NCBI GenBank assembly: GCA_030427805.1
Contig: JAUICP010000001.1
Coordinates: 434,001 to 498,000 of the forward strand
Direction of reading: 5' to 3'
Source of the DNA: Bdellovibrionia bacterium
GTDB lineage: Bacteria > Bdellovibrionota > Bdellovibrionia > Bdellovibrionales > JAGQZY01
Length of the DNA stretch: 64,000 nt
Shown: piece after piece, positions 1-64,000 of the stretch
How the letters are laid out: each line of letters begins with the position of its first letter
Position numbering within the stretch: position 1 is the first letter of the stretch
The notes under the pieces: generated by a model
The model's database searches: none
Told to the model about the DNA's origin: nothing
The model's input: only the letters and a program-made list of their open reading frames with translations
Program-made: the position numbers and the translations under genes

Positions 1-375
1 AAACTTGATGATGATAATAAGCTGAGCTTTGCCACAGTATATGGTGGTGGTGGCGATGATGGAAGCTTCTTTGGATCTCTTGATATGCGTGCAGATGGCG
101 GAATTGCTGTGACGGCTAGGGTTATGGAGTCAGCTGTAGCTGGAGATAGCGACATGGCCAGCTTAGACGCCGCATTACTGTTACTTGATCAATTCGGAAA
201 TATTGATGGAAGTTGCACTGGAGTCATCGAGAATCAGGTCTTTGGAGTTACAAATATAAATTTGGCGGCCACAGACAAAACTCTTACGACTTCCAATGCT
301 GCACATTTAAGTATAGAGGATTTTACTGTTGCGGCACTTAACGCCAACGCTGTGAACACAAATCAGTGTAACTAA
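1..375 (+). CDS. C-terminal part of an unknown acidic protein (5' end outside window)
   Basis: The reading frame is already open at base 1 and runs to TAA at 373-375, so only the last 124 residues are present. The fragment is rich in Asp, Gly, Ala and Asn, has a GGGGDDGSF stretch near its start, two Cys residues (one near the C-terminus), and no membrane segment. This composition is typical of exported or surface proteins, but I recognise no domain. The ATG at 85 is internal and not a credible start. The next gene begins 26 bases downstream. Confidence 0.6.
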   Translation, partial: KLDDDNKLSFATVYGGGGDDGSFFGSLDMRADGGIAVTARVMESAVAGDSDMASLDAALLLLDQFGNIDGSCTGVIENQVFGVTNINLAATDKTLTTSNAAHLSIEDFTVAALNANAVNTNQCN

Positions 376-401
376 AATAGATTCTTTGTTAATATTTCCA
401 C

Positions 402-995
402 ATGGAATTTAAGATCATTGAATGGGTAGGAGAAGAACTCCTGCCCTTTGTCGACAAAGTCGCAGAACTACGAATCAAAGTCTTTCGGGAATTTCCCTAT
501 CTCTATGAAGGGGACTTGGCCTACGAAAAAAAATACTTAGATGTCTATTTAAAATCAAAGAAAAGCTTGGTTATTGGCGTTTTGCACGAAGACCGTCTCA
601 TCGGTGCTTCAACGGCTCTTCCTCTATTTGATGAGTCCGAAGAATTTAAAACTCCTTTTGTAACTGCCGGTTACGATATCTCAAAGATTTTCTACTTTGG
701 AGAATCAATTATATTACCTGAATACCGCGGAAATAAGTTAGGTCATGAGTTTTTTACGCGTAGAGAGGCTTTTGCGCGAAAAACCTTAAACCATTTACAG
801 TATACTTGTTTTTGCGCCGTTATACGCCCAGATGATCATCCTTTAAAACCGCCTAAGTACAAACCTCTTGATTCATTCTGGGGCCGCTTAGGATATGAAA
901 AATCAAGTCGGCTTAATGTTCAATATAAGTGGCAAGACATCGATAAATCTGCGGAAGACTTCAAGAGTATGAATGTATGGCTTAAAAGGTTTTAA
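402..995 (+). CDS. GNAT family N-acetyltransferase
   Basis: A 197-residue protein with the GNAT fold pattern: an N-terminal helix pair, a central strand (residues about 53-75), then FGESIILPEYRGNKLGHEFF (about 106-125), whose RGNKLGHEF is the acetyl-CoA pyrophosphate-binding loop (motif A). The acceptor substrate cannot be told from sequence. There is no clear Shine-Dalgarno before the ATG; an AT-rich TTAATATT lies about ten bases upstream, so a very short leader is possible. Its stop overlaps the stop of the convergent gene at 992-2464 by four bases. Confidence 0.8.
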   Translation: MEFKIIEWVGEELLPFVDKVAELRIKVFREFPYLYEGDLAYEKKYLDVYLKSKKSLVIGVLHEDRLIGASTALPLFDESEEFKTPFVTAGYDISKIFYFGESIILPEYRGNKLGHEFFTRREAFARKTLNHLQYTCFCAVIRPDDHPLKPPKYKPLDSFWGRLGYEKSSRLNVQYKWQDIDKSAEDFKSMNVWLKRF

Positions 996-2464
996 GCACT
1001 CAAGAGACTCGTTTGGGTGAGTCTTCGATATTTAGTGTTCTTACCACTTCCGAAGCGTTCTAAAAACTTTTCTTCGAGACACCATGATAGGAAGCGATTT
1101 GATGAGGTAAGGCTAAGACCAAGTATCTCCATAATTTCAGCTCGAGACCATTCGCTTTGTTCATTAGAAAGTAGTTTCTTCCACATCAGACTTTCTTGGC
1201 TTGGTATTTTTTTATTGAGGTCTAAGGAAATGGAGCAATTGCGTGAGAATTGAACCTTGTATCCTTCATGGGACTCATCGATATGACAGGGGAGCTTTTC
1301 TTTGGCTATTAGTTTTCTTGCTCGGTTAACGAGCTGATGAATTTTATTAGGAGTCGAGAAAATATTAAAATACTCATCTGGAAAGAGGCTCGAAAAAATC
1401 GTTCCGATTCGAAGAGGCTTATAAAGGTCACTTGTCAGGCAGTAAAAGAGTTTGTGAATGTTTTGCCCGGGCTTACTTAATTCAGCCCCTTCAAACTTAA
1501 ATTGACTCAAATCAAAATTTGCAGTCCCGCCGAAGTCGATTTGGCACCTCTCAGGTAGTGGCTTATTATAACGGAGGGTGTTTATAATTCGACTTTGGTA
1601 GGCCTCATAAGGTGTCCCATAGAGTAACTTGAAAAATCGGTTTTGATCAAAATCAATGGGGAGTGAGTAGAGATCAATTTCTCTTAGAGTTTCCCAATGA
1701 TTTTTTTCGAGTGCGAGTTTTCTAAGTTTCTCTAAGGGCTTGGTGCTATGGGATTCATTGGCCGTGATAATTGCCTGCCACTTTTTCGTAAAAAGCAAAT
1801 AGGATCCACTTTCATTTTCTAATGCCTTCTCAGATCTTTTCAGTAGCTTTTGCGCTTCACGATTATTAGATTTTAACATTTCGATTTGTGCAGACATCTC
1901 GAGAAAACTTCCCAAAAGTCTTTTGTGGGCTTCAATATCAAGGCGGATGATTTCTTCTTTTACTTTCTCTGCTTCACTAATATTTTCTAAGCACAAGTGG
2001 GCAGAGAGTAGATTCATAAAACCGACGAGGATCTGATAGTCATTAACTGCTGAGTGGCTTACGTATTCATTAAGGTGTTTTAGACTCTCTTTGTAAGACC
2101 AGTTCGAAAAGAGGCAGAAACTTTTGTACAGCAATACCTGGGGAAATCGACTTGTATCGATAGTTTCTAGTCGGTCTAAGGCCTCTTTGGTTGACCCTAA
2201 TTTTTGCAGTAACATCGAATACTCAATAAGCTCTAGGGGGGAGCTATCTTTTCTAAGTAGTGCTTTTTCGCTGTACACAACCGGGTGAAGAATACGCATG
2301 CCTTGCTTCACACCACCAGATCGCCAGGCTTTATTGGCGAGTTGTTGGCGAAATCTCCGTGGAATTTTTTCGAAGTTAAGGGATTTCACTTTCTCGAGCA
2401 CTTGTTTCGTATTGCCCTCTCGAATTCCACCTTCTAATTTTTCAATGAGTTCTTTGTAGTCCAA
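992..2464 (-). CDS. TPR-type protein with OmpR/BTAD-like winged helix, possible transcription regulator
   Basis: A 490-residue cytosolic protein. Residues about 1-270 are all-helical with TPR-like spacing (for example SKEALDRLETIDTSRFPQVL). Residues about 330-400 resemble an OmpR/PhoB-type winged helix as found in SARP/BTAD regulators: a helix with NKIHQLVNRARKLI followed by the wing GYKVQF. The last about 65 residues look like a second winged helix (WSRAEIMEILGLSLTSSNRF, then a KFLERFGSGK turn). Inference: a multi-domain DNA-binding regulator with a protein-interaction array. The start is TTG with GGGATAG upstream. Convergent with the GNAT gene. Confidence 0.55.
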   Translation of the reverse strand: MDYKELIEKLEGGIREGNTKQVLEKVKSLNFEKIPRRFRQQLANKAWRSGGVKQGMRILHPVVYSEKALLRKDSSPLELIEYSMLLQKLGSTKEALDRLETIDTSRFPQVLLYKSFCLFSNWSYKESLKHLNEYVSHSAVNDYQILVGFMNLLSAHLCLENISEAEKVKEEIIRLDIEAHKRLLGSFLEMSAQIEMLKSNNREAQKLLKRSEKALENESGSYLLFTKKWQAIITANESHSTKPLEKLRKLALEKNHWETLREIDLYSLPIDFDQNRFFKLLYGTPYEAYQSRIINTLRYNKPLPERCQIDFGGTANFDLSQFKFEGAELSKPGQNIHKLFYCLTSDLYKPLRIGTIFSSLFPDEYFNIFSTPNKIHQLVNRARKLIAKEKLPCHIDESHEGYKVQFSRNCSISLDLNKKIPSQESLMWKKLLSNEQSEWSRAEIMEILGLSLTSSNRFLSWCLEEKFLERFGSGKNTKYRRLTQTSLLSA

Positions 2465-2649
2465 GTTCTATCCCAAAATATAAGTAGCATTAATTTCATC
2501 GGAACATTTCGCGGCCTACTGTATGTAAATGAGTTTAGACGTCTCGTTTTGCAACACTGATCCTTATACTCTGCAACAGATTGTTCTGAGGCTTGCTTGG
2601 ATTAAATTACCTGTGTTTAGATAGTGGCATTAATTTTTAGGAGGATCGC

Positions 2650-3339
2650 GTGAAAAGGATTTCTTTAATTGTTTGTTTCTTAGTTTTTTCTCTAAATGGA
2701 TGGTCGCAGGGTCAGCAAGATTTCAATCTAATAAAGAAGGAAATTCTAGATCTTGCTAGAGCGAATACACTTTCGACGAAAAACCGGGTTGAAATTCGGT
2801 CTGAGCTCAATCAATTAACGGCAGAGCTCATTAAGGACCGGCCACTTGTCTCGGAGAAGCAATGGGTTCTATTTGCCCCTGGACCCTGGAAGCAAATATG
2901 GTCTGATGAGCGAAATAATGACCCGCAAAATGTTAAGCAAAACCTGAATCGAGTTTATCAATTTGTGACCCCGGATGGTCGAGCGGTTAATTTAGGAGAG
3001 CGTATTATGCTCGACGGTGGGATCGTTACATTTGCATTGAGAGCAAAGGGGACGGTAAAGGGTCCGATTCAAACAACAGAAATTCTTTCTGGTTTTTTTA
3101 TGCCATCGGAGATGACTTCGGGCACGAGTATCGAAGAACTTTCCATGGATATTTTGGATGAAACTTTTACTTATTTTACACCCGTTCAGGTGGGACAATT
3201 CCCCAACGGGCCAGTGGGAGCCAAGAGTGACCTTAACATCCTTTATTTAGATGATGACCTGAAGATTGGTACCGCTCCCAATGTCTTTACTGGAGAGTCA
3301 GAGATGTTCGTTCTAGAGAGAGCGGAGTACATTCAGTAG
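2650..3339 (+). CDS. Secreted PAP/fibrillin-like domain protein
   Basis: A 229-residue protein with an N-terminal signal peptide (about residues 1-19, cleavage near GWS-QG). The rest resembles the plastid-lipid-associated/fibrillin domain: an early Trp-rich segment (WVLFAPGPWKQIWSD), a mid-domain beta-rich part, and the C-terminal signature LNILYLDDDLKIGT followed by MFVLERA, which matches the fibrillin 'ityLDedlRig...lfVl' ending. Known fibrillins are small lipocalin-like lipid-binding proteins of plastids and cyanobacteria. A strong AGGAGG lies six bases before the GTG start. Same strand as the RND pump, 90 bases downstream; functional link unproven. Confidence 0.6.
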   Translation: MKRISLIVCFLVFSLNGWSQGQQDFNLIKKEILDLARANTLSTKNRVEIRSELNQLTAELIKDRPLVSEKQWVLFAPGPWKQIWSDERNNDPQNVKQNLNRVYQFVTPDGRAVNLGERIMLDGGIVTFALRAKGTVKGPIQTTEILSGFFMPSEMTSGTSIEELSMDILDETFTYFTPVQVGQFPNGPVGAKSDLNILYLDDDLKIGTAPNVFTGESEMFVLERAEYIQ

Positions 3340-3394
3340 TCTCTAATTTTTCAACTTATATTGTGCGTTTTAATTTATATCTAGCCTCCTTACA

Positions 3395-3423
3395 CCGGCT
3401 TCAATACAATGGGAGCCGGGGGA
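3395..3423 (+). promoter_or_regulatory. Small hairpin overlapping the RBS of the RND pump gene
   Basis: CCGGCT (3395-3400) can pair with AGCCGG (3414-3419), and the last G's of the 3' arm are part of the GGGGGA Shine-Dalgarno (3418-3423) of the TTG-started gene at 3430. The stem is only six base pairs, so this is a modest candidate for translational tuning. Confidence 0.3.
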
Positions 3424-3429
3424 ATGTAA

Positions 3430-6400
3430 TTGAGAAAGCTCGTTGAATATTTTGCGCAAAGAAAATTTACGGCCAACGTCATCATGTTTGGCCTCATTCT
3501 CATTTCATTTTCAATGTGGGATATTATAGGCAAAGAGGAACGACCTGAGTTTGCGATGAACTGGGTAAGGGTAGCAGTACCCTATCCTGGTGCCTCTGCA
3601 AAAGATGTTGAGCTTTTTGTCATCAAGCCGATCGAAGAACAGCTTAAAGGTGTCTCAGGGCTTTATGAAATATATGGTACTGCTCGGTTTGCTCGTGCTA
3701 GTTTTAGAATCACTACTGATCCCGATATAACTCGCGAAGAATTCAAAGAAAAAGTTCAAGAAATAAAAGACGCGGTTGAACGGGCCGACTTACCAAGCGA
3801 AATTGAAGACCCTGTTTACGATCAATTTAATAGCTCCGAAAAAGCAATTATCGATATTGCTCTATACCTGGATGGTCTGGAGTTACTCGATGTAGAAAGT
3901 CGCAAGAAACTCCAAGAATTTGCCTTGACCTTTAAAAATAGGATTCTCTCTTTACCAGAGGTTAGTGGAGTAGAAGCTAGGGCATACCTAAAGCCTGAAA
4001 TCCAAATTGAAGTCGACCCTGAAAAGCTTCTCAATTACGAAATTTCGATGTCCGAGGTTGCCGAGCAAATTCAGAAGCAGCACTTAAGAACTCCTCTCGG
4101 TGCCATGGAGGATAAAGCGGAATCAGAGGTGGCTCTCCGTTCCTATATGGATAATGTTGACTCCCTAAAGAAGGCGATCATCTCAAGTAACTTTCAAAAT
4201 ACCCATATCAAATTGTCCGAAATCGCTGATGTAAAATGGGGTTTCGAAAAAACAACATCGATTCGAAAAATCCAAGGCCATGAGGCTGTTGTTTTTAATA
4301 TTCAAAAAAGTAGGGGCTACGGAATACTTAAAGCCCGAGAAGCTGTTTTCAAGCTGGTAGAGCGCTTCGAAAAAGACTTCGAGGGCTCTAATGTCAAAGT
4401 AAAACTCTTAGACGATGAATCCTACGACATTAGAAATCGGCTTGCGATTATTTCGACAAATGGGTTAGCGGGATTTCTTATCATCCTCTTAGTTTTATTT
4501 GTCTTTCTCGATTCACGATCTGGTTTTTGGGTGGCGATGGGTCTTCCATTTTCGCTGGCCTTTACCCTGATTGGTTGTTTACTAGCTGGATACACGGTCA
4601 ACAATATAACACTCGCGGCTATTATTATAGTATTGGGGATTGTGGTCGATGACGCCATTATTGTGGCTGATAATATTTCAAAACATCGCAGGCGCGGTGA
4701 TAGTCCATTAAAAAGTGCGATCGACGGCACCATGGAGGTCATTCAACCAGTTTTGGCTGGTGTTCTCACAACATGTGTAGCATTTATTCCGCTCTTATTT
4801 TTTGAGGGGCGATTTGGATTATTTGTGAAATTCATTCCTTTAGTCGTCATTCTCATGCTTGGTGCGAGCCTATTGGAGTCCTTTTTCATTTTACCAGCCC
4901 ACATGGTTGAACCAAAGGTTTCAAAAACAAAAGCTGTACTCGCTCCTATCCACAATTACCGAAAAAAGATGATGGACGGTCTAGAGAACGTTTATCGAAA
5001 AATTTTGAACTTTACCTTAAAATATAGATCTGTATGCATTCTATTTTTTGCGGCGTTTTTGGGTTTTGGATATTGGATTTTTAGCAGCCAGTTGAAGTTC
5101 GTCATGTTTCCAAGAGAGCAAACAAAAGAATTTGCAGTGAAAATTATTGGACCAGAAAATGCCACCCGCTCGGAAATGGCTAAGCATGTTCGAAAATTCG
5201 AAAATCTTTTGATCAACGATAAGTTTTCAGCGGTTGTCGGCTTTCGAACTGTAATTGGAGAGAGTCGCAGGGGAGGAGAAGTTCGAGAGAATGAAGCAAG
5301 CTTAAGGGTCGAGCTCCTTCCTCCCGATGAACAGCCAGTCGATATGCAGGTGATGCTCGATTTTTGGGAGTCAGAAGCTAAGAAAATAAAAGAGTTCCAA
5401 GACGTAAGAATACTCAAAAGTTGGTGGAGTTCCAGTAGCGGTAGTCCGATCGCAATTGAGGTCTTGGAGAATAACGATAAAAGAAGAAAGCTCGTGACGG
5501 AGAAGTTGGCGGCGTCCCTAGGTAAACTATCAGACCTCAAAAATGTTGAAATTGAAAAGCCGAGAGTTAAGAAGGAATATGGATTGGATCTGAATCTCGA
5601 AGAGACGATGAGGTTGGGGATTGATCCTGCTCAGATGGCTAGAACCATGAGATCGTTTATACAAGGACGAATACTTTATCGTCTTTATGAGGATGAAGAA
5701 ATCGATGTGAGACTCACAAGTAAAGCGGCATCGAAAGACAAAATTGAACAGGTCCTTGATCTTCGCGCCTCTAACTCGCAAGGATATTTGGTTCCGATGA
5801 AGCAACTTGTCCATCTACAAGAACAAAGAAAACCCTCTAATATTCAAAGAGTTAATTTTAAAAGGGCAGACTATGTCTATGCCGATTTAAATGAAAACCC
5901 CAAGATGACGCCCTTAGAAATTGCTAGCTACTTAGAGGAACAGGTATTTCCAGAAATTCTAAAGGAAAGTCCCTCGACATTGTTTAATTTTAGGGGAGAA
6001 ATTGAAGACTCAAGAGACTCAGGATCAGATTTCTTCTACGCAATACTTCTTACGATATTTTTCATCTACATAATTCTTGTCTTCATGTTTAGCTCGTTAA
6101 GTATGCCTACAATAATTATTGCGGCCATTCCCTTTGGTGCTGCTGGAGTTGCTATGGCTTTTTGGGGACATGGAATGGATCGATATGGTTTCTTTGCGGT
6201 AATTGGTGCTATTGGCATGTTGGGTGTTGTTATCAATGACTCCATTGTCATGCTTGATCGATTTGAAGAGGGCTTAAAGAATTTAGGGCCGACTGACGAT
6301 TGGCTTGAGAAAGTCAAAGAACTGGCAATTACCCGTTTGAGGCCCGTGATATTAACGACGCTTACAACTGTAGCAGGTGTCTTTCCGACGGCCTATGGAA

Positions 6401-6546
6401 TTGGCGGTTACGATGCTACGCTGGCCGACATGATGTTGGCTATGGGGTGGGGGTTGATTTTTGGTACGTTTATTACTCTAGTCTTTATGCCCATTGTCTA
6501 TTCCTTTCTGTTTAGTATTCGATCCAAAGTGAGAGAGGTCAGTTAA
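3430..6546 (+). CDS. RND family efflux transporter permease (AcrB/HAE-like)
   Basis: A 1038-residue inner-membrane proton-driven pump of usual RND length. TM1 is residues about 15-32; two large periplasmic loops (about 33-335 and 560-865) follow TM1 and TM7. The first TM bundle contains GIVVDDAIIVADN, with the paired Asp residues of the proton relay; the second contains VVINDSIVMLDRF. It begins at TTG with GGGGGA upstream; the N-terminus MRKLVEYFAQRKFTANVI is typical of the family. The TolC-like gene follows with a one-base overlap. No periplasmic adaptor gene lies in this operon, so the substrate and third component are unknown. Confidence 0.93.
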   Translation: MRKLVEYFAQRKFTANVIMFGLILISFSMWDIIGKEERPEFAMNWVRVAVPYPGASAKDVELFVIKPIEEQLKGVSGLYEIYGTARFARASFRITTDPDITREEFKEKVQEIKDAVERADLPSEIEDPVYDQFNSSEKAIIDIALYLDGLELLDVESRKKLQEFALTFKNRILSLPEVSGVEARAYLKPEIQIEVDPEKLLNYEISMSEVAEQIQKQHLRTPLGAMEDKAESEVALRSYMDNVDSLKKAIISSNFQNTHIKLSEIADVKWGFEKTTSIRKIQGHEAVVFNIQKSRGYGILKAREAVFKLVERFEKDFEGSNVKVKLLDDESYDIRNRLAIISTNGLAGFLIILLVLFVFLDSRSGFWVAMGLPFSLAFTLIGCLLAGYTVNNITLAAIIIVLGIVVDDAIIVADNISKHRRRGDSPLKSAIDGTMEVIQPVLAGVLTTCVAFIPLLFFEGRFGLFVKFIPLVVILMLGASLLESFFILPAHMVEPKVSKTKAVLAPIHNYRKKMMDGLENVYRKILNFTLKYRSVCILFFAAFLGFGYWIFSSQLKFVMFPREQTKEFAVKIIGPENATRSEMAKHVRKFENLLINDKFSAVVGFRTVIGESRRGGEVRENEASLRVELLPPDEQPVDMQVMLDFWESEAKKIKEFQDVRILKSWWSSSSGSPIAIEVLENNDKRRKLVTEKLAASLGKLSDLKNVEIEKPRVKKEYGLDLNLEETMRLGIDPAQMARTMRSFIQGRILYRLYEDEEIDVRLTSKAASKDKIEQVLDLRASNSQGYLVPMKQLVHLQEQRKPSNIQRVNFKRADYVYADLNENPKMTPLEIASYLEEQVFPEILKESPSTLFNFRGEIEDSRDSGSDFFYAILLTIFFIYIILVFMFSSLSMPTIIIAAIPFGAAGVAMAFWGHGMDRYGFFAVIGAIGMLGVVINDSIVMLDRFEEGLKNLGPTDDWLEKVKELAITRLRPVILTTLTTVAGVFPTAYGIGGYDATLADMMLAMGWGLIFGTFITLVFMPIVYSFLFSIRSKVREVS

Positions 6547-7895
6547 TGAGACTATTTTTGTTACCGATCGCCGGGCTTCTATTGGGTCATTTAGCCCTAG
6601 CTAACGTCATTCCCATGGATGTTTATTTAAATTCTGTCAAAAATAATGATTTGTTTCTAAAGTCGATTCAAGCCAATCGAAGCCGACTAAAGTTCAATAA
6701 AGACCTCAAGTCTCCAGACTCGGCCTGGATTCTTAGTATCACCGATCAATACGGAATCTCTTCTGACAATGATAGTGATACCCATCGATTTACAGGCCAA
6801 CTATCTAAGGCTATCCCCAGTACAGGAACAGAGCTGACTTTGCAGTATAATGATAGCAAGCTCGCTGACCGGGAAGAGCAAGTTAAAACAGTCCAATTGG
6901 AGCAATCACTTCTCAAAAATGCTTTTGGATATCAAGGTCGTCTTGTTTACGAGGATCTTAATGAAGAAGACCGAAGAATCTACCTTCAATTGGTTGAAGA
7001 TTATGAAGACTATCTAGCAGAGAGAATTAAAAATTACTTGGCCTACCTATCCTCATTCGAAGACTTGAAATTAGCTAAAAAACAACTCAGCGAGGCGAGA
7101 TCGCTTTTTAAGGAGATAACTGAGAGAAAGAAAAAATCAATTGCGCGGAAAGTTGACGTGGATCGTTCGTTGGCTGAAGTGCTTGATTTTCAAAACTCTG
7201 TAATTGAGGCAGAAATGAATTTCTCATCAGCAGAAATAAAACTCTCCGAGGGATTAGGGGAAATTCAGTTAGCTAAGGTAAAGACCTTTGAGGTTCCTTT
7301 TTACTCGAGACCTATCCAGGAGATCAAGGACTCTTCAAGCCTTGTTAATTCTTCTCGTGTCGTACGATTAAAAGAGTCTGAATTAAAATCGAGTCAAATT
7401 GCCATTGATTTGAATGAAAATGACCTATGGCCCGAGTTAAAGTTTCTCGTAGGGCTCAGTGAGGATGAGTCGAGCCGTTTCGGAACAGCAGTGAATCGAA
7501 GAGAAAGCTTTTTTGGTCTTAGTTTTGAATACAAATTTGACGACTCCATAAAACGGGCAGAACTCACTCAGTCTGAATTTTTCAATCGAAAGAGAAGCCT
7601 AGAGTTAAAAGCTTTAAGAGATCAAATTCAAAAGCAAATTAGGGATAGTCGAGGCCGAGTCGAAAAACAAAAAGAACGATTAGAAATATATAAAAAACAA
7701 GTTGAGGTATTATCGCGCCTTTATAGTGAAGAACAAAGACGATTTCGGCGTGGTCGTGTTGATTTAGAAACCTTAATTGAAGTCAAAAATCGTCTTTCCC
7801 GCGCCAGAACACATTTGATTTCTCAAAAAGTCGAAGTTGCCAAAGTTATTGTCGACTATAAAGCTTTAACAGACTCCTTAGTGGAGAAGCTTTAA
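6546..7895 (+). CDS. TolC-like outer membrane efflux protein
   Basis: A 449-residue protein with a signal peptide (about residues 1-19, ending LALA-N) and two long coiled-coil blocks (about 150-235 and 340-440) rich in Glu, Lys, Arg and Gln, separated by short beta segments such as ELKFLVGLSEDE. This is the twofold repeat layout of outer-membrane channel tunnels (OEP family). The start overlaps the RND stop (TAATG), indicating translational coupling. Inferred role: outer-membrane exit duct for the preceding pump. Its end overlaps the convergent gene at 7892 by four bases. Confidence 0.88.
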   Translation: MRLFLLPIAGLLLGHLALANVIPMDVYLNSVKNNDLFLKSIQANRSRLKFNKDLKSPDSAWILSITDQYGISSDNDSDTHRFTGQLSKAIPSTGTELTLQYNDSKLADREEQVKTVQLEQSLLKNAFGYQGRLVYEDLNEEDRRIYLQLVEDYEDYLAERIKNYLAYLSSFEDLKLAKKQLSEARSLFKEITERKKKSIARKVDVDRSLAEVLDFQNSVIEAEMNFSSAEIKLSEGLGEIQLAKVKTFEVPFYSRPIQEIKDSSSLVNSSRVVRLKESELKSSQIAIDLNENDLWPELKFLVGLSEDESSRFGTAVNRRESFFGLSFEYKFDDSIKRAELTQSEFFNRKRSLELKALRDQIQKQIRDSRGRVEKQKERLEIYKKQVEVLSRLYSEEQRRFRRGRVDLETLIEVKNRLSRARTHLISQKVEVAKVIVDYKALTDSLVEKL

Positions 7896-8878
7896 TCTGT
7901 CGTATCTAAATCGAATTCCGACTCTTCGTAATCATCCCATATAAAACCGAGGTGCATGACTCGTGAGCCAACTTCGCACACGGGATTGGTCGCTTTTGCA
8001 ACAACTACGGCGTCGTTCGGGCAGACTATGGTTTCTATTTTGTTACCGTAAATATCAGATATGGTCGCGATGGTTTCGCCTTTTTTAATTTCATCCGTAA
8101 GGCCTGGAAATACTCGCAATATTCCACCGTTCTTTGCGTAGATCCACCTCGAGCTTTTACAAATAATCGCATCGTGTTCGATCTGATCCGAGGCCTCTTT
8201 AATCATTCCCAGCTCTAGAAGAACATTGTTCAATCCAAAAATTGATGTACGAACATGTTTTTTCTGAAAAATATGAGGGTCTCCAGCTTCAACCGTAATG
8301 GAGTGTATTCCCATCTGCGCGGCTTCGTATCGCAAAGTTCCCTTAGCACCCGGCTTGTTTACGATAATTTGGGGCTCTTGAAGTTCGGCCATTTTTGCCG
8401 TGACCTCATTATTCATATCAGCTCTGACATAGAGGGAATTAATTCGTCCAAAGCTCGCAGTATGAAGGTCTATTAGATATTCAAAGTGTTTTACGATTTT
8501 TGTGAGTATTTGATGGGCGTAAACTTCGCTAGTGGAGCCTGATGATTTACCAGGCATTATTCGATTGAGGTCTTGTCCGTCCGTAAATTCCCGTTTTCCA
8601 TTTAGATACCCTGGTACATTGAGCACAGGAACTAGAATTAAGGTGCCAGTAAGATTATTAGCATCAATTTTTTCCCAAAGTTTGTGGACAATTGAAATTC
8701 CATTGAGTTCGTTTCCGTGCAAAGCGGCAGTTATCCCAACAACGGGTCCATCATCACCTTTAGCTATCATCAAGGGGATTTGCCAAAAATCTCCAAGGGC
8801 GTTTTTAACTGTGTTGAGCTTAAAGGTGCCCTTACTATGATTCTTTATTTTCTTTAAATCAATTTCATCAATAATCAT
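7892..8878 (-). CDS. Succinylglutamate desuccinylase/aspartoacylase family (M14-like) metallo-deacylase
   Basis: A 328-residue protein with AALHGNELNG (zinc His and Glu), GQDLNRIMPG (substrate-binding Asn-Arg), YLIDLHTASFGR (third zinc ligand) and ITVEAGDP (catalytic Glu region), followed by a beta-rich C-terminal domain. Known members (AstE, AspA) remove acyl groups from N-acyl amino acids; the exact substrate here is unknown. It is translationally coupled (ATGA overlap) to the ATP-grasp gene upstream. A second such enzyme lies at 51751-52779, also beside an ATP-grasp gene, which points to a making-and-breaking pair acting on an amide or peptide conjugate. Confidence 0.85.
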   Translation of the reverse strand: MIIDEIDLKKIKNHSKGTFKLNTVKNALGDFWQIPLMIAKGDDGPVVGITAALHGNELNGISIVHKLWEKIDANNLTGTLILVPVLNVPGYLNGKREFTDGQDLNRIMPGKSSGSTSEVYAHQILTKIVKHFEYLIDLHTASFGRINSLYVRADMNNEVTAKMAELQEPQIIVNKPGAKGTLRYEAAQMGIHSITVEAGDPHIFQKKHVRTSIFGLNNVLLELGMIKEASDQIEHDAIICKSSRWIYAKNGGILRVFPGLTDEIKKGETIATISDIYGNKIETIVCPNDAVVVAKATNPVCEVGSRVMHLGFIWDDYEESEFDLDTTD

Positions 8879-10302
8879 CTAACTAAAATCTCATCAACGA
8901 GTGAGTGGTCATTGTCGAGCGACTTAAACAGTTTCAATCGAAAGTTACCCTTTTTATTTAAAAGGTATTCTGCCATTTTATCAATTGCAATTATCGACAA
9001 TACCGACTGAATAAATGCTTCAATTAAATCGTCAGTACCAATGCCTAGAGAGTTAAAATCCTTGCGATCCATAAGCATAAGGCGACTCGTATCGGATTCC
9101 CATTGGTTTGGTCCCGTTTTAATAGATAAGTTTGTACCAAGAACTTCCCAGCTAGACTCAGATACCTCAGCTTGAAGAGGCTTGAGAGCCTTTCTTGAAT
9201 AAATAGCACAGGGGATGAATCCTTGGGGTGAAGAATAGAGCATCATTCTTAAGTCAGAGATATAACTGTTTCCCTTTTTGTTTGGAACAGTACCAATGTG
9301 ATAAAACTTACCTTCAGAACCATGGGAGCTCCAATTGTAGTGACCGATCAAGCTTTGCACAATAAACTGATCGTACTCGTGCTCTTCTTCCATAAAGTCA
9401 TTAAGTTCTTTTTCACTCGTGATTGTGTAAACACCCTGTCCGGCGTTGGAGTATGGATTCTTAATAACTGCATTTCCCCCATACCGTTGCACCCAAAGAG
9501 GGATCTCAACCTTACTAACGTCTCTTATAGTTTCAGGTGTGTTAATTTTTAACCCAGTATCCATAATTTCGGAGTTATAAAACTCATAGGCTTTATCCGC
9601 GAGGAGTTTGTTTCGTCCACCCGCCAAACAAACTAGTGTAGAGTTATAGATGAATGTTTTGGTTTCTACAGGAATTCGATTCCATGGCTTTTGCGTGACA
9701 TAGCGAAAGGCCGCTCGAATGGGGAATTTTTCACCCTCATGATCAATATAAAGGACTCCGTCTTCAAAGTGATAAAATTTGTCCTCGCCATTCATGCATG
9801 GAACCAGGTAGACAGTTTCTCCAGTTAAATCAGCAATGGTATTGGCGTATCCACTATTTTCCATATAGTTTTTGTCATAAATGACAGCTAAGGCTCCCTT
9901 CGGGAGTCTCTTCTTTTTAATTTTTGGTAAGAAGGAGTTTTCGATAAGAAAGCGATACCCTCTGTACTCATCGACATCTGTTCTCAGGGGCATCGATTTT
10001 TGTCCGGAAGGGCAGGAGTTTGTCTCTAGGATGACCATTTTCCGATTTCCGTATTCTGTTGTTACATAGAATAGGTCGGCCCCTCCCCAATGAAAGTGCT
10101 TGGACTGATAGCCGAGAATTTCTTTTAGTACAGACTGGTCAACTTGTGGGTTGAGATGACAGTATCTTTTAATAATTCGCTCGTGGTCGAGGTTAAAGAA
10201 GAAGCCTACCATGGCGTGCAATTGCGAATTAAGAGCCTTTGGATAGAAGTGAGATTCTTGTTCGAAGTTGTTAGGAGTGATTATTTCAACTGAGCTCGCC
10301 AT
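8875..10302 (-). CDS. ATP-grasp-like protein paired with M14 deacylase
   Basis: About 475 residues. Near residue 105 VILETNSCPSGQKS resembles the Asn-containing Mg/ATP loop of ATP-grasp enzymes, and about residues 275-330 (NAVIKNPYSNAGQGVYTI, then EYDQFIVQSLIG) match the Lys and Gly-rich ATP-binding strands. Such enzymes join a carboxylate to an amine; the substrate is unknown. The frame extends to a TTG at 10374, but ATG 10302 has a GGAAGG seven bases upstream, and a good promoter (10347-10374) overlaps the longer version, so the shorter start is chosen. Overlaps the deacylase gene by four bases. Confidence 0.7.
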   Translation of the reverse strand: MASSVEIITPNNFEQESHFYPKALNSQLHAMVGFFFNLDHERIIKRYCHLNPQVDQSVLKEILGYQSKHFHWGGADLFYVTTEYGNRKMVILETNSCPSGQKSMPLRTDVDEYRGYRFLIENSFLPKIKKKRLPKGALAVIYDKNYMENSGYANTIADLTGETVYLVPCMNGEDKFYHFEDGVLYIDHEGEKFPIRAAFRYVTQKPWNRIPVETKTFIYNSTLVCLAGGRNKLLADKAYEFYNSEIMDTGLKINTPETIRDVSKVEIPLWVQRYGGNAVIKNPYSNAGQGVYTITSEKELNDFMEEEHEYDQFIVQSLIGHYNWSSHGSEGKFYHIGTVPNKKGNSYISDLRMMLYSSPQGFIPCAIYSRKALKPLQAEVSESSWEVLGTNLSIKTGPNQWESDTSRLMLMDRKDFNSLGIGTDDLIEAFIQSVLSIIAIDKMAEYLLNKKGNFRLKLFKSLDNDHSLVDEILVR

Positions 10303-10346
10303 CACAAGTCCTTCCCAGGATTGACCTTCTGGAGTTAACTGAGAAT

Positions 10347-10374
10347 ATAATATACCAAGAAAAGTCAGCTGCAA
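10347..10374 (-). promoter_or_regulatory. Candidate sigma-70 promoter for the ATP-grasp/deacylase operon
   Basis: Reading the minus strand, TTGCAG (10374-10369) is followed after 16 bases by TATTAT (10352-10347). Transcription would begin near 10340 and give a leader of about 38 bases before the ATG at 10302. Confidence 0.5.
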
Positions 10375-10406
10375 GACCGATTGTATAATTCAGGTGAAAT
10401 GTGAAT

Positions 10407-11306
10407 CTACTTTTTGTTATATTGATCCCATTTGCTCTTACGAGAATAAGAGCGGCTTTGCCTACGACCGGTCTTCTTTAAGCTCTGTGCTTTGGCGTCA
10501 ACAGCTCTTTTATACCCTTCCTTTTTTTCGCTCTGACCTGTACGGAGGAAAGCATAGATAACACCAAAAAGCCCTCCACCGACATGAGCCCAAAGAGCAA
10601 CTCCTTGATAGGCCGCTGAATCTGTCTTCGCCAAAAAGAATTCCCAGGCAAATTTCCAAAGAAATGCTAAAAAGGCCGGGATGTGAATCCAAATAAAAAA
10701 GAAAAAGACCATATAAGAGATCTGTCTCTTTGGAAATCGAATCATATAGTAGCCGAGGAGTGCAGAAATTCCCGCGCTTGCACCGATAAGAGGCACGTCA
10801 GCGCGTCCGGCTAAGAATCCATGGAGAATAATTGCAAAAATATGCCCACCCATTAAGAGGCTGAGAAATGAAAACAAATCCATATCATCTTCAACATCAT
10901 CTCCAAAAACATAAAAGTAGTATGCATTACCAATGAGGTGGAACCAGCTTCCATGAAGAAAAAATGAGGTTATAAAAGTTAGAAAAAAGCTTCGTTCAAA
11001 ATCCTTAGCGACAAACCCCCATGTTTCTACAAATGCTAAATGGTTGGTCGATGTCCCTAGAAAGTGAATGACAATGAAAAGGATAATAAAAGAGTAAATT
11101 GTTAGTGGGTGTTTGATTTTTCTCGAATTTCTCTCGATGGGTAAACCGAGAGCTCCGGCAATAAAATGAGATGGCTTCTTAGGCCAGCCCTGAGTTATAA
11201 AGGCCGTCCTTTCCCGCTCTTGTTTAGGGTCTTTGTAACTAAAGGCTTCTATGTAAGCCTTTTTTTCATCTGAAGATAGTTTGTCGAAATCAAAGCGTTT
11301 TTTCAT
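10407..11306 (-). CDS. Rhomboid-family intramembrane serine protease
   Basis: About 299 residues with six or more membrane segments. Numbered from the longer ATG at 11333, the hallmarks are FFLHGSWFHLIGN (126-136, the H-x-x-x-x-H...GN motif of TM2), GASAGISALLG with Ser186 as nucleophile, and LWAHVGGGLFG with His250 as the catalytic partner. Rhomboids cleave membrane-spanning substrates within the bilayer. The ATG at 11333 lies in the loop of a strong hairpin (11310-11350), so the ATG at 11306 just after the hairpin is preferred. The basic C-terminal tail is cytosolic. The MgtC-like gene lies upstream on the same strand. Confidence 0.88.
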   Translation of the reverse strand: MKKRFDFDKLSSDEKKAYIEAFSYKDPKQERERTAFITQGWPKKPSHFIAGALGLPIERNSRKIKHPLTIYSFIILFIVIHFLGTSTNHLAFVETWGFVAKDFERSFFLTFITSFFLHGSWFHLIGNAYYFYVFGDDVEDDMDLFSFLSLLMGGHIFAIILHGFLAGRADVPLIGASAGISALLGYYMIRFPKRQISYMVFFFFIWIHIPAFLAFLWKFAWEFFLAKTDSAAYQGVALWAHVGGGLFGVIYAFLRTGQSEKKEGYKRAVDAKAQSLKKTGRRQSRSYSRKSKWDQYNKK

Positions 11307-11309
11307 ATT

Positions 11310-11350
11310 TCTCAACTTAATTCTAAAAGGCATTTTAGTTTAAGTTGAGA
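11310..11350 (-). promoter_or_regulatory. 17-bp hairpin between the mgtC-like and rhomboid genes
   Basis: TCTCAACTTAA (11310-11320) pairs perfectly with TTAAGTTGAGA (11340-11350), and inside it CTAAAA (11323-11328) pairs with TTTTAG (11333-11338) around a GGCA loop. No T-run follows on either strand, so it is not a standard terminator. On the mRNA it ends three bases before the preferred rhomboid start and would hide the only purine-rich (GAG) stretch there. Confidence 0.6.
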
Positions 11351-11369
11351 GATAATCAAATAATTAGTC

Positions 11370-12155
11370 TTAGTTAACTTTCTTTTTCGAGTTGATTTCT
11401 GTTGGTTCATTGTCACTTGATTTATGTTCTGAATGAATGAAGGTATTTGATATGGGATAGTAGGCCAAATCCTTGACTCGCAAAATTTGTTTAATTTCGT
11501 AGGTCAGTCTTTCTACTTGCCTTTGATGGGCCTTAATGTAGACGTTGGTAATTTTAGCGCCCTTCTTTCTATTTTCAAACTCCTCATCGATGTCCTCTAG
11601 AACAATCTCGTGAGAGTCGAGAATTCCGAGTACGGTATTAGATATCGATCCATGGGATAGGATTTCTAAGTGAAAGTAAGAGTAGTTCTTTTCTCGTTCG
11701 AGAAGGCCATAAATAGGAGAAATCAAAGTGAGTACCGAGAGAACCGTAACTGTAAAAATAAATGCAGTAAGGGGGTAGCCCGCACCGATGGTAAATCCAA
11801 TGGCAGCTACGACCCAAATTGTTGCAGCCGTAGTCATTCCGATAACGTTGCCCTTGCTTTGAATTATAGCTCCAGCACCTAAAAAACCAATTCCGCTAAC
11901 GATCTGTGCGGCCATTCGAGCTGGGTCGGCCGTGTTTGAGGTTTCAGAAGCTAAGATAAGTCCTATTGATGTGTAAAGAGTAGCGCCAAGGCAAATGAGA
12001 ATATTGGTTTTAATCCCTGCACTCTTTAATTTTCTTTCTCTATCGAGGCCAACAAGACCTCCTAATATGAGTGCTGTAACAACCTGAATTCCTACACCAA
12101 GGTAAATAGAAACTTCACCTAGGTATTCTATGGGCATCGTGACCATTTTTTCCAT
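11370..12155 (-). CDS. MgtC/SapB family membrane protein
   Basis: A 261-residue protein with five predicted membrane helices in residues about 15-150 and the family signature GGLVGLDRERKLKSAGIKTN, followed by a soluble C-terminal domain (about 165-245) of ACT-like size as in longer MgtC proteins. Known MgtC proteins affect Mg2+ homeostasis, ATP synthase activity and acid or intracellular survival. The start is secure: AGGAGG lies four bases before the ATG at 12155. It is separated from the rhomboid gene by the hairpin at 11310-11350. Confidence 0.88.
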   Translation of the reverse strand: MEKMVTMPIEYLGEVSIYLGVGIQVVTALILGGLVGLDRERKLKSAGIKTNILICLGATLYTSIGLILASETSNTADPARMAAQIVSGIGFLGAGAIIQSKGNVIGMTTAATIWVVAAIGFTIGAGYPLTAFIFTVTVLSVLTLISPIYGLLEREKNYSYFHLEILSHGSISNTVLGILDSHEIVLEDIDEEFENRKKGAKITNVYIKAHQRQVERLTYEIKQILRVKDLAYYPISNTFIHSEHKSSDNEPTEINSKKKVN

Positions 12156-12266
12156 CGAGCCTCCTACTCTTCTTCTTCATCATACCAAGGCATTGCAGCC
12201 TATCTTGACCCAAACCTAATAAAAGGCGACCAATACTGGACCATGGTCTCGGGTTTGAATAAAAAA

Positions 12267-12286
12267 TGCCCTAAAAGAATAGGGCA
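12267..12286 (-). terminator. Rho-independent terminator of the metzincin gene
   Basis: TGCCCTA (12267-12273) pairs with TAGGGCA (12280-12286) around AAAGAA. Six A's on the plus strand (12261-12266) give the U-run for minus-strand transcription coming from the gene at 12316-13023. Confidence 0.8.
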
Positions 12287-12315
12287 CATTTGGAAATCTT
12301 ACTTCTATAGAACTT

Positions 12316-13023
12316 TTATGGGTAGGCTTTTTCAGCCCCTTCCTTATCAAAATCAGAGAGTCGACCCGTTCGATTTTTGCCGCCACACTGCATGTAATGC
12401 ATGATCGAAAATTGGTCGTAATCAGTTAAGGGTTCAAAATCAGGAATTTTCTCGTCGCAAACTTCTGGGTTATCTTCGTGAATATGTTCATGTCTAAACC
12501 CTAGAACGTGGCCGAGTTCATGAAGCATAAGGCGTTCCATATCTCTCGGATGATCTTCTATATGTTTTTTCTTTAAATAGATTCGTCTCTTTTCTTGAAC
12601 TTCTCCTGGAAAAAAAGCTCGCCCTCTATATTTGGTTCTACGATTCTTTTTAATTTGTACTCTGAAAAGAACATTGGTGTTTTTGTGATTACAATTCCCA
12701 TCTTCATCAGTTTTGTAGATAAAGCGCACGTTGGCGTGTCTCATCCACTCTTGAGTTGCAAAATCCGTAGCTTCAACAATACGTTCTTTTAAATCCTTGA
12801 ATTCATCTGAGATACAATAGGTTAAATCAAACCTTTGGCTATCATCCCAAACTTTTAAAACCCTTTCGTCTGTCATTGCGAGTATGAGGTTTGGTTCAAT
12901 TAGATTTTTATAATTTATACTATTGGTCTCAGTTGGCTCTATGGTTCCACAATCTATTTCAGAAGCAAAAGCTTGTGAAGCCACGAGTGTTGCAAAAAGA
13001 ATAAGAAATAAAATTAACTTCAT
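12316..13023 (-). CDS. Secreted metzincin-type zinc metalloprotease
   Basis: A 235-residue exported protein with a signal peptide (residues 1-20, cut after AFA). The zinc site is HELGHVLGFRH at 168-178 (His168, Glu169, His172, His178), the HExxHxxGxxH of metzincins, and the Met-turn is FSIMHY about 30 residues later. Spacing and size fit matrixin/astacin-like enzymes. Six Cys residues in the mature part suggest disulfides. Followed by a good terminator. It lies downstream of the peptidylarginine deiminase gene on the same strand with a gap of about 120 bases. Confidence 0.87.
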   Translation of the reverse strand: MKLILFLILFATLVASQAFASEIDCGTIEPTETNSINYKNLIEPNLILAMTDERVLKVWDDSQRFDLTYCISDEFKDLKERIVEATDFATQEWMRHANVRFIYKTDEDGNCNHKNTNVLFRVQIKKNRRTKYRGRAFFPGEVQEKRRIYLKKKHIEDHPRDMERLMLHELGHVLGFRHEHIHEDNPEVCDEKIPDFEPLTDYDQFSIMHYMQCGGKNRTGRLSDFDKEGAEKAYP

Positions 13024-13147
13024 TTGTCCCCCTTAAAAACCTATCAAATAAAGTCGAGTCTAGTCTTGCAAGGAGAAGATATAAAATAGTGAAAATCGTT
13101 CTGTAATTTTAGCTTAGTTACTTAATACCAGGACTTAAGAAGAGCAC

Positions 13148-14614
13148 CTAGTTTTGCGGACGACAGCTTCTTCTAAAGTTAAGGCTACAGTGAATACCGC
13201 CTCGAAATTGATGGACGAAACGTCCGTCAACATAGTTGGTTTTGTAATTAAATTTTTCTAACTTCTTCTTAGTAAATTGATGAAAAATATCCAGATTTTG
13301 TTTTGGTAAAAACAGATGATTGTTGATCACTACATTATTAACGGGGTTTGGATCAATAGTTATAGCTTCATCATTTTCAGTGCCATAGCTCTTTCTAAAT
13401 GCTTTTGGCGAAAACAGAATTGGAATGGGAATGAAGTTTACTTGCGCACAATTTCCCTGTTCGGCATCGAGAGAGTCGCGAATTTTTTTCATATTGTTTT
13501 GAATGATTTTTGAATAGGTCTTATTAGCTCGAAAAACCTCTTTACAAATGGGGTTGATATCGCCTTTTTCAAAACACTCGTCGAGATTGAAATTTTTCTT
13601 ATCTTTTCTGGATCCGATACCAAGATTGATGTTTAAGTCTTTACCCTTTGCTTTTTCCTCTTTCAGTAATTGGTAAGCGGTGTCGGGTGAAGCATAGAGA
13701 ATGTCAAATGGGCAGTTACCGCCGCGGTTGGAATCTGGAATAAGACTTATGAGTTCATCGACATGGCCTACAAGCAGCCACTTGACATCAATTTCTACGA
13801 TTTTTTGATTGATCTCTTTACCTAGAACTTCTTTTTGGGACTCGTGCATGTTGTCCCCAATTACTAATAGATTGTCGGTAAGGGCCTCAATGTTTCCGCC
13901 GTAGTTACCTGAAGTATAAGTAAGGCGATCGGCATTGATTTCACTTTGTCCAATCAAATTACTATTACAGGCAAGCGCGAGAAAGGATGGAATATTCTCT
14001 CCCACATCTGACTCGTAGGGGAGATCGATGATTGAAAATTCGCCTGTACTTCTATTTAAACTCGTTTCGAAATAGTCTTGCGCCCAGATAGTAAAATCAG
14101 ATGGTGTTGCCACAACCTCAACTTGCTCTTTTGTGGCATCATTTAATAGGGGGTCGAGTTCTTCTAGAGCGGATTTCATAATTCCCTTGGGAACCATGAT
14201 GAATACTTTTAGTTTTGGTTTAGACTTAAAGACGACATTGAGAATTGATTGAAATAGCCCGCTGCTCGTAATGTTTTTTTCATAACCCATGTAAACAGAG
14301 TGGATGGGGTAGAAGGCGGGAGGGATAAATTCGCCACTTCCTTCAGGGCAGGCGGGAGCGGTCTGCTCAACTTCGATATTTTCACAACTGATCTTCTTAT
14401 TGAGGCTTATGTATCTTGGAGCCCCCTGTTTAACTTTTTGTAGTTCGACAATTTGTGCGCTTAAAGTGGAGACTTCCTCCTTGAGGTAAAAAATATTGAA
14501 AGTAAGCGCGGCGATGACTATCAAGCTGGCAAATAAACCAAAGGTAAAGACCTTCAGCTGTTTATTTTTTTGTTTAAGAAGTTGATTACTATTCAACTTT
14601 TTCTTGGAAGCCAT
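13148..14614 (-). CDS. Membrane-anchored protein-arginine deiminase, animal-type PAD catalytic domain
   Basis: A 488-residue protein: basic N-terminus, one TM helix (about 22-44), a short coiled coil (45-63), then a catalytic domain from about 90 to the end. It has the PAD set: IWAQDYFE (Asp180), SGNYGGNIEAL (233-243), WLLVGHVDELISLIP (His284, Asp286) and GGIHCSLNFRR (His475, Cys476). These correspond to Asp350, His471, Asp473 and Cys645 of human PAD4, the Ca2+-dependent enzyme that turns peptidyl-arginine into citrulline. The N-in anchor would place the enzyme in the periplasm. The Cys-proximal Arg residues are kept. It could act on related guanidines, but VGHVDE and the terminal HC point to true PAD. 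Confidence 0.85.
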   Translation of the reverse strand: MASKKKLNSNQLLKQKNKQLKVFTFGLFASLIVIAALTFNIFYLKEEVSTLSAQIVELQKVKQGAPRYISLNKKISCENIEVEQTAPACPEGSGEFIPPAFYPIHSVYMGYEKNITSSGLFQSILNVVFKSKPKLKVFIMVPKGIMKSALEELDPLLNDATKEQVEVVATPSDFTIWAQDYFETSLNRSTGEFSIIDLPYESDVGENIPSFLALACNSNLIGQSEINADRLTYTSGNYGGNIEALTDNLLVIGDNMHESQKEVLGKEINQKIVEIDVKWLLVGHVDELISLIPDSNRGGNCPFDILYASPDTAYQLLKEEKAKGKDLNINLGIGSRKDKKNFNLDECFEKGDINPICKEVFRANKTYSKIIQNNMKKIRDSLDAEQGNCAQVNFIPIPILFSPKAFRKSYGTENDEAITIDPNPVNNVVINNHLFLPKQNLDIFHQFTKKKLEKFNYKTNYVDGRFVHQFRGGIHCSLNFRRSCRPQN

Positions 14615-14671
14615 ATATCAAAGTTAATGTATATGGTCGAAATCGGGCACAAAAAAGTGAAGGCTGAGGGG

Positions 14672-15316
14672 CTAGTTTAACAGAGTCTTTACACCTTCTA
14701 TTGTCGCGTTAAGACCAATTTCAAATTCCCGGTCAAAAGAATAGCCGGGCTGTAGGACATAATTAAGTGTGAAGGTTCTAAATGCGTTCAAGTGACCCTC
14801 AGGAAAGGTTTCTACGATCTTTGTTGCAAGTGCCTCGATTTCGTTATCATTTTCAAATGGTAGGTTTTGATCTTGGATCGCAAACCCAAAAATATAGGCA
14901 TCGAGCAATGAGTAGGCGTGTCCAACTTGTTCTAAGCTAAACCCCGAGTTGAGGAGGCAGCTGATGACTTGATCGTGATGATTGAGGGACGCAAATCCTG
15001 GATTCTCACGGGAGTTGAGAAGACTTAGGGCCCACCTGTGACTTTTTAGAAGGCCTCTAATTGAGTGAGCCCGTTCTTTCATGCTCGCGACCCAGTCCTT
15101 CGAGGTGTGATCAAATTGGATTTTTGAGTAGAATAAATCTGCCATCTTATCGAGAAGATCATCTTTGTTTTCGACGTGGTTATATAAAGACATGGCTTCA
15201 ATGCCCAGGGCCTTAGCAAGCTTCCGCATGCTGAGCTTTTCTAAGCCTTCTCGATCTGCAAGTTGAACTGCCTTTTTGAGTACTTTTTCGGTGTTTAAAT
15301 TCCTAGTTTTGCTCAT
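14672..15316 (-). CDS. TetR family transcriptional regulator
   Basis: A 214-residue repressor. Residues about 8-55 form the TetR helix-turn-helix (GLEKLSMRKLAKALGIEAMS followed by LYNHVENKDDLLDKM). The remaining helices form a ligand-binding domain of the TetR_C type. It is divergent from the oxidoreductase gene at 15427, and the 104-base gap contains two inverted 13-bp sites (15369-15400), so it very likely represses both genes. The inducer is unknown. Confidence 0.88.
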   Translation of the reverse strand: MSKTRNLNTEKVLKKAVQLADREGLEKLSMRKLAKALGIEAMSLYNHVENKDDLLDKMADLFYSKIQFDHTSKDWVASMKERAHSIRGLLKSHRWALSLLNSRENPGFASLNHHDQVISCLLNSGFSLEQVGHAYSLLDAYIFGFAIQDQNLPFENDNEIEALATKIVETFPEGHLNAFRTFTLNYVLQPGYSFDREFEIGLNATIEGVKTLLN

Positions 15317-15360
15317 AAATACCTGTAATTACTATTAAAATAAATTTTATAAAATTCCTC

Positions 15361-15389
15361 TTTACTTACTTACACTGTAAGTCTATACT
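15361..15389 (+). promoter_or_regulatory. Candidate promoter of the oxidoreductase gene
   Basis: TTTACT (15361-15366), a 17-base spacer, and TATACT (15384-15389). The -10 lies between and partly inside the two operator sites, so repressor binding would block polymerase. Confidence 0.5.
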
Positions 15390-15400
15390 TACAGTGTAAG
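15369..15400. promoter_or_regulatory. Double palindromic TetR operator
   Basis: CTTACACTGTAAG (15369-15381) and CTTACAGTGTAAG (15388-15400) are each near-palindromes (CTTAC-N3-GTAAG) and are exact reverse complements of one another, with TCTATA between them. Centre-to-centre distance is 19 bp. Location in the TetR/oxidoreductase divergent gap makes this the probable binding site. Confidence 0.8.
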
Positions 15401-15426
15401 TTACGCAAGAAAAAAGGAGAATGAAA

Positions 15427-16419
15427 ATGACAGAACTTCCCAAGACTATGAAATCTGCCGCCAGCTACGACTATGGAAATTATGAAAGTATTAAGATTAT
15501 TGAGCGTGAAGTTCCCACTCCAGGGCCCGAGCAAATTCTTGTGAAGATTAAGGCATCCGGAGTAACGAGTGCCGACTCTATGATGAGAAGGGGAGTTCCT
15601 CGCTTTGCAAGACTCTTTATGGGGCTAACTAAACCTAAGAATAAATATATTGGAACTATATTCTCCGGAGAGGTTATCGGATTTGGCGAAAAAGTAAACT
15701 CGGTGTCCATTGGTGATAAGATTTTTGGTGAAACTGGCTTTCACTTTGGAGCTAACGCTGAATACGCCGTTCTCGACGAAAAAGGGGTTTATGTAAAAAA
15801 GCCGGATTATTTGAACCACAAAGAAGCCAGTTGTTTGTGCGATGGTCACCTCACTTCGTATAACTTTTTGATTAAATTGGGCGAATTGCAAAAGGGACAA
15901 TCCATACTTATAAATGGAGGGGCTGGTAGTTTGGGGTCTGCAGCAATCCAACTAGCGAAAATCAAAGGAGCTCGGGTGGTAGCAACAGCTTCGCCAAAGA
16001 ATTTTGAATATGTAAAAAGCCTAGGTGCCGATCATGCCGTTGATTATAAGAGGCTGGACGAGGTTAATGAGCAATTTGATGTGATTTTCGATAGTGTCGG
16101 AAAACTGGGGTCTCACCAATACAAAAGAATGATGAAAGAGTCTTCAAAGTACTTAACACCAGTTCTTACTCTTTCTGTATTATTAAAAATGATGATGTCA
16201 TCCCTTTTAAAAACCAAAAAACGAGTCATTTTTAGTGCCACAGGACTCTTAAAACCTGAGGTTCTAAAAGAGTATCTTGCTGAAATTCTCCTATTGTTTA
16301 AAGATGACAAGATAAAAGCACCCATTGAGAAGTGTTTTGATTTAAATGAAATTAAGTATGCCCATAAGGATATTGAATCTGGACACAAGAGAGCCAACTA
16401 TGTTTTAGTATTCTCATAA
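15427..16419 (+). CDS. NAD(P)-dependent zinc-less alcohol dehydrogenase (quinone oxidoreductase-like MDR)
   Basis: About 330 residues of the medium-chain dehydrogenase/reductase superfamily: GroES-like domain first, then the Rossmann domain with [18 protein letters not shown] for the cofactor. The catalytic zinc Cys residues are absent, as in quinone or enone reductases. ATG 15427 is preferred to 15421 because AGGAG (15415-15419) is seven bases from the former and only one from the latter. Likely induced by a reactive electrophile or quinone through the adjacent TetR repressor; substrate not predictable. Confidence 0.85.
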
Positions 16420-16436
16420 GCGAACAAGGAGCGCTT

Positions 16437-17177
16437 TTGACAGAAAAATTCCCAGCATCCTTTCAGCATTCTCATGATCGAGCCTCGATTCTTAGACGAT
16501 TGAGGTCTAATAAAAAGCAGAGTTATATTAAAGATGCGGTCTTTGGTGGAATCGATGGAACGGTAACCACCTTTGCTGTTGTCGCCGGGGTCGTAGGCGC
16601 CGGCTTATCCAATAACACGATAATTATTCTGGGTATCGCTAATTTGCTCGCAGACGGTTTTTCGATGGCTGTTGGTAATTATATGGGTACAAAAACCGAA
16701 AACCAGGAAGTTCAATTACTCGAAGAGTTTGAAACGCAGCAAGTTCGTAATGACCCCGACTCTGAAAAAGAAGAAGTTCGATTGATATTAAAAGAAGAGG
16801 GTTTTACGGGTGACCTTCTAGAAAAAAACTTAGAGTTTTATACAAAAGATGAGAAATCTTGGGTTGAATATATGGTCCTCCATGAATACGGAAAAACTCT
16901 TGAATTTCGCTCGGGTATTAAGGCTGGAGTTATAACATTCCTTTCTTTTGCCCTTTGTGGAAGTTTGCCCCTTTTGAGCTATTTTTTCACATTTGAACGA
17001 CCTTTTCTGTGGTCTTCTCTGCTGGCAGGCGTATCGTTCATTATTGTTGGTTCCTTAAAGAGTTATTGGACGGTAGAAAAGTACTGGGTTTCAGCCGCGA
17101 AAACCCTGTTGGCGGGGATTCTTGCCTCGGTGATCGCCTATTATGCTGGATACCTGATCGACACATACCTTTTGTAA
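16437..17177 (+). CDS. VIT1/CCC1 family Fe2+/Mn2+ transporter
   Basis: A 246-residue membrane protein. TM1-2 carry the family signature [20 protein letters not shown] and [20 protein letters not shown] (about 38-85); a charged cytosolic segment (about 86-145) with many Glu residues, typical of the metal-binding domain, separates these from three C-terminal TMs. Known members move ferrous iron or manganese out of the cytosol. The start is TTG with AAGGAG eight bases upstream. Eighteen bases after the oxidoreductase gene, probably co-transcribed. Confidence 0.88.
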
Positions 17178-17219
17178 AGCATGATTGATTTACTGGATTT
17201 TTCAGACTAATTTTCTTTT

Positions 17220-17924
17220 ATGTCTATATTGATGAAAGCAAAAGGCCTTACGAAAACCTATCAAATGGGTGAAGTTCCAGTCTACGCATTGAGGGACGTT
17301 GACATAGAAATTAAAAAGGGAGAGTTTCTCGTTTTTCTAGGTCATTCCGGTAGTGGAAAGACGACTCTTCTAAATATTCTCGGTGGATTAGATAGCGCAA
17401 CAGAAGGCTCCCTACTTTTTGAAGAAACAGATATGTCTGAATTGAGTGATAGACAGCTCACGCAATTCAGGCGAAAGAACATTGGTTTCATTTTTCAGAT
17501 GTACAATTTAATTCCACGGTTGACCGCTAGAGAAAATGTAAACCTGGTCACTGAAATTTCAGACGACCCAATGGATTCATTAGAAGCTCTAAGACAAGTG
17601 GGTCTCTATGAAAGAGCCAATCACTTTCCCTCTCAAATGTCAGGAGGGGAGCAGCAAAGAGTGGCTATAGCCAGAGCTATTGCCAAACAACCAAGGATGC
17701 TTTTTTGTGATGAGCCGACGGGAGCCTTAGATGTTAAAACTGGAATTCTAGTTTTAGATGCTATTCAAAAGGTTAACAAAACTCTTGGAACAACAACAAT
17801 CGTGATTTCTCATAATGTATCCATTGCCGAAATGGCAGATCGAGTTGTTCATTTAAAAGATGGAAGAATTGAAAGAATTGACGTCAATGAACGGCAAAAA
17901 ACGGCTCAGGAACTTGAGTGGTAA
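17220..17924 (+). CDS. ABC transporter ATP-binding protein (MacB/LolD-like)
   Basis: A 234-residue ATPase: Walker [10 protein letters not shown] (about 42-50), Q-loop [10 protein letters not shown], signature [10 protein letters not shown], Walker [10 protein letters not shown], and switch His in VISHN. The class matches MacB/LolD/DevA ATPases, which pair with FtsX-type permeases. The next gene overlaps at TAATG. It drives the exporter encoded by the following two genes. Confidence 0.93.
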
Positions 17925-20293
17925 TGAAGAAGTTTAGCCTTTTAAATTTGAAATTGATCCGCGAGCTATCTCACCTTAAGTTGCAAGTGTTTTCCATAGC
18001 GATGGTCGTGGGTATAGGTGTCGCAGTTCTTTTTGGCTTTACTTCGACCGAAGAATCTTTACGTAAAAGCCGAGATGATTTCTATAAGTCGGCCCAGTTT
18101 TCAGATTTGTTTTTACGAATAAAAAAAGCACCCTTGCACGCGGTGCACGGACTGGAATCGATCGAGGGAGTCACCGGAGTTGAAACTCGTCTCGAATACG
18201 ATGCACTTCTATCTGTGCCAGATTATATCGAGCCTGCCGTTGGTCATATCATAAGTATTCCTGATGGCAAGCAACCAACTATGAATCAAATTTTTTTAAA
18301 AAAGGGACGTCTGCCGTCAGCCCTCTCTGAAGAAGAAATCATCATAACCGAAGGTTTTTTCAAAGCCCATAAATTTGAACTCGGCGACATTTTTCATGCG
18401 TCCCTTAACGGGCGAAAACGGCAACTAAAAATAGTGGGTGTTGGAGTATCTCCTGAACATATATTTTCTCTCCAGCCCGGATCTCCTCTTCCAGATGATT
18501 TTCATTATACAGTGATTTGGATGAATGAATCGGCACTAGCGGCTAGCTTCGATATGCGTTCCTCTTTTAATAGTGCGGTCCTAAAGATTAAACCCGATTT
18601 ACTGGTAGAAGGATTAATTGCAAAAATCAATCAACAGATGGATCGATTTGGAGGTGTTGGAGCACTTGGTAGAGATAAACAAACATCTCATGTTTATGTT
18701 AGAGAGGAGTTAAAACAACTTCGTGTTCAGGCTTTTTCGATTCCTATTGTATTCTTTTTGGTGGCAGCATTTATCTTAAATGTTGTGATTTCGCGAATGG
18801 TTCGGTCGCAACGAGGAGAGATAGCCACGCTTAAAGCATTGGGGTTCTTTAATGCTGAAATTTCGGCTTTTTACTACAAGGTAGCATTTGTAATTATAGG
18901 ACTAGGGTCTCTCTTTGGTCTTATGCTTGGGGCCTGGATTGGAAGTTCTATGATTGAGTTATACGGCGACTTCTATCATTTTCCGACTTTGTCCTACAGC
19001 TTTTCTATAAAACACTTTTTCATCGCCATGGGTGTTTCTTTTTTAACGGCATCAATTGGAGTCTATTCTTCACTTCGCGGTATTTTTAAACTTTCTCCTG
19101 CTGAGGCGATGAGACCGCCAGTACCACATATGTTTCATAAGGGATTGCTAGAGGGAAGTGGATGGGTGTCTGCTCTTTCGACGCGTTCAAAGATGATTTT
19201 TCGAGGAGTAACAAATTTTCCACTAAAGGCACTAATGACGGGTTTAGGTCTTTGTTTTTCCATTGTGATTCTAGTCAGTGGTTTATTCTGGCAAGACTGT
19301 ATGGACTTCTTGCTCCTAGCTCAATACTCGTTTGTGCAAAAAGAAACCGGGACTATTCGTATGACCCATGCGCTGAGTCCAAACTCTGTCCATGAAGTTC
19401 GTCGACTACCAGGAGTCATTGAGGCTGAAGCCTATAGAAATGCGGGCGTGAAGGTTCGCCATCTCAACCAAGAAAAACATAGTGTTATAAAAGGTCTGCC
19501 TCAGAATCCTCGGCTCACAGGATTTGTAAATAGGGACCTTGTTGAATTAGCTCCTCCAACTCAAGGAATTTTTGTTAGTGAAATATTAGCGAATCAGCTT
19601 AAGGTTGGTGAAGGAGATATCTTAGAGGTAGAGTTCCTCGAGGGGAGAAAGCCAGTAATATCTCTCAAAGTCGAAAGAATACTAGAGGGCTTAATGAATG
19701 TCGAAATTCTGACATCTCGAAAAATTCTCGCACAGATACTGAAAACCGATGATTTGGTTGATCAAATTCTCTTTCGATCATTTTCTGATTCAACTCTTCT
19801 TTATACTCGGTTAAAGCAGATGCCAAACGTACTGAGCGTTTCTTACCGCGACAGTGCTTTAAAGTTCTTTCAAGAAAACTCTGCTCGTTTTATCCTCGTA
19901 TTTGCGGCAATACTTTCTATATTCGCGGGAGCGATCGGCTTTGGAGTAGCATTTAACAGTATGAGAGTTACTCTTTCGGAACGCGATTGGGAGTTGGCCA
20001 CTTTGCAAATTCTCGGGTTCACTGTACCTGAAGTTTTTAGAATTCTTCTTGGTGAAGTCATTTTTCTATTAATATTATTCATTCCTTTTGGCTGGGTTTT
20101 AGGTTACTTAAATGCGAAATGGTTACTTTCAATTATGAGTATGGATAGTTTCCAGATCCCTTTCATAATAGATGTAGGCACATATTTTTGGGCCAGCGTC
20201 ATTTTAGTAATTTCGACGGCGATTAGTGCATGGGTTATCTATCGCTTGATCGCTCAGTCGGATCTTGTTGCTACTTTGAAATCGAGAGGGTAA
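17924..20293 (+). CDS. ABC transporter permease with two FtsX domains
   Basis: About 789 residues. TM1 (about 20-42) is followed by a large periplasmic domain, three TMs of the first FtsX unit (about 275-395), a further TM near 435, a second periplasmic domain and three TMs of the second FtsX unit (about 655-785). This is the duplicated DevC/LolCE-type layout. ATG 17924 overlaps the ATPase stop (TAATG); a GTG six bases earlier is less likely. Works with the ATPase before and the HlyD-like protein after it in exporting a lipid, peptide or drug. Confidence 0.9.
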   Translation: MKKFSLLNLKLIRELSHLKLQVFSIAMVVGIGVAVLFGFTSTEESLRKSRDDFYKSAQFSDLFLRIKKAPLHAVHGLESIEGVTGVETRLEYDALLSVPDYIEPAVGHIISIPDGKQPTMNQIFLKKGRLPSALSEEEIIITEGFFKAHKFELGDIFHASLNGRKRQLKIVGVGVSPEHIFSLQPGSPLPDDFHYTVIWMNESALAASFDMRSSFNSAVLKIKPDLLVEGLIAKINQQMDRFGGVGALGRDKQTSHVYVREELKQLRVQAFSIPIVFFLVAAFILNVVISRMVRSQRGEIATLKALGFFNAEISAFYYKVAFVIIGLGSLFGLMLGAWIGSSMIELYGDFYHFPTLSYSFSIKHFFIAMGVSFLTASIGVYSSLRGIFKLSPAEAMRPPVPHMFHKGLLEGSGWVSALSTRSKMIFRGVTNFPLKALMTGLGLCFSIVILVSGLFWQDCMDFLLLAQYSFVQKETGTIRMTHALSPNSVHEVRRLPGVIEAEAYRNAGVKVRHLNQEKHSVIKGLPQNPRLTGFVNRDLVELAPPTQGIFVSEILANQLKVGEGDILEVEFLEGRKPVISLKVERILEGLMNVEILTSRKILAQILKTDDLVDQILFRSFSDSTLLYTRLKQMPNVLSVSYRDSALKFFQENSARFILVFAAILSIFAGAIGFGVAFNSMRVTLSERDWELATLQILGFTVPEVFRILLGEVIFLLILFIPFGWVLGYLNAKWLLSIMSMDSFQIPFIIDVGTYFWASVILVISTAISAWVIYRLIAQSDLVATLKSRG

Positions 20294-20301
20294 AAACAGT
20301 T

Positions 20302-21192
20302 ATGATTAAAAAAGCGGTCGAATACATAAAGATTCCAAAGAAGCTATTTTACGGCATTGTAATCACAGTGGTCCTTCTTCTTGCTCTTTGGTCACTTAAA
20401 CCAGAGTTCACTCCAGTCGACTTGGGAGAAGTTAAAACTGGTGTTTTTCACAGACTGGTCGTTGATGAGGGCATGACCTATTTTTTAGATAGACAGACGG
20501 TTTCCGCTCCGGCGGATGGAATTACTCCTAAACTGAGTCTCGAAGTTGGAGATGTGGTAAAAAAGGGGCAAGTTCTTTTTAGCTTTTTATGGGATAACGA
20601 TTTTAAAATGAAATCTGATCTCGACGGATATATTCTTAAAATTTATGAAAAAGATCGCCGTCATGTTCCGCGCGGAACCCCTATTTTAGAAATCGGAAAC
20701 CCGGATAGTATCGAAATTCAGAGTAAACTACTATCCGAAGAGGTTGTGGATGTTAAGGTCGGTCAAAAGGTAATTGTTAAGAATTGGGGGAAGCCTCAGG
20801 ATCTTGAAGCCGAGGTAACTCGAATAGAGCCGACGGCTGTAGAAGAGGTATCTGCATTGGGCGTAAAAGAACAGAGAGTAAAAGTTCATATGAAAATTAC
20901 CTCAGATGAAAAGCTCTGGAAAGGTTTAGGTGATGGCTTTCGAGTTGAGGTTTCTATAGTGGTCAATGAAATTGAAAATGCAAAGTTACTCCCTGTGGGT
21001 GCTCTCATGTCTGCTGATGGCAAACCAGCCATATTTGTATTCAGAGATAAAAAGCTGCACTTAACACCAGTAGAAATAGGCTTTCAAAATCGTAACTATG
21101 CTCAGTTAAAAACTGATTTACCCGAAGGCACGAAAATCGTTCTTTATCCAGGCAGTAACCTTAGTGAGTCCACCAAAGTTAAACCCCGTTAG
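20302..21192 (+). CDS. HlyD/MFP-type periplasmic adaptor
   Basis: About 296 residues. One TM anchor (residues about 14-32) is followed by a biotinyl-lipoyl half (SAPADGITPKLSLEVGDVVK) and its partner (FSFLWDNDFKMKSDLDGYI), then a beta-barrel domain (about 120-260). The coiled-coil hairpin is almost absent, so this is a short adaptor. The frame extends back to 20230 inside the permease gene, but ATG 20302 with GAGAGGG upstream gives a normal N-terminus. Completes an ABC-FtsX-MFP exporter; no TolC gene is adjacent, so it may share the one at 6546 or another. Confidence 0.87.
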   Translation: MIKKAVEYIKIPKKLFYGIVITVVLLLALWSLKPEFTPVDLGEVKTGVFHRLVVDEGMTYFLDRQTVSAPADGITPKLSLEVGDVVKKGQVLFSFLWDNDFKMKSDLDGYILKIYEKDRRHVPRGTPILEIGNPDSIEIQSKLLSEEVVDVKVGQKVIVKNWGKPQDLEAEVTRIEPTAVEEVSALGVKEQRVKVHMKITSDEKLWKGLGDGFRVEVSIVVNEIENAKLLPVGALMSADGKPAIFVFRDKKLHLTPVEIGFQNRNYAQLKTDLPEGTKIVLYPGSNLSESTKVKPR

Positions 21193-21205
21193 GTAGAAAA
21201 AGGCT

Positions 21206-22021
21206 ATGTTTAGTTTGCTATCGCTCCTCGATGAGGTTGCAACAACTCTTGATGATGTCGCGGTGATGAGCAAGGTCGCCATTAAAAAGACCAGTGCGAT
21301 TATGTCTGATGACCTGGCGGTCAATGCTGGTGTCGTCGTGGATGTTAAGCCAGATCGCGAATTACCCATTGTTAAGAGTATATTCTGGGGATCTCTCCTT
21401 AATAAAGTCTACTGTATAGTTGGTGTCCTTCTCTTGGGGGCAATTTATCCTCCTTTAATTAAAATTGTACTTGTCATTGGCGGCTTGTATCTCTGCTTTG
21501 AAGGAGTCCATAAAGTTGTTGAAAAACTTCTACATGGAAATGAGCAGACCAAAGAAAGAGCTGTCAAAGTCTCTGAAAAAGATAAGATCAAGGGAGCAAT
21601 TAGAACTGACCTCATTCTTTCTATTGAAATAATTGTCATCGCTAAAAGTACATTATCGGGAAGCTTTGTCACGCAATTGGTTAGCCTTATTGTAGTGGGG
21701 ATTCTCGCGTCGATTCTTATTTATGGCTTGGTTGCCCTAATTGTGAAAATTGACGATTTTGGACTCATTTTAATTGCTAAAAAGTATAAAAGAATAGGCT
21801 CACTTTTTGTCCGATCAATGCCCTATATTATGAAAGGATTGGGAATTGTAGGTACCTTGGCGATGCTTCTCGTTGGTGGAGGGATTATTTCTCATACATT
21901 TCATTTTCCACACTGGCTCAATGAGTATTTGCAGAATATGATTGTCGGTGTAGTGGCTGGATTTGTTTGCCTAGGAGTTTTCGAATTAATGCAAAAATTA
22001 CGAAATAAGCCGACTCACTAA
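21206..22021 (+). CDS. DUF808 family inner membrane protein (YedI-like)
   Basis: A 271-residue protein with the family's start, LLSLLDEVATTLDDVAVMSKVA, then KTSAIMSDDLAVNAGVV, and five or six TMs (about 52-90, 135-185, 210-260). It belongs to DUF808, whose role is unknown. It lies 13 bases after the adaptor gene, so it may be read through from the exporter operon. The frame ends six bases before the convergent small ORF at 22028. Confidence 0.85.
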   Translation: MFSLLSLLDEVATTLDDVAVMSKVAIKKTSAIMSDDLAVNAGVVVDVKPDRELPIVKSIFWGSLLNKVYCIVGVLLLGAIYPPLIKIVLVIGGLYLCFEGVHKVVEKLLHGNEQTKERAVKVSEKDKIKGAIRTDLILSIEIIVIAKSTLSGSFVTQLVSLIVVGILASILIYGLVALIVKIDDFGLILIAKKYKRIGSLFVRSMPYIMKGLGIVGTLAMLLVGGGIISHTFHFPHWLNEYLQNMIVGVVAGFVCLGVFELMQKLRNKPTH

Positions 22022-22027
22022 TGCATT

Positions 22028-22213
22028 TCAATCTAAATCGCCATTTTCGATGAGAGTGATCACCTCTTTAATATCCTCCTCACTAATATGAACTTGTTTA
22101 AGAATAGACTTCACCTTGCCCAGGTTGTCAGAGTCGACAGCTTCATAGAAATCTTCGAGAAGATTATTTTGGTTAAGTATCTCGAGTATAAGGCTACCTG
22201 CAAATTCTGCCAT
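22028..22213 (-). CDS. Small acidic helical protein of unknown function
   Basis: A 61-residue protein from ATG 22213 (or 63 from GTG 22219, which overlaps the stop of the GNAT gene). Composition is acidic and helical: a first amphipathic part, a DSDNLGKVKSIL segment, then SEEDIKEVITLIENGDLD. Last gene of a minus-strand run with two GNATs. The layout is loosely like Nif11-type leader peptides but lacks the usual GG processing site, so I do not assign it. Confidence 0.45.
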   Translation of the reverse strand: MAEFAGSLILEILNQNNLLEDFYEAVDSDNLGKVKSILKQVHISEEDIKEVITLIENGDLD

Positions 22214-22218
22214 GATCA

Positions 22219-22797
22219 CTACCCATTATTTTTATCTGCATTAAGTTGGTTCCAAGTCTTTTTACTGAGTTCCCAGATTTCGTGCTCGGTAAACTGGGGA
22301 TCCACAAATTGTGCAGGTTCTACACCGATCAGCCTTGCGCCCGTTTTTTCTTTGATTCGCCTTGATCTTTTATTGCCAACGGCATTTGCAAAAACTAATT
22401 TCTCAAAATTGAGTGTTTCGAATGCAAACTGGCTTACGGGTTCTACTGCTTCAGTCATCAAGCCCTTTCCCCAGTGTTTTTTTGCTAGCCAAAATCCTCT
22501 ATGTTCTGGACAGCCCTTCTTCCAAAGGTCAACCACTCCTATAACTTCGTCAGGATAGCCCTTTTCGAAGATGGCCCATGTCCATCTCTCTTTTCCTTGG
22601 GGAGGAAGAATGACATTTTTTAGGAACTCGTAAACTCCATTTTCTGGATAGGGCCAAGGGACGAGATGAGACAAATAGCGAATCACCTCGTAGTCTGCAA
22701 AGTTCTTTTGGTAGCTCTTTGAATCACTGAGCTTAGGCATTCGAAGCAGGAGCCGTTCGGTTTCAATGGTTGGTACAGGAATCAAGCTATTTTTCAT
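22219..22797 (-). CDS. GNAT acetyltransferase, RimJ/RimL type
   Basis: A 192-residue protein with the RimJ/RimL pattern: ETERLLLRMPKLSDSKSY at the start, IGVVDLWKKG, GFWLAKKHWGKGLMTEAVEP (acetyl-CoA loop) and KLVFANAVGNKRSRRIKEKTGA. Known members acetylate protein N-termini or small amines. Three bases separate it from the preceding GNAT gene. Confidence 0.87.
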   Translation of the reverse strand: MKNSLIPVPTIETERLLLRMPKLSDSKSYQKNFADYEVIRYLSHLVPWPYPENGVYEFLKNVILPPQGKERWTWAIFEKGYPDEVIGVVDLWKKGCPEHRGFWLAKKHWGKGLMTEAVEPVSQFAFETLNFEKLVFANAVGNKRSRRIKEKTGARLIGVEPAQFVDPQFTEHEIWELSKKTWNQLNADKNNG

Positions 22798-22800
22798 AGA

Positions 22801-23598
22801 TTAACCCTTCCACCAGCTTAGTGAATAATTGACTTCTTTTCTTTTGAAACCAACGGACTCATATATTCTCGCTGCATGGTATTCTGGGTCGGCCTCCATT
22901 ACCAAGTATTGAACGCCGTACTCCTGCAATGCTCTGCGACCAGCTTCAGCAACTAAGGTACCGCAAATTCCTTGTCTACGATACTTCGGATGGGTCCCAA
23001 CATTTTGATACCTAGCGATGCCGCCTTTGTAGAAAATTCCAAGGTCACCAACAAGTTCCTTGTCTAGAAACGCACCAAACCAGTTCCCTCTATTGGCCTC
23101 TGTCATTTTTCTATACTGACTGATTTGTTCCCTCTTAAAAGGCTCGTAGTATTCATTGAGATACTTGGGGTCAGAACAAAGTGTTTGTAGATGAACAACA
23201 GATTCCCATTCATCATCAGATTCAATTTTTCTAACCTCAATATCTTGATTGATATGAGGGGGTGCTTTTATGGTCTCTGTAGTCAATACAACAGCCGAAT
23301 CAAATTCAAAACCGGCGTCTAAAAACTCTTGGATATCTCCCTTATCATCTCTTTCAGTATCCCACGTAAAAACATAGTGGTGGGGATTCGAGTACCAATT
23401 AAACTCTTTGTCGAAAAGAGCTTTCCATTTATCGAGGTCTCCCACTTTTGGGGCGTGGTCGAAGATGATGTAGTTGCCCCAGTGGTAGCCTGGGTTTGAA
23501 GGCGTTTTTATTAAGGTGTAGTTATCTCGAGTATCTATTGTTCCTGAAAATTCAGAAAATATAAGATCAGTCTGACGACCTAGAGATTTGATTTTCAT
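22801..23598 (-). CDS. GNAT acetyltransferase, two-domain form
   Basis: A 265-residue protein with a GNAT core in the second half: LVGDLGIFYKGGIARYQNVGTHPKYRRQGICGTLVAEA contains the RRQGICG acetyl-CoA loop, followed by EADPEYHAARIYESVGFKR. The first about 115 residues are a degenerate GNAT half (DHAPKVGDLDKWKALFDKEF). Start overlaps the stop of the tautomerase-like gene by one base. Confidence 0.83.
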   Translation of the reverse strand: MKIKSLGRQTDLIFSEFSGTIDTRDNYTLIKTPSNPGYHWGNYIIFDHAPKVGDLDKWKALFDKEFNWYSNPHHYVFTWDTERDDKGDIQEFLDAGFEFDSAVVLTTETIKAPPHINQDIEVRKIESDDEWESVVHLQTLCSDPKYLNEYYEPFKREQISQYRKMTEANRGNWFGAFLDKELVGDLGIFYKGGIARYQNVGTHPKYRRQGICGTLVAEAGRRALQEYGVQYLVMEADPEYHAARIYESVGFKRKEVNYSLSWWKG

Positions 23599-23975
23599 TA
23601 TTTCTTCACAATTCCATTGCCGGCTACGACCTTACCAGATTGAGCCTCATGATAAGTCATAAAAATATTATCTCCGATTGAAAGGGCCTCAGAGAGGGTA
23701 GAGGAAGCAACTTTTAACAGTTCTTCAATATCTTTATCAGACGAACCTTCAAAACAAGTAAGTTGTGCAATTGGCGGATGGGTACTTTGAGGTTGCAGTT
23801 CAGCTCCTTGCTCTCCTTCAACATAAAAGCCGGGCTTGATCTCCTCCCAAGTGGCCCAGACTTGACTGGGATCACAATTGTAAAAGCTGGCGATAGCTTT
23901 ACATGTTTTTTCTAATGCGGGTCCGATTTTGCTTTCATCGTGTTGAGGAAGTGCGCGCACATGTAATATCGGCAT
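23598..23975 (-). CDS. Tautomerase-superfamily-like protein
   Basis: A 125-residue protein starting MPILHVRALP, so the processed N-terminus would be Pro, the general base of 4-oxalocrotonate tautomerase-fold enzymes. The beta-alpha-beta repeat is plausible: LEKTCKAIASFYNCDPSQVW, then LLKVASSTLSEALSIGDNIF with a second strand MTYHEAQSG. Family assignment is from fold pattern, not strong identity. Fourth gene from the end of a run TetR-RidA-tautomerase-GNAT-GNAT-small ORF. Confidence 0.6.
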   Translation of the reverse strand: MPILHVRALPQHDESKIGPALEKTCKAIASFYNCDPSQVWATWEEIKPGFYVEGEQGAELQPQSTHPPIAQLTCFEGSSDKDIEELLKVASSTLSEALSIGDNIFMTYHEAQSGKVVAGNGIVKK

Positions 23976-24046
23976 AATTATCTCCTTAAAGGCTATCTAG
24001 GGAGTTATCACATAGTTGTCTGAGGAGAAAGGAATTCGCTTCGAAT

Positions 24047-24439
24047 TCAGGTTTTTCCAATGTAAGCGTCGACTTCGATTTCAATAAGCATCTGTGGGTC
24101 AATGAGCTGTTTGACTTCGACCATAGTCGTCGCTGGTGGAAACTCTGAAAAAGCCTCGTGGTGGGCCTTTCCAAAGGCTTCCCACTTGGAAATGTCAGTA
24201 ACAAACATTCTCGTACGAACCACTTTAGAAAGGGGAACCAATAGCTCGGCCAAGGTACTTTCTATTATTTCGAAGCATTTCTTTGCCTGCGAATAGGCAT
24301 CACCAGGAGCAAAAGTGTTCCCATCTTCACCGACTGGAGCCGTTCCAGTGATGTAGATGTGATCTCCTGCTTTTAGGGCCCTGCAGTAGCCTACTTTTTT
24401 CTCCCAGGGAGCATTCGTAAACGTTCTTTTAAAAGACAT
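24047..24439 (-). CDS. RidA/YjgF family protein (imine deaminase-like)
   Basis: A 130-residue protein with the RidA layout: YCRALKAGDHIYITGTAPVG, a helix AYSQAKKCFEIIESTLAELL, then VVRTRMFVTDISKWEAFGKAHHEAF and FPPATTMVEVKQLIDPQMLIEIEVDAY. The conserved Arg that binds carboxylates in true RidA is not clearly present, so it belongs to a divergent RidA subfamily. It starts 22 bases after the TetR gene, so it is probably autoregulated with it. Confidence 0.85.
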   Translation of the reverse strand: MSFKRTFTNAPWEKKVGYCRALKAGDHIYITGTAPVGEDGNTFAPGDAYSQAKKCFEIIESTLAELLVPLSKVVRTRMFVTDISKWEAFGKAHHEAFSEFPPATTMVEVKQLIDPQMLIEIEVDAYIGKT

Positions 24440-24461
24440 AAATTTCCTCTAAATAGTTCCT

Positions 24462-25112
24462 CTAAGAAAAAAACTGTTCATAAAAAGCTGTGTGCATGTG
24501 ATCAGCGACCTCAAAACTATACTCTTTAAGCTCACTCGGCTTAAATGGTTCAATAGTTTCGCCATCGGTAATTTTTTTCATGAGACCATGGATTCCTAAA
24601 CTTGCCAATCCGTGGACTCCTGACCAAATACAGTAAGAGAGTTTTAAAGGATCCTGGTTTTTATTGGAAGAATGGTTTACCAACTCAGTCACTAAATCTA
24701 ATAAGTAATTAAATGAGCCACTTGAGGCGCTGATGAGTCCTTCATACTTATCAGGGTCAGGAATCCTTTCTCCCATCATAATCAAATAGTGCTGGGGATG
24801 AGCCAACGCAAAATTCAAATAGGCTCGGCCCATTTGCAAAAAACTCTTTTTCAAATCTCCGTCGACGAGGGACTCACCAAGGACCTTACCAAAAATTTGA
24901 AACCCTTCTTCAGCAATAGCAGCGAGGAGTGCTTCTTTTGAGCTAAAATGTCGAGAGGGTGCGCCATGGGAAACGCCGAGCTCTCGCGCCATATCCCGCA
25001 AAGAAAAGTCATTTTTTCCTTGGGCAAGAAACTTTAATCCCTGGTCAATACAGGCTCTCTTTAGGTCACCGTGGTGATAAGTATTTGATTTTACTGTTTT
25101 TTTAATAGACAT
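24462..25112 (-). CDS. TetR family transcriptional regulator
   Basis: A 216-residue repressor with the TetR helix-turn-helix at about 12-60 (NDFSLRDMARELGVSHGAPS followed by RHFSSKEALLAAIAEEGF). The C-terminal domain has FLQMGRAYLNFALAHPQHYLIMMG, typical of the WHG subgroup. Divergent from the DUF2306 gene across a 79-base gap that holds three 15-bp repeats. AGGG lies seven bases before its ATG. Confidence 0.88.
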   Translation of the reverse strand: MSIKKTVKSNTYHHGDLKRACIDQGLKFLAQGKNDFSLRDMARELGVSHGAPSRHFSSKEALLAAIAEEGFQIFGKVLGESLVDGDLKKSFLQMGRAYLNFALAHPQHYLIMMGERIPDPDKYEGLISASSGSFNYLLDLVTELVNHSSNKNQDPLKLSYCIWSGVHGLASLGIHGLMKKITDGETIEPFKPSELKEYSFEVADHMHTAFYEQFFS

Positions 25113-25133
25113 AGAAGTTCCCTGCTAAAAAAT

Positions 25134-25191
25134 GTATACACCGACTACTTTTTTGTAGACAGTGACAACATAAAAAGTATACAGTGACTAC
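25134..25191. promoter_or_regulatory. Three tandem 15-bp operator repeats over a divergent promoter
   Basis: GTATACACCGACTAC (25134-25148), GTAGACAGTGACAAC (25155-25169) and GTATACAGTGACTAC (25177-25191) recur every 21-22 bp, i.e. on one face of the helix. Each is an imperfect palindrome. A plus-strand promoter, TAGACA (25156-25161), 16-base spacer, TATACA (25178-25183), lies inside repeats two and three, and the ATG at 25192 follows directly, so the mRNA may be leaderless. Confidence 0.7.
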
Positions 25192-25854
25192 ATGGAAATC
25201 GCAATACCTTCAATAAAACGACGTAGTATTTTGTATTGGTTATCAGGGATTTTAGTCCTTGTATCAGGATTTGCAATCATTACCCATTGGTTGCAATTAG
25301 CACCACCACCAGGTTCTGGAGCTCATGCTCCAGGGGAGGAATGGTTTAGCGTGCAGCGATTAGCCTATGGAAAATGGCCAATACTGACCCAAATTCATTT
25401 GGTGAGTTCTTTTCTCTTTGTACTGATTATACCTTTCCAATTTTCCAGTTCATTGAGGAATAGGTTTACTGCGCTTCATCGAGCTATGGGAAAAGTCTTC
25501 ATCGGCCTAACTCCGTTTGTGGCGGGTTCAGGTTTAGTATTAGGAGTGGTTATTCCCTTTGGTGGAGTACTCGAGACAGCTTACTCCATCTTTTTGTTCT
25601 CTGCAGTTATGTATTTTTCTTATAGAGGAGTATCAAGCATAAGAGAGAAAAAAGTAAAAGAACACCAAGTTTGGATGACTCGCCTTTTTGCCTGGTCGAT
25701 GTCGATAGCTAGCATGAGAATTGTTATGACTGCCTTCTACGGTGTTCAACCGTTCTCAGATCGTCAATGGTTCGCAATTAGTTTGTTATTAGGACTAATT
25801 ATTAATATTGCCGTTTCTGAATGGTGGATATATCAAAAAAGGAGAGCTAAATGA
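25192..25854 (+). CDS. DUF2306-like multi-pass membrane protein
   Basis: A 220-residue protein with six likely TMs (about 14-32, 65-85, 100-120, 128-148, 160-182, 195-213). HLVSSFLFVLIIPFQF, FTALHRAMGKVFI and VKEHQVWMTRLFAWSMSIASMRI contain the spaced His residues of the DUF2306/YozB-like family of heme- or quinone-pocket membrane proteins. Function unknown. No Shine-Dalgarno exists because the last operator repeat abuts the ATG. Overlaps the next gene by four bases. Confidence 0.75.
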   Translation: MEIAIPSIKRRSILYWLSGILVLVSGFAIITHWLQLAPPPGSGAHAPGEEWFSVQRLAYGKWPILTQIHLVSSFLFVLIIPFQFSSSLRNRFTALHRAMGKVFIGLTPFVAGSGLVLGVVIPFGGVLETAYSIFLFSAVMYFSYRGVSSIREKKVKEHQVWMTRLFAWSMSIASMRIVMTAFYGVQPFSDRQWFAISLLLGLIINIAVSEWWIYQKRRAK

Positions 25855-26297
25855 ACCACGAGTTAGTATTTACCATAGCCAATAACATTGCGCTATTTTC
25901 TTGGGTGCTCCTAATTTTTTTTCCAGCTCAAAAGGTAAGTCGCTTTATAGTCCATAATGGTATTGCTGCAGTTTTGCTCAGTCTTCTCTATTTGGTATTT
26001 GCAGTCATTGGGATTGTATCGGGTGCTCCAGGAGGGTTTTCAAGTTTAGCTTCAGTGGAACAGCTCCTTTCAAGTAAAGACTGGTTGCTTGCTGGATGGA
26101 TTCATTATTTAGCATTTGATCTTTTGATCGGCTCTTGGATCGTTTCGGACGCTATTAACCGGAAGTTAAATCGATTCGTTGTCGCTCCTTTTCTTGTTGC
26201 AACTTTTATGCTTGGTCCAATTGGATTCTTAGCTTACTGGATTTTTAGAAAAAATAAGTTCAAAACAATTCTGTGGGAGAACGAGTCACGCCAGTAG
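25851..26297 (+). CDS. ABA4-like (DUF4281) membrane protein
   Basis: A 148-residue, four-TM protein. The segment DWLLAGWIHYLAFDLLIGSWIV, followed by DA and FLVATFMLGPIGFLAYWIF, is the signature of the ABA4-like family named after the Arabidopsis protein needed for neoxanthin formation. In bacteria the role is unknown. Translationally coupled to the DUF2306 gene (ATGA overlap) and so placed under the adjacent TetR repressor. Confidence 0.8.
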   Translation: MNHELVFTIANNIALFSWVLLIFFPAQKVSRFIVHNGIAAVLLSLLYLVFAVIGIVSGAPGGFSSLASVEQLLSSKDWLLAGWIHYLAFDLLIGSWIVSDAINRKLNRFVVAPFLVATFMLGPIGFLAYWIFRKNKFKTILWENESRQ

Positions 26298-26393
26298 TTA
26301 CCTTATCATGTTAGTGGCCGACACTGTTTTACCGATTCTTAGTATCTATGGTAGATTTACTTCGATATGGTTTTCTCTATAGAGGAGTTCACA

Positions 26394-27434
26394 GTGGATT
26401 TATTGGATCTGGGCTGGTCAGATTTTTGGGCATCGGATGAAATAGAAGAGTCGGATTTAGCTCGAGTACTCGCAGTCCACAGGTCTCACTTGAGAGCAGC
26501 AAAAAAAGACAAAGAAATAAATCTACATCTTTCGGGTCAGGTTACCAGTCCACCTGTTGTTGGGGACTGGGTTCTTACAACGCCTGAATTTGAAGATGAG
26601 CAGGGTGAGCCAGCTGCAATAATTAGAGAAGTCTTGCCTCGAAAATCTTACCTGGCCCGCTCTGGTAAAAAGGGTGAAGAACCATTAGTCGCCAATATTG
26701 ACACTGTCTTTATTGTTACTTCGGCCAATCAGGACTTTAATATCAATAGGCTGCAAAGGTTCCTAGTTCTAGTTAATGAGGGTGGAGCGCAACCGCTAAT
26801 TGTTCTTACAAAAATTGATTTAATCGATAATTCACAAGAGCTGATCGATCGTCTCAAAGAAAGCTTAAATGTTGACTGTCTTGGAACCAGTATTGTCGAT
26901 GGATCTGGTCTAGATGAGCTTATAAGCAGGATGCCCAGCCAGACGACATCAGTATTTGTGGGGTCTTCAGGAGTTGGAAAATCGAGTCTCGTAAATAAAA
27001 TAATGGGTGAGGATATTCAGCAAACGAGCGAGATTCGCCAAGACGATGATAAAGGGCGCCATGCGACTCGAGCACGACAAATGTTTTTTGTACCTCAGGG
27101 GGGAATGATCATTGATACTCCTGGAATTAGAGAAGTATCAATTTTTGCCTCACAGGACTCGATTGATGAGACATTCCCAATCATTCGAGAGCTCGCCGAA
27201 GCTTGTCGCTTCAAAAACTGCCAGCATACGAATGAACCTGGTTGCGCAATAAATGAGGCTCTAGAGTCTGGAGAACTTGAGTCAAAAATTTGGGAAAATT
27301 ATCAGAAAATTCAGAAGGAGGCGGCATTTGCTGCTCGTAAATCTGATAAAGCAGAGATGGCTAATTCAAAAAAGCGATGGAAAGAAATCAATCAAATGAT
27401 GCGGCAACGACGAAAAATAGAAGAATCCGATTAA
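26394..27434 (+). CDS. rsgA: Ribosome small subunit-dependent GTPase RsgA
   Basis: About 346 residues. An N-terminal OB fold is followed by the circularly permuted GTPase: TKIDL (G4), GSSGVGKSSLVN (G1), DDKGRHAT (G2) and DTPGIRE (G3), then the zinc site CRFKNCQHTNEPGC. RsgA checks late assembly of the 30S subunit. The start is GTG 26394, six bases after AGAGGAG (26381-26387); the ATG at 26367 has no such site and would add nine unneeded residues. The resulting N-terminus, DLLDLGWSDFW, is typical. Confidence 0.92.
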   Translation: MDLLDLGWSDFWASDEIEESDLARVLAVHRSHLRAAKKDKEINLHLSGQVTSPPVVGDWVLTTPEFEDEQGEPAAIIREVLPRKSYLARSGKKGEEPLVANIDTVFIVTSANQDFNINRLQRFLVLVNEGGAQPLIVLTKIDLIDNSQELIDRLKESLNVDCLGTSIVDGSGLDELISRMPSQTTSVFVGSSGVGKSSLVNKIMGEDIQQTSEIRQDDDKGRHATRARQMFFVPQGGMIIDTPGIREVSIFASQDSIDETFPIIRELAEACRFKNCQHTNEPGCAINEALESGELESKIWENYQKIQKEAAFAARKSDKAEMANSKKRWKEINQMMRQRRKIEESD

Positions 27435-27515
27435 TTTTTTCTGGTTAAAAAATGTTTCTCCGCGCCATTTTTAAAAGCCGTGGCACATAGAGCCTAAATC
27501 AGGCACAATCATCCA

Positions 27516-28436
27516 ATGGACACAGTTCTTTCGGTAGAATCAGTTAATAAGATTTATAGTGGTGGTTTTCAGGCCCTTGAAAACATTAACCTTTCAATAA
27601 ACAAAGGTGAAATATTCGCTTTGCTAGGGCCCAATGGCGCGGGAAAGACAACTCTTATTGGAGCCATCTGCGGCCTGGTCAAATTAACCTCAGGCAAGAT
27701 AACTATAGATGGTTTCGATCATCAAAGAGATTTTAGGAGTGCCCGTTCTAAAATTGGTCTAGTTCCCCAGGAGCTTACAACTGACGCTTTTGAAAGAGTG
27801 ATCGATACGGTTGCGTTTAGTCAGGGGTTATTTGGCCTAAAGAAAGACATCGAGTATGTGGATAAACTCCTTAAGGACTTCAGCCTTTTCGATAAACGAA
27901 ATAATAAACTAATGACCCTTTCTGGGGGCATGAAAAGAAGGGTCATGATTGCCAAGGCACTGGCCCATAAGCCGGAAATCCTCTTTTTAGATGAGCCAAC
28001 GGCGGGTGTCGATGTTCAATTGCGAGAATCCATGTGGGAGCAAATTCATTGCTTAAAAGAGCGTGGTGTTACAATTATTCTAACGACCCACTATATTGAA
28101 GAAGCCGAGAAAATGGCAGACCGAATTGGAATTATCAATAAGGGTAAGATTGTTCAGGTCGATGAAAAGAAGAGCTTAATAAAACGTCTTGGTCAAAAAA
28201 CCATTCAGATTGCCTATGATGGCTCTTTAGAGGGTCAGGCGTTGCAAGATCTACAATCGATTCCGAACTTGAAGTTGGATGGGCAATTAATTAATTACGA
28301 ATATCAAAGTACATCCGCCGTCGAAGAAGTGCCAAAGCTTTTTAAAGTTCTGGTTGACCACAAAATTCCTTTTTCTGAAGTAGAGAGTAAAGAGAAGAGC
28401 CTTCAGGACATTTTTGTAGATTTGGTGAGGGAGTAA
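27516..28436 (+). CDS. ABC-2 type exporter ATP-binding protein
   Basis: A 306-residue ATPase of the DrrA/NodI/YadG class: Walker [11 protein letters not shown]-loop VPQE, signature [15 protein letters not shown], Walker [12 protein letters not shown], switch THYIEEAE. Residues about 225-306 form the usual C-terminal extension. Its stop overlaps the start of the permease gene by one base. Confidence 0.92.
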
Positions 28437-29197
28437 TGAATTACCGCGGGATTATTGCAATCTATCGTTTTGAAATGGCTCGAATGTGGAGAACTCTAGG
28501 GCAAAGTATTGCCTCTCCGGTCATATCAACTTGTTTGTATTTTGTGGTCTTTGGTTCAGCTCTAGGATCACGAATTGATAAAGTAGAAGGGATTGAATAC
28601 GGCACTTTTATCGTGCCAGGTTTGGTAATGTTAACAGTTCTCACTCAGTGCATTTCTAACGCTTCTTTTGGAATTTATTTTCCTAAGTTTACGGGAACAA
28701 TCTATGAAGTTCTATCGGCCCCAATTTCGGCCTTCGAAATTGTTTTAGGCTATGTTGGAGCTGCTGCATCTAAAGCTATTATTATTGGTAGTATAATTCT
28801 AGCAACTGCTAGTTTTTTCGTAGAACTAAAAATTGCCCATCCATTTTATATGATGGCGTTTTTGGTCTTAACAACCTTTACCTTTAGTATGTTTGGCTTT
28901 CTGATTGGAATTTGGGCTGATGGATTTGAGAAGCTTCAAATTGTACCCCTTCTAGTTATAACGCCTCTTACTTTTTTAGGTGGAGCATTCTATTCCATAA
29001 AAATGTTGCCACCTTTTTGGTACAAAGTGTCTCTAGTTAATCCCATGGTTTATTTAATAAGTGGGTTTCGATGGAGTTTCTACGAAACCGCTGATGTTCC
29101 TGTTGGTATAAGTCTGATTGGGATTACTTTGGTACTTACTATCACCTTAAGTATCATTTACTGGATCTTTAAAACGGGATACAAGCTTAAACCTTAG
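28436..29197 (+). CDS. ABC-2 type exporter permease
   Basis: A 253-residue permease with six TMs (about 22-42, 60-80, 105-130, 138-160, 170-190, 225-245), of the YadH/NodJ class; [20 protein letters not shown] is the conserved end of TM5. With the ATPase before it, forms a small exporter whose substrate is unknown. Its end overlaps the convergent VOC gene by four bases. Confidence 0.9.
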
Positions 29198-29565
29198 ACG
29201 TGCTGGTCAAATAAAATTGTATTTCCATCGGGGTCGCTAATAACAAAGCTGCCTGGTCCGGAGGATCCTTCCTCTACCTTCTTCGAAAACTCGATTCCTT
29301 GACTCATAAGGTCAGACTGAATCTCTCTAACGTCTTTAAAATTTTCAATTTTGTTGCAGTTTTGATCCCAACCTGGATTGAAGGTCATTATGTTTTGCTC
29401 AAACATGCCCTGAAAAAGTCCTATGGTGGAATTTTCAGACCTCATGATTAACCAGTTTTGAGATTCGTCACCCGCAAAAACCTGAAACCCCAAGGTCTCA
29501 TAAAAATTTTTGGATTTTTGTAGATCTTTAACATTGAGACTCACTGAAAATGCTCCAATATTCAT
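29194..29565 (-). CDS. VOC family (glyoxalase/bleomycin-resistance fold) protein
   Basis: A 123-residue protein with paired beta-alpha-beta-beta-beta units: [21 protein letters not shown] at the start and [19 protein letters not shown] at the end. Members are metal-dependent lyases, dioxygenases or binding proteins; this one cannot be placed further. AGGAGA precedes the ATG. Confidence 0.85.
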
Positions 29566-29608
29566 TTGTTCTCCTATTCTGGTACTTTTCTAAAAAGAGC
29601 GGCGTCAG

Positions 29609-30001
29609 TTATTTTAGGTGATAAGTTAGTGCCATTTTTATACACTCTTTGAGTTCCTTCTTTGGCAGTTTATCATCTAGTGAAAAGACGATGGCACGTT
29701 TCCCTTCATATTTAAATTTATTTTTATGGGCCTTTTTGATCTTAGCTATCATATTTGTATTACAACTAAAATACATTGCGTATTGATCGGCCTGCCTCTC
29801 TTTCCAGTGAATTCGTATGGTTGTTCCCACCCTTTTCAGAAAGGGGAGGTAGCTAGGTTCTCCCCATTTGAGTGTTTCTTCAAGGCGTCCGATTTCTGGG
29901 AGTTGATCAGCGACTTCCAAAATAAGACTGCGAAGTTCCTTGAGTCTTTTTCTGTAGGCAGGGGGATAGGATTTAAAAACCTCGGCAACGTCTTTGTTCA
30001 T
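29609..30001 (-). CDS. DUF1801 domain protein
   Basis: A 130-residue protein with the DUF1801/YdhG-like pattern: AVFKSYPPAYRKRLKELRSLI, EETLKWGEPSYL, and a final KMALTYHLK. Function unknown; family members are small cytosolic proteins resembling a frataxin-like fold. Eighteen bases downstream of the GNAT gene at 30020. Confidence 0.78.
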   Translation of the reverse strand: MNKDVAEVFKSYPPAYRKRLKELRSLILEVADQLPEIGRLEETLKWGEPSYLPFLKRVGTTIRIHWKERQADQYAMYFSCNTNMIAKIKKAHKNKFKYEGKRAIVFSLDDKLPKKELKECIKMALTYHLK

Positions 30002-30019
30002 TGGAGTAGTATTTCAAAT

Positions 30020-30868
30020 TTAGCGCGTTAATCCAAGGTGAATTGAATTACAGACGAATTTATAACCAATGTTTTGATAGATTTTATTCGAAGTGGGGTT
30101 ATCGAGATCAGTAAACAAATTAGTCTCTTTCTTGCCCCTATTAAGCATCTCTTGAGTGACCTGAGCGGTCACCATACTCGCATAACCATTCTTTCGAAGT
30201 TCTTTTGGCGTATAAACGAGATTTACTGAACACGATGTGCCGATATCCCGACTCCATCCCGCCATCGATATTGGGCCACCTTCGTTTTCAAGAAGGTACA
30301 CCATTTTTTGATTAATTTTTGCTTCTGCAGCATCTTTACCTGTAATCGGAGGGTCATGGGGGACAGCCTCTCTATGAAATCCTTCAATCCACTCTCCGAC
30401 CGTTTCGATGTCTCTTTTTTCGGCGAGTCGAAAATAAAGGCCCTTTGGGAGGCTCTTATGAGTAACATTGTTACATTGGTAAATTCCTTGTCGCATATGA
30501 ATTTTAATTCCAAGACCGAGTTCTTTAAAAAGCTTCTGGTAAATTTCAGAGCTAGACTTTTCAGCGATGAGTCCATTGTAGCTCTGACCGCTTTTCTCTA
30601 GATCTTCAATCAGTACTCGCGCAACCTCTTCGGTTTCCACCGGTGTTGCCACAATGTTGCAGTTGCCTCGAAATCGACTTATCAAGAGCGCAGACCTAAA
30701 TTGCCCATTTTCAAAAACAGCACTCTGATACATACAGTCCGTATCGCCAGACCTAAAATTATTTAGGAGCCCTAGGAAAAGGCAATTCTTGGCCTCCTCA
30801 TCAATCAAAATGGGGGAGACTACGTTCCAGAACTGATTGGTATTGTTATAAACTTTTATTTCTAACAT
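30020..30868 (-). CDS. GNAT family acetyltransferase, two-domain
   Basis: A 282-residue protein. The C-terminal GNAT has SVNLVYTPKELRKNGYASMV (acetyl-CoA loop RKNGYAS) and NLFTDLDNPTSNKIYQNIGY. Residues about 1-130 form a divergent GNAT-like half (NCLFLGLLNNFRSGD). Substrate unknown; it may share a transcript with the DUF1801 gene. Confidence 0.85.
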   Translation of the reverse strand: MLEIKVYNNTNQFWNVVSPILIDEEAKNCLFLGLLNNFRSGDTDCMYQSAVFENGQFRSALLISRFRGNCNIVATPVETEEVARVLIEDLEKSGQSYNGLIAEKSSSEIYQKLFKELGLGIKIHMRQGIYQCNNVTHKSLPKGLYFRLAEKRDIETVGEWIEGFHREAVPHDPPITGKDAAEAKINQKMVYLLENEGGPISMAGWSRDIGTSCSVNLVYTPKELRKNGYASMVTAQVTQEMLNRGKKETNLFTDLDNPTSNKIYQNIGYKFVCNSIHLGLTR

Positions 30869-30976
30869 TACGATCCTCTACGAGCGACTTACGCGTATAG
30901 TGTTTAGCATACCTCGCGAGAGTTCTCCGTACAGAATTAATTGATTTAGCACATAAGTTAAATTTATCTAGAATTT

Positions 30977-31348
30977 TTAGACAAAGCTAAAGCCTTTAGC
31001 TTCTAAACTTTCAATCGTCTGAGGAAGTTTTTCTTTTTTGACAAGCAGATAGTCAGTATCGAATGTCGAAATGGCAAAAACACTAATTTTCTTTTCCGCT
31101 AGGGGCTCTGTGAGAGAACTCAGTACTCCAGTTAAGCTAAAGTCCAAAGGGCCAATGACTTTGAAGAGCACGAAATTGGCTTCTTCCTTTAGGTAATCCG
31201 AAATAAGACTACTTTCACAAACAAGAGAAAGTTCTTCAGGAGTCTTGGTTATTGAATAAAAGGACTTGCTGTAAACAGTCTCGGGAATACTACTTTTATT
31301 TTTCAGTTTGAATACGGAGTATTCGCCGGAGCATAGTTCAAGGTTCAT
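30977..31348 (-). CDS. ACT domain protein (CASTOR/ACT_7-like)
   Basis: A 123-residue protein with an N-terminal partner region and a C-terminal ACT-like fold: FVLFKVIGPLDFSLTGVLSS, then LAEKKISVFAISTFDTDYLLV. This matches the ACT_7 group, which often binds amino acids and includes CASTOR-like sensors. It starts at the last base of the SDR gene stop, indicating coupling. Confidence 0.8.
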   Translation of the reverse strand: MNLELCSGEYSVFKLKNKSSIPETVYSKSFYSITKTPEELSLVCESSLISDYLKEEANFVLFKVIGPLDFSLTGVLSSLTEPLAEKKISVFAISTFDTDYLLVKKEKLPQTIESLEAKGFSFV

Positions 31349-32211
31349 TAATCCCCCGAAGATAGCATTTCAGGCAACCAAGTTTCAATTTCTTCACCAA
31401 TGAGGCCCAAGTCTTTTAGACGATCACAACTCATATACCAATCCTCTGAAATTCCGTAAGGAGAGTGATTTGTTTCGTTGGCTTCGGTTGCATAAACACA
31501 ACTTTTGTCAAAATGGTTTTCTATGATTTCGACAAATCGAGAGAGCTTTATGGGGTTGGGACTAGCTACATTCAGAGGGCCTGTAAAATCCGAACTTGCT
31601 AGTTTGAATAAAACCTCGCCAGCAAAGTCGGAAGTAACAAAAGAGATGCTCGCCTCTTTGTTTGGAAAGTAAATGGGTTCACCGCTCTTTATTCGATCCC
31701 TATGAAATGAAAATCTCTTTGTATAGTCGTCATGCCCTATGACAATCGGAAAGCGAATAGAGCAGACGTCAAAGGGGGCGAATTTTTCAAATCCAACTTC
31801 AGCTTGTCTTTTTGCCTCAGCATAGTTGGTTTCAGCCGTCTCCTCTTTATCAAACTGATGAGTTTTAGGGTTGAAGGCCGATTCCTTTATGGCCTGTCCT
31901 GGTTCGTAGACTGATTGAGAGGAGGTAAAGATAAACCGATCCGTCTTACTTTCAAAAACTTCACAGGCCTGTTTGGCAGTACTATAGTCAAAGCAAATTT
32001 GATCATAAACGACGTCATACTTTTTACCTTCGAGCGCCGCGCTCAATTTTTTGGCATCACTTCGGTCACAAGTAATTCGCCGTACAGAATCGCCGAGGGT
32101 GTCATCAGTATTACCCCGATTGAGGAGAGTCACATCATCTCCGTTTGCAACAAGTCGCTGGGCGAGCTTCTTTCCGAAAAAACGATTACCACCAAGTATT
32201 AGAATGTTCAT
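31348..32211 (-). CDS. NAD(P)-dependent epimerase/dehydratase-like SDR
   Basis: A 287-residue extended short-chain dehydrogenase: MNILILGGNRFFGKKLAQRL (Gly-rich nucleotide loop), CDRSDAKKL, FIFTSSQSVYEPG (active-site Ser/Thr region), then NYAEAKRQAEVGFEKF, whose Tyr and Lys (Y-x-x-x-K spacing) serve catalysis. The C-terminal half holds the substrate domain. Resembles nucleoside-sugar epimerases and chloroplast CSP41-like SDRs; substrate unknown. Overlaps the ACT gene by one base. Confidence 0.85.
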   Translation of the reverse strand: MNILILGGNRFFGKKLAQRLVANGDDVTLLNRGNTDDTLGDSVRRITCDRSDAKKLSAALEGKKYDVVYDQICFDYSTAKQACEVFESKTDRFIFTSSQSVYEPGQAIKESAFNPKTHQFDKEETAETNYAEAKRQAEVGFEKFAPFDVCSIRFPIVIGHDDYTKRFSFHRDRIKSGEPIYFPNKEASISFVTSDFAGEVLFKLASSDFTGPLNVASPNPIKLSRFVEIIENHFDKSCVYATEANETNHSPYGISEDWYMSCDRLKDLGLIGEEIETWLPEMLSSGD

Positions 32212-32312
32212 GCTAGCCCCCTCCGGAATAACTTATTGAATACCCTGATTGGTTTTTTATAACTCAGTGTAGATTTCGTCAATGAAACCCGTATAAGTAC
32301 TGTAAAACTTGT

Positions 32313-32723
32313 CTAATTCCCTGCTGGTAGTTCTGGAAGTTTTTCGAAATGAGGAATACCAGTATTGAGCTGAGTATGCTTTTGCTTTTGCCCAACATAG
32401 CATTCTCCAATAGGTGTGAACTCGCTTCTTTCGGTAATTACCCCAAGAGAAACGCTCAAATAGGACTCTTTATCGGGGCTGTAATTCATCAATCGAGAAC
32501 CACAGTTTCTGCAAAAAGCTCTTACCGCTGTAGGAGCCCTAAATTCTTTGAGTTGTTCCTTCCCTTTTTGTAGCTGCAAGCTTCCAGGACTACATAGTAC
32601 CTGTGTTGAATAAGCAGCACCATGGGATTTCTGGCAACGATGGCAATGGCAGTTGAATACCATCCCTGGCAATTCCTCCGCCATAAGCTCAATTTCGCCA
32701 CATAAACACTGACCTTTAATCAT
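32313..32723 (-). CDS. GFA/CENP-V domain zinc-binding protein
   Basis: A 136-residue protein: KGQCLCGEIEL, NCHCHRCQKSHGAAY and AFCRNCGSRL give the two zinc-binding Cys sets of the GFA fold. Known members are linked to formaldehyde or thiol conjugate handling, but most have no proven role. Coupled to the terpene-synthase-like gene (AAGGAGG at its 3' end serves this gene; stop and start overlap by one base), so it belongs to the P450 operon. Confidence 0.85.
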   Translation of the reverse strand: MIKGQCLCGEIELMAEELPGMVFNCHCHRCQKSHGAAYSTQVLCSPGSLQLQKGKEQLKEFRAPTAVRAFCRNCGSRLMNYSPDKESYLSVSLGVITERSEFTPIGECYVGQKQKHTQLNTGIPHFEKLPELPAGN

Positions 32724-33562
32724 TAGATAACCTCCTTAGAATCAATATGAAGACGGTGTAACCGTTCAATTCCTTGGCTATACCTTTTTGCAGAGAAGCT
32801 CTTTATGTAGGAGAAACTTTTAATTTCTTTAATGATCTCCCCGTGTTCTTTTTCTAGGAGTAGAATTTTCTCTTGCAAGTTTTTACCCTTACAAAATGAT
32901 AGGAGTTCATTTGTTTGATCTCCTTCAGCGATCTCACGCTCGTAGGTGCTAAGCACGTTCGAAATGCGTCCGGCTCTTTGGCCTAGAAGAAAAATATTTC
33001 GCGCCGGTCCGATCTCTTCAATATTGAGACGAGATAGACTCATTAAATCGATCATCCCCGCCATGACCATCCCCATGTTGTGATGAAGGTAGATGCGGTT
33101 TTCAAGGGGATTGGTAATAAAGTGAAATTTTCCGAGGAGTTCGCTATAGTAATTGGCATTGTAAAACTGAGATAAGTCATAGAAAAAGAGCTCTTTGAGT
33201 CTGTTGTAATTCGGCAATTTTCTAAGACCCCCTAGTAACTTCTCAAAGAGACTGATCGCCAAATTTATACTGTCACTTTCTACCTTGTTGAAAAGGCTAG
33301 AATGACTTTCTATGGGTTCAAAAGGTAATTTATATAGGACCCTTAATAGCTTTGAGTTTTGATGGCCTGGCCTGTCTGCAAAGTCATCATAGAGAGTTAT
33401 AATTGCGCCCAGTATCACTTTTAATTGAATGACCTCATCAATATTTTCAAGAGAATCGATACTTGTAATTCGATACCCTTTTGGCAGGAACTCTTGAAAA
33501 AGTCTCTGATCTCTAAATGGCGTAATACTCCTAAATGAATTTAGATCGATGGCATTTAGCAT
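32723..33562 (-). CDS. Divergent class I terpene synthase-like protein
   Basis: A 279-residue all-helical protein without membrane segments. Residues 59-63 are DDFAD in LYDDFADRPGH, a DDxxD-type diphosphate-Mg motif. About 140 residues later, GRISNVLSTYEREIAEGD (199-214) reads as the NSE triad, Asn202, Thr206 and Glu210 (N-x3-S/T-x3-E). A late Arg260-Tyr261 pair fits the conserved RY of these enzymes. The order, spacing and fold class match class I terpene cyclases, though the chain is short (usual 300-340). It is sandwiched between P450 and GFA genes. GGAGG precedes the ATG; overlap with the P450 gene is seven bases. Alternative: another polyprenyl-diphosphate-using enzyme. Confidence 0.68.
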   Translation of the reverse strand: MLNAIDLNSFRSITPFRDQRLFQEFLPKGYRITSIDSLENIDEVIQLKVILGAIITLYDDFADRPGHQNSKLLRVLYKLPFEPIESHSSLFNKVESDSINLAISLFEKLLGGLRKLPNYNRLKELFFYDLSQFYNANYYSELLGKFHFITNPLENRIYLHHNMGMVMAGMIDLMSLSRLNIEEIGPARNIFLLGQRAGRISNVLSTYEREIAEGDQTNELLSFCKGKNLQEKILLLEKEHGEIIKEIKSFSYIKSFSAKRYSQGIERLHRLHIDSKEVI

Positions 33563-34827
33563 GATGACCTCCGTTTCAACCGTAAATATAGGGGTGACTT
33601 GGTGTGGGCAGTTATAAGTCCCTCAATTTCTGGTGGAGATTCTTTTGCTGCCTCGAATTCGTAGCGTTCGCAGATTTTTTGTAAGACTACAGTGGCTTCC
33701 ATCATTGCGAGTGGTGCGCCAATACAGATTCGAGCTCCGCCGCCAAAAGGAATGAAACCATGACTGTGATTCAGTTTTTCAAGAAACCGTTCAGGAATGA
33801 ATTGATCTGGTTTTTCAAAAACTTCGGGGCAGCGTTGAACGTGACGAATACTTATAAAAAGTTGGCTGCCTGCCATTATCTTTTGGTCTCCGATTATATC
33901 ATCTTCAATCGACTGTCTCGGTAAAAAATAGGCCGATGGATAAAGACGGAGGGACTCTTTGTAGGCAGCTTGAGTAAACTCAGCCTCTCTATAACCGAGT
34001 TTTTTTTCTGAAAAGATACCGTTTTGGCTTCTCTTGCAGCGAGCAACTGAGTCAACAGCGAAGATAAGTGAAGATGCCGTCGTGTCATAGCCGGCAAACA
34101 TAAATGCCTTCACTTGATCACGAATGAAGCTTCTTGGATAATTTTTTTTGCTGAGTTCATGCAGAAGTGACGTATCTTTACTTTGTAGTTGTTCATCGAT
34201 AATTTTATCCAGTTCCCGGTGAATCACTTTAAGGTATTTGTTTCTCTTAGGGGAGTAGGGAAAGGTGAAGAGACTTCGCAGAGACTCTCCAGCCATTCGA
34301 TTCAGTTCCACGAAAGCCTCATTAAGGTCGTCGGCTTGACCCTGAACGTCCTTGTTCAGAATAAATATACCTGCCGTTCGTAATACAAGCTGGGTAAGAA
34401 AATCTTTTAGATCAACTACCGCTCCGATTCGAGCAGCCTGGTCGAGTCGATCAAACTCCTCTTCGACAAAGGAACTAACGTACTCACTGAGTCTTTTGGC
34501 TCGATCAGGATGCATAAGGTGGCCTGACGATTGCCTTACGGGTTTAGCTTTTTTGTCTTTTAGTTGTATCAAGCCAGTCGGACCAGATAGAGGTAGAATT
34601 TTTTTAAGAACCAAATCTGACTTCGGGTAATTGTCTTTGTTGTCCTGTAAGATGTATTTTGCGTGATCTGGATGGTAGCAGAAATAAAAGTTCTTAAAGC
34701 CCATATTCAAGTACTTGATATGGGATAGGTCGTTTGGCTTTACCTGATCAAAAAAGAGGTAAGGGTTTTTTTGAAAATCAATAAGGGTCTTTATTGAATC
34801 AGTTGAATTTTTTATAAGCGCCAGCAT
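33556..34827 (-). CDS. Cytochrome P450
   Basis: A 423-residue soluble P450: I-helix AGYDTTASS, K-helix ESLRLYP (ExxR), the meander around FIPERF, and heme loop FGGGARICIGAPLAMMEA with Cys368 as thiolate ligand. The stretch between the I and K helices is about 12-15 residues shorter than usual. Its electron-transfer partners are not encoded here. AGGAGG lies six bases before the ATG. First gene of the P450/terpene-synthase-like/GFA operon; the likely substrate is the product of the next gene. Confidence 0.95.
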   Translation of the reverse strand: MLALIKNSTDSIKTLIDFQKNPYLFFDQVKPNDLSHIKYLNMGFKNFYFCYHPDHAKYILQDNKDNYPKSDLVLKKILPLSGPTGLIQLKDKKAKPVRQSSGHLMHPDRAKRLSEYVSSFVEEEFDRLDQAARIGAVVDLKDFLTQLVLRTAGIFILNKDVQGQADDLNEAFVELNRMAGESLRSLFTFPYSPKRNKYLKVIHRELDKIIDEQLQSKDTSLLHELSKKNYPRSFIRDQVKAFMFAGYDTTASSLIFAVDSVARCKRSQNGIFSEKKLGYREAEFTQAAYKESLRLYPSAYFLPRQSIEDDIIGDQKIMAGSQLFISIRHVQRCPEVFEKPDQFIPERFLEKLNHSHGFIPFGGGARICIGAPLAMMEATVVLQKICERYEFEAAKESPPEIEGLITAHTKSPLYLRLKRRSSC

Positions 34828-34863
34828 AAGTGCCTCCTGGCGCTAATCTCGCAAAATATAAAC

Positions 34864-34893
34864 TTGAATAAAAGTGAATAATAGTTATATATA
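34864..34893 (+). promoter_or_regulatory. Candidate promoter in the P450/LysR divergent gap
   Basis: TTGAAT (34864-34869) lies 16 or 18 bases from a TATATA (34886 or 34888) before the LysR ATG at 34902. No Shine-Dalgarno is visible before that ATG (AGTTAACTT only), so a very short leader is likely. The 74-base gap is the natural place for a LysR box serving both directions. Confidence 0.35.
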
Positions 34894-34901
34894 GTTAACT
34901 T

Positions 34902-35771
34902 ATGGATATCGATCGACTCAGGTATTTTACCGTGCTTTACAATTCAGAGACCATGCGAGAGGCCGCAGAGCACTTGTATATCTCCCAACCGGCCCTGTCT
35001 AAGGCCATGAAATTACTAGAGGAAGAACTTGGAGTTCAGCTTTTTGTGCACTCGGGACGACGGCTCCTTTTTACAGATCGAGCAAAAGTAATTGCCGAAA
35101 AAGCAAAAAAGTTAATTCGAGACCTTGAAGAGATTACAAATGAGCAGAGTTCCTATGAGGAGCAGTCCATTAGAATTGGATCATTTGAAGTATTCACGAC
35201 CTACTTTATGGGACGTCTTGTTTCTGAATCTTTAAAAGACTATCAAATACAAATTAGAGAATTAACCCCAGGACACCTCGAAGAACAGATTTCACTCGGA
35301 AAAATAGACATAGGAATCACTTACCTTCCCATACCCAATAAGGATCTCGAATTTATTAAAGTAGGAACTATTGGAATGGGTATCTTCGGAAAAGATAGAA
35401 TCCATGGGAATAATAGTTTTTCAGACTTGCCATTCGTCGTGCCCGTGACTCCCATAGAGGGTGTGCCCCATAAAGTAAAGGGTCTCGATGGTTGGCCGGA
35501 TGACAAGATTCCCCGAAATATAAAGTACCAGGTTGAGTTGATGGAAACGGCAATGGAGTTTTGTCGAAAAGGAATGGCAGTCGCTTATTTGCCTCGATTT
35601 GTCGTAGACCTACATAACGAACAAGTAAAGTCCCAATTTCGCTTGTCGGACATTAAAAGTCCCAGGGGAGTCAAAGGCGACAAGCAATCGGTATATATTA
35701 TGAAAAGAAAGTCAGATATCGAGCACCCAGTGTTTAGAAAAATTGCGAATACCTTGAGGCATCTCAATTAA
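34902..35771 (+). CDS. LysR family transcriptional regulator
   Basis: A 289-residue protein. The N-terminal winged helix-turn-helix spans about 1-60 (RYFTVLYNSETMREAAEHLY, then SQPALSKAMKLLEEELGVQLF), and a substrate-binding-like effector domain follows from about 90. Divergent from the P450 operon, which it probably controls. The effector could be a pathway intermediate. Ends one base before the convergent DKNYY gene. Confidence 0.9.
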   Translation: MDIDRLRYFTVLYNSETMREAAEHLYISQPALSKAMKLLEEELGVQLFVHSGRRLLFTDRAKVIAEKAKKLIRDLEEITNEQSSYEEQSIRIGSFEVFTTYFMGRLVSESLKDYQIQIRELTPGHLEEQISLGKIDIGITYLPIPNKDLEFIKVGTIGMGIFGKDRIHGNNSFSDLPFVVPVTPIEGVPHKVKGLDGWPDDKIPRNIKYQVELMETAMEFCRKGMAVAYLPRFVVDLHNEQVKSQFRLSDIKSPRGVKGDKQSVYIMKRKSDIEHPVFRKIANTLRHLN

Positions 35772-35772
35772 G

Positions 35773-37188
35773 TTAATGAATAACTTTTCCATTTTGATCA
35801 AATCTATGGTTTTTGTCCCTCCAAATTTTTTCAGAAGAGTGAGAATGCAATCCAAATTTCGGAGGAATCCTTTTAAAAGTCTTGGCATCAGCTTGTTTTA
35901 TCCATTGGCCATTGACGTAAACTTTTTGGGCATCTTTAGCAAAACCATAGCCAATAACTCTAAAGGTTTTCGCATTCACCTTAGACACTATTTTTTTTCC
36001 GTAATAAAAAAAGTTTTTATTATCCTTTGCGTAACCTTCCTCAATCACCTTGTAAGTCTCGGGATCGGCCTCTTTTACTTGAATTGCTGTCCCCGGATAG
36101 AACACGGCCCTCCTCAGGTCGGGCAGCTTTTCTAAGACATACTTCATATTGGGATCAAGCGGTTTGATCGAATACTTCTTAGGACCGTAGAAATAGTTCT
36201 TAGTATCCCTGGCCAAGTGAATACAACCAATTCCATGTTTACAGTAGTTTCTAAGTATTTTGAAAGATATGGTGTTAACTCCGGCAAACTCTTCGATTTT
36301 TGCATGACCTAGATAAAATACTGAGTCTTTGTGAATCCCCCAGACCTCTTCGAGGACTTTAAGGGAATTCGCCTTAATAGTTTGGCTTCCTTTGTATTTA
36401 AGTGGCACTCTTTGTCCCGCCTTAAAGAGAGAGATGCCATCTGAAAGAAAAGCATCATTTATGTATTTAAGGTGTTTGATTACTGTCTTTTTAACTTGGA
36501 CATGGGTCATTTTGTTAAAGTAGTGAAGTTGTTTTCCAATAACGAGGTAAACGCCAAAGGCAGGATTCCTCTTTATAATTCTTATTCTACTTTTAGGGTC
36601 GATTTTAAGGACAGCTTTTCCGCCAAGATAGATATTATTATTGTCTCTGCTAATGATCGTGCCTGGGTCATCAATGGGGCGGTCCTCTTCGAATAGAACT
36701 TTAAAATACTTAGTTTTTGCGCCTTTAACTCTCTGAAGAACTGTTCTCGTCATCGGACCATTGCTTACGTCTTTTACACGCAAAAAGTAGATATTACTGT
36801 CGTCCTTGAAGTAATGACGAGAAATTTTTTGAAATGCCTTTTTGGACATTTTCTCGAAAGGGGGATTTTTAGTGGAATTGAGTAGGACGAGATGTACCCC
36901 ATCACTCCCTAGATAATTTGAATAGGCTTTAAATCGTTTCGAATCGAGACCAGTTAAAATATGGCCTTTAAAGTATAAATTGCTTTTGTCTTTCGCAAAG
37001 TCATCAGAAGGGAGTAGGGTTTTAAAGCTTTCGTAATCAGCATTTGCAAGAGCTAAATTATCATAATGGATCTGCTTAGATCCCTTGGTTTTTATGTGAT
37101 AGTAGTTCATTGGCACCAGGTCCAATGCGGACGCCAATTGAAAAACAAATAGTATGAAAGCACTCAATAATATGTTTTTTCGCATCAT
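35773..37188 (-). CDS. Secreted DKNYY repeat protein
   Basis: A 471-residue exported protein with a signal peptide (about 1-21, ASA-LD). At least eight copies of a 40-60-residue beta unit are seen, each with a DKSNLYFKGH, KDDSNIYFLRV, DNNNIYLGGK or DNKNFFYYGKK core, typical of the DKNYY family (YWTD-like 'Dk..vYy.g'). The family is common in Gram-negative surface proteins; its role is unknown. Ten bases downstream of the MscS gene. Confidence 0.82.
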   Translation of the reverse strand: MMRKNILLSAFILFVFQLASALDLVPMNYYHIKTKGSKQIHYDNLALANADYESFKTLLPSDDFAKDKSNLYFKGHILTGLDSKRFKAYSNYLGSDGVHLVLLNSTKNPPFEKMSKKAFQKISRHYFKDDSNIYFLRVKDVSNGPMTRTVLQRVKGAKTKYFKVLFEEDRPIDDPGTIISRDNNNIYLGGKAVLKIDPKSRIRIIKRNPAFGVYLVIGKQLHYFNKMTHVQVKKTVIKHLKYINDAFLSDGISLFKAGQRVPLKYKGSQTIKANSLKVLEEVWGIHKDSVFYLGHAKIEEFAGVNTISFKILRNYCKHGIGCIHLARDTKNYFYGPKKYSIKPLDPNMKYVLEKLPDLRRAVFYPGTAIQVKEADPETYKVIEEGYAKDNKNFFYYGKKIVSKVNAKTFRVIGYGFAKDAQKVYVNGQWIKQADAKTFKRIPPKFGLHSHSSEKIWRDKNHRFDQNGKVIH

Positions 37189-37197
37189 TGAAACATT

Positions 37198-38787
37198 TTA
37201 GTTATTTTGAACACGAATGGCATCAACAAATTTTCTCTTTTCAGGAGAGTCAACGGGAATATTGACTTGGCTTCCATCTCTGTGAGCAGAGAAATGAGGG
37301 GACATAATTTCTACTCCGGCTTCCTTGAACTGTTCCTGTATATTCCTATGTATTTCAGAGTACATAATGGCCATTCGATGGGGGCGATCTGTGTAGGCAT
37401 TTATTTCGTACGAAACATAAAAATCGTCGAGACTGGTTTGCAGAACAAATGGAGCGGGTGAATCAAGTATTCCATCAACTTTTAATGCTGAATTGATAAG
37501 AAGTTCATGAACCTGCCGCCAATCAACATCGTAGCCAATGGTTACAGTCGAATGGAGGATGAGCCCAGTATCGGCCGCCGAAGAGCTAAAATTAATGAGG
37601 TGGCTTGAAAGAACCATGGCATTGGGTACCGTAATATTAACATTCTTTGGTGTGCGAACTCGGGTTACTAGAAGTGATTTTTCGATAACGTCACCAGTAG
37701 TCTCACCAATTTTAACACGATCCCCCACTTTAAAAGGTCTCATATAAGTTAGTACAACTCCGCCTATGATATTTGAAATAGCGGAAGATGATCCAAAAGA
37801 GAGTAAAACTCCTAAGAATACAGAGATGCCTTGAAAAGCAGGTGAGCCAGAGCCGGGTAGGTAGGGGAATACTACTACGAGGGCAAATGCGAAAACTAGA
37901 AAGCGAACTAACTTATAAGTTGGAGACGCCCACTCAGGGTAGAAGCCCTTAAACTTTAATGAACCTCTTTCGATTTCCATAAATATAAAATTTAAAAACT
38001 TAAGTAAATAGCTGGTTAAAATATAAACCACAGCTATGAAAAATAAATTAGGAATATATTCGATGACAACAGCGGCAATATTTTTGAGAGGGTTCGCGAC
38101 ATAGCCGAAGATTTTATCGGCCCACCCAGAGGTGTATGGAAAGAAGCTAAATACGATGGGAACATACAAGTAGAGTAAGGTTATGATAAAGACGATTCTT
38201 AAAAATTTAATTGCGACAAGTGCAATTGATACGATTCGAGATGATGGAAAGAGCTCATAGGAACTAATTTTGATTGATGGAATATTTTTTATGGACCAGT
38301 TTTGTGTGATTTTTAAAGCTTTCGGAAAAAGCTTAGAAATAAAGCTCAAGAGAAACAGAAGAATAATTGTCGACAGGATAACATAGGCAACAGAGAGGGC
38401 ATATTGTCGCCATGAATTAATGGCCCGATATTCCTTAACCCCTGAAATGATATTTGATTTTATAGTATTGGCCAGGGACTGTCGGGTCACCGAGAGGGAC
38501 TTTGCATCGCGATCTGTGAGTGTCACTATGACTCGGTCACCACTCATTACATTGCTTGAATTCTCAAACTCTTCAATAGTGAGTTTTTCTATATCGACTG
38601 TTCGATCTTTGGCTATGCTGTTAATTCGCGCTTCAATGGCTGATGCACGCTCCTTAAGAGAAAAAGCACCCATTCCATGTTGAAGTTCAAAGAGTGTTTC
38701 ACTTCCTATTTTTACGGCCTGGGTCGCCAGGGCAAAATTAAATATCGAGAATACAAAAGTGAAAATTAACAGGTTTCTTAATTTCAT
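37198..38787 (-). CDS. MscS family mechanosensitive ion channel
   Basis: A 529-residue protein. Signal-like N-terminus (about 1-21), a periplasmic segment, TMs at about 135-157, 185-215, 240-275, 295-315 and 320-340, then the MscS beta domain with VGDRVKIGETTGDVIEK and a C-terminal alpha/beta domain. The pore helix GISVFLGVLLSFGSSSAISN has the Gly/Ala/Ser packing of MscS TM3. It protects against osmotic downshock. The start lies inside the 3' end of the thioesterase gene (50-base overlap). Confidence 0.9.
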   Translation of the reverse strand: MKLRNLLIFTFVFSIFNFALATQAVKIGSETLFELQHGMGAFSLKERASAIEARINSIAKDRTVDIEKLTIEEFENSSNVMSGDRVIVTLTDRDAKSLSVTRQSLANTIKSNIISGVKEYRAINSWRQYALSVAYVILSTIILLFLLSFISKLFPKALKITQNWSIKNIPSIKISSYELFPSSRIVSIALVAIKFLRIVFIITLLYLYVPIVFSFFPYTSGWADKIFGYVANPLKNIAAVVIEYIPNLFFIAVVYILTSYLLKFLNFIFMEIERGSLKFKGFYPEWASPTYKLVRFLVFAFALVVVFPYLPGSGSPAFQGISVFLGVLLSFGSSSAISNIIGGVVLTYMRPFKVGDRVKIGETTGDVIEKSLLVTRVRTPKNVNITVPNAMVLSSHLINFSSSAADTGLILHSTVTIGYDVDWRQVHELLINSALKVDGILDSPAPFVLQTSLDDFYVSYEINAYTDRPHRMAIMYSEIHRNIQEQFKEAGVEIMSPHFSAHRDGSQVNIPVDSPEKRKFVDAIRVQNN

Positions 38788-39250
38788 TGATCTGACCTAA
38801 TTTTTTAGTTACTTTTTTAACGTCATACACATTAAAGGTGCCAGTTGCTAAAGCTACGGCTTTTTCTTTTTGGTCGGCTTTGTAGACCTCAGCAACGACT
38901 GAACAGAGAGTTTTCCCACGATTAACGAGTCGGGCCTCGGCGATAATTTCATCCCCTTCTCTTAATGGCTTGAAGTATTTAACATTGAGCTCAACTGTTG
39001 AACAAAGTTCGTTTCTCTGTAGGCTTGTAATTACAGCACAGCCACAACTAAAATCGAGAAAGCCGGAAATCACTCCACCGTGAACAGCTCCACTAGGAGA
39101 AAGGTGATCTTCGCGGACTTTGAGGCGTGTCGTTGTCGTTCCTTTGTCTTTATCAAAAGCATCGATTTCATAGCCGAGCCAATCCCCGTAACGATCAGAA
39201 AGCTTGGGCTTAACACCGTAGTGATTTTCTAGAAATTCGCCAAAATTCAT
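38738..39250 (-). CDS. PaaI-type hotdog thioesterase
   Basis: A 170-residue hotdog-fold protein: SPSGAVHGGVISGFLDFSCG (HGG and the catalytic Asp helix), ELNVKYFKPLREGDEIIAEA and GKTLCSVVAEVYKADQKEKA fit the PaaI/YdiI group, which hydrolyses acyl-CoA thioesters. The final about 20 residues extend beyond the usual domain end because the gene runs 50 bases into the MscS gene in another frame. Confidence 0.87.
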   Translation of the reverse strand: MNFGEFLENHYGVKPKLSDRYGDWLGYEIDAFDKDKGTTTTRLKVREDHLSPSGAVHGGVISGFLDFSCGCAVITSLQRNELCSTVELNVKYFKPLREGDEIIAEARLVNRGKTLCSVVAEVYKADQKEKAVALATGTFNVYDVKKVTKKLGQINEIKKPVNFHFCILDI

Positions 39251-39335
39251 AAATTAAGCCTTTGGATGAGTTTCAAAGACCATTAAAACCGGTGTTGATG
39301 TGAAAAGAAAGGATTTCTTTGTAAGAAGTAAACAA

Positions 39336-39360
39336 GGTGAGCCAGAGAAATTGGCTCACC
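39336..39360 (-). terminator. Probable terminator of the carboxymuconolactone decarboxylase-like gene
   Basis: GGTGAGCCA (39336-39344) pairs with TGGCTCACC (39352-39360) around a seven-base loop. On the minus strand the stem is followed by TTGTTTACTT, a partial U-run, 23 bases after the stop of the gene at 39383. Confidence 0.65.
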
Positions 39361-39382
39361 GATTCGTATCGAGAGGGCTTAT

Positions 39383-39730
39383 TTACAAGCCTTCTTCTTT
39401 GTATTGATGCACGGCTTGCATGGCTTCGATGCCGTAGACAACAGAGGGGCCGCCACCCATGAGGATTGCTACTCCAATAGTCTCAGCAATTTCATTTTCA
39501 GTAGCACCAGATTTCATCGCATCGTGAACGTGGTAGGCGATACAACCATCACAGCGAACAGTAATTGCGATAGCCATGGCAACCAATTCTTTTGTTTTTG
39601 TGTCGAGAGCACCATCAGCGATTGTGTTTTCGTGAAGCTGACCGAAGCCACCCATTGTCCCTGGGATCGCGGCGCCGAGTTTTTCCATCCAAGTGTTAAG
39701 TTCTTTGTACTGAGCTGGAAAGTTCTTCAT
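39383..39730 (-). CDS. Carboxymuconolactone decarboxylase/AhpD-like protein
   Basis: About 115 residues, all helical. VRCDGCIAYHVHDAMKSGAT carries the Cys-x-x-Cys and His of AhpD-like peroxidase-linked reductases, and TKELVAMAIAITV precedes it as in the family. It may reduce peroxides or transfer a disulfide. GGAGG lies five bases before the ATG at 39730, so that start is chosen over 39742. Confidence 0.87.
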   Translation of the reverse strand: MKNFPAQYKELNTWMEKLGAAIPGTMGGFGQLHENTIADGALDTKTKELVAMAIAITVRCDGCIAYHVHDAMKSGATENEIAETIGVAILMGGGPSVVYGIEAMQAVHQYKEEGL

Positions 39731-39757
39731 ATATTCCTCCATTGTATGGATTAGTTG

Positions 39758-40645
39758 CTAGTATTTGCTGAGGTAGTTTTTAAGCTCTTCATTTCCATTG
39801 AGAGTGCAATTTCTGATTGCTACGTCAGTTATATTAAACTCAGATAAATCAATATTGTTAAGTGTGCAATTCTCAAATTTGCATTTATGAACTTTTCCTT
39901 CTTTCCACGTCACATTGTTTAGTTGAGCCTTGTTAAAGCTTGTTCCGTGGAATTGTAGTTCCGAAAACTTGCAGTTCTCAAAGTGACTATGGGTCAAATT
40001 GACTCCATGAAACTGCACTTCTGACACATTAGATTTTACAAATTCAGTATGCTTGGTCGAAGTCCCGTGAAATTCACATTCACTCAGTTCGCTATTGTTT
40101 GAAACACTAAGGCTATTCACCTTTGAGCCGTGAAACTGACATTCACTAATCGTACTCTCTTCGATTTTGAGATCATCGATTGAGCTTCCGTGAATTTGGC
40201 TTTCGGTCATTTGGCCGTGGCTTATAAAGAGGTTTTTAAGTGAAGAGGCATGAACTTGATTTTCATTAAAAACCGCAGAATGTTCAAAGTGAAGATTTTT
40301 AACTGAAGACATTTGGATAGAGTTATCTTCGTATTCGTAGTCTGATCCAGTAATACCGCTGACCCTTGAGACTTTAATATCGTTGTCGCCTCCGGAGTCA
40401 CCAAGGTCGATCTTTATTTCATGATTTCCTAATTTACTATTGAGCTTGCCAAACTTTCCGGCTAACGCACTATTGATCGCGCCACTAATAAAGTCACCCA
40501 AGCTATCGAATTCAGGGGTGGAGTCTGTGCTCTTGCTTGTGTTGTTATCTTCCTTTTTAAGAGCGGCAATCAATTCAGCGGCTTGTTCAGTAGTGATTTC
40601 GCCCCGCTGAGACATTTCGATGATTTCAGTGATTTCTCTTTCCAT
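39758..40645 (-). CDS. Pentapeptide-like 20-residue repeat (QFHG) protein with SHOCT-like N-terminus
   Basis: A 295-residue soluble protein. Residues about 1-31 form a short helix pair (EIIEMSQRGEITTEQAAELI), about 32-110 a linker. From about 120 to 265 come seven units of about 20 residues with an anchor Q/V/I/F-H-G (VHASS, IHGSS, FHGSK, FHGTS, FHGVN, FHGTS, then KVHKC). Twenty is four pentapeptides, i.e. one turn of a right-handed quadrilateral beta-helix. Its partner upstream is a DUF2089 protein with a similar helix pair. AGGGGG precedes the ATG. No known function. Confidence 0.7.
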   Translation of the reverse strand: MEREITEIIEMSQRGEITTEQAAELIAALKKEDNNTSKSTDSTPEFDSLGDFISGAINSALAGKFGKLNSKLGNHEIKIDLGDSGGDNDIKVSRVSGITGSDYEYEDNSIQMSSVKNLHFEHSAVFNENQVHASSLKNLFISHGQMTESQIHGSSIDDLKIEESTISECQFHGSKVNSLSVSNNSELSECEFHGTSTKHTEFVKSNVSEVQFHGVNLTHSHFENCKFSELQFHGTSFNKAQLNNVTWKEGKVHKCKFENCTLNNIDLSEFNITDVAIRNCTLNGNEELKNYLSKY

Positions 40646-40653
40646 GTTTCCCC

Positions 40654-41094
40654 CTAATTAGATTGGATCGACTTTAATTGTTTGAGGGCAGCCTGATAGT
40701 CAATCTCGCCCTCCTTGAGTTTTGTTAATACGGCCATGGCATCATTGGATTCTGATGGCTGAGGCTCTCCCTTTTTCTTTTTCTCGCTCTCCTGAAGTTG
40801 AGGTGATTCGCCGGGGGAGAGTTTTTTTTTGACGGCGCTTATCTTCGCCTTAACGGTCGGGTAGCTCACGCCGAGTGCTTTTTCTAGATCCCGAATTCGT
40901 CCCTCGCAATGGATAAAGAGTCTTACAAAGTGAAGGTCTTCACTATCGAGTTGGAGGGATTCCAGGGGACTGAAGTGGGCTTTCACTTCGAGTTCGCAGG
41001 GATCGCAGCGCATTATTTTAGGAGCCATAAGCTCCTGGCAACTAGGACATTTAATATTCGACTTAATATTTTTCATTGATAAGGGGTTTATCAT
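40654..41094 (-). CDS. DUF2089 zinc-ribbon/helix-turn-helix protein
   Basis: A 146-residue protein: CPSCQELMAPKIMRCDPCEL is a CxxC-x10-CxxC zinc ribbon, followed by LHFVRLFIHCEGRIRDLEKA and LGVSYPTVKAKISAVKKKL, the helix-turn-helix of DUF2089. A Lys/Glu/Ser-rich linker then leads to LKEGEIDYQAALKQLKSI, a helix pair resembling the one that starts the next gene. Likely a transcription regulator acting with that protein; nine bases separate the two genes. Start not fixed: ATG 41094 and 41076 both lack a Shine-Dalgarno. Confidence 0.75.
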   Translation of the reverse strand: MINPLSMKNIKSNIKCPSCQELMAPKIMRCDPCELEVKAHFSPLESLQLDSEDLHFVRLFIHCEGRIRDLEKALGVSYPTVKAKISAVKKKLSPGESPQLQESEKKKKGEPQPSESNDAMAVLTKLKEGEIDYQAALKQLKSIQSN

Positions 41095-41164
41095 TAAAAA
41101 AATTAAGTAGTAAATTAAAAAAGTTAATTTATTGAAACTCTATGATTGCGTCGCGACATAAGCT

Positions 41165-41178
41165 TTAAGCCGGCTTAA
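41165..41178. promoter_or_regulatory. 14-bp perfect palindrome
   Basis: TTAAGCCGGCTTAA is a perfect dyad in the divergent gap between the DUF2089 regulator and the isonitrile operon. It is a plausible operator for either, but no binding protein can be named. Confidence 0.4.
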
Positions 41179-41309
41179 CCATCTAAAACCACAGATCCCT
41201 CACACATTGGTAGGACCGTCAATTTTGATTATGACTATTGTCTTCGACCTTACATAAGTATTTAAATTCGCTCAACTTTTTTGCTGGAAGTTCACTTGAA
41301 TATTCAGTT

Positions 41310-41324
41310 ATAGGTATCACCTAT
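41310..41324. promoter_or_regulatory. ATAGGT-N3-ACCTAT inverted repeat
   Basis: Perfect six-base arms around ATC, located about 107 bases before the preferred isnA start and overlapping the alternative ATG at 41323. Candidate operator. Confidence 0.35.
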
Positions 41325-41430
41325 GATTAGTATGGAGGCTATTGATTATATTAAAGAGGGGACTTGTTTTAACTATTCAGTAAGGCAACGACATAGTGTT
41401 GGAGCCGACCTCAGCCAAAAGGGGATAAGA

Positions 41431-42522
41431 ATGAAAGTATTAGAGCAAGCTCACGCCGCCAATTTGAATAACCAAGTTGATGTCCATTCTCAGTCCAATC
41501 GGGAGCTCGGCGCATTCGATCTTAGAATATTGAAAACTCCAGCAACGGAGATTCTAAAAAAATTGATGCCTTTTCGACGAGTGGTTCGAGGTCACGAATC
41601 CTGCCGAAACTCTGCTTGCCCGACATGCATGGCTCCACATATCAAAAAGGTCCAATCTGCAGTAGCGCAAAACCAAGCCATTCAATTCGTATTACCGGCT
41701 TTTCCGGGAAAGTCTCCCAATCTCGCGAAAGTTTTAGGAGCAAACCCTGATATGGCTGAACGCCTGTCCCTTCAATTTTTACACGATCTTTGTGAGCAAA
41801 TTAAAGATGTGTATGAACCAGGAGCCCACATTATTCTTTGTTCCGATGGAAGGGTGTTTAGTGATGTCGTGCAAATTCCAGAAGAAGATATCACTCAATA
41901 TCAAATTGAACTCGATAAGATAATCGAAGAATTGAATCTAACCAATTTGTCGACCTTCAACCTCGATCAGATTTGTGAGATTAAGAGTTTTGATGAATTG
42001 CGAATCGACCTTATGGAGGAGTACGGTCAATCGCTCGAAATCTTAAGAAGCAAAGTAAAGGCCGGTTCACAAGAAAATTCAACAGATGAAGAGAGTGAAC
42101 TAAACCGTCTCTACTGTGGAATGACTCGTTTTCTAGTAGAGGATTCATCCTTTCCGGGGCAATCTAAAAGTCGGACAGCGATTCAAAAGGATTGTCGTAA
42201 AAGAGCCTACGAAGTGATTCGTCGAAGTAATGCGTGGAGTGCTTTGCTTGCAGAGGTTTTCCCCCAGGCCGTACGTTTATCAATTCATCCCCAGTCTTGT
42301 GGATCACAAAAATTTGGAATTCAATTAATCGGTATCGAGAATTGGATGACCCCTTGGCATGGAGTCGCGGTTAAGACCGAAGAAGGTTTTACATTGATGA
42401 AGCGATTTGAAGTAGAAAAGCTACAATCCAGTCTTGTAAAAGATTCTGAAGGTCGGCCCAGTCATTTCGAGCTTGTGCAACATAATGATTCCATTTATAG
42501 AGATCAAAGTAATGAACTTTAA
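41431..42522 (+). CDS. isnA: Isocyanide (isonitrile) synthase, PvcA/IsnA/DIT1 family
   Basis: About 363 residues. FVLPAFPGKSPNLAKVLGANP (about 87-107) and IILCSDGRVFSDVV (134-147) are the main family motifs; an upstream CRNSACPTC cluster and the later RLSIHPQSCGSQKFGI and TPWHGVAV complete the pattern. Known members turn an amino acid (Trp or Tyr) and a pentose phosphate into an isonitrile carboxylate. AGGGG lies eight bases before ATG 41431; a longer start at 41323 adds 36 residues with no site. First of four coupled genes; the next is the usual partner IsnB/PvcB. Confidence 0.9.
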   Translation: MKVLEQAHAANLNNQVDVHSQSNRELGAFDLRILKTPATEILKKLMPFRRVVRGHESCRNSACPTCMAPHIKKVQSAVAQNQAIQFVLPAFPGKSPNLAKVLGANPDMAERLSLQFLHDLCEQIKDVYEPGAHIILCSDGRVFSDVVQIPEEDITQYQIELDKIIEELNLTNLSTFNLDQICEIKSFDELRIDLMEEYGQSLEILRSKVKAGSQENSTDEESELNRLYCGMTRFLVEDSSFPGQSKSRTAIQKDCRKRAYEVIRRSNAWSALLAEVFPQAVRLSIHPQSCGSQKFGIQLIGIENWMTPWHGVAVKTEEGFTLMKRFEVEKLQSSLVKDSEGRPSHFELVQHNDSIYRDQSNEL

Positions 42523-43348
42523 GACGACTTCTTTACAGCCTTTTGGACTATTGATTGAGCCACTCACGGAGGGTCAAGATATACGTGGTCTTCGAATCGA
42601 AGATTTACGCCCTCTTTTTGCTCAATATCACTTGGTTGTTCTACGTGGTTTTTCTTCTTTTTCAAGTTCTGATGATTTTTCTGACTACTGTGAAAGTTGG
42701 GGGGAGATTAGTCTCTGGCCATTTGGAAAAGTCCTTGAGTTAGTTGAACAGAAAAACCCCGAAGATCATATATTTGATCACAACTATGTGCCCATGCACT
42801 GGGATGGTATGTATCGTCCCCAGGTTCCTGAACTGCAGGTTTTCTCTTGTGTGAGTGCGCCCAGGAATGAACAGGGCGGGAGAACAACCTTTTCACTGAC
42901 ACCTCGAGTGATTGAAAATGCCTCGCCAAAGCTTCGAGAGTTATGGCAAAAAGTAACTGGCGTTTATCAAAGGAAAATGGAGTTTTACGACAGTAAGACC
43001 GAAGCTCCCATTATCTGTAAGCATCCTAATCGAGAATTTTCTGTAATTCGATATTGTGAACTTCCGAAGTCAGAGGATGAAAGTTTTGTGAATCATCCTA
43101 ATTGTGAATTTAAAGGATTACCCGAATCAATGCTTGCGGAATTTCACCAAAGTTTAACGGAAGCCCTTTATCACCCAGATAACTTTTATGCCCATCAATG
43201 GCAAACTGGTGATGTGGTGCTTTCAGATAACTATACTCTCTTGCACGGCAGGGAGGCTTTTACCAGTGGCTCGTCGAGACATCTGCGAAGAGTCCATGTA
43301 CTAGGTCGTCCAAAACTTGATAACCCTCACTTGGTGTACCACTCATGA
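42512..43348 (+). CDS. isnB: Fe(II)/2-oxoglutarate oxygenase, PvcB/IsnB-like
   Basis: About 278 residues of the TauD-type fold. VPMHWDGMY gives the H-x-D iron ligands (His96, Asp98); DNYTLLHGREAF gives the third (His245), and SSRHLRRVH supplies the 2OG-binding Arg. Family members oxidatively decarboxylate or desaturate the isonitrile acid made by IsnA to a vinyl isonitrile. ATG 42512 sits inside the isnA end (11-base overlap); the longer frame is upstream noise. Overlaps the next gene by four bases. Confidence 0.9.
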   Translation: MNFKTTSLQPFGLLIEPLTEGQDIRGLRIEDLRPLFAQYHLVVLRGFSSFSSSDDFSDYCESWGEISLWPFGKVLELVEQKNPEDHIFDHNYVPMHWDGMYRPQVPELQVFSCVSAPRNEQGGRTTFSLTPRVIENASPKLRELWQKVTGVYQRKMEFYDSKTEAPIICKHPNREFSVIRYCELPKSEDESFVNHPNCEFKGLPESMLAEFHQSLTEALYHPDNFYAHQWQTGDVVLSDNYTLLHGREAFTSGSSRHLRRVHVLGRPKLDNPHLVYHS

Positions 43349-44784
43349 ATGAAATAGAAACTGATGTTCTCATAGTCGGATCTGGACCCGTAGGTCTAAT
43401 GTGCTCCTACCTTGGTCAGCTTTGTGGATTAAAAACAATGGCTATTGATAAATCCGATGGACCTTTGCAGGTCGGTCGAGCGGATGCTTTAAATGCTCGA
43501 ACTTTGCAGCTGATGGAGATCGCTGGATTGTTTGATGAGTTGTATCCTCTGGGTAAGCCTTGTAACACCAGTTCGATTTGGGCGGAGGGGAAATTCCAGT
43601 CACGACAATCTCAGTGGTGGGATCAGTTAGAGGGTTGTCTTCACAAGCACTTTCTTATGCTGGGTCAATCTTTTGTGGAAAACCTTGTCGATAAGAAATT
43701 AAAAGAAATGAAACAGCCAGTTCGCAGGCAAACAACTGTGGAAAACATGGAAGTTCATGGGGATTTCTGCCTAACGACTCTTTCTAGCGGAGAGGTTGTA
43801 AGGTCAAAGTACATCATAGGTTCCGATGGGGCTCGATCTTTTGTGAGAAAGTTCTTCGATGTTGAGTTTGAAGTAACTATGCCGCAAATTATCTGGGCTG
43901 TGATAGATGGAGTCATTGAATCTGACTTTCCCAAAGTTCCAGAAATTATTGTTTTCCAAGCGGAGACTTCGGATGTTGCTTGGATCCCAAGAGAAGGAAC
44001 GATTGACCGATTTTATGTGAGAATGGATCGAGAGGATTTCACTATGGATGAGGCGATTGCAAAGATAAATAATGCAATGGCTCCTCATACATTAAGTTTT
44101 AAAGAAATCACATGGTCTTCTAAGTTTGCAGTTAAAGAGTCTGTTGCGGAAAAATTTATAGTTGAGGATCGAGTATTTTTAGCGGGTGACTCATGCCACA
44201 TACACTCAGTCAACGGGGGGCAGGGTTTAAATACCGGCTTGGCCGATTCATTTAATTTAATGTGGAAATTGGGTCGTGTGATCAATTACGGAGCTGATGC
44301 TCGCTTACTCAGAACCTATGAAGAAGAACGAAAGCCAGTTGCTCTTGGAGTTGTTGAGACTTCAGCTGAACTTGTTCGATCGACGAAGTACTCTAAAAGT
44401 GGCGAGCATGCGAAGGACTATGTTAAAATTGTAGAGAAACGTGCGGGTAATGTCACCGGTATGGGGATCCGGTACGGCAATGACGGACTTGTTGGTTCGA
44501 GACTTTTTGACTTTGAGCTTGAAAGCTCAACAGGATTAAAAAGGCTCTATAACGAACTCGACTACAGTAAATTTACTCTCCTAGTCTTCGGTGATGAAAA
44601 TCTTGAGGTTAATGTCCCCGATTCTGTCAATCTGATCCAGTTTTCTGAAGACGCTATTAAGACTAAAAGTGACTTTAAAAAAAGCTCCTATGAGGGTAAG
44701 GCGATATTAGTGCGCCCCGATGGTTATATAAAAGCGGTTTCAGCGGTTGATGATTTGAGCACACTTTTTTTGAAAGTCGATTAA
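43345..44784 (+). CDS. FAD-dependent aromatic hydroxylase (PheA/TfdB type)
   Basis: A 479-residue flavoprotein monooxygenase: VLIVGSGPVGLMCSYLG (FAD pyrophosphate loop, about 8-24), YIIGSDGARSFVRK (DG motif, about 155-168) and VFLAGDSCHIHSVNGGQGLN (GD motif, about 279-298), then a shorter C-terminal part. The class hydroxylates phenols and related rings. This differs from the PvcC hydroxylase (HpaB type) of the Pseudomonas cluster. Coupled to isnB (ATGA), so it probably modifies the isonitrile product. Confidence 0.88.
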   Translation: MNEIETDVLIVGSGPVGLMCSYLGQLCGLKTMAIDKSDGPLQVGRADALNARTLQLMEIAGLFDELYPLGKPCNTSSIWAEGKFQSRQSQWWDQLEGCLHKHFLMLGQSFVENLVDKKLKEMKQPVRRQTTVENMEVHGDFCLTTLSSGEVVRSKYIIGSDGARSFVRKFFDVEFEVTMPQIIWAVIDGVIESDFPKVPEIIVFQAETSDVAWIPREGTIDRFYVRMDREDFTMDEAIAKINNAMAPHTLSFKEITWSSKFAVKESVAEKFIVEDRVFLAGDSCHIHSVNGGQGLNTGLADSFNLMWKLGRVINYGADARLLRTYEEERKPVALGVVETSAELVRSTKYSKSGEHAKDYVKIVEKRAGNVTGMGIRYGNDGLVGSRLFDFELESSTGLKRLYNELDYSKFTLLVFGDENLEVNVPDSVNLIQFSEDAIKTKSDFKKSSYEGKAILVRPDGYIKAVSAVDDLSTLFLKVD

Positions 44785-44833
44785 TTTACGAATAGTTCCT
44801 TTATTTCATTGTTTTGATCAAGGAGAGATCTCA

Positions 44834-45577
44834 ATGTTCTATAAAGATATTGCCCGTTCCTACTTTGGCGCCGTTAACAACTGTGAAATTCCGCTAGTGA
44901 ATCGTCTCGTTCACGAAGACTATATTCAACACAATCCTTATTTAGAGACCGGAAGAAATCCCTTCACTGCCGTGCTACCGATCTTAAAAAAGCACCAATC
45001 AAAGATCATTAATAGACTCATACTCCAGGACGGCTCTTTTATAATTATGCACCATCAGTGGGAAAATGCTATTCCATTTGGTGCGCAAGATATCCAAGCC
45101 TTTCACATTATTCGTTTTGATGAAAACAATAAAATTGCGGAGCACTGGAGTGCAATGATGGAAATTCCTTCCGGGACCAACCCCATGGCTGGTGAAACCG
45201 AGATTGGGGATTTCGAAAGAGAGATAGAATACAGGTCGCTAATAAGTCGCCTTCATAATGAACTAAATACAGGAGAGATAGATTCTATTGATAAATTCTA
45301 TGAAGACAGTTTTACTTGTCACCAACCTCTTTTGGGCTCGGACTTGAGGTCCGTTAAAAGCTCCCTAAGATGTGACTTTGAATATCTCAAGCAACATCGG
45401 ATTTTCGCTGAAGGCAATTTTGTTTTATCCATTAGTGAGGGGTATTTTAAATCAAAACATTCAGCGATTTATGATCTCTATTGTTTAAAGAATGGACTGA
45501 TTTCGGAACAATGGACTGTATTGCAAGACATCCCTAAAGAAAACCTAGCTAATTCAAATGGTATGTTCGGCTTCTAA
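44834..45577 (+). CDS. Protein with two SnoaL/NTF2-like domains
   Basis: A 247-residue protein made of two cone-shaped folds. The first (1-115) has VNRLVHEDYIQHNPYLETGR and QAFHIIRFDENNKIAEHWSA, typical of SnoaL-like proteins; the second (about 128-240) repeats the pattern in weaker form (IDKFYEDSFTCHQPLLGSDL, YCLKNGLISEQWTVLQDIP). SnoaL-like domains cyclise, isomerise or bind small molecules. AAGGAGA is seven bases before ATG, 49 bases after the hydroxylase; final gene of the isonitrile operon. Confidence 0.8.
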   Translation: MFYKDIARSYFGAVNNCEIPLVNRLVHEDYIQHNPYLETGRNPFTAVLPILKKHQSKIINRLILQDGSFIIMHHQWENAIPFGAQDIQAFHIIRFDENNKIAEHWSAMMEIPSGTNPMAGETEIGDFEREIEYRSLISRLHNELNTGEIDSIDKFYEDSFTCHQPLLGSDLRSVKSSLRCDFEYLKQHRIFAEGNFVLSISEGYFKSKHSAIYDLYCLKNGLISEQWTVLQDIPKENLANSNGMFGF

Positions 45578-46914
45578 GCCTCGTCTTTCTGCAAGTTATT
45601 CATAACAACAGAGGCGGTTAGGTCACCAGTGACGTTAAGGACCGTCCTGCACATATCCAATATTCGATCGACACCAATAATGAGCATCACTCCAGAGGCT
45701 GGAATTCCTACTGATGTTAAGATTGAAGCGAGAACGGCAATACCGACTCCTGGTGTACCTGGTGCACCAATCGAAGAAAGGGTCGCAGTTGCTGCAACGA
45801 GGACAATCTGGGCAAAACTCAGGTCTACCTTAAAAACTTGGGCGAGAAAGACGGTTGCAACTCCTTGATAAAGAGCCGTTCCATCCATGTTTACTGTTGT
45901 TCCGAGAGGGATAATAAACTGCGAAACTGAGGACCTGACATTGAGCTTCTTTTCTGCAGTTTCAATAGTGAGGGGCATAACACTTGCGGAGCTTGAAGTT
46001 GAAAAGGCGAGAAGTTGAACTTCTTTTATACTTTTCAAAAACCCAATAATGGACTGCCCTCCTAGTGTCTTTACTAGAACTAAATAGAAGACCATCAGAA
46101 GTGCTAAGCCGGCGATAACGGTTAATACATACACTCCGAGTCCAAATAGAGCCTTATACCCAAGTTGAGAAATAATTTTAGCTGTTAGCCCGAATACCGC
46201 GATAGGTGCTAGGCGCATGGCCCAACTAATAACGACCATTGAAATTTTTTGAAATGTATTGAGTAAAGCTACGAGAGGTGAGGCCTCTTCATTTTTTAAG
46301 CTCATAAGAGCAATACCTAGGAAAATTGCGAGAAGAACCACTTGAAGCATTTCACCATGTACAAGTACGTTAAAGGGGTTTGACGGAATAAGCCCAACAA
46401 TAACTTCGCTAGCGGCAGTTTTAGGGCCTGAGGCCATTTGCTGGGATATCTCTTCGGAAGCTTTGAGTTTACTGAGCATAGAAGTGTCAATAAAGTTACC
46501 CGGTTGAATAAGATAGGCTACAAAAAAACCGAAGCTAACTGCACACACAGTAGTTAGAACGTAGTAAATTCCAATTTTTAAACCGAGGGCTTTTAACTTG
46601 TCGATACTATCGCTACCAATGATTCCAAGAACAACAGATGCAAAGACAAGGGGAATCACTACAAGTTTTATCATTCCTAAAAAGATCTGCCCGGGAACTT
46701 CAATCCATGTAGTTATAGATAGAGAAAGTTTTGTGGAAACTAAATTGAGCTCCGGTCCTAGAAGAACTCCAGCTCCAACCCCTAAAAATAGGGCAATCAG
46801 AATTTTTAGCCAGAGCTTTCCGTGAACATAGCGATCGAGACCCGCGCCGAGATCTCTAATGGCTTTGGCTCCCAGTCTGGCAAAACTAAATGGACTTAAC
46901 TCTTCAATTTTCAT
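45574..46914 (-). CDS. Dicarboxylate/amino acid:cation symporter (GltP/DctA family)
   Basis: About 446 residues with eight TMs and two re-entrant loops. FSTSSSASVMPLTIETAEKK is the serine-rich hairpin HP1, PLGTTVNMDGTALYQGVATV the NMDGT unwound TM7, and LSSIGAPGTPGVGIAVLASI with VDRILDMCRTVLNVTGD form HP2/TM8. Moves Glu, Asp or C4-dicarboxylates with Na+ or H+. ATG 46914 has GGAG eight bases upstream; the longer ATG at 46932 does not. Converges on the SnoaL gene with four bases overlap. Confidence 0.92.
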   Translation of the reverse strand: MKIEELSPFSFARLGAKAIRDLGAGLDRYVHGKLWLKILIALFLGVGAGVLLGPELNLVSTKLSLSITTWIEVPGQIFLGMIKLVVIPLVFASVVLGIIGSDSIDKLKALGLKIGIYYVLTTVCAVSFGFFVAYLIQPGNFIDTSMLSKLKASEEISQQMASGPKTAASEVIVGLIPSNPFNVLVHGEMLQVVLLAIFLGIALMSLKNEEASPLVALLNTFQKISMVVISWAMRLAPIAVFGLTAKIISQLGYKALFGLGVYVLTVIAGLALLMVFYLVLVKTLGGQSIIGFLKSIKEVQLLAFSTSSSASVMPLTIETAEKKLNVRSSVSQFIIPLGTTVNMDGTALYQGVATVFLAQVFKVDLSFAQIVLVAATATLSSIGAPGTPGVGIAVLASILTSVGIPASGVMLIIGVDRILDMCRTVLNVTGDLTASVVMNNLQKDEA

Positions 46915-47038
46915 GGAAATTCTCCGTTTCACGAGAAAATATGGTTTAAACTATACTGAGATTGACTTGGAGTCTAAGTCTTTATTTTCCCATAGGAGCA
47001 AGTATGTCCCAAATTGGTGGGAAGGTTTAACGCGGGCT

Positions 47039-47064
47039 CGCTACCAAAAGGAAGCTTCTACCTA
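47039..47064. repeat. 26-bp dispersed repeat, copy 1
   Basis: Differs at one base (G/T) from the 26 bp at 60944-60969. The match also keeps AACGC five bases upstream (47029 and 60934). It lies in the divergent gap before the CBS gene. Confidence 0.6.
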
Positions 47065-47092
47065 TTAAATAGGGGGGAATTGAGGTGAGCTT

Positions 47093-47497
47093 ATGTCAAA
47101 ACTAAAAACCACAGTCGAAGAGTTTACAACCCCTTCTCCGATAACAGCATCTCCGAAGGATAGTCTTGATAGTATTAAGACAATTATGGAGTCCAATGGA
47201 ATCAGGCACGTGCCAATTGTTGATAATAATGTGCTTGTTGGGATGATTAGTGATCGCGATCTCAAATTGGGTTTAGCACTTGATGTTTCTTCGAGCTTGA
47301 AGGCCGAAGAAATTATGGTTCAAGAAGTTTGCACGGTTTCTTGCAATACCTCATTAGAAGAGGCTGCTTTTAAAATGTCTCAAGAAAAAATAGGAAGTCT
47401 CCTTATTGAAGATAATGAGGGGAATATATACGGCATTTTCACTTCGACCGATGCACTCAATGCCCTTATTGAAATTGCTCGCGGAGAACTTAAGTGA
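47093..47497 (+). CDS. Two-CBS-domain protein
   Basis: A 134-residue protein of two CBS motifs: TTPSPITASPKDSLDSIKTI with IRHVPIVDNNVLVGMISDRD, and VCTVSCNTSLEEAAFKMSQ with IGSLLIEDNEGNIYGIFTSTD. Such modules bind adenine nucleotides and report energy state. GAGGTGA precedes the ATG. The 58-codon gene that follows overlaps its stop. Confidence 0.92.
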   Translation: MSKLKTTVEEFTTPSPITASPKDSLDSIKTIMESNGIRHVPIVDNNVLVGMISDRDLKLGLALDVSSSLKAEEIMVQEVCTVSCNTSLEEAAFKMSQEKIGSLLIEDNEGNIYGIFTSTDALNALIEIARGELK

Positions 47498-47673
47498 TGA
47501 AAAAATCTCACAATAGTGGATGTGGCGGTATTTACGGTTTAGGTATGATTGGTGCCGCTGTCTATTATATTTCGACGGCCACATCATTTTGGATGGGGGT
47601 CCTTGGTTTTTTAAAAGCCCTGGTTTGGCCAGCTTTTCTTGTCTATGGTCTTATGGAGTTTATCGGTCTTTAG
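47497..47673 (+). CDS. 58-residue two-TM protein coupled to the CBS gene
   Basis: A 58-residue protein, MKKSHNSGCGGIYGLGMIGA... to MEFIGL, with two hydrophobic spans: about 12-28 (GIYGLGMIGAAVYYIST) and 33-56 (MGVLGFLKALVWPAFLVYGL). A conserved small-protein type (GIYGLG-x-IGA-x-VYY ... FW-x-GVLG-x-LKA-x-VWPA-x-LVY) that I recognise as recurrent in bacteria but with no known role. ATG overlaps the CBS stop (TGATGA), so it is surely translated with it. Possibly a membrane tether for the CBS protein. Confidence 0.75.
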   Translation: MKKSHNSGCGGIYGLGMIGAAVYYISTATSFWMGVLGFLKALVWPAFLVYGLMEFIGL

Positions 47674-47715
47674 GGGCTCGGTAAATTTGGATGTTATATT
47701 AAACCGAATCATATC

Positions 47716-50349
47716 TTATTTCAGTCGCATTACCAGTTGCCCCAAGGTGGGTATAAAACTACAGAGTAAAACAGTGAGCCATTCCTGGGGCGATAGAGCG
47801 ACCAGGCCAAGGGCTTTCTGTAAAACAGGTAGAAGAACACTCACAACAAATAATCCTAAACAAAATACGATGGCACCCCATACGTGAATATTTTTAGTTA
47901 TTTCATTAAAAAATAGGCTCGATCCAGATTTTCTTAAGTTAAAGACATGAAAGACCTGGGAGATACCTAGAGTTAGAAATGAAAGTGTTACGACCTTTTC
48001 AAAAGGAGCTTCCTGTACGACATTGAAATAGTAGAAGACTCCAAGAACGGTTGCTGTCATTAGGCTTCCGTAAAAAAAGATAAAGTGCCAATGTGGCTTC
48101 TCGAGTATCTTTTCATCGGACCCCCTAGGAGGTTTTGTTAAATAAGAATTGTCGCCAGCACCCATGCCGAGGGCGAGAGCAGGAAAAACATCGGTAACTA
48201 AATTTAGAAACAAAATCTGCAGGGGAGTGATGGGAAGTTGGCTGCTAAAAATCGATGCAAGACCAACTACAAACACTTCACTGATATTACATGAGAGTAA
48301 GTAGATGACGAACTTGCGGATGTTCGAAAAAATAATTCGGCCCTGTTCGATGGCATAAACAATCGATTCAAAACGATCGTCTTTCAAAATCATATCGGCA
48401 GCCTCTTTTGCCACTTGAGTCCCCCGAAGACCCATAGCAACGCCTATATCTGCTTTTTTCAGAGCTGGGGCATCGTTGACTCCGTCACCTGTCATAGCAA
48501 CTACGGCCTGTTTCTTTTGATAATATTCAACGAGTCTTAACTTCTGTTCTGGGCTAACTCGGCTAAAGATAGAAGTTCTTTCTAAGTTCTTAATAATTGT
48601 TTCATTCCACTCGCCTTCAAGGTCTTTGCCTAAAATAGGTTCGAGGCTGTCCCCCGGGAGCCCGATATCTTTAGCAATCTTGGCAGCCGTGCCTCCTTGG
48701 TCACCGGTTGCCATAATCACTCGAATACCCGCTCTATGACAGAGACTAATGGACTGAGGAACATCTTGTCTGGCCGGGTCGATTAAGCCAATGAGTCCTA
48801 AGAATTGAAGCTCACCGTAGACTTCTTCGTCTTTTTTTGGATTTACTTTATAGGCGGCTGCTAGGACCCGGTGGCCTTGTTCGGCGAGCTCTTTATTTCT
48901 CTGTAGCCAAAGTTCTCGTTCGGAAGAATCCATTTTACATTTTTCGAAAACGGCTTCGGGAGCCCCTTTTACGCCAATAAAAATACCACCCTGAAAACCG
49001 TGGAGGCTTGCCATCATTTTAGTTTCGGTATCAAAAGGAACTTCAGACTGCCGGGGGTACATTGATTTTATATCCACCGAGCCGTCTATCAGATCATATG
49101 AGAATCGAGCCAGAGCAATTTCCATGGGATCACCGATAGCTTCACGACCGGGTTCATATTGGGCGTCATTGCAAAGCCCCGCAACCTGAACGAGGTTTTT
49201 AATATTATCACTAGCGCCATTAAAGGAAACTAGGGTTTTATTTGTATCAATTAAGTTAAGTTTCTTCGAGTCACTATTAAATTCAACAGAAAAGAATCCT
49301 TCTTTGGTAACGATCTCAGATACGGTCATTTTGTTTTCGGTCAGAGTGCCAGTTTTATCAGTGACGATAATACTTGTTGCACCAAGAGTTTCGACGGCTG
49401 AGAGTTTATTGATAAGAGCATTCCTCGAGGCCATAGTCCAAAGGCCTCGAGCTAGGGCGATGGTCGCTACGATGGGCAAACCCTCTGGAACAGTCGCTAC
49501 AGCCAATGCAATCGCTGTTTGAATCATCAAAACGAGATCTTTTCCCGAAAGAAGCCCACTTACAAAAATAAACATCGAAATGAAAAGAGTTAACCAGAGT
49601 AGTTTTCGCCCCAATCGATCCAGTCTTTTTTCGAGGGGAGTTATTTCTTCTTTTGCACTCGAGGTCAAGGATGCAATCTGACCCAGTTCCGTATTCATGC
49701 CTGTGCTAGTGACTAATGCTTTACAAGCTCCACGAGTAATATGGGTCCCTTTCATTAACATATTAACTCGATCAGAAACGGAGGTATTTCCCTCTAGTTC
49801 GATATTGGATTTTTTATCAACCGGAACTGACTCTCCGGTGAGAGCTGATTCGTCAATCGTTAAATTATGGCTTTCCAGGATTCGGCAGTCGGCGGTGACA
49901 ATATCTCCAGCCTCAAGAATAAGAATATCGCCCGGGACAAGGTCTTCTGAAGGAATAAGAATTTGCTTTTCTTCTCGCAGGGCTCTTGTAAGGGTTTGTC
50001 CCATTTTCCTTAGGGACTCCATAGATTTGACTGCCCTTAATTCAGTGACAAACCCAATAATAGAGTTAACGAGTAGTACTAATATTATGGCTATGGCATC
50101 GAGACTATCGCCAGTTAAGAAAGCAACTACGGCGGCCAGGGCAAGTAGTCCTACAAGAAGACTTTTAAACTGGCGAATGAAAATTTCTATCCAGCTAGGT
50201 GGTTTCTGCGTACTTATAGAATTTCTGCCATAGAGTTTTACTAATTCAGGTACCATTTTTTCAGTTAAACCCTTTTCAGGGTTTACTTGAAATTTCTGAA
50301 GGACTTGAACGGTAGAAATAGCCCAGGGTTTCAAATCTGACATATCCAA
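47716..50349 (-). CDS. P2-type cation-transporting ATPase (Ca2+-ATPase-like)
   Basis: An 877-residue P-type ATPase with ten TMs. TGES (171-174) is the phosphatase loop, TVPEGLP (286-292) the TM4 ion-site break, DKTGTLT with Asp331 the phosphorylation site, and MTGDGVNDAPALKKADIGVAMG the hinge. TM6 has NLVTDVFPALALGMG. The PEGL in TM4 and the D in TM6 fit Ca2+-ATPases (PMCA-like) rather than Na+/K+ pumps. Starts one base from the stop of the beta-CASP gene, so they form an operon. Confidence 0.9.
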   Translation of the reverse strand: MDMSDLKPWAISTVQVLQKFQVNPEKGLTEKMVPELVKLYGRNSISTQKPPSWIEIFIRQFKSLLVGLLALAAVVAFLTGDSLDAIAIILVLLVNSIIGFVTELRAVKSMESLRKMGQTLTRALREEKQILIPSEDLVPGDILILEAGDIVTADCRILESHNLTIDESALTGESVPVDKKSNIELEGNTSVSDRVNMLMKGTHITRGACKALVTSTGMNTELGQIASLTSSAKEEITPLEKRLDRLGRKLLWLTLFISMFIFVSGLLSGKDLVLMIQTAIALAVATVPEGLPIVATIALARGLWTMASRNALINKLSAVETLGATSIIVTDKTGTLTENKMTVSEIVTKEGFFSVEFNSDSKKLNLIDTNKTLVSFNGASDNIKNLVQVAGLCNDAQYEPGREAIGDPMEIALARFSYDLIDGSVDIKSMYPRQSEVPFDTETKMMASLHGFQGGIFIGVKGAPEAVFEKCKMDSSERELWLQRNKELAEQGHRVLAAAYKVNPKKDEEVYGELQFLGLIGLIDPARQDVPQSISLCHRAGIRVIMATGDQGGTAAKIAKDIGLPGDSLEPILGKDLEGEWNETIIKNLERTSIFSRVSPEQKLRLVEYYQKKQAVVAMTGDGVNDAPALKKADIGVAMGLRGTQVAKEAADMILKDDRFESIVYAIEQGRIIFSNIRKFVIYLLSCNISEVFVVGLASIFSSQLPITPLQILFLNLVTDVFPALALGMGAGDNSYLTKPPRGSDEKILEKPHWHFIFFYGSLMTATVLGVFYYFNVVQEAPFEKVVTLSFLTLGISQVFHVFNLRKSGSSLFFNEITKNIHVWGAIVFCLGLFVVSVLLPVLQKALGLVALSPQEWLTVLLCSFIPTLGQLVMRLK

Positions 50350-51741
50350 TTACTCAAGAGTATATTTTTGTTCAAAATTCGGAATCAAGGTGTGTAGGCC
50401 CAATTCATTTTCGAATCGGTACCTCAAGGTATTGAGTGCACTTTCTTCACCGTGATTTAAAAATACAGTTTTTGGCTTCTTATCAATCATTCGCACCCAG
50501 TTTAAAATGTCTTCGGAATCTCCGTGGGCTGAAAGGCTGTCGGCTGTCTGAATTTCTGCTTCTACGTCCACTTCCTGATGGTGAATTCGAATTTTAGGAA
50601 GTCCCTGTTGCAAGAGACGGCCCTTAGTTTCTTCGGCCTGCCAACCTACAAAGAGAACGATGTTATCTGGATTTGGGAGTCTTGCCTTTAAGTGGTGTAG
50701 AACCCGGCCACCCGTGAGCATTCCCGCTGCCGATACAACGACCATTGGTCCATCTTGCATACAGAGTAGCATTGAATCATCGGCCGATTTGACCGTTTCG
50801 AAACAGTGGGAACAAAGTGGCTCGATAAAGCCTTTTTCATCCGAATCAAGTTTTAGTTCTTCTTTATGTCGCATGTAAATCCGTGTCGCCTCAACAGCCA
50901 TTGGACTATCGAGATAGACGGGGATTTCAGGGATTTTATTTTCGGCCTCTAGCTTTCTAAGCAAATATAAAATCTCTTGAGACCGACCAACGGCAAAGGA
51001 AGGAATAACGAGAACACTTCCTTTTTTAGCAACTTTATTCACGCACTCAGCGATGATATCTGAAGGGTCTGTTTTAGCTTGGACTCGATCGCCGTAGGTT
51101 CCTTCCATAACAAGGTAGTCAGTTTCAAGGATGGGAACAGGGCCTTTGATCACATTTTGGCGATTATTTCCAATATCACCGCTAAACGTTATTGTGATTG
51201 GCTTATAATCATCTTGAATAGCGATTTGAACAAAGGACGAGCCCAAAATATGTCCCGAACGCAAGAGTTGAACAGAAATATTTGGAAAGAGTTCGAGCCA
51301 TTGGTTTTTCGGTAGTGGTTTGAAAAGTGTTAAGGCCTTTTCGGCGTCTGCGGTCGTATAAAGTGGAAGCGCAGGATTGTGTTTTGAGTGTTTAGTTTTA
51401 TTGGCAAACTTAGCGTCTTCTTCTTGAAGGTGGGCAGAGTCCATAAGCATAATTTCGCAAAGGTCAAATGTGCCTTGGGAACAGTATATGGGACCATCAA
51501 AGCCCTCTTTAACGAGTTTTGGCAGATAACCTGAGTGATCAATATGAGCATGAGTTAAGATTACGGCATCGAACATACTGGCATCGGTAAACTCCATCCA
51601 GTTGAGTTCACGAATTGCCTTCGGGCCCTGAAAGAGACCACAGTCTACTAGAATCTTTTTTCCGTGTGCGGAGACCATGGTTTTGCTTCCGGTCACTGTT
51701 TTTGCAGCCCCTAAAAATTGAATACTTGGTTTTTGACTCAT
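50350..51741 (-). CDS. Metallo-beta-lactamase fold, beta-CASP (RNA-processing type) hydrolase
   Basis: A 463-residue enzyme. THAHIDHSG (His64, His66, Asp68, His69) is the metal motif; GHILGSSF and SGDIGN follow with further ligands. The beta-CASP block (about 215-380) includes PSFAVGRSQEIL and YLDSPMAVEATRIY, and the C-terminal RMMBL has HGDSEDIL. Fits the Ysh1p/CPSF-like bacterial group; substrate probably RNA. It is the first gene of an operon with the Ca2+-ATPase. Confidence 0.9.
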   Translation of the reverse strand: MSQKPSIQFLGAAKTVTGSKTMVSAHGKKILVDCGLFQGPKAIRELNWMEFTDASMFDAVILTHAHIDHSGYLPKLVKEGFDGPIYCSQGTFDLCEIMLMDSAHLQEEDAKFANKTKHSKHNPALPLYTTADAEKALTLFKPLPKNQWLELFPNISVQLLRSGHILGSSFVQIAIQDDYKPITITFSGDIGNNRQNVIKGPVPILETDYLVMEGTYGDRVQAKTDPSDIIAECVNKVAKKGSVLVIPSFAVGRSQEILYLLRKLEAENKIPEIPVYLDSPMAVEATRIYMRHKEELKLDSDEKGFIEPLCSHCFETVKSADDSMLLCMQDGPMVVVSAAGMLTGGRVLHHLKARLPNPDNIVLFVGWQAEETKGRLLQQGLPKIRIHHQEVDVEAEIQTADSLSAHGDSEDILNWVRMIDKKPKTVFLNHGEESALNTLRYRFENELGLHTLIPNFEQKYTLE

Positions 51742-51750
51742 CTGAGCCCC

Positions 51751-52779
51751 TTAGTAAATAGTTTCGTCGTAGATTTCAATCGCTTTTCTTACGCGATTGT
51801 GGTTCTTAAAAGCAGCGATATGAAACATAGCATCGCCCTTATTAACGAGGGGAATAGTGCTCATCCCGATAATGATTCCTTCGTAGTCTGATTTCACCTC
51901 ATAGGGTTCACAACCAAAGAGATCAGAGATGACAGCTAACTTTTCGTCAGCTTTGACCCAGTCACCTACTTTTTTAATTCCGCGAAAAGAACCACTGTGA
52001 CTCGCTCGAACCCAAAAAGTTTGATCGGCAACAAAAACTTTCGGCGATCGAGTCGGTGCTTTCATGCTTTTTAGTTTCGGCAACATTCCGATATTTCTCA
52101 TGACAGAAAGACACCCTTTTAAACCAGCCTTGATCACATCCTCGTCGAATCGAAGGGCTTCCCCTCCTTCGAATAAAAGGGTTCGGACCTTCTTTTGACG
52201 AGCGGCTTCTCTGAGTGAGCCATCTCGCAATTTTGAATTAATAACCACGGGAACACCAAACCCTTTGGCTAATTCGTCGGTTTCGGGGTCATCTAAAAAA
52301 GCGCGAATTTGTGGCAAGTTCGTCCGATGAAGAGCGCCTGTATGAAGGTCAATTCCGTGGGTGCACTTACTGACGATCTCTTTCATAAAAATGTGGGCAA
52401 GTCGACTCGCCAGAGAACCTTTAGCATTACCGGGAAAAGACCGGTTTAAATCTCTTCGATCAGGTAGGTATCGAGACTTATGGTTGAATCCAAAAATATT
52501 GACGACGGGGATTGCTATAAGAGTGCCCTTAATTTTATTCAGAACCGGCTTTTGCAAAAGTCTTTTTAGAATTTCGACACCATTAATTTCGTCACCGTGA
52601 ATAGCCGCACTGATGAACATTACGGGTCCATCCTCTTTTCCACGAATGACTTCAATCGGAATATTTAAGGCTGTATAATCATAGAGTGCAGCAACTTCTA
52701 GCTGAAACTTTTTACGTTCCCCGCGTGCGATTCTCTCGCGACCTATTTTAAATGTACGAGTTGTTTTCCTTTTCATCAT
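51751..52779 (-). CDS. Succinylglutamate desuccinylase/aspartoacylase family deacylase
   Basis: A 342-residue protein with AAIHGDEINGVEIL (zinc His and Glu), DRRDLNRSFPG, HGIDLHTGALHR (second His) and LLFEGGEA (catalytic Glu region), then a beta-rich C-terminal domain. Paralogue of the enzyme at 7892-8878. Here it sits six bases after a RimK-like ligase gene, the usual bacterial RimK/deacylase/protease triad, so it probably removes the amino acid conjugate that the ligase adds. Confidence 0.87.
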   Translation of the reverse strand: MMKRKTTRTFKIGRERIARGERKKFQLEVAALYDYTALNIPIEVIRGKEDGPVMFISAAIHGDEINGVEILKRLLQKPVLNKIKGTLIAIPVVNIFGFNHKSRYLPDRRDLNRSFPGNAKGSLASRLAHIFMKEIVSKCTHGIDLHTGALHRTNLPQIRAFLDDPETDELAKGFGVPVVINSKLRDGSLREAARQKKVRTLLFEGGEALRFDEDVIKAGLKGCLSVMRNIGMLPKLKSMKAPTRSPKVFVADQTFWVRASHSGSFRGIKKVGDWVKADEKLAVISDLFGCEPYEVKSDYEGIIIGMSTIPLVNKGDAMFHIAAFKNHNRVRKAIEIYDETIY

Positions 52780-52785
52780 AGTTCT

Positions 52786-53988
52786 TTACTCGAGAGCTGC
52801 CTCGATATCTTCTTTTTTGAGTTTCTTAAGCTTAGATGCTCTTCTCTTTCTCGTCTTTTCAGATAAGAGGTGTTTCATGGACTCCAGTTTGCCAAAACAC
52901 AAAAGACGATCTTCTTTTTGCAATACTCGATCTGGTTTCGGGTTCGGGTAGGCCATTCCCTCTCGGTAAAGAGTTAAAGCGTTAACGTCTTTTTCTCTGA
53001 GGCCCGAGTCTATTATCGTTTTTCCGATGTATTCGGAACCCTCTGGAATATAGATTTCTGTAACACCGTAGCCGCGACTGACCGTCAAGCGTTGGCGAAT
53101 ATCAATTTCTGGAAAATCAACCTGAGCAGCTATGTAATCGATAATAGAACCAGCAACATCAAGTTGAGAACAGGTTTCTATCCCCTCAAGTCCTGGAGAG
53201 GAGTTAATTTCCATGATTTGTGGACCATCCTTGCCCTCGAGCATATCGACACCGGCGATTCCTAAACCCATAATTCGCGTCGCTCGAATTGCGGTCTCTT
53301 TGTAAACATCATCGAGTTCCACGGCTTCGGTTTTACCACCCCGGTGTACATTACTTCGAAATTCTTGCCCCTGGGCAACTCGTCTCATAGCAGCCACAAC
53401 GCGATCACCGACCACTATGGCGCGAATGTCTTTTCCTTTGCTCTCTGCTACAAATTTTTGAATCAACACATTTTGTTTTTGGCTTTGCAGAAGTTCAATA
53501 ATAGAAGTGGCTACTTCTAGTGTATGGGCGAGCATGACCCCAATACCTTGTGTCCCTTCGATGAGTTTAATGACGACGGGAGCTCCACCGACCCTTTCAA
53601 TTGCCGGTAATACATCCCTCTTATCTTTTACAAAAGTGGTGGCGGGTATTCCGATATTGTGGCGACTGAGGATTTGTAGGCTGCGCAACTTGTCTCTGGA
53701 ATTGAGAATAGCATCAGCTGAATTAGCGCAAAAAATATCCATGGCCTGAAACTGTCTGACGACTGCGGTTCCAAAGTAAGTTATAGAGGCACCAATTCGC
53801 GGAAGAACGGCGTCGTAGTGAGCGAGTCGTTTTTGTCTGAAGTAAAGATCAGGATCTCCTTCCTCGAGATCGATAGCAAATTTTAAGGTATTTAAGACCT
53901 TCACTTTATGATCTCTTTTTTTACAGGCTTCGATCAGTCTTTTGGTGCTGTAGGTGTTTGGTTCTCGCGAAAGAATTGCTAGTTTCAT
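52786..53988 (-). CDS. RimK-like ATP-grasp ligase with C-terminal RCK_C (TrkA-C) domain
   Basis: A 400-residue protein. Residues about 1-290 are RimK-like: the N-terminal pre-ATP-grasp domain, VVIKLIEGTQGIGVMLA (ATP strand) and QIMEINSSPGLEGIE (metal loop). Residues about 300-375 (GVTEIYIPEGSEYIGKTIID, LTLYREGMAYPNPKPDRVLQ and EDRLLCFGKLE) match the RCK_C ligand-sensing domain of K+-channel regulators, fused here to the ligase. Known RimK adds Glu to S6. Lies within the triad; one base of its start codon region overlaps the protease gene end (ATGA-type). Confidence 0.88.
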   Translation of the reverse strand: MKLAILSREPNTYSTKRLIEACKKRDHKVKVLNTLKFAIDLEEGDPDLYFRQKRLAHYDAVLPRIGASITYFGTAVVRQFQAMDIFCANSADAILNSRDKLRSLQILSRHNIGIPATTFVKDKRDVLPAIERVGGAPVVIKLIEGTQGIGVMLAHTLEVATSIIELLQSQKQNVLIQKFVAESKGKDIRAIVVGDRVVAAMRRVAQGQEFRSNVHRGGKTEAVELDDVYKETAIRATRIMGLGIAGVDMLEGKDGPQIMEINSSPGLEGIETCSQLDVAGSIIDYIAAQVDFPEIDIRQRLTVSRGYGVTEIYIPEGSEYIGKTIIDSGLREKDVNALTLYREGMAYPNPKPDRVLQKEDRLLCFGKLESMKHLLSEKTRKRRASKLKKLKKEDIEAALE

Positions 53989-54497
53989 AGTTTCTTCTTT
54001 GTTTTAGATTTCGTGGTTTTCTTCTTTGTCGTTTTTATTTTCTTCATTTTTTTTAATCGTTTAATTCCGTAGTAAGAGTTGCCGGCATCGACGTAAAACT
54101 TTTTACGAAAACTCTCTCTTCCTAGAAGCATGCGAAATCCCATTTCGTCACGATTTGTGAGTGTTATTTCTATGGGCCAAACTTCTCCGAGGAGTTCTAG
54201 GTTGGTTAGTATGACTGGTCGGAGTTCGCTCTGGCCGTTTGAGCTTTTTACACGACGGTATTCCAGGATTTTGGCGTGACAGCTGATTTCTTTTTTATTG
54301 TTTTTTTGCTCAGGATGGACCTTGAACTTTACGAACTCCTTGCCAGAGCGACTATAAATTTCGACATCGTAAGCGTGAATCGATGAAGACCGAGCTCCGG
54401 TATCTACTTTTGCCTTAATTTTAGGAACCTTTAGGTCGGGTAAATTGACCCATTCCCGCCAACCTATGAGCTGTTTTTCTTTTTTCGCCTTAGCCAA
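53985..54497 (-). CDS. RimK-associated retropepsin-like protease (PF05618-type)
   Basis: A 170-residue protein: IGWREWVNLPDLKVPKIKAK, then VDTGARSSSIHAY, carrying the Asp-Thr-Gly-Ala of clan AA aspartic proteases; the second half MGFRMLLGRESFRKKFYVDA is the family ending. Databases call this 'ATP-dependent zinc protease', but the DTGA fold is aspartic-type. The last about 25 residues are almost all Lys/Thr/Ser. First gene of the protease-RimK-deacylase triad. Confidence 0.85.
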   Translation of the reverse strand: MAKAKKEKQLIGWREWVNLPDLKVPKIKAKVDTGARSSSIHAYDVEIYSRSGKEFVKFKVHPEQKNNKKEISCHAKILEYRRVKSSNGQSELRPVILTNLELLGEVWPIEITLTNRDEMGFRMLLGRESFRKKFYVDAGNSYYGIKRLKKMKKIKTTKKKTTKSKTKKKL

Positions 54498-54678
54498 AAT
54501 GCTTCCTTTACTCGTATCGCTGTGGTCGACACTTATTCTCTCAGAAATATACCTAGAGTGAAGCCTGATTTTGCCTATTTACGCCCTGTCTCAGAGAAAT
54601 CTAGGAGAGATTTGCGTTGATTTTTCACGGGTTAAGAGGAGCTTTGACATAGGTCGACTATGAGTTTAGGTTCTGCCC

Positions 54679-55035
54679 ATGTCAGATCAAAGCCCGAATT
54701 GCCCTAAATGTAATTCTAGTTACTCCTACCAGGATGGGTCCCTGTGGATTTGCCCAGAGTGTTTTCACGAGTGGACTCCCGCAGAAGCCTCATCCGCAGA
54801 AAGTTCTCCCGAGAAACCTCGGTTTTTGGATGCCAATGGTGTTCAGTTGCAAACTGGCGATACTGTCATTGTCGCCAAGGATCTTAAAGTGGGTAGTGGA
54901 ACTTTAAAGTCGGGAACCAAAGTTAAGAATATTCGCCTTTTGGACGAGCCTGAAGATGATCACGATATTTCCTGTAAGATTCCAGGATTTGGTTCGATGT
55001 ACCTAAAGTGTTCTGTAGTTAAAAAGGCAAAATAG
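54679..55035 (+). CDS. yjdM: Zinc-ribbon protein YjdM (PhnA-type)
   Basis: A 118-residue protein. [22 protein letters not shown] (with CxxC pairs) is a zinc ribbon; the C-terminal domain [20 protein letters not shown] with [16 protein letters not shown] is the YjdM beta-barrel. Role unknown (an old link to phosphonate use is not supported). No Shine-Dalgarno; TTGACA (54645-54650) with a weak -10 ten bases before ATG suggests a very short leader. TtcA follows after two bases. Confidence 0.88.
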
Positions 55036-55037
55036 TC

Positions 55038-55814
55038 GTGGAAACCTTTGTCTCTTTAGAAGCACAACCAGTCACCAGTGATCTCGCAACTTCGATTCGG
55101 AAGCAGATGACTAAAGCAATTGTCGATTTCAATTTAATCGAAGAGGGAGACCGGGTTTTATGTGCCGTATCTGGAGGAAAAGACTCATCGATTATGTTGG
55201 CTCTTCTTGATCAGATTCGCCAAAAAGCCCCTTTTCAGTTTGAATTAGAGGCGGCAATACTTGATCAAAAGCAACCCGGATTCGAGGTTGAAGCTTTTAA
55301 AAACTGGATCGAATCCCTCGGAATTAAACTAACAGTCTTAGAGGAAGATACTTACAGTATTGTTAAAGAAAAAGTCGAAGAAGGGCAGACCTATTGTTCC
55401 CTTTGTTCGAGATTGCGGAGAGGAATTCTCTATAACTACGCTCACGATAAGAAGTTTAACAAACTCGCTTTAGGCCACCATAGAGACGATCTCATTGAAA
55501 CTCTTTTGTTGAATATGTTTTACTCCGGAAAAACGGCAACTATGCCGCCAAAGCTTTATTCGAAAGATGCGCGAAATATTGTGATTCGCCCATTATCCTA
55601 CGTTAAAGAACAATCACTTTTAGATCTTCAGGTTCGATGGGGTTTTCCAGTGATACCCTGTAATCTTTGTGGCTCACAGGACGGTCTCAAAAGAGTGGAA
55701 ATGAAAAAGCTACTGAGAACTCTCCGTAAAACCATCCCCGATATCGATAACTCTCTACTCGGTGCCATGAGCAATGTTCTCCCCAGCCACATGCTCGACC
55801 CCACCCTTCGGTAG
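55038..55814 (+). CDS. ttcA: tRNA 2-thiocytidine biosynthesis protein TtcA
   Basis: A 258-residue PP-loop ATPase: VSGGKDSSIML (residues 44-54), YCSLCSRLRRGILY (first Cys pair) and CNLCGSQD (second pair), which together hold the Fe-S cluster for s2C32 tRNA thiolation, plus the family ending NVLPSHMLDPTLR. The GTG start has AAGG about ten bases upstream. It forms a pair with yjdM, two bases upstream. Confidence 0.93.
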   Translation: METFVSLEAQPVTSDLATSIRKQMTKAIVDFNLIEEGDRVLCAVSGGKDSSIMLALLDQIRQKAPFQFELEAAILDQKQPGFEVEAFKNWIESLGIKLTVLEEDTYSIVKEKVEEGQTYCSLCSRLRRGILYNYAHDKKFNKLALGHHRDDLIETLLLNMFYSGKTATMPPKLYSKDARNIVIRPLSYVKEQSLLDLQVRWGFPVIPCNLCGSQDGLKRVEMKKLLRTLRKTIPDIDNSLLGAMSNVLPSHMLDPTLR

Positions 55815-55822
55815 AAGGTTTC

Positions 55823-56194
55823 TTAAGTGGCGTAAACTTCGACTGCAAATTGGTTGGGGTCTTCAAAACAAAGGTATTTGCCATCTCTTTTAAGTATCTG
55901 AATCCCTTTGGATTTTAGGCTATTTTCGAGCTGATCTAGAAAGCCCAGGTCGCCGCCATTAAAAGCGATGTGATTGAGTCCTTGGGCTTGCCGGTTGTTC
56001 TCCACAGAACGGTAAGAGTCCAGAACTTGAACGAAGCAGAGATAAGTGCCATTAGGATGCTCCCAGGATACTCCGTCACCCCACTCCGAAACTTTCTTGT
56101 ATTCCAGAAGAGGCATGAACCAATTCCAAAATTCATTGGATCTAGAGAGATCATTTACGTAATACTCAATGTGATGAACCTGACCAAACTGCAT
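55823..56194 (-). CDS. VOC family protein
   Basis: About 123 residues: QVHHIEYYVNDLSRSNEFWN, then GLNHIAFNGGDLGFLDQLEN and YLCFEDPNQFAVEVY, giving the paired VOC units with possible metal ligands (His, Glu). ATG 56194 is preferred to 56230; a GGGA is eight bases upstream. Converges on ttcA with an eight-base gap. Confidence 0.83.
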   Translation of the reverse strand: MQFGQVHHIEYYVNDLSRSNEFWNWFMPLLEYKKVSEWGDGVSWEHPNGTYLCFVQVLDSYRSVENNRQAQGLNHIAFNGGDLGFLDQLENSLKSKGIQILKRDGKYLCFEDPNQFAVEVYAT

Positions 56195-56295
56195 ACTAAA
56201 ATCCCATTGTGAAGAGCAAATTAAAGCCAAAAAAGCTTGGAAGACGAGCTCCTAGGCGGTAAAACAGATATATTCTATTTTTTAAGGGTATTCAA

Positions 56296-57390
56296 TTGAC
56301 ACAGTACGATTCAAAATTTTGGTCGCAGAAGCTTCTGCCTTATACAAAAAAATCTAATCTTATTGCCACTCGCCAGGTATTGTCGACGCTCGTTCCTTTT
56401 GCCTTACTTTGGTTTTCCTATGCCTACCTCGTCAAAATTTCTTTGTGGTTTTTCTTGCCGTTCTCGGTCGTGATTAGTTTTTTCATTTTGCGAACTTTCG
56501 TTTTAATGCACGATTGTGGGCACAACTCACTTTTTTCGTCACGTCGGTTGAACCGTCTTGTCGGCTTTTTTCTGGGAGTTATTACGGGGATGCCCCAATA
56601 TGTCTGGTCTAAGAACCACGATTATCATCATAAGACCAACGGGGATTGGGTCAGTTATGGAGGAGTTTTCAATATCATTAATACCGATGACTATGCGAAG
56701 CTGACAGATAAGCAGAGAAAGAGTTACTGGCGATTTCGCCAACCTCTGATCTTAATACCTGCCGGATTCTTTTATGTATTGGCCTTTCCGCGCATTAATT
56801 GGATTTTGGGTCATTTTGTAATAGCCTATGGAATTCTTGGGTCTTTAATTCGATTTCGATTTAAAGAAGCTGTCGATTTCGCAAAAAAGTGGGATACAAA
56901 ATATTGGAAGTCAAAAAGAGACTACCTGCACATGACATACAATAATATTGTCTTGATCTCTATCTGGATTCTCATGTCCTCTGCCATAGGAACAACAGAA
57001 TTTTTTCTGCTTTATGTGGTTTCTACATCTCTTTCAGGGTCAATGGGAATTCTTGCATTTACGATTCAGCACAATTTTGAAAACTCCTACGCGACGGATT
57101 CAGAGCGTGTGAATTATTACCAAGCGGCTTTAGAGGGTACCAGCATGTTAGTGCTGCCAAAAGTCCTCAATTGGTTCACGGCGGATATTGCATTTCATCA
57201 CCTTCACCACCTTTCGGTTGCTATTCCTAATTATCGACTCGAAGATTGCCATAACAAGTATAGTGATTTGTTTCAGAATGTGAGAAGGGTTCGAATTGGA
57301 AAACTTATATCGACATTTGATTACCAGCTTTGGGACCCAAAGTTAGAAAAGGTCGTCAGTAGAGAATACGCAGATCAGTTGTTATCTTAG
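56296..57390 (+). CDS. Membrane fatty acid desaturase (FADS domain)
   Basis: A 364-residue protein with four TMs and three His boxes: MHDCGHNSLF (His72-His76), NHDYHHKTNGDW (108-112) and the terminal FHHLHHLS (about 296-302). The Phe-His-x-x-His-His box and total length match acyl-lipid omega-6/omega-3-like desaturases. The start is TTG with AAGGG seven bases upstream. Introduces double bonds into membrane lipid acyl chains. Confidence 0.9.
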   Translation: MTQYDSKFWSQKLLPYTKKSNLIATRQVLSTLVPFALLWFSYAYLVKISLWFFLPFSVVISFFILRTFVLMHDCGHNSLFSSRRLNRLVGFFLGVITGMPQYVWSKNHDYHHKTNGDWVSYGGVFNIINTDDYAKLTDKQRKSYWRFRQPLILIPAGFFYVLAFPRINWILGHFVIAYGILGSLIRFRFKEAVDFAKKWDTKYWKSKRDYLHMTYNNIVLISIWILMSSAIGTTEFFLLYVVSTSLSGSMGILAFTIQHNFENSYATDSERVNYYQAALEGTSMLVLPKVLNWFTADIAFHHLHHLSVAIPNYRLEDCHNKYSDLFQNVRRVRIGKLISTFDYQLWDPKLEKVVSREYADQLLS

Positions 57391-57478
57391 GTTAGATAGT
57401 AATTAAATTGCCCCCTGTTTGAACCTGTTTTCAAAAAAGCTCCATTACTATATTTTTTGCCAAAAGGAGTCCCTCGCA

Positions 57479-57976
57479 ATGGATTCAAATTTAATTCTGT
57501 TAGCCGAATTTGATCCCCCTTGGTGGGCAGTTGTAATTGTCGTGATTTTTTTAATGGCTATTTTTGGCAAAAAGAAGGAGTTTGAATATGAAGCCAAGCT
57601 TTTTCAAGAAGGGTCCGAAGATATAAAGGGCGAAATCGAAATAGAGAAATACAAAAAAAATGATCCTCAAGCCAAGTTGGAACTTTGGGATAAGAGTCTT
57701 CCTTTGACGGGAGAATTTTTAATTAGGATCAATGATCAAACTCTCTCGCAATTTAGTATCAATGAAGCAGACCCGAGGACCATTAATATTCTATTCCCTT
57801 TGATTAAAAATAAAAGTGGGGAATTGCAAAAGACAATTAGACGACATAGAAATTCAGTAAAATTTGGCAATTTTCCGTTTCTGGTAACCCAAGATGTCCA
57901 ACCTAAAAATCAAGATTCAGTAGTTGTTTCTATTAATGGAGAGGAAGTTCTCAAGGGACAATTTTACCGCGACTAA
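57479..57976 (+). CDS. Single-TM protein with unknown soluble domain
   Basis: About 165 residues: short N-terminal hydrophobic span (WWAVVIVVIFLMAIFG) then a charged soluble domain (ELWDKSLPLTGEFLIRINDQ, RTINILFPLIKNKSGELQKTI). AAGGAG is nine bases before ATG 57479; the longer frame from 57419 is rejected. I recognise no family. Eighty-eight bases after the desaturase gene. Confidence 0.6.
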   Translation: MDSNLILLAEFDPPWWAVVIVVIFLMAIFGKKKEFEYEAKLFQEGSEDIKGEIEIEKYKKNDPQAKLELWDKSLPLTGEFLIRINDQTLSQFSINEADPRTINILFPLIKNKSGELQKTIRRHRNSVKFGNFPFLVTQDVQPKNQDSVVVSINGEEVLKGQFYRD

Positions 57977-58007
57977 GTCTCGAAGCAACTTGAGTTGTAA
58001 TAGCAGA

Positions 58008-58790
58008 TCACTTATAAAGTCCTGCAGGATCCTGTTGATAAAAATCTACAAATAGGCTGTAAAGTCGCGGGTGATATTCTTTCATTCTTTTTGGTTTCGT
58101 AAAAAAGTATTCAGTGATTACGGCAAAAAACTCCGCTTCGTTCGTAGATCCATAGGGGTCAAAAAAACTGTCTCTGTTTTCTTCAACATCATCTCGAAGG
58201 TTTTCAAACTCTTTTGTACAAACTTCGGCCCATTCCTTGTACTTTTTTTGGCTTTCGAGAAGAGGAGTGCCATCGGCGTAGCCATCCATCATATCAAGTT
58301 TATGAGCAAACTCATGAAAGATAACATTGTGGCCCTTTTCGGGATGACGAACCTCTCGTTTAATTGAATCCCATACTAATATAAGCGGACCATTGTAATG
58401 GGCAGCCCCCAAAATGGGTACTGGGCCGAGTACGGGTTCGAGTGGCCCGCCAAAAAAGTTCATTGCAGGTTTAGGAGTTAATACTGTACTCGGATAAACA
58501 AATATGGAAATCACATTATTATAATAGTCGTGGGGAATTTTTAAAATGAGAAGGCAGGCATGGGCAGCGATAGTCACTTTAATTTCATCGTTAATATCAA
58601 AGCCTTCGCCTCCTTGCCAATCTTTTTCGGCTACAAATATTTGTACAAGATCTTTTAGGTTCTTTTGATCTTTTTCAGGAAGCAAGGAATAGTAAGGAAG
58701 ATTATTATCTAGGTGATAATTCCACTGAGCTGGAAATGGGTTTTCCAATAGTTTTTTTCGTCTTCGGTTTTTCCACCAACTAAACATCAC
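58008..58790 (-). CDS. mtfA: MtfA-type zinc peptidase
   Basis: A 260-residue protein with the MtfA pattern: IKVTIAAHACLLIL, VYPSTVLTP, VLVWDSIKREVRHPEKGHNV and the HExxH motif FHEFAHKLDMMDGYADGTP (His159, Glu160, His163), with the third ligand Glu near NEAEFFAVITEYFF. In E. coli MtfA interacts with the Mlc repressor and cleaves peptides. Here it follows the L,D-transpeptidase-like gene by 23 bases. Confidence 0.88.
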   Translation of the reverse strand: MMFSWWKNRRRKKLLENPFPAQWNYHLDNNLPYYSLLPEKDQKNLKDLVQIFVAEKDWQGGEGFDINDEIKVTIAAHACLLILKIPHDYYNNVISIFVYPSTVLTPKPAMNFFGGPLEPVLGPVPILGAAHYNGPLILVWDSIKREVRHPEKGHNVIFHEFAHKLDMMDGYADGTPLLESQKKYKEWAEVCTKEFENLRDDVEENRDSFFDPYGSTNEAEFFAVITEYFFTKPKRMKEYHPRLYSLFVDFYQQDPAGLYK

Positions 58791-58813
58791 TCAAATAAAT
58801 ACAATGAGTAGGC

Positions 58814-59749
58814 CTAGCGTTCAAGCTCCGAGTAGGGGCGATGAGTAGCGCTTACAATCGGCCGCGGTCTAGGATGAATAGATTGTTCGGGAGGAGCATT
58901 ATTGTAGGCCTCATTAATTCGTGCTTGGTCTCTAAGAACTCGACGATCGTTTTCGCATTCACGGTAGTAATGGGCTTGCAATTCTCCCATTGCAAACTGA
59001 TAGGCTTCATTTGAATACTTGTCGCCTTGATACCGATTGGCCCATTCTTCTTCGGTAAATCGGAAGTAGTAGGCATCATCGCGGCCCTCAGCCCTTAATT
59101 TTTGAAAAATACACTGATAAACTTCGGCTCTTAAAAGGCAATTCCTCGTACGTTGCCTTTCGGCGTTCGCATCTGAGTTTATTATTCTGACCGTAGTTTG
59201 ATTTCGACCCTCAGTTTGAATTAATTGAAAAAGCGCATCAGAATCACTTCGCATCATACGTATGCATGCACCAGATGCCCTTCGTCCGATTCTTTCTTCG
59301 AGATGCTCATCTACGCCATGAATGAAGATTCCGCGACCAGTAACGGGTAGTCCCACATTGTCAGTACCCTGTAACTCAAGGGCATTGTACATGATAGGCG
59401 CTGAACCACCAGGTCGAGTCCATTGTTGCGAAGTGCGCTCTGGATTCATTTCTCCTATTGAGAGTGACATGCTAGTTGGAGTTGTCGAACAATAGGGAGT
59501 TATGTAGTCTCTTCTTTGCGCGAAATCATAGCCTTCGATGTTTTCTCTTCCGGTCGAGACCAAATACTCATTTTGTAAAGTACCTCGGTTAAAAACACAC
59601 ATTTTTTGAACGCTCGAGGATTTGTCAACGAGAACAAAAACTGGGCGCGCGGCCTCTTCGGGAGTTAAATCATAATCAATATTACAAGCAAAGAGGGCGT
59701 GACCAGATAGGCCCATCGCCATAAAAACCAAGATTTGAATCACTCTCAT
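58814..59749 (-). CDS. YkuD-like L,D-transpeptidase family protein with extended C-terminus
   Basis: A 311-residue exported protein (signal peptide about 1-21, LFA-CN). FVLVDKSSSVQKMCVFNRG opens the YkuD-type fold; IFIHGVDEHLEERIG (His144) and RRASGACIRMM (Cys162, Arg164) match HG ... SxGCxR, with Ala for Gly before Cys. Residues about 185-311 are an extra acidic/basic tail. Such enzymes cross-link or edit peptidoglycan or its proteins. A variant active site, so activity is likely but not certain. Confidence 0.75.
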   Translation of the reverse strand: MRVIQILVFMAMGLSGHALFACNIDYDLTPEEAARPVFVLVDKSSSVQKMCVFNRGTLQNEYLVSTGRENIEGYDFAQRRDYITPYCSTTPTSMSLSIGEMNPERTSQQWTRPGGSAPIMYNALELQGTDNVGLPVTGRGIFIHGVDEHLEERIGRRASGACIRMMRSDSDALFQLIQTEGRNQTTVRIINSDANAERQRTRNCLLRAEVYQCIFQKLRAEGRDDAYYFRFTEEEWANRYQGDKYSNEAYQFAMGELQAHYYRECENDRRVLRDQARINEAYNNAPPEQSIHPRPRPIVSATHRPYSELER

Positions 59750-59896
59750 AGCCCTTTAAGCAGCAATGACTATTCCGTCTTTAAAGACTGAGAAGCAATT
59801 TGGAGCGTGTAGAGACCGATCGCCTGTCTAAAAATGATACAGTTTTGCGTGGAAGGTCAGTTTAATGGTGTGGCTTCTAACATATGATTTTTTCAA

Positions 59897-60442
59897 TTAA
59901 TCACAGCAGGTATTTTCGCTCTTTACTTCGTAAGAAATGACCTTACCTCGAAAGTCAAACGTGTAGGCGCAACATTCCTCGAGTTTGTTTCGTAAGCGTC
60001 TTTTTGCTCTTTGATGTCTTGCCTTGGCTGCCTCTAGTGAAATATTCAAATGGAGAGCTGCCTCTTTTTGTGTAAGACCTTTTATTTCGGTGAGCTTGAG
60101 GATTTCCTGATCGGGCTCACTGAGGATATCTATAAAATACTCGAGCCAAGAGGAGACTTCTCTAAAAATGTCATCGTCAGTGGGAGTGATATCCTCACTG
60201 GGAAGTTCGGGCACAGGCTTTCCATTTTTTCGATAAAAATCGATGATTTGGTTTCTAGCCACTCGATACAGCCAAGCTACCAAATTTTCCAAATCATCAA
60301 TTTTACCTTCGTTTTTGTGCAACTTTAAAAATATCTCTTGAACAAGATCCGAAACATCTTCATCGTTTTGGACTCTCTTTTTTACAAAGGATTTAATTGC
60401 TTGGTACAGCTTTTCAGACACAACATTTTGAGTCTTTTCCAC
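59897..60442 (-). CDS. sigZ: ECF-type sigma factor, SigZ-like
   Basis: A 181-residue sigma factor: VSDLVQEIFLKLHKN and LVAWLYRVARNQIIDFYRK (region 2), then KLTEIKGLTQKEAALHLNIS followed by LEAAKARHQRAKRRLR (region 4). The Cys-rich tail, LEECCAYTFDFRG to ENTCCD, is typical of SigZ proteins. The GTG start is inside the arsI-like gene end (29-base overlap). The Cys pairs make thiol or metalloid sensing plausible. Confidence 0.85.
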   Translation of the reverse strand: MEKTQNVVSEKLYQAIKSFVKKRVQNDEDVSDLVQEIFLKLHKNEGKIDDLENLVAWLYRVARNQIIDFYRKNGKPVPELPSEDITPTDDDIFREVSSWLEYFIDILSEPDQEILKLTEIKGLTQKEAALHLNISLEAAKARHQRAKRRLRNKLEECCAYTFDFRGKVISYEVKSENTCCD

Positions 60443-60821
60443 TTCGACTTTTCCCCCCTGCTAAAACGACAAACACTTCCCAGGCATTGCCATCTGGATC
60501 TTTGACCCAAACCTTGTCTTGAATAGCATAACAGCAATCTGTGCCTTCTTCGAGTCGCGTATCTAGTCCAAGTTTCTCAAGACGAGATTTTTCGAGAGTT
60601 ACATCTCTACTGGCGCGGACTTGCAGTCCGAGGTGATTTAATCTATTGCCTTGGACTGAGTCTGTTTTGTTGATCGTAAAGTTTAGAGCTGGTTCTTCGA
60701 GGTCAAATTTAATATAGGTTTCTTTCGATTTTGCGGGCTCTACTCCAAATAAAGCAGTGTAGAATTCTAAGCTTTTTTTCATATCAACGGCATTTATAGA
60801 TAGATGGACCTTTTTGTTCAT
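60414..60821 (-). CDS. ArsI/CadI-like VOC metalloenzyme (organoarsenical C-As lyase family)
   Basis: A 135-residue VOC protein: VHLSINAVDMKKSLEFYTAL, then TDCCYAIQDKVWVKDPDGNA, with vicinal Cys96-Cys97, the pair that binds trivalent organoarsenicals in ArsI, and the metal ligand Glu in WEVF. A further Cys pair ends the chain (KCCV). ArsI breaks C-As bonds of methylarsenite using Fe(II) and O2. Overlaps sigZ by 29 bases, giving a two-gene operon. Confidence 0.83.
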   Translation of the reverse strand: MNKKVHLSINAVDMKKSLEFYTALFGVEPAKSKETYIKFDLEEPALNFTINKTDSVQGNRLNHLGLQVRASRDVTLEKSRLEKLGLDTRLEEGTDCCYAIQDKVWVKDPDGNAWEVFVVLAGGKSRSGKDSKCCV

Positions 60822-60895
60822 AGGAAGCTCCTTATTTACCCTTTATGACGTAAAGGATGAGAAAAGGAGACAGCTTCCAGGTCATTTATTTAAAA

Positions 60896-60924
60896 AAAGA
60901 CTCCTCTTCAAGTGAGGAGTCTTT
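60896..60924 (-). terminator. Strong rho-independent terminator after the aldo-keto reductase gene
   Basis: AAAGACTCCTC (60896-60906) pairs with GAGGAGTCTTT (60914-60924) around a seven-base loop: an 11-bp stem. Seven A's (60892-60898) provide the U-run for minus-strand transcription from the gene at 60967. Confidence 0.85.
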
Positions 60925-60943
60925 CATTGAAATAACGCAAAGG

Positions 60944-60969
60944 CGCTACCAAAAGTAAGCTTCTACCTA
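60944..60969. repeat. 26-bp dispersed repeat, copy 2
   Basis: Twenty-five of 26 bases match 47039-47064, with AACGC conserved five bases upstream. The last three bases (60967-60969) form the stop codon of the aldo-keto reductase gene on the minus strand. Confidence 0.6.
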
Positions 60970-61914
60970 GTAGCGGTCGCCGGCGACACCACTTTCGATG
61001 AGGGCTTCCAGTTGGTCTATTTGCTCCTGTTTTAGTGTGAACTCTTGAGACGTCCAGTTCTCTTCGAGACGGTGAATCTTTCGAGTTCCTGGAATTACCG
61101 CGACCCCTTTTGATAGTAACCAAGCGAGAGCAGCTTGAGCTGGAGTTGCATTTATGCCCTTTGCAATTTCGGCAACTAGATCGGCGATTTCTGCATTTTT
61201 CGCTATTGCTTCATCCGTAAATCGTGGGTTATCGAGTCGCCAATCACCTGGTTCTAAATCTTTTCGTGAGCGAATCGCTCCCGATAAGAAACCTCTGCCA
61301 AGGGGGCTGTAGGCGACAAAACCGATTCCAAGTTCTTTAAGGCAAGGGAGGATTTCTGTCTCCACATCTCTCGACCACAACGAGTACTCAGTTTGAAGTG
61401 CTGTAATGGGGTGAACCTTGTGGGCTCGGCTTATTGTTTCTGGAGCCGCTTCGCAGAGACCAATGTAACGAATTTTCCCTTCTTTAACGAGATCGGCTAA
61501 AGCACCATAGGTTTCTTCTATGGGAACATTTTTGTCCACCCGGTGTTGATAGTACAAATCAATATAATCTGTACCTAGGCGCTTGAGAGAAGCATCACAA
61601 GCGGCGCGCACGTATTCTGGGCTTCCGTTAAGTCCTTTGAAGTTCCCCTCTTCATCGCGAACCACACCAAACTTTGTAGCCAGAGTAATCTGATCTCTTC
61701 GCCCCTTAAGAGCTTTTGACAAAAGAATTTCGTTCGTAAAAGGTCCATAAATATCTGAGGTGTCCCAAAAAGTACAACCCAGTTCTAAAGCTCGATCGAG
61801 AACTTTTAAATTCTGTTCTTCATCCGAAGATCCGTAGAAATCAGACATACCCATGCAACCTAAACCAATGGGGGGAATACTGAGGCCTTGAGATCCGAGG
61901 TTAATTTTTTTCAT
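60967..61914 (-). CDS. Aldo-keto reductase
   Basis: A 315-residue TIM-barrel oxidoreductase: FWDTSDIYGPFTNEIL (Asp51, Tyr56), ATKFG (Lys81), and YYQHRVDKNV (catalytic His region), ending in the NADPH site (VIPGTRKIHRLEEN). Matches the YakC/AKR13-type group that reduces carbonyls. Last residues VAGDRY precede the stop. Followed by the terminator at 60896. Confidence 0.92.
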   Translation of the reverse strand: MKKINLGSQGLSIPPIGLGCMGMSDFYGSSDEEQNLKVLDRALELGCTFWDTSDIYGPFTNEILLSKALKGRRDQITLATKFGVVRDEEGNFKGLNGSPEYVRAACDASLKRLGTDYIDLYYQHRVDKNVPIEETYGALADLVKEGKIRYIGLCEAAPETISRAHKVHPITALQTEYSLWSRDVETEILPCLKELGIGFVAYSPLGRGFLSGAIRSRKDLEPGDWRLDNPRFTDEAIAKNAEIADLVAEIAKGINATPAQAALAWLLSKGVAVIPGTRKIHRLEENWTSQEFTLKQEQIDQLEALIESGVAGDRY

Positions 61915-62020
61915 GGTTCGCTGTCCTTTCTAATAAGGTATGGATCAATCCTACGTCTTTACTTCGGTGGCTCTCAAGTGATTAATTGAATTTGACAGTC
62001 CCGGTAATAGATTCTTCGGA

Positions 62021-62380
62021 TTACCTGACAAGCTTTTCGAGGATATTAAAGAGATCAGTGCCGGAGTAGGGTTTATGAAGAAGTTCAATTCCTAATGACT
62101 TAGCTTCTTCGTACTCAGGAACACCTCCTCTATGACCAGTTACCAAAACTATCGGAGTTTGGTTGCCTGTAGCACGTAATTTTTTATAAAAATCGAGGCC
62201 TGTCATTTCGGGCATCGTGATATCTGAAATGAGTAAGTCAAAGGATTCTTTCTCGATGCATGCGAGTGCTTCAGTCGGACTCGTAAAGGTCACAACCTCA
62301 TCTTCATCGAGGAGCTCAGATACGAAGAAGCCAGCGTCAGGTTCGTCATCTAAAAAGAGAATTCTGTGTCTAGGCAACAT
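62021..62380 (-). CDS. Single-domain response regulator
   Basis: A 119-residue receiver: RILFLDDEPDAG (Asp11, Asp12), LLISDITMPEMTGLDF (phospho-acceptor Asp53), LVTGHRG (Thr) and LLHKPYSG (Lys). No output domain. Its start is inside the kinase gene end (11-base overlap), so it is the cognate partner and probably passes phosphate to another protein. Confidence 0.92.
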   Translation of the reverse strand: MLPRHRILFLDDEPDAGFFVSELLDEDEVVTFTSPTEALACIEKESFDLLISDITMPEMTGLDFYKKLRATGNQTPIVLVTGHRGGVPEYEEAKSLGIELLHKPYSGTDLFNILEKLVR

Positions 62381-64000
62381 TCTTCTCCTGGTTTACAAGA
62401 GGTGGAAACCTTAAAACAATTTCAGATCCTTTACCAAGTTCAGTGTTGAACTCCATTGTGCCATTGTGATCAGCAATGAGGCCGTGAATAATGGATAAGC
62501 CCAATCCTGTACCCTTGCCAGGAGGTTTGGTCGTAAAGAATGGGTCGAATATTTTTTGCTTCGTCTTTTCGTCAACACCCGTACCGTTGTCTCTAACAGT
62601 TAACTTAACTTCGTCCTCGTCTCCACATAGAGCGATCGAGAGGCGCCCTCCAAAGCGGCCATGCCTCGCAACTATGGCATCTCTAGCATTTGAAATCAAA
62701 TTGACTAGAATTTGCTCCATTTGCGTTTCGTTTGCCTCAACAAAAACTTCAAATTGGGGAGGGGTCCATTCCAGTTCGATGCCGCTGATTTTTAACTGTT
62801 GATTAAAGAAAGTTAACGCTCTCTCGGCAACTTGGTTAACAGAGACGGCGGCTTTACTTGCGTGATTCACCCGTGAAAAGTTTCGAAAATGCTCAACAAT
62901 GTCTACCACTCTCTGGCAGTTCTCGTGAATTCTCTGTGAATAATCACGTACTTTCTTGAGGTCGACTTTATCTGGATCGATAGTTTTTCGCTCAATCAGT
63001 TCGTTGAAGCCCCGAATCGACTGTATGGGATTGTGAATTTCGTGGGCAAGTCCTGCAGCCATTTCTCCGAGTGAGGCAAGTTTTGAAGATTGAACCACTT
63101 GGGCTTGAGCATCTTCTAGCTGTTGCTCAGTTTTTCGTCGTTCTGTAAAGTCGGTGCCGAGAAGAATATAGTCAGAATCGTTTCCATCAGTTTGAATTAT
63201 GGTGAATTCATAATTTCGGACTTCGCCAAATGTGTCTCGTGTATATTCAAAGGAACCATTTCGATCTAGATTCCTATTCTTATCGATCAAAGCGATTAAA
63301 TCATCGTCAAAAAAGTCGTCCAATTTAGAAAATGGGTCTTCTGGAATTTTTGAGGCAAATTTTCTAAAAGCTGTGTTTGCAAACAAAATCTGCCCTTTCG
63401 CATCTATTTTAGCGATAACGACAGGTAGAGCATTGGCGATCACTTCAACTCGTTCTTCAGATTCTTGAATTTGTTTTTGCGATTTATCGAGCTCCTGAAA
63501 AACGAGTTTAACTTCTGATTGAACTTTATTGAGAGTCCGACAAATGAGATCGAGATCGGTATCCCTTAAGCCGTCATCAGCTTGAACATTGAAATTAAAA
63601 CGGGAAATACTTTCGAGGGCAGATAGGATACTATGGGTTTGTCTGAAATCGGAAGGAGAAAATACTTTTTCCTTTCTAGAGTGGTAATACAAGAAACCGC
63701 CAGATGTCAAAAAGGCTAATAGTGGCAAGACTGTATGGAAGAGAGTTTGCATGTTAAGGGTATGACCCTTTGACCCCAGAAATATTTGAAAAGCCTCAAG
63801 TGAGAGCATCCCTAAGGAGGCTCCCATCCAGAACAATAGCTCAGAAGTTAAAAACACATTCGAGCTGAGGAAAATTGTTACTATTGCAGGGACAGCTATA
63901 TAGTAGAGTGAATAGTCGGCGGTGGGGTCTTGCATATAAGTGTAAGTGCCATAAATAAGAGGTAAACCGACTAAGGATCTCACAAGGAGTTTAAAAATAT
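62370..64000 (-). CDS. Membrane sensor histidine kinase with PAS domain (5' end outside window)
   Basis: The frame is open to the right edge; the first in-window start codon (GTG 63983) is only a possible one because residues IFKLLV continue upstream. Five or so TMs in about 1-100, then PAS ([20 protein letters not shown]), a coiled coil, H-box [18 protein letters not shown]-box ISNARDAI, and G-boxes DNGTGVD and [10 protein letters not shown]. Family: NtrB/PAS kinase type. Phosphorylates the receiver protein encoded next. Confidence 0.9.

Follow-up and report, generated by a model that had tools for sequence, protein, structure and literature searches.

A probable tyrosine-isonitrile operon with an accessory SnoaL-fold gene in a Bdellovibrionota genome

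What does an operon make that begins with an isonitrile synthase and a desaturase and ends with a flavoprotein hydroxylase and a SnoaL-fold protein? The four genes lie at 41431-45577 of the window, the whole stretch of 64,000 nucleotides that was analysed, in a 4.5 Mb genome of the Bdellovibrionota whose nearest named relative, a Bdellovibrionia MAG, has a 96% identical IsnA. They had been predicted to form a four-gene isonitrile operon, and all four co-directional reading frames and their families were confirmed. We consider it reasonably probable that the locus is a tyrosine-isonitrile operon of a recurring isnA-isnB-FMO class, to which an accessory SnoaL-fold gene has been added, and that its product is hydroxylated. 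Gene identities, active-site motifs and the conserved linkage of isnA-isnB-FMO were computed.

Genes of the operon and their surroundings

The operon consists of the following genes (coordinates in the window, strand, description, basis):

41431..42522, + strand: isnA, isonitrile synthase (363 aa, PF05141); Pfam, NCBIfam and PDB matches, start from the codon-position substitution pattern
42509..43348, + strand: isnB, PvcB/IsnB-type Fe(II)/2-oxoglutarate desaturase (279 aa); TauD, PDB PvcB/PIsnB matches
43345..44784, + strand: FAD-dependent phenol-hydroxylase-type monooxygenase (FMO, 479 aa), NCBIfam PRK07190 family; NF005531, FAD_binding_3 and Rng_hyd_C
44834..45577, + strand: tandem SnoaL/NTF2-like protein (247 aa), operon-specific subfamily; SnoaL_2, AF2 model, fold neighbours

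The genes had been described as overlapping. This holds for isnA and isnB (14 bp) and for isnB and the FMO gene (4 bp), but the SnoaL gene follows after a 49 bp gap. Compared with a same-genus relative whose proteins are 89-96% identical, substitutions at codon positions 1/2/3 number 7/6/49 in isnA, 12/4/39 in isnB, 23/8/123 in the FMO gene and 16/8/44 in the SnoaL gene. Because substitutions pile up at third positions in every gene, the four reading frames are not due to chance and all four are under purifying selection. The same comparison spoke against a longer isnA frame starting at 41323, which was rejected: over 41323-41430 the substitutions number 3/3/2, and 6 of the 36 codons differ in their amino acid. 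This segment is probably non-coding, and 41431, the start given originally, is the better one.

Neighbouring genes were considered as operon members and rejected. Upstream, genes for DUF2089, pentapeptide, AhpD and thioesterase proteins lie on the opposite strand and are not conserved with isn genes beyond the genus; downstream, a gene for a GltP-like symporter is also on the opposite strand and has no conserved isn linkage outside the genus. One gamma MAG carries a GltP relative (28%) near isn genes. GltP matches in sister genera, used for an empty-site comparison, were only 36-40% identical, too distant to read the insertion point. At 39383-41094 (- strand) the window encodes DUF2089-HTH and SHOCT/pentapeptide-repeat proteins, adjoining an AhpD-like gene and divergent from isnA, an arrangement found beside isn genes within the genus only. 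Iron control through a Fur-like box was rejected, as the window gave no match even when 3 mismatches to the E. coli consensus were tolerated, and a promoter scan gave matches no better than those in shuffled sequence. Carriage by phage was rejected, as isnA relatives were absent from the viral contigs searched.

The synthase, the flavoprotein and their operon class

IsnA falls deep within PF05141 (DIT1_PvcA; E=1e-78, 266 bits against a cut-off of 26.4, profile positions 1-270 of 273), and its PDB matches are PvcA (3e59, 5e-75) and 9dh4 (4e-70). Isonitrile biosynthesis is thus well supported. The motifs KSPN and SDGRVFSD, whose absence from homologues would have spoken against it, are both present in the window protein; across FMO-class IsnA proteins KSPN occurs in 47/47 and SDGRVF(S/N)D in 44/47. 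The score for the L-tyrosine isonitrile synthase family of PvcA (NF045653; 6.4e-86, 288 bits) is below the equivalog cut-off of 600, so IsnA is not filed as PvcA itself, despite their grouping in the tree. There, the FMO class, PvcA and 9dh4 form one clade (100/99), with the P450-class synthases apart. This clade, from a tree that contained no Trp-specific IsnA, favours tyrosine as the substrate without proving it; of the two amino acids in the original prediction, tryptophan now appears less likely. Enzymes of the PvcA/IsnA type convert an amino group to an isonitrile, whose carbon they take from a pentose phosphate. By analogy with characterised homologues, IsnA would act in this way on L-tyrosine to give tyrosine isonitrile.

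The third protein matches FAD_binding_3 (PF01494; 6.9e-64) and Rng_hyd_C (2.2e-6), and scores 828 bits against NF005531 (PRK07190; curated cut-off 530), an NCBIfam family with no assigned function. Its PDB sequence neighbours are VibO and phenol 2-monooxygenase, and a predicted model of moderate confidence (pLDDT 72) has OxyS, VibO, phenol hydroxylase and MtmOIV as fold neighbours. The PheA/TfdB-type assignment made earlier therefore stands, by sequence as well as by this model.

The nearest well-known counterpart is pvcABCD (paerucumarin) of Pseudomonas aeruginosa, in which PvcA/PvcB-type genes are likewise followed by a flavin-dependent aromatic hydroxylase. PvcC, however, is an HpaB-type flavin monooxygenase, whereas the window hydroxylase is PheA/PRK07190-type; the window operon also has the extra SnoaL-fold gene, and its IsnB carries Arg and Cys where the pvc type has Leu and Cys (see below). 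Neither a PvcC-like nor a PvcD-like gene was found among window genes 3 and 4 or the flanking genes scanned. Since the hydroxylase family is unrelated and PvcD is absent, this is not a pvc operon, though the two would work alike. A second likeness is to the isnAB genes for rhabduscin and byelyankacin (Xenorhabdus, Photorhabdus), where IsnA and then IsnB produce a tyrosine-derived vinyl isonitrile and IsnB has a basic residue at the K107 position of PIsnB. Rhabduscin and byelyankacin clusters add a glycosyltransferase, in place of which the window has the FAD monooxygenase and the SnoaL gene.

PF05141 is present in 43/369 Bdellovibrionota genomes, which divide into 26 with isnA-isnB-FMO, 13 with isnA-isnB-P450 and 4 with fragments or unclear loci. 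Outside the genus, FMO-class proteins are ~51-63% (IsnB) and ~53-68% (FMO) identical to those of the window. Twenty-nine of 45 Legionella species have PF05141, with a divergent LysR-like gene beside it; 17 are of the FMO class, whose FMO genes were read in part because the loci end inside them, and 12 of the P450 class. The FMO class also occurs on a Burkholderia stagnalis replicon and in gamma MAGs, while PF05141 was found in only 4/369 evenly drawn Gammaproteobacteria, two of them Legionella. The class thus recurs in two groups of bacteria whose members live on or within other cells. The "unusual tailoring set" of the original prediction needs correction in this respect: isnA-isnB-FMO is a recurring arrangement, and it is the SnoaL gene that is rare.

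PtxR, which lies beside pvc, is a LysR-type regulator. A divergent LysR gene also flanks many sister isnA-isnB-FMO operons, but none adjoins the window operon. In Pseudomonas, PtxR activates pvc (PMC3639982). The Legionella survey of 2016 described only a P450-linked class, in which a PF05141 and Fe/2OG pair stands by an HTH regulator (PMC5126622). That class is present at the 13 Bdellovibrionota P450 loci and is otherwise similar to the window operon, but the PRK07190 FMO takes the place of the P450, and P450-class IsnA and IsnB fall outside the FMO-class clades. The FMO class appears to be undescribed; no account of it was found in the open-access literature searched, which is a weak sign of novelty.

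The link between PRK07190 and isonitrile genes is almost exclusive. Among the 29/369 Bdellovibrionota genomes with a PRK07190 protein above the cut-off, 26 have it in an isn operon, counting G217 and G277, where the operon is split between contigs; of the other three, G194 and G140 hold decayed remnants, and in G071 the gene lies at a contig end. The FMO is therefore a dedicated partner of isn operons, and a likely function can now be proposed for this unnamed flavoprotein family.

Several further arrangements were seen at these loci. In G194 (L116, ~6553-9156) a LysR coding sequence runs into a truncated isnB, isnA is deleted and the FMO gene is near full length. In G140 (L118, 6401-8580) an FMO fragment precedes a full-length ATP-grasp gene; with an isonitrile operon of the P450 class (L072) elsewhere in the genome, this may be a case of class replacement. 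A glycosyltransferase gene is added at 2/13 Bdellovibrionota P450-class loci: L071 and L072 read isnA-isnB-P450-glycosyltransferase, resembling rhabduscin-type logic plus a P450, and their IsnB diagnostic residues, His and Ala, are outside both published signatures. Five Legionella species have a second, very divergent PF05141 protein, encoded ~17-21 kb away from the first in G378, G383, G393 and G394 and on another contig in G382 (L151); partner genes were not recognised in the one locus read.

The slot after the FMO gene is variable. In six operons (L073, L079, L086, L094, L005, L006) an ATP-grasp ligase-like gene (PF13535) lies directly 3' of the FMO gene. The SnoaL subfamily adjoins six FMO-class operons from five Bdellovibrionota families, co-directionally in the window, its genus mate, G217, G273 and G368, and adjacent on the opposite strand in G029; the gene is lacking from most operons of the FMO class. 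With the ATP-grasp gene taking the place of SnoaL in other operons, the slot seems to be where these operons diversify.

The desaturase and the type of product

IsnB matches TauD (5.5e-44) and resembles PvcB (3.6e-89, 302 bits) and PIsnB (7tcl; 7e-76, 258 bits) over its full length; the H-x-D...H metal triad reported originally is intact and conserved. Two positions distinguish the products of such enzymes. Lys or Arg at 107 with Asn or His at 188 is the signature of vinyl-isonitrile (PIsnB-type) enzymes, and Leu at 107 with Cys at 188 that of isocyanoacrylate (PvcB-type) enzymes (PMC9467999). The window IsnB is mixed, with Arg at the K107 position and Cys at the N188 position. Arg is found in all FMO-class IsnB examined; at the second position nearly all have Asn and a single one has Ser; the window genus, G029 and G273 have Cys. 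An N194C mutant of PIsnB-Ah, which like the window IsnB combines a basic residue with Cys, gave an unchanged product (PMC9467999). This makes us lean, without certainty, towards a vinyl isonitrile.

The Cys keeps an isocyanoacrylate possible. IsnB would then retain the CO2, the FMO would hydroxylate the ring, and closure to an isocyano-coumarin would follow with the SnoaL protein as cyclase. The higher PvcB score of IsnB agrees with such a pvc-like product, as does the confinement of the Cys state to SnoaL-linked operons. The ATP-grasp gene of sister operons also suggests a carboxylate: ATP-grasp ligase-type enzymes normally activate one, which is at odds with a decarboxylated product. However, the first position is Arg and not Leu, the SnoaL-linked G368 and G217 have Asn at the second, and, as Cys arose within a single clade, its co-occurrence with SnoaL counts as about one event. 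Taken together, we regard the isocyano-coumarin as a rather unlikely product. Cys188 was also rejected as a marker that SnoaL operons acquired repeatedly and independently, since it is confined to one clade and does not occur in G368 or G217.

For the preferred vinyl isonitrile, characterised homologues suggest that IsnB would desaturate tyrosine isonitrile and most likely release CO2, giving 4-(2-isocyanovinyl)phenol. The FMO would hydroxylate the phenol ring, most likely at the ortho position, to a catechol isonitrile; its family and its linkage point to this step, in which it would fill the role of the unrelated HpaB-type PvcC. A hydroxylated aromatic isonitrile, made by a PF01494 and Rng_hyd_C enzyme unrelated to PvcC, is thus a fair prediction from the families, as first proposed. 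Besides ring hydroxylation, we infer the tyrosine substrate, the order of steps, the role of the SnoaL protein and the biological purpose. Since isonitriles are ligands of copper and iron, and rhabduscin is an inhibitor of insect phenoloxidase, metal capture and defence against protists are candidate roles for which the predicted products could be tested. The metal-scavenging or antibacterial action first suggested stays a conjecture.

The SnoaL-fold protein

The fourth protein matches SnoaL_2 at 2.4e-8, its first domain scoring 34.9 bits (cut-off 27) and its second 15.5 bits, under the cut-off. An AF2 model (mean pLDDT 92) predicts two NTF2-like domains in tandem and the two halves align with each other at E=3e-5, in agreement with the two SnoaL domains originally recognised, the second being weak by sequence. 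Fold neighbours in the PDB are Lsd19, MonB, IdmH, SnoaL and AknH, at ~12-17% identity. The protein thus has the NTF2-like fold in common with the polyketide cyclases SnoaL, AknH and IdmH and, like the epoxide hydrolases Lsd19 and MonB, carries two such domains in one chain. It differs from both groups in its operon-specific residues: all six operon proteins share H-x-W-x-N-A-x-P-x-G and A-x-H-x-I-R-F, which are absent from stand-alone tandem relatives. His33, His91, Glu103 and His104 are invariant, and the pocket around His74 is conserved. The Asp of EHWD in those relatives is replaced by Ser or Asn in all six, which makes a classical SnoaL acid/base mechanism doubtful, and the second domain is shortened in the operon proteins except those of the window genus. 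As a guess constrained by the fold, the protein may cyclise or tautomerise the hydroxylated product, which is redox-sensitive, or may bind it.

Epoxidation and Baeyer-Villiger chemistry also occur among FMOs of this group (VibO, MtmOIV). The FMO could accordingly epoxidise the vinyl isonitrile, or oxidise the side chain, and the SnoaL protein open or cyclise the epoxide in the manner of Lsd19 and MonB. In the PDB, the SnoaL model is indeed closest in fold to Lsd19 and MonBI/MonBII, which are tandem epoxide hydrolase/cyclases (E ~1e-11 to 1e-10). However, TM-scores over the tandem are only ~0.4 and domain packing differs, so that the match may reflect merely two NTF2 domains per chain; in addition, the SnoaL gene is missing from most FMO-class operons and known PheA-type relatives act on phenols. 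We consider this route very unlikely.

The SnoaL gene might instead stand outside the pathway, either placed there by chance or encoding a COG4922-like stress protein. Stand-alone tandem SnoaL proteins do occur elsewhere in the phylum without isn genes, several beside LysR genes, and the window protein, set off by its 49 bp gap, shows the fastest amino-acid change of the four. Against this, five families have a gene of the same subfamily next to the FMO gene, in G273 and G368 with an overlap of 4-11 bp at the FMO stop, and the residues shared by the operon proteins set them apart from the stand-alone relatives. An unconnected gene is therefore improbable, and an accessory role in the operon is preferred.

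The original prediction knew of no SnoaL partner in an isonitrile operon, and we found none in the incomplete open-access literature searched. No SnoaL-type accessory gene near isnA was matched in Legionella operons. More tentatively, isnA-isnB-PRK07190 could be a major undescribed isonitrile pathway class of Bdellovibrionota and Legionella, with catechol isonitriles as the products of the FMO; in one sub-branch these might be turned into a new isonitrile scaffold by a tandem SnoaL protein put to a new use, a reaction that the NTF2-like fold is not known to catalyse. The SnoaL branch would offer a clean test case for a fold having acquired a new reaction. A single origin of the association is disfavoured, as forcing the six IsnA proteins into one clade gave an AU p=0.017, and the IsnB tree places SnoaL-linked operons in two separate groups. 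SnoaL genes thus appear to have joined FMO-class operons at least twice.
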